A stretch of DNA of 22,131 bases from a virus. Shown one piece after another: positions 1 to 22,131 of this stretch. Numbering within the stretch: position 1 is the first letter of the stretch; every line of letters starts with the position of its first letter. Under the pieces are notes generated by a model, which saw only the letters and a program-made list of their open reading frames with translations, did not search any database and was not told where the DNA came from. The translations under genes were made by a program, and so were the position numbers. The stretch is from IMG/VR virus record IMGVR_UViG_3300025652_000633, positions 1-22,131 of that record; one strand, given 5' to 3'.

Positions 1-784
1 ATGTTACTAACACATTTATATCAACACTAAAACTATATTCTTTATCATCACCATTATCTTTACCTAATCTAATTACAGTATATTTACCATTATTAGTTGA
101 TAAATTCTTTAATTTAATTGTATCACTTTTAGAAAGTCCATGTTTAACTGGTGTAGTAAATGTTAACATATTTCTATTATTTATAATACTTACTTCAACA
201 TCAACAAGTAATAAGCCACCACTAACTAAATTATGAGTAATATCACCTGGTAATTGCCCTACTTTAATTGGATATGAAATGGTAATCTCCCAATTCTTAA
301 CACCATTTTTTGGTGACATACAAAATAAATTTCTGTTTGGTTCCATATCCGTAAACACACAAAATGATGTGTTATTTACATCTGGGTCTCTAAAACCAAA
401 CCAACCATTATCTTCCCTAAGAAACTTATCTATTGATTCTTTATATGTTAAATCACCTTCAGTTTGGTCTAACTCACTAATTGTTGTAGCATTTGATGGG
501 AAACTCACATCCCTAAATTTAGCAGAATTAAAAGTATTCCAACTATTGATTTCAGTAGTATTAAATAAAACATTATTAAATAACGTGTTAAATGTTCCCG
601 TTAACCTATAATATGGAGATTGTTGTCTTTCCTTATTAAATTGTTCACCCACATTGATAACCTTCTCTATATCACCTACAGGTAGTAAGTTTGTCTTACT
701 TTCCAATTTGAGTTTTAGGAAAGAATCTTCGTTCACAGATTCCTGTGAAGACGCACTATTTAATCTAATTTTATTTTCTTCCAT
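1..784 (-). CDS. Partial probable structural protein (3' end outside window)
   Basis: The frame is open from an ATG at 784-782 to the window edge, at least 261 codons with no stop, starting MEENKIRLNSASSQES. The ATG overlaps the stop of the upstream 1170-residue gene as TAATG, so translation is probably coupled and both products are likely made together. The N-terminal 40 residues are polar. The rest is rich in Asn, Thr and Val with alternating hydrophobic residues, which suggests beta structure as in tail or baseplate proteins. I do not recognise a family. Its place as the last visible gene of a gp25-gp6 operon makes a baseplate or tail-fibre-attachment role likely, but this is inference from context. 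The C-terminal part is not visible. Confidence 0.8.
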   Translation of the reverse strand, partial: MEENKIRLNSASSQESVNEDSFLKLKLESKTNLLPVGDIEKVINVGEQFNKERQQSPYYRLTGTFNTLFNNVLFNTTEINSWNTFNSAKFRDVSFPSNATTISELDQTEGDLTYKESIDKFLREDNGWFGFRDPDVNNTSFCVFTDMEPNRNLFCMSPKNGVKNWEITISYPIKVGQLPGDITHNLVSGGLLLVDVEVSIINNRNMLTFTTPVKHGLSKSDTIKLKNLSTNNGKYTVIRLGKDNGDDKEYSFSVDINVLVT

Positions 785-3700
785 TATTCTATCGTATCAC
801 TCGCACAACCAAATTGACTTATTATTTGATATCTATCTGAACTTTTAAGATGACCCCCTAGAGTTAATGACCCATCTGCTGGACCTATTATCCCTGTTTC
901 TACATCGGTACCACCCTTTTGTAAAGTATATTCAACACCTTCAACTAAATTATATGCACCTAACGTGGTGGAATTCAACCTATTTAGACCTGGTTCGGGC
1001 GTATCTTCCACAACAACTTCTTGTGGTATCCCACTTGGAGGGTATTTTTGACCAAATTCATCAACCACTAAAAATCTATAAGCACCTGGTGGTAAATCTT
1101 CAAATATTACAAAAGCAGCTACCACATCTGGGTCTGGATATGTAATATCAGAACTATATGTAGAACCTGTAAAGGTAGATGTGGTCACTGATGAAAATTC
1201 AACCGAATAAAAAGGTGTACCACCTTCTATTTTAAGTCTAACTTGACCATCATTAAATTCAACACAATTAGTTGGTGTTGAAAATGGAGTTACTAATAAT
1301 TGAGTTGGAACCGCAATCGTTCTAGTATAACCAGAAATTTGAGGTTCATCCGTATTACTATCACTTACCGTTATATCATAAATTCCATCATCTAAACCTT
1401 CAAATAATGTTGCATATGGAATATCAAGTTGTGTTGAAGTAAACCCAGCTGGGGTACTTGTTTTTAATATTGTTATATCATAAGGCCCAATTCCACCTGT
1501 AATTGAGTTAATATAAATAATCCCATTATTAGCGGTTGTTGATTGTGAATTTCTTGTTGTAATATTAGCTTCTAATTTTAATAACCCTCTAACAATAAAT
1601 GTTTTTTTAACTGAAACACCATTACTATCAGTAACTATTACAAAATAACTACCAGCTGATAAATTACCAACATCTTCAGTATCACTTAAAGGTATTTGAG
1701 GATTATCAGTTTTATACCATTCATATGTATAATCTGGCGCACCACCTTGTACTGTAATATTAATTGACCCATCGGTACCATTAACTGTTGTTACATCTGA
1801 AATAATACCAGTTATATTAATTATAATTTTAGGCAATCTACTACAAGAAGTAAAATATTTACTATTCATTAAATCTAAAGCAGAATTATTTGGTTTAGTT
1901 CCGAAATAGAAATAAAATGAATTGTTGAACTGTTCAAGAGCACCAATTTTAGTTTTAGCTCTATATGAATTATATTGTGATGAATTAAATTTTGAGTCGA
2001 TTAAATCGATATCATCAAATGCATAATTAGGGTCATTTAATTTAATCAATTGTGAACGTATTAATTCATCATCAATATCAGCATTATCAATTGCGGTGTT
2101 TCTTGTATCATCTTCATCAAGACCCACACCTATTTCACATATCCTTCTAATAGACCTAGATTGTGTATTATTAACTTTAATATTTGTACATGAAATATCG
2201 AATAATAAAGGGACTAAACCTGTAACAGTAATTTGACCAGCTTCATCCCTTTCATTAACAAATGGTGGGATTTGATATGTTGTTGCAATTAATTCTGGTT
2301 GCACTTTTGGTAAAGCTTGCCAATCACAATCAAATACCGCACCTAAATTATATAAATCAGTCGCATATAATTTAGCACCACCAACACCACCAATACCATC
2401 ACTTCTCACACGCCCACTTGTTAAGGGCTTATAAAATAATTCATCTTCATAACTAACAATAACACCCTCATGAATACTAATAGCTTGACTATCACTGACT
2501 CTACCATTATCTGGGTTGGTGTTTACCAACTTATTATTATCAAGTCCATTACTATCTTCACCACCACCGTCTATTTCACCGCAAAATTTCTCATCACTTT
2601 TATTCTTTTTATATTTTAATAAAAACGGGTATAACGCACCATTTATCCATTCATTATAAAAATCAAATTCAAATACATTAAGTGTTTCAGCTAAAGCTAT
2701 TTGGAAACAATCTAATGTTTCACTCTTACTATTATTACCCGTAGTACTACATCGATTTCTACAACCAGGTGTATATTTCACATCAGTAATTGGACATGTT
2801 ATTCTAATACAACCTATCCAACAAAATGGTCTAATTTTAACACCAAGTATTTTAATTTGAAAACTAATAATATTATTTATAATTGATAATATCTCAATTA
2901 TAAATGATATTATTAGACATAAGATTGTATAAACTGGATTAAAATCAGTATCTAATTTATTAAATGGTATAGGATTTTTAAGACCTACACAATTATCAAC
3001 ATCTTTAAACCCTATAAAATTTCTATTTTCCTTATTAGAATTTTTCTGATATCTAGCAATGTGATTTTTAACTGTATATATTTTATTCCAATACATATCT
3101 CTAAAATGGATATCAGATGTTGATTCATCAAAAGAATAATCAACTTCATCTTCCCTTTCTGGATTATGAGGTATTAAATATTTAGCTTTAGTTCTTAATC
3201 TACCACTACCACCTGTTTCATTTAATGATACTTTAAATCTAACCCTAGTTCTAGTTGCGATTCCTTTATTTGGGTTATCAGTTGGAACTAATCTACCAAA
3301 CTCATTAGTAATCATATAGTCTAAATTCATTGGAACTTGAAATGCCCAAACACCATTATCATTAATTAATTGACCACCTTCAATATCTAATTTTTCAACT
3401 TCACCAAATAATGTTTTCCTTAAGATTTCAATAGTACCAGACCCTTCACCCATTTCACAAACTCTACCCATCTTTTTTCTAGGTCTACAGTTTTTATTTA
3501 CACTATTTTTTTCATTATCCCCAAATATTGAACCAGTGAAGATTGCTTGTGGTTGTATATTATAATTTAAATCAATATCAATTCTACTAATACCGACTTC
3601 TTTAGCTTCTTGTTCACCCCAAAATGGAATTACATTAACACCAAGTTGTCTATTTTTAACTTGCGTTAAATTATTAAGATTATTACCAGCTTTAAATTTG

Positions 3701-4296
3701 GTTGGTGAATCAAATAATTTTTTAGGATTACCTTGTTCTATAAAATCATAAGGTCTTTGTGAAAATATTCCAATATCTGATAAATCCACATCCACATTTA
3801 ATATATGATTACCAACTGGAACACCAAATAACATAAAGTCACCAGCACCGTTAGTTGTTGTTGTATATTTATAATATTTTTTATATACCTCAAAAAGCTC
3901 TGGGTTATCAATTAATTCCCTTTTAGTTGGGAATGTACCAATTGGTGCATGACACTCACTTTGTGCATCTTTAGGTAATGTATTATATCTAATACCTTCT
4001 TCACTTAAAACTTGTAAATCTGAATATGGATATAAGGTTGAAATTTCTGGGTCTTGAGCATCTTCATCAGTTAAAGGAATAAAGATTGAAACTCTAGCAT
4101 TAGGAACTCCAACACCACTATTCATTATTACACGCCCAACTACCACACCATAATTTGAGTAAAAACTACGGTATACATCTTCTTGTGATATTTTTAATGA
4201 TAAAATTTCAAGAAAATCAAAATCTTGATTTAATTGAATTTTAACACTATTATCACCACCATTTGGTTCGGTACGGATTCTTATATTTCTTGACAT
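784..4296 (-). CDS. Large multidomain tail/baseplate protein with SprB-like repeats
   Basis: This 1170-residue product is likely a virion protein because it sits directly behind gp25 and gp6 genes. Residues about 50-190 contain a carboxypeptidase-regulatory-like beta-sandwich (VVVGRVIMNSGVGVPNARVS near the start, GAGDFMLFGVPVGNHILNVD near the end). A second similar beta domain follows at about 240-360. Residues about 445-530 are unusual: a strongly hydrophobic stretch followed by a Cys-rich stretch (PFCWIGCIRITCPI, then PGCRNRC). Residues about 823-1095 hold three repeats resembling the SprB repeat of flavobacterial gliding adhesins. The first has the typical elements NGTDGSINITVQGG, YTYEW, LSAGSYFVIVTDSNG. 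The start ATG overlaps the stop of the 103-residue membrane protein gene as TAATG. Exact function is unknown; host-surface contact is inferred from the adhesin-like repeats. Confidence 0.85.
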   Translation of the reverse strand: MSRNIRIRTEPNGGDNSVKIQLNQDFDFLEILSLKISQEDVYRSFYSNYGVVVGRVIMNSGVGVPNARVSIFIPLTDEDAQDPEISTLYPYSDLQVLSEEGIRYNTLPKDAQSECHAPIGTFPTKRELIDNPELFEVYKKYYKYTTTTNGAGDFMLFGVPVGNHILNVDVDLSDIGIFSQRPYDFIEQGNPKKLFDSPTKFKAGNNLNNLTQVKNRQLGVNVIPFWGEQEAKEVGISRIDIDLNYNIQPQAIFTGSIFGDNEKNSVNKNCRPRKKMGRVCEMGEGSGTIEILRKTLFGEVEKLDIEGGQLINDNGVWAFQVPMNLDYMITNEFGRLVPTDNPNKGIATRTRVRFKVSLNETGGSGRLRTKAKYLIPHNPEREDEVDYSFDESTSDIHFRDMYWNKIYTVKNHIARYQKNSNKENRNFIGFKDVDNCVGLKNPIPFNKLDTDFNPVYTILCLIISFIIEILSIINNIISFQIKILGVKIRPFCWIGCIRITCPITDVKYTPGCRNRCSTTGNNSKSETLDCFQIALAETLNVFEFDFYNEWINGALYPFLLKYKKNKSDEKFCGEIDGGGEDSNGLDNNKLVNTNPDNGRVSDSQAISIHEGVIVSYEDELFYKPLTSGRVRSDGIGGVGGAKLYATDLYNLGAVFDCDWQALPKVQPELIATTYQIPPFVNERDEAGQITVTGLVPLLFDISCTNIKVNNTQSRSIRRICEIGVGLDEDDTRNTAIDNADIDDELIRSQLIKLNDPNYAFDDIDLIDSKFNSSQYNSYRAKTKIGALEQFNNSFYFYFGTKPNNSALDLMNSKYFTSCSRLPKIIINITGIISDVTTVNGTDGSINITVQGGAPDYTYEWYKTDNPQIPLSDTEDVGNLSAGSYFVIVTDSNGVSVKKTFIVRGLLKLEANITTRNSQSTTANNGIIYINSITGGIGPYDITILKTSTPAGFTSTQLDIPYATLFEGLDDGIYDITVSDSNTDEPQISGYTRTIAVPTQLLVTPFSTPTNCVEFNDGQVRLKIEGGTPFYSVEFSSVTTSTFTGSTYSSDITYPDPDVVAAFVIFEDLPPGAYRFLVVDEFGQKYPPSGIPQEVVVEDTPEPGLNRLNSTTLGAYNLVEGVEYTLQKGGTDVETGIIGPADGSLTLGGHLKSSDRYQIISQFGCASDTIE

Positions 4297-4607
4297 TATT
4301 TAATTACTTCTACACCTACTAATTCATAATCTTCTTCGTTGAAATCTTCATCAAAATCATCTTCTTCTTTTTCTTTATATTTTTGAAATTTCTTTAAGAA
4401 AGCAAACATCACAGCTTTGTGACCAAATATATATCTTATTGCTAACCACCAAATATAAAATAAGATAAATGGAGATAACACAACATAAATTAATGTTAAT
4501 ATAATTCCCGCTGGAATTCTTAATAATTTACCACTTAGGGTTAACTCACTATTTTCCTTTCCAATAAACTCATCGTTTTGAAAATCACCTTTACATCCAC
4601 ATCCCAT
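4296..4607 (-). CDS. Small membrane protein within the baseplate operon
   Basis: This 103-residue protein begins MGCGCKGDF. It has one long hydrophobic region at about residues 30-65 (IPAGIILTLIYVVLSPFILF, then YIWWLAIRYIFG) that could form one long or two short membrane segments. A basic stretch (KKFQKYKEK) and a strongly acidic tail (EEDDFDEDFNEEDYE) follow. The start lies 1 nt after the gp6 stop, and its stop overlaps the start of the 1170-residue gene as TAATG, so it is locked into the baseplate operon. I recognise no family. The CGC motif is not a lipobox. It could be a holin-like or membrane-docking protein, or a hydrophobic virion component; the sequence does not decide. Confidence 0.8.
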   Translation of the reverse strand: MGCGCKGDFQNDEFIGKENSELTLSGKLLRIPAGIILTLIYVVLSPFILFYIWWLAIRYIFGHKAVMFAFLKKFQKYKEKEEDDFDEDFNEEDYELVGVEVIK

Positions 4608-4608
4608 A

Positions 4609-6435
4609 TTATTGCGCTGTTTTAACTCTTATTTTTATATCTTTTTCAGGGAATTTAATTTCAAACATTCCAATCGGATTTCCGAACAATGTGTATTGGT
4701 CAGAAATTGAGATTTCTTTTGTTTCATCATCAACGTAAGGTTGTTCAATTTCATTCATTGAATAAACACCTTCACCAACTTTATTAAAAACTCTAATTTC
4801 GATTACGTTGGTTACACCACCAACATTATTTACATTTTCTATTAATTGACCTAAGTATACATTCTCACCCATATAATGTTTATTAATATCCATGAATTCT
4901 CTTACACTACGAATCACACTTGAAATTATTTGTGATTGTGGGTAATCTTTTTCGATTAATAAATCGAATTCAAATCCTAGATTAATAATTCTACCATCAC
5001 CAATAACAACATAATCATTAAGCATTTTATAATCTGCCAGATAATTTGAAATGTTTTGTTTAAGTGTATTAGTAGATGAATTTGAAAGTTTACCTGAAGA
5101 ATTTAAACCTAATATGTAAACCATAATTTTGTTTTGCTCTTCAAATACACCAGTTCTAAAAGGAACCCCAAATTCACCTGGCATTAAACTTACTCTAGAT
5201 TGGTAATCTTTAATTGTCACCGCTCTATTTTGTGCTGAGAAATTATATTTAACTAACTGTCTGATTTCATCAACTGAAGGTTCATCTCTACCACCTAAAG
5301 CTGGTACAGGGTTATTAACCGTTAATGATTGTCTAATAGAAGTATTAATTGTATTATCTGGTCCATTAACAAACATATCTACTAGGTTAATAGATGTTAT
5401 TGTATTGGAACCTAAATTTGTATTAGACCCACCACCAACTCTATATTGTATATAAACAGTTGTATTGGCTTTTAAAGTCTCCCCTAACGATAGATTATTG
5501 ATAAAGTCACCAATTCTACTACTTAAAGAATTATCTACGTTAAAATCGTCTAATTGAGAAACATCTTGATTTCCGCTACCAAAAATTAATTTTATAAAAC
5601 CATTATCAGTATATTCTTTTATGAATTTTCTAGTAATTCTAACCCATTTACCAGGTCTAATTCCACCATTATCTGATACTGCCGCAGTATCTTCAATAAA
5701 TTTTGTATCTTCAGCTAAAGCATCAACTTCAAACCATCTATTATCGAAATCTAAAAATTCATCGATAGTAGGGCTACTTGAAAAATTTGTACCTGTTTTT
5801 GTAATTACTGAAGTTATTGATAATATATCATTATCTGGTAATACCAATTCATAAAAAGGTACTACTTCAGCATTTGAAATCGTTTTTGTAAATGTTTTTG
5901 TAATACCATTTAAAACAATTTCCCTTTTAGTTAATGTGTAACTTATTATATTACTATTACTATCTAAATTAGGAATTATTAATCTATTTGGGATTCCACC
6001 TGAAGTGAATGGACTTGCAAAGTCAATATCATCTAGTGTTTCAAATACTTTACCGCCACCAGATACCTGTGTACCAACTCTAATTATTGGTGCATATCTT
6101 ACATCAAAAGTATCACCGAAAACAGGAACTGTTACTGAAAAATCTACAATACTTATAGATGGTCGTTTACCTGGTACTTTAAGACCAAATGTTCTTGCCA
6201 TGGATAATACAGAGTTTCTTTGCTCTGCATAATCGATTTGTGTTTCTTGAAATGCTCTATCAGTATTAACAGATAACATATCACTAACAGCAGCATTAAG
6301 CTCTATTAATAACATACCTATTGAGGCATCGTTAAAATCTGATAATATGTCTGGATAGTATTGTTTAACAAAATCTACTAATTCTGTTCTAATATCAGCG
6401 AAATTTCTACTTGAGTATGCTATACCTTTTGCCAT
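4609..6435 (-). CDS. 6: Baseplate wedge protein gp6-like (baseplate J family)
   Basis: The 608-residue product is close in length to T4 gp6 (660). In T4 phages gp6 forms the ring of dimers that joins the wedges around the baseplate hub and helps control sheath contraction. The N terminus (SSRNFADIRTELVDFVKQYY, then DFNDASIGMLLIELNAAVSD) is typical of the family. The C-terminal half carries the J-like region beginning near residue 403 (NRAVTIKDYQSRV) and a gp6-type ending (VYLGQLIENVNNVGGVTNV). It follows the gp25 gene by 53 nt, the usual gp25/gp6 pairing of contractile tails, and precedes a coupled membrane protein gene. The leader is A/T-rich without a Shine-Dalgarno sequence. Confidence 0.92.
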   Translation of the reverse strand: MAKGIAYSSRNFADIRTELVDFVKQYYPDILSDFNDASIGMLLIELNAAVSDMLSVNTDRAFQETQIDYAEQRNSVLSMARTFGLKVPGKRPSISIVDFSVTVPVFGDTFDVRYAPIIRVGTQVSGGGKVFETLDDIDFASPFTSGGIPNRLIIPNLDSNSNIISYTLTKREIVLNGITKTFTKTISNAEVVPFYELVLPDNDILSITSVITKTGTNFSSSPTIDEFLDFDNRWFEVDALAEDTKFIEDTAAVSDNGGIRPGKWVRITRKFIKEYTDNGFIKLIFGSGNQDVSQLDDFNVDNSLSSRIGDFINNLSLGETLKANTTVYIQYRVGGGSNTNLGSNTITSINLVDMFVNGPDNTINTSIRQSLTVNNPVPALGGRDEPSVDEIRQLVKYNFSAQNRAVTIKDYQSRVSLMPGEFGVPFRTGVFEEQNKIMVYILGLNSSGKLSNSSTNTLKQNISNYLADYKMLNDYVVIGDGRIINLGFEFDLLIEKDYPQSQIISSVIRSVREFMDINKHYMGENVYLGQLIENVNNVGGVTNVIEIRVFNKVGEGVYSMNEIEQPYVDDETKEISISDQYTLFGNPIGMFEIKFPEKDIKIRVKTAQ

Positions 6436-6488
6436 TGTAATGTTTTTTATTATAAATATAAGATAATAAAAAACTTAACAAAATAAAG

Positions 6489-6872
6489 TTAAAGTTGGAT
6501 AATTACAAAATCACGACTTTCAAACACATCTTCCGTTACAGTGTAGTCTAACCTAACTAGAGCACCGTACTGACTTTGTGGGGCTTCTTCGAATGTAATT
6601 GAGTTGATTTTTAAGTTTGGAATATACTTCTTAACAGCTTCACTTATTTCTGATTTAATTTCATCTTCGGTGATTCCATCATATGGATTGAATAAATACT
6701 TACGTAGATTAGTTCCAAAGTCTGGTAAATATAAACGTTCACCTTTATTAGTTAAAATAAGGTGGATTAAATCAGCTTTAATTGCTTTAGAATCTTCTGT
6801 ATTCAATTTTAAAAAGAAACCTTCTCTACTATCTCGAAAGGGAAAGTCAATATTGATACTTTTATTGGCCAT
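6489..6872 (-). CDS. 25: Baseplate wedge protein gp25-like
   Basis: The 127-residue product matches the size of T4 gp25 (132) and carries the family signature GERLYLPDFGTNL at residues 44-56. Proteins of this family nucleate sheath assembly at the baseplate in T4, Mu-type and type VI secretion systems. The N terminus (MANKSINIDFPFRDSREGFF) and the C-terminal beta-rich part (YGALVRLDYTV) also fit. It is the first gene of the baseplate operon: the upstream 97 nt hold the nrdA terminator and an AT-rich stretch with a 12-nt motif that recurs upstream of another gene cluster. Confidence 0.92.
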   Translation of the reverse strand: MANKSINIDFPFRDSREGFFLKLNTEDSKAIKADLIHLILTNKGERLYLPDFGTNLRKYLFNPYDGITEDEIKSEISEAVKKYIPNLKINSITFEEAPQSQYGALVRLDYTVTEDVFESRDFVIIQL

Positions 6873-6882
6873 ATCTATAATT

Positions 6883-6894
6883 TACTAATAAATA
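6883..6894 (-). promoter_or_regulatory. Candidate phage-specific promoter motif upstream of gp25
   Basis: The minus strand reads TATTTATTAGTA here, ending 10 nt before the gp25 ATG. The identical 12-mer lies at 16584-16595 upstream of the 60/240-residue gene pair. Both sites are short intergenic gaps in front of likely virion genes. It resembles neither TAnnTTTG nor exactly the T4 late box TATAAATA. A role as a late promoter or part of one is inference from recurrence and position. A second TTTATTTATTGA lies just upstream. Confidence 0.35.
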
Positions 6895-6914
6895 TCAATA
6901 AATAAAGTTTTAAA

Positions 6915-6950
6915 CTAAAAAAGGCGTAACCCGAAAGTCACACCCTTTAT
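6915..6950 (-). terminator. Rho-independent terminator after nrdA
   Basis: On the minus strand AAAGGGTGTGAC pairs with GTTACGCCTTT (11 pairs, one bulged G, two G-U pairs) around a TTTCGG loop, followed by a run of T. It lies 20 nt past the nrdA stop and before the gp25 start. It separates the replication/nucleotide operon from the baseplate operon. Confidence 0.8.
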
Positions 6951-6969
6951 TCCATTATGATAAAATATT

Positions 6970-9141
6970 TTAAGCTGAACAACCTATACACTCAAAATCT
7001 GATTCATCAGGTTTTTGTGTACTTGGTAATATAATATCTTTTCTTTTAAATAAATCGGATGTCGTTTCAGCATCTTTTTTAAGTACCCTAGTGTAATAAA
7101 CACCAGTTTTATTACCTATCTTCCATCCATGTATTAATGCCGCAGATAATTTTGTAAAGTTACCATCTGGGTAATATAAATTTAGTGATGTTGATTGGTC
7201 AATATATGGAAACGCATGATTAATCATGTCAATTCTCTTCTTTTGAGAAACTTCATAAGCAGTTTTATATTTAACTCTAAGTTCCTCTGGAATATCATAA
7301 AGACCTTGAATTGTACCACCAGCCATAACAATACGTTTAGCTAAATCATCATCCCAAAGACCCAACGCTTCTAAATCTTCAACTAGATTTCTTTGAACTA
7401 CAACGAATTCACCTTTATCTAATTTTCTTCTGTAAACTACCCCTTGTGGAACTTCAAACATTTCAGTACAACCTAATAAGTTAGAGGATGAAGCTGTTGG
7501 CATAAGAGCTGTAAATAAACTATTAGCAACTGGTTTACTCATGTCAATTTCATGTTCATGAACACCCCATTTTTGTGGGTTAAAAATTCCTTTAGCATAT
7601 AATGATTTATTATAATCTCTAAAAGTTTTCTTATGTTTAGCATAATATTCTTGTGAACCTTGAACAGCACCTAAGTATATTTCTCTCATAATACCTCTGA
7701 ATGCTTCTTTACCTTCTTCACACTCAAAATTCATACCTCTTGAGTATAAGTACTCAGCTAATCCAGCCACACCAATTCCAATAGTTCTTTGACCTAAACC
7801 ACCTTTTTTGGCCCTTTCAGTAGAGTAAACGTTAATATCAATTACTCTATTAATATGATAACTTAAAACTCTAGAAGCTTCTCTAATGTTCTCACAAGTC
7901 ATTAATGGTATTGAACCTAAAGCACATTGACCTACTTCATCTTTATCAGCATATAAAAGAGTTTCTACACATAAGTTAGAACTCTTAATTGGTCCAAAAT
8001 GTTCTTGCATATTTTTTCTATTAATAGAATCAATAAATACAACGTATGGGGTTCCAGTTGATGCTTGTGACATAAGAATTTTATTCCAAATTGTTCTTGG
8101 GTCAATCTTATCACCTAACCCCATATCAACTGCTTGTTGATATACTTCCCTGAATTCATCAGGAGAACACTCAAAGAAAGGTTTTAAGCCAGCTTTAAGT
8201 ATATCATTAGGGCAGAATAAGTAATAATCTTTTTGCTCTGTTAGAGCTTCCATAAATAAGTCATCGATACAAACACCATTAAAGATATCTCTAGTTCTTA
8301 ATCTTTCATCACCTTCATTAAGTCTTAACTCTAAATGGGAAATTATATCTTTATGCCAAGTTGGGGCATATAATGCAAATGCACCATTTCTTCTACCTCT
8401 TTGGTTAAAAAACCTAGCAATACCTTGAGCCAAATCAGCAAATCTAGGGATACCAGCGGCATTACCGTTAAAATCTCCTACTTTACTCTTAGAACTTCTA
8501 AGATTACCAATATAAATACCAATACCAGAACCATCTTTAGATGATTTAGCTAACTCACCTAATGTATCAATAATTCCTTCAAGACTATCTTCTTTTAGAA
8601 AGTTGATATCACATGATATAAATCTATTACTACCCTCACCAGTTCCAGCGGTTAAGTTTATTGGTGTTGCAAAGTTTAATTGCTTGGTTGAAAGCATTTC
8701 ATATAGATACTGAGCTGATTTTTTATCTTCAGCTAATTCAGTAGCAATTCTACCATACATTTCTTGTGGTAATTCATTACCATTTCTATATGATTTCTTG
8801 AATGTTGACCATGCTAAATAATCATAAGTATAATCTCTTGAATAATCTAATTCAATATCAAATTCTTTATATTCATGATTCTTTTGTGTAATATCAATTT
8901 CAATAGCTGATGCTAACATCGAATAATCTGGATGTAAGTAGACTGAACCCAATGATTCAATGATAACTAGGTTATCAATATCGTCTGTGGTCATTCCATC
9001 TTTAATCTGTGGGATTACTTTTTGTGATAGCTTATCAGAATCAACTTTTAAATTTAGGCTTTTGGCCGTTCTTTTAATCCTAATCAATACTTTATTTGGG
9101 TTAAAATTTTGACTAGTACCGTCTTTCTTAATAATTTTCAT
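6970..9141 (-). CDS. nrdA: Ribonucleotide reductase class I large subunit
   Basis: NrdA reduces ribonucleoside diphosphates to deoxy forms for phage DNA synthesis, in complex with NrdB. At 723 residues it is near the usual length (about 750). An ATP-cone-like regulatory domain occupies residues 1-90 (MKIIKKDGTSQNFNPNKVLI). Catalytic residues are visible: Cys177 (RFISCD), Asn389-Leu-Cys391-Val-Glu393, the partner Cys406 (GQCALGSIPL), the radical-path pair Tyr682-Tyr683 (VYYTRV), and a C-terminal redox pair Cys718/Cys721 (FECIGCSA). No intron or intein interrupts it, although these are frequent in phage nrdA genes. The start is 21 nt after the nrdB stop behind an A-rich leader (AAGAAGAAAATTAATG). 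Last gene of its operon, followed by a terminator. Confidence 0.97.
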   Translation of the reverse strand: MKIIKKDGTSQNFNPNKVLIRIKRTAKSLNLKVDSDKLSQKVIPQIKDGMTTDDIDNLVIIESLGSVYLHPDYSMLASAIEIDITQKNHEYKEFDIELDYSRDYTYDYLAWSTFKKSYRNGNELPQEMYGRIATELAEDKKSAQYLYEMLSTKQLNFATPINLTAGTGEGSNRFISCDINFLKEDSLEGIIDTLGELAKSSKDGSGIGIYIGNLRSSKSKVGDFNGNAAGIPRFADLAQGIARFFNQRGRRNGAFALYAPTWHKDIISHLELRLNEGDERLRTRDIFNGVCIDDLFMEALTEQKDYYLFCPNDILKAGLKPFFECSPDEFREVYQQAVDMGLGDKIDPRTIWNKILMSQASTGTPYVVFIDSINRKNMQEHFGPIKSSNLCVETLLYADKDEVGQCALGSIPLMTCENIREASRVLSYHINRVIDINVYSTERAKKGGLGQRTIGIGVAGLAEYLYSRGMNFECEEGKEAFRGIMREIYLGAVQGSQEYYAKHKKTFRDYNKSLYAKGIFNPQKWGVHEHEIDMSKPVANSLFTALMPTASSSNLLGCTEMFEVPQGVVYRRKLDKGEFVVVQRNLVEDLEALGLWDDDLAKRIVMAGGTIQGLYDIPEELRVKYKTAYEVSQKKRIDMINHAFPYIDQSTSLNLYYPDGNFTKLSAALIHGWKIGNKTGVYYTRVLKKDAETTSDLFKRKDIILPSTQKPDESDFECIGCSA

Positions 9142-9162
9142 TAATTTTCTTCTTTTTGTTTT

Positions 9163-10122
9163 TTAAAAATCATCGGTCATTAAATCACCACCGATATTAG
9201 TTAATCTATTATATTCACCACCTTTAGTTTCAAAGAAGTTTTGACGTTCTACAATTGAGAAAGATGCCATAAAATCAAAAGGTTGTTCAACTTTAAAAAC
9301 AGTTTCTATATTATAATAAATTAATAAACTGTCCGTAACATATTGAATGTACTGAATAAGTTTATCTTTATCTAAACCTAGCACATAATTATTACCATAT
9401 ATTGACTCAACAAAAATCTTTTCTGTTTCATAGCAACCCAAAATCATTTCTTTGATTTCTGAAGCTGGTAACTTATATTCATCTTTAATATATTTGTTAT
9501 ACATATTAATACCAAGATGCATATGTAAAACTTCATCTTGTAATATTAATTCATTAGCCTGACCTAAACCTACTAATTGCGGATAACGCATTCTAAAGAA
9601 CATAAGCATTGCAAAGGTGCTAGAAAACCCCATACCTTCTAATAACGAAAACGCAACTAATCTTTGAATAATTGAACCTTCATCTAACCATTTTTGTGCC
9701 CACTTTACTTTAGCGGCTACAACTGGGTTAGTTCTAATGGCTCTAAACATAGCTTGTTTTTCTTCTTCATTATCAATTAATTGCTCAATTAATAAAGAAT
9801 AAGTTTCACTATGTACATCTTCGATATATGCTTGGTAGACATAATTAGATTTAATTTCTTCAACTTCTGAAAATTCTGATATTATTTCATCAGCCAAATT
9901 ATCTTGTACTAATGTATCTGAAACCCCAAAAAACGCTAAAAGGTTTTTTAGTATCACAACTTCTTCAGGTGGTATACCATCAAAAGTGTCTTTTGATAAA
10001 TCTAATTCTTCAGCAGTCCAAATTTTAGCTTGTTGCTTTTTATAAAACTCCCAAAGTTCATTATGAATTATTGGAAATTTCGTATCTCTATCACCGTTAT
10101 CTATCTTTAAATATTTGCTCAT
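9163..10122 (-). CDS. nrdB: Ribonucleotide reductase class I small subunit
   Basis: NrdB (319 residues) carries the di-iron centre and tyrosyl radical that activates NrdA. The metal ligands can be placed: Asp69 (GVSDTLVQDNL), Glu101 and His104 with radical Tyr108 in EDVHSETYSLLI, Glu162 (LLEGMGF), Glu197 and His200 (QDEVLHMHLG). The wording around Asp69 and Tyr108 is closer to what I know of eukaryotic and Bacteroidota R2 proteins (LAFF..SD, HSE.YSLLI) than to E. coli or T4 NrdB. It sits between the helicase gene (32 nt upstream) and nrdA (21 nt downstream), with the small-subunit gene first. All active-site residues are present, so it should be functional. Confidence 0.97.
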   Translation of the reverse strand: MSKYLKIDNGDRDTKFPIIHNELWEFYKKQQAKIWTAEELDLSKDTFDGIPPEEVVILKNLLAFFGVSDTLVQDNLADEIISEFSEVEEIKSNYVYQAYIEDVHSETYSLLIEQLIDNEEEKQAMFRAIRTNPVVAAKVKWAQKWLDEGSIIQRLVAFSLLEGMGFSSTFAMLMFFRMRYPQLVGLGQANELILQDEVLHMHLGINMYNKYIKDEYKLPASEIKEMILGCYETEKIFVESIYGNNYVLGLDKDKLIQYIQYVTDSLLIYYNIETVFKVEQPFDFMASFSIVERQNFFETKGGEYNRLTNIGGDLMTDDF

Positions 10123-10154
10123 TTTTCTTTATTTACTTTTTATTAATATTATTT

Positions 10155-11573
10155 TTATTCTTCTTTAAGAGTTTGCTTATCAAGAGCCTTTTGTAACTCA
10201 ATGGTTTTCATCACTGAAGCCGTATAAGCGTTGTTTTTAGTCTCTTTATATGATTGCATTTCAGAAGCTTTTAGGTAATTTCCATCATCAATATTAATTT
10301 GAATCTTTGCGTTATTAAATTCAACATCTGTAAAAATTATCCCATCAACTCCAAATCTAGATTTCAATATTGCCATGTTAGCACGACCACTTTCTTTTTG
10401 GTCTAAATCTTTTGCAATTGAAACTATAAAGTGACCGATTTGACCTTTTTTAATTGAACCTCCAATCATAGTTGAGTCAACTGTATCAGCATTAATCGAA
10501 TCTCTATTACCTTGAATAGCAGTCCAACCTACCATTTGGAATTCACTTAACAAACTTTCAAATTGTCTCATGATTGGGCCTTCAGCTTCATATCCTTTAT
10601 CATAATTTCTAGTTGATGTAATACAATCAATATAATCAATAAGGATAATATCAGGTTTTCTACCAGCAGCGGTTAACCTTCTAACATAGTTTTTGATTAT
10701 TGGAATGGTTGTCCCATCACTAGGAAATTTCTTTAATTCTAAATATCCACCAGCATCCTCAAATTCTTTTACTTTTTCATCAATTATTGGACGATTTTCA
10801 ACCAATGCTAAATCATTAAGTGCTATACTAGTCCAACACGATAAGTGCTTTCTCTGTATTACTTTTGGATTATCTTCGAAGAAGATTTGTAATACCTTAT
10901 AACCTTGACTATATGCAGTATTTGCAATTTTTGTAATCATTGTGGTTTTTCCAACACCAAATGGTGCTAATATTACCCCTAATTCACCCTTAGATAAACC
11001 ACCATCCATCTTTTCATCTAAACCACTAATACCAGTTGGTATAGGTTTTCTAAAGTCTTCACTTAATACGTCATCAATATTAAAAAATACATCAATACCA
11101 GCATCTTTATCTGAACCGACTTCAAGTGCTTTCTTCATTATTTCCTCACAAGCATCATAATCATCTAAATTACCTTTTTCAATAATCCCTTGAATTTCTT
11201 CCATGGCCTTACGAAGTTCTTGTTGTTTACAGAACTTCATGGCTTTGTCTTGGATATATTCAGAGTCTTTTAACGGAAGGTCTTTAATTTCTTCCATTTG
11301 TGCTGTAATATACATTCTAGTGGCATCATTATCACCTCTAGCGTTAAGTCTATAAATGAGACTTTCATAATCTAGAACAATTTCGTCAGTCTCATGAGCT
11401 TCTTTTATTTCAGAAGCGATAATCCTTAAATATAAATCAGTAAAATAATTAGAATCTATTATTGAGATAATATTACTCGAAAACTTATAATCTGTAATTA
11501 ATTGGGATAACAGTCTCTTTTGATAAGGGATTCCTAAGAACCCAAAACCAACATCTTTATTGATATTACTCAT
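10155..11573 (-). CDS. 41: Replicative DNA helicase, gp41/DnaB family
   Basis: The 472-residue product fits T4 gp41 (475), the hexameric 5'-3' helicase that unwinds the fork and recruits primase. The N-terminal helical domain covers about residues 1-160. The RecA-like motor carries Walker A APFGVGKTT at 203-211, the catalytic glutamate in FFED (Glu233), Walker B DIILIDYID at 308-316 (Asp313), and a polar motif QGNRD (Gln354). GISGLDEKMDGGLSKGEL just before Walker A is typical of DnaB-type motors. It starts 14 nt after the 198-residue gene and lies in one operon with uvsX, the 5' nuclease and nrdBA. No primase gene is visible in this window. Confidence 0.93.
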   Translation of the reverse strand: MSNINKDVGFGFLGIPYQKRLLSQLITDYKFSSNIISIIDSNYFTDLYLRIIASEIKEAHETDEIVLDYESLIYRLNARGDNDATRMYITAQMEEIKDLPLKDSEYIQDKAMKFCKQQELRKAMEEIQGIIEKGNLDDYDACEEIMKKALEVGSDKDAGIDVFFNIDDVLSEDFRKPIPTGISGLDEKMDGGLSKGELGVILAPFGVGKTTMITKIANTAYSQGYKVLQIFFEDNPKVIQRKHLSCWTSIALNDLALVENRPIIDEKVKEFEDAGGYLELKKFPSDGTTIPIIKNYVRRLTAAGRKPDIILIDYIDCITSTRNYDKGYEAEGPIMRQFESLLSEFQMVGWTAIQGNRDSINADTVDSTMIGGSIKKGQIGHFIVSIAKDLDQKESGRANMAILKSRFGVDGIIFTDVEFNNAKIQINIDDGNYLKASEMQSYKETKNNAYTASVMKTIELQKALDKQTLKEE

Positions 11574-11587
11574 ATTTTTATTATTTT

Positions 11588-12184
11588 TTAGTATGTTTCT
11601 AACTTAGCATATTCATCTGAACTTAGTCTGTTATATCTAGTTAAACTAGTTGAACCATATACTTTAGTATAAGACTTTTCGCTCATTGCATCTTGTATAA
11701 TTCTTATAATATTAGGAATTATACTCCTAATATCAATTTCATATCTAACATTAGGGTGGAATATTTTACCATCAAACATACCTATAGCAATTGAATCCTT
11801 TCGAATTGCATCTAAATTAAAATCACCGTCTTTATCACGTAATTTATTAACATTATTCTTTAATACCTCTAAAGAAAAAATATCCTCCTTATCATTTAAA
11901 TGATTATTTTGAGCATAGAAAGGTTTATAAGAATTATCCATACATTTATATTTGAAGAAATCTGGAATTAAACCTAATGTCATTTCTTGATTAATACCCA
12001 TAATATCATCTATCATTTCTTTAATCTCGAATGATTCTCTACAATCATTATTATAATTTTTTACATTGAAGTATCTTTGACAAATAATGTGGTCATTGAT
12101 TCTTAATATAAACTCAAAAGGTTTCACTATTTGCTTTTCGAATTGTCTTTGCTTTCTGTCTTTTTTATTAGCCATTTTGTTCAT
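11588..12184 (-). CDS. Unknown protein between 5' nuclease and helicase genes
   Basis: I do not recognise this 198-residue protein. The N terminus is very basic (ANKKDRKQRQFEKQ), followed by a mixed helix/strand body with a few Cys residues (IICQRYFNVKNYN, YKCMDN) and no visible nucleotide-binding motif or membrane segment. Its start overlaps the end of the 5' nuclease gene by 17 nt, or 8 nt if the second Met (12175) is used, and the helicase gene starts 14 nt after its stop. In T4 the genes between rnh and 32 include the helicase loader 59 and late co-activator 33. A loader or replication accessory role is therefore possible from position and size alone (T4 gp59 is 217 residues). Confidence 0.8.
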   Translation of the reverse strand: MNKMANKKDRKQRQFEKQIVKPFEFILRINDHIICQRYFNVKNYNNDCRESFEIKEMIDDIMGINQEMTLGLIPDFFKYKCMDNSYKPFYAQNNHLNDKEDIFSLEVLKNNVNKLRDKDGDFNLDAIRKDSIAIGMFDGKIFHPNVRYEIDIRSIIPNIIRIIQDAMSEKSYTKVYGSTSLTRYNRLSSDEYAKLETY

Positions 12185-13253
12185 TTATTAAATTTAATTC
12201 TTTCCGCTCTCTCTCTATTAGTTTTTTAAACGGAAGTAAGTAATTAGTGCTGAATGATTCGATTTGTTTATCGACACCATCACGCTTCATGTAGCGATAT
12301 ACATTTTTAATACCTCTATCTTCGATATCGCCCATTGGATTTCTATTGTATTCAACTAAATCCTTATTTTTTTTATCAATTAAAGGGTCACTTAAATCTA
12401 TAATACTTTCATTAATTTTATAGATATTTTTACCTTGTACACCTTGGGTGTTTGATTCGATAATATTAGTTAACGCTTTTAACGGTTTCTTTTTATCCTT
12501 AATACGTTGAGCTTGATGCTTCTTCGCTAATTGAATAATTTCCTTTACAGATAGTTCACGCTCTTTAAGTTCTGGAAAGAATTTTAATAAAGTCGTCTCT
12601 TTAACACCTTCAATACCTTTAATACTGTCGGAATTATCACCACCAATTACTTTAATTAGTTTTAAATTCTTTGGGTGATAGTTAAAATATTTGTTAAAAT
12701 TTTCTAAAGTTACGTAATCTCGAATTTTTCTATCACAGAAGTATATTCGAACATCTGAACTTATCAATTGGCCCAAATCTCTATCTGAAGTGCAGATAGT
12801 TATTTTCTCATTTGGCTGTTTTGTTTTGCAATAATAAGCTATAAAATCATCAGCTTCAACACCAGACTTAGAATTATCTATTAATTGTCTAATACATAAT
12901 TCCTCTAAATATTGTCTGATTAAAAATATTTCGGTTTTTTCTTGAATGTCAATTGGGTGTGTCCCATTAACGAAATCTTTATTTCTATCAGATTTATAAT
13001 CACTATAGAGTTCCCAACGCTGTTTACCACTGAACTTTCCATCCCAAAAGACAAATACTCTATAATATAATTCTTCTTGTAATAGTTTTCTAAGGATGGT
13101 AATAAAGATGTACAATCCACCTATATGGTCACCATCCCTAGTAAACATATCTTTAGCTCCGAAAAAACCTAGTTTAAACAAGGCATTTCCATCGATAAGT
13201 AAGGTATTTCTAATGTTCTTAGATTTACCGTATTTTTGCGGCTTTTTAGCCAT
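12168..13253 (-). CDS. rnh: 5'-3' exonuclease / RNase H, FEN family
   Basis: This 361-residue protein matches the T4 RNase H (305) and phage 5' exonuclease family, which removes RNA primers and flaps on the lagging strand. The acidic metal-binding residues are all visible: Asp21 (LLIDGNALF), Asp71 (VFWDGKFSGKQR), Glu133/Asp135/Asp136 (GVEADDFIAYY), Asp157/Asp159 (CTSDRDLGQL), and Asp206/Asp209 followed by the helix-hairpin-helix region (VIGGDNSDSIKGIEGV). About 50 extra residues lie mainly at the C terminus. It lies downstream of uvsX with 24 nt between, in an operon with the helicase, as expected for a fork enzyme. Confidence 0.92.
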   Translation of the reverse strand: MAKKPQKYGKSKNIRNTLLIDGNALFKLGFFGAKDMFTRDGDHIGGLYIFITILRKLLQEELYYRVFVFWDGKFSGKQRWELYSDYKSDRNKDFVNGTHPIDIQEKTEIFLIRQYLEELCIRQLIDNSKSGVEADDFIAYYCKTKQPNEKITICTSDRDLGQLISSDVRIYFCDRKIRDYVTLENFNKYFNYHPKNLKLIKVIGGDNSDSIKGIEGVKETTLLKFFPELKERELSVKEIIQLAKKHQAQRIKDKKKPLKALTNIIESNTQGVQGKNIYKINESIIDLSDPLIDKKNKDLVEYNRNPMGDIEDRGIKNVYRYMKRDGVDKQIESFSTNYLLPFKKLIERERKELNLINEQNG

Positions 13254-13277
13254 TTCACATTAATTTAAAAATTAATA

Positions 13278-14372
13278 CTATAAAATATCATCGCTTGACA
13301 TTTCACCTTCTTCAGTTACAAAATTGATTTGAGCACCATATTCAACCTTAAGTTTCTCATGTATAAACTCTCTATGTTCTTTTTTATATTCTTCAATTTC
13401 TGTCGGATTCCAATATCCGTGTGGGGTTGATGCAATCTTACCCTTTTTCTCTAAACCATTAATATGGTTTTTTTCACAACTAATTTTAGTTTCAATTCCA
13501 AATTGGAATTCATTACCTAATGAAGTTGCTTTAAGTTTAGCCGTACCGTGAGATAAAACTCCACCTAAATGCACTATTAATCTAGAATTATAGAACATAA
13601 ACTCACCACAACTGTGCTTAATTTTCATATTCATATTATCATACCAAATCTTTTGTACACAAATGAATGTGTTAGTGAAAGGTTTGTCTTGTCTTCTAGA
13701 TGAAGGTATTCTAAAGTTAACAATTGGTTGGAAAATTTTCATTGACCCAGCATTCCACATATTATTTGTAGTTGATGATATCGCAGATTTATATCCATTT
13801 AATGTTCCAATAGAATCCCAAAGAAAACATAAATTCTCTTGTAACAATCCTTCAGCTTGAGCATTTAACAATTCAGTCATATGAAGTGCTACATCCTCTA
13901 TTACTGGTTCATACCTTAAAGGGGTTTTACCCATCTTTGAATGTTGATGGTCATAGCATTCATAAGCTTCTAATAATTCTGAATTACCCATGAAAATAAA
14001 TTTACCTTCTGGTACTAATTCACCAGTATCTTCATTAACAACCCATTCAAATTCTACGCCACATGTTTTAGCGTGGTCCCAATGAAAGTTACCCTCTGTT
14101 TCATATATTACTGGCAAATCTCCAACTCTTTGTGCACCAGCAATTGCTTCATAAAATGCAGTTGATTTTCCCGTGTTGGTGTAACCTCTCACTGAAGATA
14201 CATAACCTCTTGGAAATCCAGGTAATTTAATGGCATCATGCCATGCTTTTGATAATGGAATCCATGATAATTCTTTATCTGGAATTGTCTTTGAGATTCC
14301 TTGTGATTTTTTAAAACTACTAAAATCGTAGTTAGCTTTCTTTACTGTTGTTTTACTTGGTTTTTTAGCCAT
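13278..14372 (-). CDS. uvsX: UvsX-like RecA-family recombinase
   Basis: The product (364 residues from the chosen start) is a RecA-fold strand-exchange protein that loads on gp32-coated ssDNA for recombination-dependent replication. Walker A GYTNTGKST lies at 63-71, an ETEG motif at 91-94 fits the catalytic glutamate region, and Walker B LCFLWDS at 181-187 (Asp186). The C terminus is acidic (EEGEMSSDDIL). I chose the ATG at 14372 (MAKKPSKTT): the frame stays open to 14453, but that extension lies across two hairpins in the intergenic region and codes for an atypical leader. It follows the gp32-like gene, and is the first gene of an operon reaching to nrdA. Confidence 0.93.
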   Translation of the reverse strand: MAKKPSKTTVKKANYDFSSFKKSQGISKTIPDKELSWIPLSKAWHDAIKLPGFPRGYVSSVRGYTNTGKSTAFYEAIAGAQRVGDLPVIYETEGNFHWDHAKTCGVEFEWVVNEDTGELVPEGKFIFMGNSELLEAYECYDHQHSKMGKTPLRYEPVIEDVALHMTELLNAQAEGLLQENLCFLWDSIGTLNGYKSAISSTTNNMWNAGSMKIFQPIVNFRIPSSRRQDKPFTNTFICVQKIWYDNMNMKIKHSCGEFMFYNSRLIVHLGGVLSHGTAKLKATSLGNEFQFGIETKISCEKNHINGLEKKGKIASTPHGYWNPTEIEEYKKEHREFIHEKLKVEYGAQINFVTEEGEMSSDDIL

Positions 14373-14405
14373 AATTATTTTTGAGGTACCCCGATTTTTT
14401 TCTAC

Positions 14406-14430
14406 TTTATCCCTAATAATTAGAGATAAA
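14406..14430 (-). other. AT-rich hairpin in the uvsX leader
   Basis: TTTATCTCTAA pairs with TTAGGGATAAA over 11 positions (one T-G pair) with a 3-nt loop on the minus strand. It lies between the GC-rich terminator of the gp32-like gene and the uvsX start. It is followed by an A run rather than a T run, so it is not a standard terminator. It may be an RNA processing or stability element, or part of the uvsX leader. Confidence 0.5.
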
Positions 14431-14458
14431 ATAAGGGGGTAGGTAAACCTCACCCCCT
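14427..14458 (-). terminator. GC-rich terminator after the gp32-like gene
   Basis: On the minus strand GGGGGTGAGG pairs with CCTACCCCC around a 4-nt loop with one bulge (about 10 pairs, 14434-14458), then TTATTTTATC. It starts about 20 nt past the stop codon. It should make the gp32-like mRNA largely monocistronic, as is the case for T4 gene 32. Confidence 0.75.
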
Positions 14459-14479
14459 ACATTATCTATTTACCTATTC

Positions 14480-15433
14480 TTAAAATGGTAAATCATCATC
14501 TTCTTCGACAGCGACTGGTACTTCCACTTCAGCAGTGTTAGTAGTATCAGCAACCTCTTCAGATGCTACTTTACTTGTTGGTTGTTTAGCTGTTGTTGCA
14601 GCTCCACCACCCATAGTGATTTGTGAATCTAAATCACTAGAAGTATCTTCTGTTTGTTCTTCCATCTCATCTTTATCAACAAACTTTTCAAGTTTCTTAT
14701 CCCAAGCTGGAGTTTTACCAGTTGCAACTAGTTTTAAGTAGTCATAACCTTTTACAGAATAAACATCTCCCCATGTCTTTTCACTGTTAACCCATTTTGT
14801 TGCTAACTCTGAATCTTCACTTAAAACTGTTCTATCATATCCTTGAATAGCGTTCACTACTGGATAAGTACCACCTCTTGGATTCTTAACTCTAACGATG
14901 TTTAGAATTAAATCTCTACCCTCTTTATCATCAAAGATATCTTCTTTACCAGCTTCCCAGTAAGTTTTACCAACTGCGGCAATTTTATCAAAGATACCTT
15001 CTTTTTTGTAATTGATTGGAAATCTCCAGAATTTTGGACCGTGGTCTTCATTTTCTCTGTCAATTACTTTAACAATATACATTAACCTAGCTTTAAATTG
15101 TTTAGCTAATTCTTCATCTGATTTTACACCAGTTGAAAGTAATTGTTCTCTCAATTCACAGAATGGGCAATCTTCATCATTAAGATGTTTAATACAAACG
15201 AACTTTCTGTTCTTTCCATCCACTTTTGCACTATGTACATGAACTTCTTGTAAAGGTGAACTACCATCATTTGTTGGTAAAATTCTAATTCTTTTCGTTG
15301 CATTATCAATACCATCTGGTAAGTAGGTTGTAAAATAGTTGTCTGGGTTAAACGCAGACTCACTTGAGCTTGATGTTGATTTCTCATACTGAGATAACAT
15401 CGCTAATAACGGATTCTTTTTTTCGTTACTCAT
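14480..15433 (-). CDS. 32: Single-stranded DNA-binding protein gp32-like
   Basis: This 317-residue protein (T4 gp32 has 301) coats ssDNA and organises the phage replisome and recombination. A zinc-binding set His67-X12-Cys80-X8-Cys89-X2-Cys92 (VCIKHLNDEDCPFCEL) matches the His-Cys3 site of T4 gp32. The N-terminal 30 residues are basic and Ser-rich, as needed for cooperative binding. The C-terminal 75 residues are acidic and end in EEDDDLPF, which is the tip sequence of bacterial SSB proteins. The start MSNEKKN follows a long A-rich, unstructured leader. The gene has its own promoter-like element and terminator, so it is expressed apart from its neighbours. Confidence 0.93.
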   Translation of the reverse strand: MSNEKKNPLLAMLSQYEKSTSSSSESAFNPDNYFTTYLPDGIDNATKRIRILPTNDGSSPLQEVHVHSAKVDGKNRKFVCIKHLNDEDCPFCELREQLLSTGVKSDEELAKQFKARLMYIVKVIDRENEDHGPKFWRFPINYKKEGIFDKIAAVGKTYWEAGKEDIFDDKEGRDLILNIVRVKNPRGGTYPVVNAIQGYDRTVLSEDSELATKWVNSEKTWGDVYSVKGYDYLKLVATGKTPAWDKKLEKFVDKDEMEEQTEDTSSDLDSQITMGGGAATTAKQPTSKVASEEVADTTNTAEVEVPVAVEEDDDLPF

Positions 15434-15535
15434 TGTTTTTTGTTTTTATTTGTTAATTTGTCCGATTCCGTTTTTTATGAATCGAAGTCTTTATTTGTAT
15501 TAACACCGCTTATAATTCACAGGTGTTAATCTTAT
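15434..15535 (-). promoter_or_regulatory. Structured 5' leader of the gp32-like gene
   Basis: The leader RNA can form two hairpins: TTAACACC with GGTGTTAA (15522-15529 and 15500-15507, 14-nt loop), and CTTCGATTC-side with GAATCGG-side (15479-15486 and 15461-15468, 8 pairs with one T-G). Some 27 nt of A-rich unpaired sequence (ACAAATAAAAACAAAAAACA) then runs up to the ATG. T4 gp32 represses its own translation by binding a structured element followed by an unstructured A/U-rich leader. The same layout here suggests autoregulation, by analogy only. Confidence 0.5.
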
Positions 15536-15541
15536 CTGAGT

Positions 15542-15549
15542 CAAATATA
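15542..15549 (-). promoter_or_regulatory. Bacteroidota-type -7 element for the gp32-like gene
   Basis: The minus strand reads TATATTTG, a full match to the TAnnTTTG -7 box of Bacteroidota promoters. It lies about 110 nt before the start codon and after the upstream terminator. I see no TTTG at the usual -33 spacing, so it may be weak or need an activator. Confidence 0.5.
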
Positions 15550-15555
15550 CTATAA

Positions 15556-15569
15556 TAAAAAGCTTTTTA
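15556..15569. repeat. 14-bp perfect palindrome in promoter spacer
   Basis: TAAAAAGCTTTTTA is perfectly self-complementary and lies 6 bp upstream of the TATATTTG box, where a -33/-7 spacer would be. It could be an operator for a dimeric regulator. A chance AT palindrome cannot be excluded. Confidence 0.35.
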
Positions 15570-15591
15570 GAAGTGATTTTCAAAATTTTTC

Positions 15592-15626
15592 AAAAAAAAA
15601 TGTGCGATAATAATTTATCGCACATT
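15592..15626 (-). terminator. Strong terminator after the acidic 240-residue gene
   Basis: On the minus strand AATGTGCGATAA pairs perfectly with TTATCGCACATT (12 pairs, 4-nt loop), followed by a run of nine T. It lies 28 nt past the stop codon and insulates the gp32-like promoter from upstream transcription. Confidence 0.9.
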
Positions 15627-15653
15627 AAGCATTTGGTTTTTAGTATTTTATAT

Positions 15654-16376
15654 TTAGAAAGTTTTATTAAATTTATATCCTTTTGAATCTCTAAATGAAT
15701 CTTTAATTTCTTGAGCATTAAAATCTCTATCTACTTCATCTTGGGTTAAAACATATTCTTTATCTTCTTTTTGAGTATCTTTCATTGCATCATAATTACC
15801 TTCCTTCTCAGCCCAGAAATCAGTTAATTTCATACTGTATGGATAAGAATCTAATGAACGCATTTCTAATTTTTCTTCAGGAGTTGGGTTTCTTCTTTCA
15901 ATTTCATTTTCTAAATGTTCAATCTTGGTATTAATAATAGCCATTTTTTCTAATGATTGTGTTAACTCATCAAATTTAGCTAAAAGCATTTCAGCTTTAC
16001 TATTAGCAGCATCAGCAGATGCCTTAGCAGCTTCAGTACCTTGAACTAATTCTGTAACGTCCAATTCAACTTCATCTTCCATTGGTTCTGGTTCTGGTAA
16101 AGGTTCATCCATTGCTTCTGGTGCTTCTGGAAATTCTTCCCCATCAGTTGCTTCTGGTTCTTCTGGAAAATCTTCCATACCACCTTCTTCACCACCCATT
16201 TCTGGTTCAGCATCTAATTCACTATCCATTTCTGGTTCAGCATCTAATTCAGCTTCACCACCTTCAATGTTTTCTTCATCTTCTACTTCATCTTCCCCAA
16301 TGTAAAAATCATACTCCATTAAAAGTTTGAACCTATTTCTATCTTTTGAATTATCTTCGTTTGTATATTTCTTCAT
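15654..16376 (-). CDS. Highly acidic Glu/Pro-rich protein, unknown function
   Basis: The 240-residue protein has a short basic N terminus (RNRFKLLMEYDFYIG). Residues 28-107 are extremely acidic, built from Ala-Glu-Pro-Glu type repeats (AELDAEPEMD, SELDAEPEMG, FPEEPEA, FPEAPEA). Residues 110-165 are helical and likely coiled coil (AAKASADAANSKAEML, IINTKIEHLENEIE). A mixed C-terminal region ends in DSKGYKFNKTF. The start overlaps the stop of the 60-residue gene as TAATG and a strong terminator follows. Acidic helical proteins with this layout occur among prohead core/scaffold proteins, which makes that role possible, but I do not recognise the family. Confidence 0.8.
   Translation of the reverse strand: MKKYTNEDNSKDRNRFKLLMEYDFYIGEDEVEDEENIEGGEAELDAEPEMDSELDAEPEMGGEEGGMEDFPEEPEATDGEEFPEAPEAMDEPLPEPEPMEDEVELDVTELVQGTEAAKASADAANSKAEMLLAKFDELTQSLEKMAIINTKIEHLENEIERRNPTPEEKLEMRSLDSYPYSMKLTDFWAEKEGNYDAMKDTQKEDKEYVLTQDEVDRDFNAQEIKDSFRDSKGYKFNKTF
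16196..16251 (-). repeat. 30-bp tandem repeat inside the acidic gene
   Basis: A 26-bp sequence at 16196-16221 recurs identically at 16226-16251, giving a 30-bp period that encodes two copies of ELDAEPEM. Looser repeats of a related unit continue at about 16085-16180. The pattern suggests growth of the acidic region by repeat slippage. Confidence 0.85.
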
Positions 16377-16558
16377 TACATTAATAATTGTCTACCATCT
16401 TCGATTATTATTTTCTTGTTAACTCTCTCAACAATACTTTTATCACGTTTAATGTGTTTTGGCGCACAGTTACCATCCATATCACATACAGTACCTTCTT
16501 CTTCTGTATTTTCAGTTTCAGCCAAAAACTTATTCAATTTATTTAATTTATCACTCAT
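16376..16558 (-). CDS. Small unknown protein upstream of acidic protein
   Basis: The 60-residue product begins MSDKLNKLNKFLAE, has a short acidic linker, a Cys pair in CDMDGNC, and a basic C-terminal part ending KKIIIEDGRQLLM. I see no membrane segment or enzyme motif and recognise no family. The gene is tightly coupled (TAATG) to the acidic 240-residue gene and has a 45-nt upstream gap with the 12-nt motif also present before gp25. It is probably a virion or assembly accessory protein, inferred from this pairing only. Confidence 0.7.
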   Translation of the reverse strand: MSDKLNKLNKFLAETENTEEEGTVCDMDGNCAPKHIKRDKSIVERVNKKIIIEDGRQLLM

Positions 16559-16583
16559 AATATTATTATTTAGATATTTGTTA

Positions 16584-16595
16584 TACTAATAAATA
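16584..16595 (-). promoter_or_regulatory. Candidate phage-specific promoter motif, second copy
   Basis: TATTTATTAGTA on the minus strand, identical to the copy before gp25, placed 25 nt before the start of the 60-residue gene in a 45-nt gap. Function as a late promoter is inferred from recurrence in two intergenic gaps. Confidence 0.35.
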
Positions 16596-16603
16596 GATGA
16601 AAA

Positions 16604-17008
16604 TTACAAAAAAACCCGTTTTATGTGGATAATTGATAAATTATTATTACCACTAAGAATTAGATTATTTTTGAATTTGTCCCAATCTATTTTATAATTT
16701 TTATAATCGATATTACCGCTTTCTAAATTATACTCTTTTTCTATTAATTTATTTAATGCATTAATAGTATAAAAGGAAGCTTTTTTCTTATGAACAATGA
16801 GTGCATTCCTAAAATAATCTCTTAAGTTAATTTTATCCCCAAGTTCTAACTCAATATAGAATGTGTATAAATATTGACTCTCATCATCTTCAATTTCAAA
16901 TTTGAAAGTTTTAGATGACTCTATCTTGAATTCTTCTTCAATGTATTTCAAAAATTTACCACTTTCAGTTTTATTAACGAAAGCCGCAATTAATAATTTT
17001 TTATTCAT
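16604..17008 (-). CDS. Unknown 134-residue protein
   Basis: The product begins MNKKLLIAAFVNKTESGKFL, has alternating strands and helices, and is Lys/Glu/Asn-rich. The central part (YLYTFYIELELGDKINLRDYF) resembles a strand-helix fold but matches no family I know. There is no signal peptide or membrane segment. Its start overlaps the end of the 203-residue gene by 8 nt, so the two are probably translated together from the promoter in front of that gene. The C-terminal codons run up to the short gap before the 60-residue gene. Confidence 0.75.
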   Translation of the reverse strand: MNKKLLIAAFVNKTESGKFLKYIEEEFKIESSKTFKFEIEDDESQYLYTFYIELELGDKINLRDYFRNALIVHKKKASFYTINALNKLIEKEYNLESGNIDYKNYKIDWDKFKNNLILSGNNNLSIIHIKRVFL

Positions 17009-17612
17009 GGGGATTTATAGAATATAATACTGGGATATATTTGATTTGATTATCCAAACGTTCCAAGTAGTTGTTATATTCTATAAGTATCTCGTTACCT
17101 TGCAGAAACACCCCACTTTTTTCAATTATTTTCTTTTCGATTTTATCAACATTTAACCCCATAAATGAAGCAGTGTTTAAATCGATACCGAAAATTAAAT
17201 TCCCTGAGTAGAGGTAGATAACGTTATTATTTGATTTGTAGGAAATTACATTATTTAGACTGTAGATTTTTCTAACAATCTTCATGATTTTATTTTTAGA
17301 ATATTGTATAAAATCTAAATCGATATAAGTAATTTTATCAGTATATTTTTTATAAGAAAATCTAATGAATATTTCTAAATCATGTGAATATACATCTCGC
17401 TTAACATTACGCTTAAGTGTCCAGAATGTATTTTCATTGATTTGTTTATCTAATATCTTGATTAAATCTTTATTAAAATTTAACATAGTTAAGTCATAAC
17501 CCACAACCAAAGTTGGTAGGTCTTTATAGATTATATCATCCATGGATTGAACTACATTGAATTCTGGTCCGATGTTGATACTATCATTTGATACTATGTT
17601 AGCTATTTCCAT
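17001..17612 (-). CDS. Unknown 203-residue protein
   Basis: The product begins MEIANIVSNDSINIGPEFNV. It is rich in Ile, Asn, Lys and Tyr with many predicted strands (YIDLDFIQYSKNK, VIYLYSGNLIFGIDL) and no visible catalytic motif, signal or membrane segment. I do not recognise it. The ATG at 17612 lies only 5 nt past a TATATTTG promoter box, so the transcript would be nearly leaderless if this start is used. The next in-frame ATG is codon 24 (QSMDDIIYKDL), which would give an ordinary leader of about 70 nt. It overlaps the next gene by 8 nt. Confidence 0.75.
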   Translation of the reverse strand: MEIANIVSNDSINIGPEFNVVQSMDDIIYKDLPTLVVGYDLTMLNFNKDLIKILDKQINENTFWTLKRNVKRDVYSHDLEIFIRFSYKKYTDKITYIDLDFIQYSKNKIMKIVRKIYSLNNVISYKSNNNVIYLYSGNLIFGIDLNTASFMGLNVDKIEKKIIEKSGVFLQGNEILIEYNNYLERLDNQIKYIPVLYSINPHE

Positions 17613-17616
17613 TACG

Positions 17617-17648
17617 CAAATATACCAAATAATATTTAAAAAAACAAA
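17617..17648 (-). promoter_or_regulatory. Near-consensus Bacteroidota promoter
   Basis: The minus strand reads TTTG, 20 nt, then TATATTTG. This fits the -33/-7 pattern known for Bacteroidota housekeeping sigma (TTTG or TTG, 17-23 nt, TAnnTTTG). It fills the gap between the hub-like gene stop (17650) and the 203-residue gene start. Host polymerase should read it without phage factors, which suggests early or constitutive expression of the two unknown genes. Confidence 0.65.
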
Positions 17649-17649
17649 T

Positions 17650-20600
17650 TTAAGAATTAACTATATTTTCTAATTTAATTTTAAGTACCCTTAAAGAACC
17701 TTCATAATCTTTAGTTGCAGCATATCTAGCATTATAATCTTTTCTTCTAAACTTATCATAATTTAATAAATTTAACCAATTATTATCATCTGGAATATAA
17801 GATTTTATAGTATTTGTATAAGCTTTAACACCAACTTCCCAACTTCCATAATCTTTCCTATAACCAAGTCTTTTAGCTTCTTCTGGTGTTAAAGTATCAC
17901 CCTCAGTTATATTTAATATATTAAAAATATTAAAAGTAGATGTGGCCGCACCTTTTGTACCAAAATTACTTTCAGCCGCTGCTTGTAATAACATTAATTC
18001 TAATGGAACATTATATTTAAGTGCTAAATCTATATAATTTTGACCATTTAATGGTATATCAGTGCCATCATCAGTTACTGAATCAATAAATAAATTAATT
18101 TTACTTGATGTTAATAAAGGTTTTTCTATTTCAATTAAATTAGTATTAAAAATTGTATTATTATTTTTATAAACTTTAGCTTCAATATCAGTTGATTTAG
18201 TGTTTGGTTTATTTTTATTACTACCTGTTGTTAAAGAATCTAAATCAGCACCCTCTTTACTAACTTCATTTAAATTAGTGATTAAGTGTGCGTATAGAGT
18301 TTTATCATCAATCATTTTTGTTTTAACTGCACGAACTCTAACACCCTTAAATGTAGTAGTCATATGATTTGCTTTGATACTATGTCTAGTGTTTATGATG
18401 TTATAAGCACCATCAAACATTGGGATATTATCTAATTGGAAATACATAAATGGTTGTATTTGAGCACAACCTAACATTTCAACTTCACAAGAATATGCTC
18501 TATTGTTATAAATATCAAATAAATTTTGACCAATAGAGTTATTTCTATTTTGATTAGATAAACTCTCGATTATCTCAAGACTTTCTTGTGTTTCAGTAAA
18601 TTCCGATTGGTCTAAACTAAAACTCTTAAATAATGATTGATTTTGGTCAGCATATTTAACTAAAAAATATGGCACTTTAGTACTACCTGATACAAAATCA
18701 TCAGGTAATTGACTTGAATTATTCACGGATATATTATCACCATTACATTTTACATCTAAACTCCAACTATCATTCTTTTTAAATTTAGCACCTTTTTCAA
18801 TATTCAATTTATTAGATTGCTCACCAAAATACATACATATAAATGATGGACCACTAGCTGGTGGTGCTTCATTAAACCTGAATGGTTCGAATACATCCCT
18901 AATTTCTTCTTTATCATTATAATTAATATATGTTGGTAACGGAATAAAATCAAAATTATTATCTCTTAATATTCTAGCGATAAAATTATAAAAACTAATA
19001 TTTGTATTATCTTTCCAATAATTAACAAAAGTTGTTGGTGCAATTTTAAATTTATCCGAAATATCAATGTAAGCCCTATCAATGAAATTAAATTTATTAT
19101 ATAAATCTGTAGTAACAACACCAGAGCGAATTTGCGGAATACCTACAACCCATTTATCATAGATTGATTTTACATTCTTATATAAACTTAATTTTATATC
19201 ATCATCATCATTAGTATTAAATAAGGATTGTTTAACTTCTTCTACTGGGTCTATAACTTCTTTTGTGTTTAAAGTTTTAAACTCTTCAAAAAATGTTCCT
19301 AAATAAGTATTAACAGTAGCTTCTGGTACGTCAAAATTGATAAATCTATCTTCCGATGCGTTCCAAATTCGATAAGTCGAATTAATTATTATTCTTTCTT
19401 CGAATAATAAATCAATTATTTGATTAGCACCTTCACCACCATCTCTAAGGTCTAAAACAAAGTGATTTTCTTCAGTATCTTTTGATACTACAACATAATT
19501 TTGTGCAACATTTGTCCTTAAAACCTCTGAGTTAACTACAGATGAGAAATTATCCCATGCGGCATTTCTTTCAGATGCACCAGCGTTATCAGAAAAAATC
19601 TCTAAATTGTTTTTTAAATTTAACCATCCATTATTATTAATATCATCTACCCAATTCTCAAACGTTAATTTAAACTCATTCTTAACCGAATCTGGAAGTC
19701 TACTAATTATATCATTTATTTTAATATCATAACTAACTTCTTGAGATTGAAGTAAGAATTCTAAATTTAACCCTAATGTGGTTGTAGTAGTTCTTTTATA
19801 ACTACCAATTAAATAACTATCTGGTTCAATTTGGATTGAACCCGATAATTTAGGTATAAATGTTTGGTTATTATCATCATTGAAAATTAAGAAATCTTCT
19901 ACACTATTTCTATATAAAATAGCACCCATAAATAACACCCATGAATATGGTACCGAAACAAAACCACCTCTTTGATTGAAATAATTTATTTCTTTACCTT
20001 GTAATAAACCTTTATTAACCCCATTCCCAAATAAACCTGTACTTATTTCACCACCCATACCAGCAAAGGGTAATGTATGTAAAAATAAAAAGGCCCTTCC
20101 AATATTACTTTGTCTATAATAAAATTCACTACCAAATAATGAAAAATCAGTTTTAGAACTTCTAAACATCGGTTGAAATTTAAAGGTTCTATTTATTGGA
20201 TTTCCCTTTTCAATATTTTCAATAAGTTGACTTTTAAATGTTTTTTTATCATAAATTGACCCTAATCTTTGTTTATCATTTTGTGTTAATATTAATCTAG
20301 AATTGGGATTATATATAAAATTACCATTACCATCACTAATAAAAGTGTCATATTCATTTTGAGTTGAATCTTTTCTAAATGAATTTACAACATCATTACC
20401 ACCCTCATAGAATTCATAAAATAATGGAATATTACCACCAACTTCATGTTTATATTCTAAAAATTCATGAGTTCTATATTTACCACCAAATATTTTATTA
20501 ACATTAGAAATGTTAACTTTTTTTTCTTTAAAATTACTAGTTAATGAGTCAATATTTAAATCAGAATCATAATCATATAAAAAATTATCTGAATAATTAC

Positions 20601-22131
20601 TACGATTTATTATTTTAATAAATGTTTCATATTCTTTTGAATTTGGAACTGTGTCGTTTTCTAAAACATTTGAAACTACTGTTGATACGAATGTATTTGC
20701 GACACTTCTCTCTTCAAGACTATTTAATTGGTTAAAAGATTCTTCAAGTGTTGATAGACTTTGATTAATTGGTATATATGTTGCTGTTGGTTTATCAAAA
20801 TCATCATTAGTAACAACTGATGATGTATGTCTATAACTTAATATTTCATCATTAAGTAAAAATTTCATGCCAAACTTTTCTCTAATTTGACGTGACCAAC
20901 TAGCGATTTTACCATTAACACCTAAAATATCTGTATTATCACTAACAATACCTTTTTTAACGTTTGAATTTAAAAGAGTGTCATACATTTGTCTAGCTTC
21001 AAGCTTAGCCATTTTTGTAATTTCTTCACTTGATAAATTACTATTTGTATACGTTAAAAACAATATCATCCTTTGATAAAGTAATTTAGCTGGAAATATT
21101 TCAACTTTATTTTGAGGTATTAACCAAGGGTTTGTATTCGAACCATTAAATGCTTTTGTTTCTAATGGATTAACTGGATACCAACCTTTTTCATTTTTAT
21201 TAACATTTAATAAAAATTCTTGGTCTTTTATTTTAGATTTAATAATTGAATTTAATAAATCTTCAATGAAAGTAACTTCTTTAAATTCTTTAAATTTAGG
21301 GTTAGAACCTAACCATTTTTCAACCAACGCACCATCTTCTTTCTCAACATATTCTGGAAATGCTTTAATTGTTATAGTGGAATTGTTATTATCATCTTTA
21401 TATTCAGTAAAAGTTTCTTTATTTGACCCTTGAATAGTTCTAATACCACTATCAATATCAGTTTTAATGGATAAACCAAGGTCTCTAAGAACTCTAATTA
21501 ATAAATCAACATGGCTACATAAGATTCTAAAAAAAGACCCTATAGACCCATCAAAATCAATTCCTTGTTCATCGAAAAAATCATTTAATTTTGATATAAA
21601 TTCTTCACTAACTAAATTTTTATTATCAATTAACTCATTATTAATTTGTTCCCTAATATCATTAATTTGTTGTATAGCAAACCTAGCATCAAGCATGTTA
21701 TATTTACTTAATGTTACGCTAACACTATTCGAACTTATGAATGGTGGTTGATTTAATATTTGTATAAATTCATTATATTTCCTTTCAATGATATTATCAA
21801 TTTTTTCAGTACCAGTTAATATAAAATTCTTATATTTATTAACTATTATATCAGAATTGTCTTGAAACTCATCTAACGTTTTAAATCTTCTAAATACACT
21901 TGATATATTATCCCTAATTATGAAATCATTCATTTCAAAATCCTTATAAAATATTCCATCACTATCTAAAACAAATTTAGAAGTGTTTAATTCAAAAGAC
22001 TTAGCATTAGTTACTTTAGTAAATTGATTATATTCATTTACTAATTTTATTACAGAATCTTGATAATCTTTAATAAAAGACCTACTCAAATCTTGAGAAT
22101 TTAGAGTATAAACGATTTCATTTGTACTATT
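17650..22131 (-). CDS. Giant baseplate hub-like protein with C-terminal glucosaminidase domain (5' end outside window)
   Basis: The frame is open from its stop at 17650 to the window edge (1493 codons). The only nearby start candidate is a TTG at 22089, and the frame continues 14 codons beyond it, so the true N terminus is probably outside. The C-terminal 155 residues resemble GH73 glucosaminidases: LMLLQAAAESNFGTKG with the expected catalytic Glu (about residue 1373 counted from the TTG), then FNIFNI, in the place of the family's NLFGIK. Before it, at about 1200-1260, CEVEMLGCAQIQPFMYFQLD and FDGAYNIINTRHSIKANHMT resemble the end of gpD/gp27-type tail hub proteins. The rest is Asn-rich without a recognised domain. 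Role inferred: central tail hub that also cuts peptidoglycan during injection, joining tasks that T4 splits between gp27 and gp5. Confidence 0.8.
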   Translation of the reverse strand, partial: NSTNEIVYTLNSQDLSRSFIKDYQDSVIKLVNEYNQFTKVTNAKSFELNTSKFVLDSDGIFYKDFEMNDFIIRDNISSVFRRFKTLDEFQDNSDIIVNKYKNFILTGTEKIDNIIERKYNEFIQILNQPPFISSNSVSVTLSKYNMLDARFAIQQINDIREQINNELIDNKNLVSEEFISKLNDFFDEQGIDFDGSIGSFFRILCSHVDLLIRVLRDLGLSIKTDIDSGIRTIQGSNKETFTEYKDDNNNSTITIKAFPEYVEKEDGALVEKWLGSNPKFKEFKEVTFIEDLLNSIIKSKIKDQEFLLNVNKNEKGWYPVNPLETKAFNGSNTNPWLIPQNKVEIFPAKLLYQRMILFLTYTNSNLSSEEITKMAKLEARQMYDTLLNSNVKKGIVSDNTDILGVNGKIASWSRQIREKFGMKFLLNDEILSYRHTSSVVTNDDFDKPTATYIPINQSLSTLEESFNQLNSLEERSVANTFVSTVVSNVLENDTVPNSKEYETFIKIINRSNYSDNFLYDYDSDLNIDSLTSNFKEKKVNISNVNKIFGGKYRTHEFLEYKHEVGGNIPLFYEFYEGGNDVVNSFRKDSTQNEYDTFISDGNGNFIYNPNSRLILTQNDKQRLGSIYDKKTFKSQLIENIEKGNPINRTFKFQPMFRSSKTDFSLFGSEFYYRQSNIGRAFLFLHTLPFAGMGGEISTGLFGNGVNKGLLQGKEINYFNQRGGFVSVPYSWVLFMGAILYRNSVEDFLIFNDDNNQTFIPKLSGSIQIEPDSYLIGSYKRTTTTTLGLNLEFLLQSQEVSYDIKINDIISRLPDSVKNEFKLTFENWVDDINNNGWLNLKNNLEIFSDNAGASERNAAWDNFSSVVNSEVLRTNVAQNYVVVSKDTEENHFVLDLRDGGEGANQIIDLLFEERIIINSTYRIWNASEDRFINFDVPEATVNTYLGTFFEEFKTLNTKEVIDPVEEVKQSLFNTNDDDDIKLSLYKNVKSIYDKWVVGIPQIRSGVVTTDLYNKFNFIDRAYIDISDKFKIAPTTFVNYWKDNTNISFYNFIARILRDNNFDFIPLPTYINYNDKEEIRDVFEPFRFNEAPPASGPSFICMYFGEQSNKLNIEKGAKFKKNDSWSLDVKCNGDNISVNNSSQLPDDFVSGSTKVPYFLVKYADQNQSLFKSFSLDQSEFTETQESLEIIESLSNQNRNNSIGQNLFDIYNNRAYSCEVEMLGCAQIQPFMYFQLDNIPMFDGAYNIINTRHSIKANHMTTTFKGVRVRAVKTKMIDDKTLYAHLITNLNEVSKEGADLDSLTTGSNKNKPNTKSTDIEAKVYKNNNTIFNTNLIEIEKPLLTSSKINLFIDSVTDDGTDIPLNGQNYIDLALKYNVPLELMLLQAAAESNFGTKGAATSTFNIFNILNITEGDTLTPEEAKRLGYRKDYGSWEVGVKAYTNTIKSYIPDDNNWLNLLNYDKFRRKDYNARYAATKDYEGSLRVLKIKLENIVNS

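Follow-up and report, generated by a model that had tools for sequence, protein, structure and literature searches.

A gp32-family protein with a bacterial SSB-type C-terminal tip in uncultured T4-like phages

The DNA analysed here, called the window throughout, is a 22-kb virus fragment (22,131 nucleotides, taken at full length). Its minus strand carries a replication block with the gene order gp32, RecA/UvsX-like recombinase, 5'-3' exonuclease, a 198-aa protein and DnaB-type helicase (Table 1), and this gp32-to-helicase order is kept in a 59-kb relative, in a 184-kb relative and in a single-cell contig. The 198-aa protein (11588-12184, minus strand), encoded between exonuclease and helicase, is conserved but of unknown family; homologues were present in 3/3 relatives checked, and its position makes it a candidate helicase loader. 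Between gp32 and the RecA-like gene lies a spacer (14376-14482, minus strand) that is predicted to fold at -33.4 kcal/mol (z -3.5 versus shuffles) into two strong hairpins and is possibly a processing or attenuation element, while upstream of gp32 lies a terminator-like 12-pair hairpin with a T-run (15599-15626, minus strand); no Rfam match was obtained in the window. A protein of 1479 aa (17650-22089, minus strand) with a glucosaminidase domain at its end is perhaps a tail-associated lysin. We also searched the relatives for the T4 mediators gp59 (PF08993, PF08994) and UvsY (PF11056), and neither gave a match. Since the gp59 model finds the T4 protein but misses two cyanophages tested, and the UvsY search was run without a positive control, these absences were discarded as evidence.

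Table 1. Features of the replication region of the window, with the basis of each assignment
Feature	Positions	Strand	Basis
gp32-family ssDNA-binding protein, 317 aa	14480..15433	-	PF08804 6.6e-15; PHROG ssDNA-binding families; RB69/T4 gp32 fold match
SSB-Ct-type tip VEEDDDLPF, residues 309-317	14483..14509	-	relatives' [LIM]PF ends; synonymous-only codon variation
Variable, disordered linker, about residues 258-308	14510..14662	-	low pLDDT; barely alignable
gp32 core with OB fold, about residues 33-257	14663..15337	-	AlphaFold pLDDT; Foldseek
T4-type zinc site H67, C80, C89, C92	15158..15235	-	sequence; alignment; missing in many relatives
RecA/UvsX-like recombinase, 365 aa from ATG, directly downstream of gp32	13278..14375	-	phrog_97 1.1e-7; PF00154 below cut-off
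5'-3' exonuclease, replication block	12168..13253	-	PF02739 2e-26
DnaB-type replicative helicase	10155..11573	-	phrog_19 1e-52; PF03796

By its Pfam match and predicted fold, the 317-aa protein is a member of the gp32 family. The PF08804 match scores 56.1 bits against a cut-off of 26.8, and an AlphaFold model built with nine homologues as input (mean pLDDT 70) is more confident in the core, with pLDDT of about 74-92 per 10-residue block, than across residues 261-317, where pLDDT stays below 50 and the C-terminal 57 residues are predicted to be disordered. In a fold search of the PDB the modelled core matched RB69/T4 gp32 (E 7.5e-12 to 4e-11), the top Foldseek matches being 2a1k, 1gpc and 8gme (E 7.5e-12 to 1.6e-9), although a sequence search of the PDB returned no match. 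The SSB OB domain (PF00436) was found neither in this protein at E 0.001 nor in the virus record; the protein thus stands outside the SSB family and may act SSB-like at its tip. The first-pass annotation had pointed to a T4-type His-Cys3 zinc site and to the terminus EEDDDLPF, and the sequence bears out both: all four zinc ligands are present, and the reading frame ends VAVEEDDDLPF-stop, with EEDDDLPF at 14483-14506 and the stop codon at 14480-14482.

The first-pass annotation had named lack of conservation of this tip in close relatives as an outcome that would refute its docking idea, and the idea passed this check easily. Relatives were collected in three steps. A scan with the 317-aa protein as query returned 80 loci, whose complete distinct products among the matches listed all end in LPF; a second scan, with patterns placed only in the core, was combined with a search of bacterial genomes and raised the number of distinct complete relatives to 113 among the matches listed; and a third, for which the most distant members served as seeds, yielded 54 further relatives, again among the matches listed. 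The retrieval patterns of the second and third scans sit in the core, outside the tail. These loci are the best-ranked of larger sets and hence a sample in which many rows are close kin. Among the matches listed, the tip proved to be conserved: an [LIM]PF end closes 166 of 167 distinct relatives, 161 of them with LPF. The near relatives account for 113/113 distinct complete proteins with LPF among the matches listed, and the 54 distant ones for 48 LPF, 4 IPF, 1 MPF and 1 LPL, the distant tips including DIPF, the same as in E. coli SSB. After thinning, the tip is kept in 47/48. It is retained down to about 30% identity among the matches listed, beyond a disordered linker that can barely be aligned. 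The codons behave accordingly: across 89 distinct tails of 24 nt, all from the nearer set, Leu is encoded by five codons (TTA, CTA, CTT, TTG, CTC), Pro by four and Phe by two, with synonymous change only and 0 replacements. An [LIMV]PF end occurs in just three of the 208 ORFs of the window and two relatives, and all three are gp32s. Conservation, synonymous-only codons and this scarcity rule out a chance resemblance to the bacterial SSB C-terminal peptide (SSB-Ct), and the tip is a real feature under strong selection.

The zinc site is less constant. Among the matches listed, the His-Cys3 motif was not matched by pattern in 76/113 near and 10/54 far relatives, and because many members without it keep the tip, the tip is the more tightly conserved of the two features. 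In relatives of the L012 type the zinc cysteines are replaced (KLYDPGKNDGERSPLTE); the zinc site is lost across a large sub-clade that retains gp32-family membership and the tip.

Outside this group the LPF end was not encountered. It was found in 0/136 other gp32s (68 from a cyanophage search, 65 from a T4 search and 3 of Herelleviridae type, with sequences common to both searches left in the count), and it is also missing in pelagiphage HTVC008M, Pseudomonas phage Nican01, Acinetobacter phage 133 and S-PM2; with 0 of about 140 non-clade gp32s, a general gp32 trait is ruled out. Cyanophage and T4 gp32s each carry a conserved acidic terminus peculiar to their lineage, so conservation alone is no pointer to host partners. 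In a maximum-likelihood tree of the core, made after removal of the last 40 residues and so without the tip, a branch supported at 99/98 sets the tip-bearers apart, with the LPL sequence as the sole exception on their side. The simplest reading of this split is one swap of the C-terminal peptide, long ago, retained ever since. The phage collection searched holds no cultured isolate of the clade; the tip-bearing phages are a large, uncultured T4-like group.

The host of this group is probably to be sought among Bacteroidota. The best phage matches of the window NrdA are Cellulophaga and Tenacibaculum phages, and the 184-kb relative, which also encodes a T4-type gp23 and prohead protease, has SprB and TonB-dependent-receptor domains. 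In the window itself, an SprB repeat occurs in a 1170-aa protein (784-4296, minus strand) adjoining baseplate genes. Together these make a Bacteroidota host likely. A Bacteroidota promoter motif gave no signal as a host clue (3 matches versus 1.8 expected). An 84-kb contig, QCKH01000004.1, is a largely co-linear member phage within a single-cell assembly of Prochlorococcus, in which the SSB terminates in DIPF, and it may reflect a real cyanobacterial host, a co-sorted virus or contamination. Another short member contig lies in a Spirochaetes MAG. These two contigs could mean either a wider host range or mixed assemblies.

Within the probable host phylum, the best 30 Bacteroidota SSBs by score, from genes of 99 genomes, are all LPF-ended (28 DLPF, 1 GLPF, 1 ELPF); further SSB copies from the two MAGs with member contigs have more varied ends. 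A classical SSB gene was looked for in 11 relatives (28-273 kb) and not found. Judged from sequence, the gp32 tip is of SSB-Ct type by its conservation, acidic run, position, L/I/M exchanges and identity with the Bacteroidota DDLPF. For E. coli SSB, published accounts give at least 17 partners engaged through a nine-residue acidic tip (PMC7145534, PMC10018359). Of the partners originally proposed for the phage protein, RecO and PriA are both available, each in 51/51 Bacteroidota genomes searched; exonuclease I was found in 0/51 of these genomes, its E. coli control being positive, and was for this reason rejected and dropped as a partner in Bacteroidota.

What, then, might the tip do? We lean, by a modest measure and from sequence comparison, towards the reading that a gp32 lineage swapped its C-terminal peptide for the [LIM]PF peptide of SSB, and that the tip docks into the SSB-Ct pockets of host proteins. 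Tip-bearing gp32 would then probably plug into the host DNA repair and restart machinery. Phage ssDNA would be coated by the gp32 core, and the disordered linker would present the tip to the SSB-Ct pockets of always-available host proteins, RecO and PriA first. Host SSB-binding proteins would read gp32-coated phage ssDNA as if it were SSB-coated, and recombination-mediator and restart functions could be recruited to it despite its cover of phage protein. A phage DnaG-type primase or the RecA-like protein may share the use of the tip. The broader proposal, that a deep T4-like clade moved recombination and restart from mediators of the UvsY/gp59 kind to host RecO and PriA by this swap, is tentative, and we are inclined to doubt it.

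The phage itself also offers partners, and the tip could serve mainly these, with the downstream RecA-like protein or a phage DnaG-type primase reading an SSB-Ct-like peptide. In the window as in three relatives, gp32 is directly followed by the RecA-like gene, a DnaG-type primase domain was found in the 184-kb relative, and precedents exist in that the C-terminal region of T4 gp32 recruits phage proteins (PMC11551737) and that the RecA-like Sak4 of HK620 requires the last six residues of the phage SSB, NDYPPF, for its binding to SSB-covered DNA (PMC5928155). This makes the RecA-like neighbour a serious rival partner, and sequence data cannot separate a phage from a host partner. Nevertheless, the tip closely matches the host SSB end, and it does not diverge between members as the RecA-like and other replication proteins strongly do, while a phage-only partner could drift together with its peptide, as appears to have happened with the T4 and cyanophage tips. 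We regard a mainly phage-directed tip as rather unlikely.

Two further explanations were weighed against docking on host proteins. An acidic, aromatic-ended tail might act mainly within its own molecule, competing with ssDNA for the cleft and thereby tuning binding; the acidic end of the T4 protein has been suggested to compete in this way (PMC11551737), and the tail here is acidic too. Electrostatic competition, however, needs acidity, which is variable here, rather than a near-invariant LPF with L/I/M exchange only, and this explanation seems improbable. The tip might also be a decoy that titrates SSB partners off the host DNA and blunts host repair or defence. Its identity with the host SSB tip and the abundance of gp32 during T4 infection can be counted for this idea, but recruitment accounts more simply for the same data, and we give the decoy very little credence.

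The textbook example of a self-contained phage replisome is that of T4, with gp32 at its centre. In a clade combining gp32 with a host SSB tip, such a hub protein would be seen to converge on the host docking code; the clade would offer a simple peptide test of host-factor dependence, and a natural gp32/SSB hybrid would help to learn what SSB-Ct alone can do. The literature searched, with most subscription journals outside it, yielded no description of a gp32 with an SSB-type tip.

Among known systems, T4 and RB69 gp32 (PF08804) share with the window protein the core fold, the zinc site (in the window member) and the domain order of N-terminal segment, core and acidic C-terminal tail; T4 gp32, however, ends LDDLLNDL and has no aromatic tip, whereas the window protein ends DDDLPF. 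Its nearest gp32s from cultured phages are those of cyanophages and pelagiphages (phrog_224, phrog_1192), which differ in ending with an acidic run and an ALSYFxxLAEE-like peptide, never with LPF. Bacterial SSB-Ct (DDDIPF in E. coli) is alike in its terminal acidic run followed by a hydrophobic residue, P and F after a disordered linker, and the Bacteroidota SSB end DDLPF is identical to the window gp32 tip; in bacteria, however, a PF00436 SSB domain bears the tip, and here a gp32-family core does. Phage T7 gp2.5 belongs to a different protein family and is not known to end in LPF. Its likeness to the tip described here lies in an acidic tail and an essential C-terminal phenylalanine, as stated in a title cited in PMC9917605. 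The HK620 SSB with Sak4 is similar in that a phage ssDNA-binding protein carries an SSB-Ct-like tip next to an adjoining RecA-like gene, but the HK620 protein has been presented as a bona fide SSB, not one of gp32 type, and its shown partner is phage-encoded (PMC5928155).
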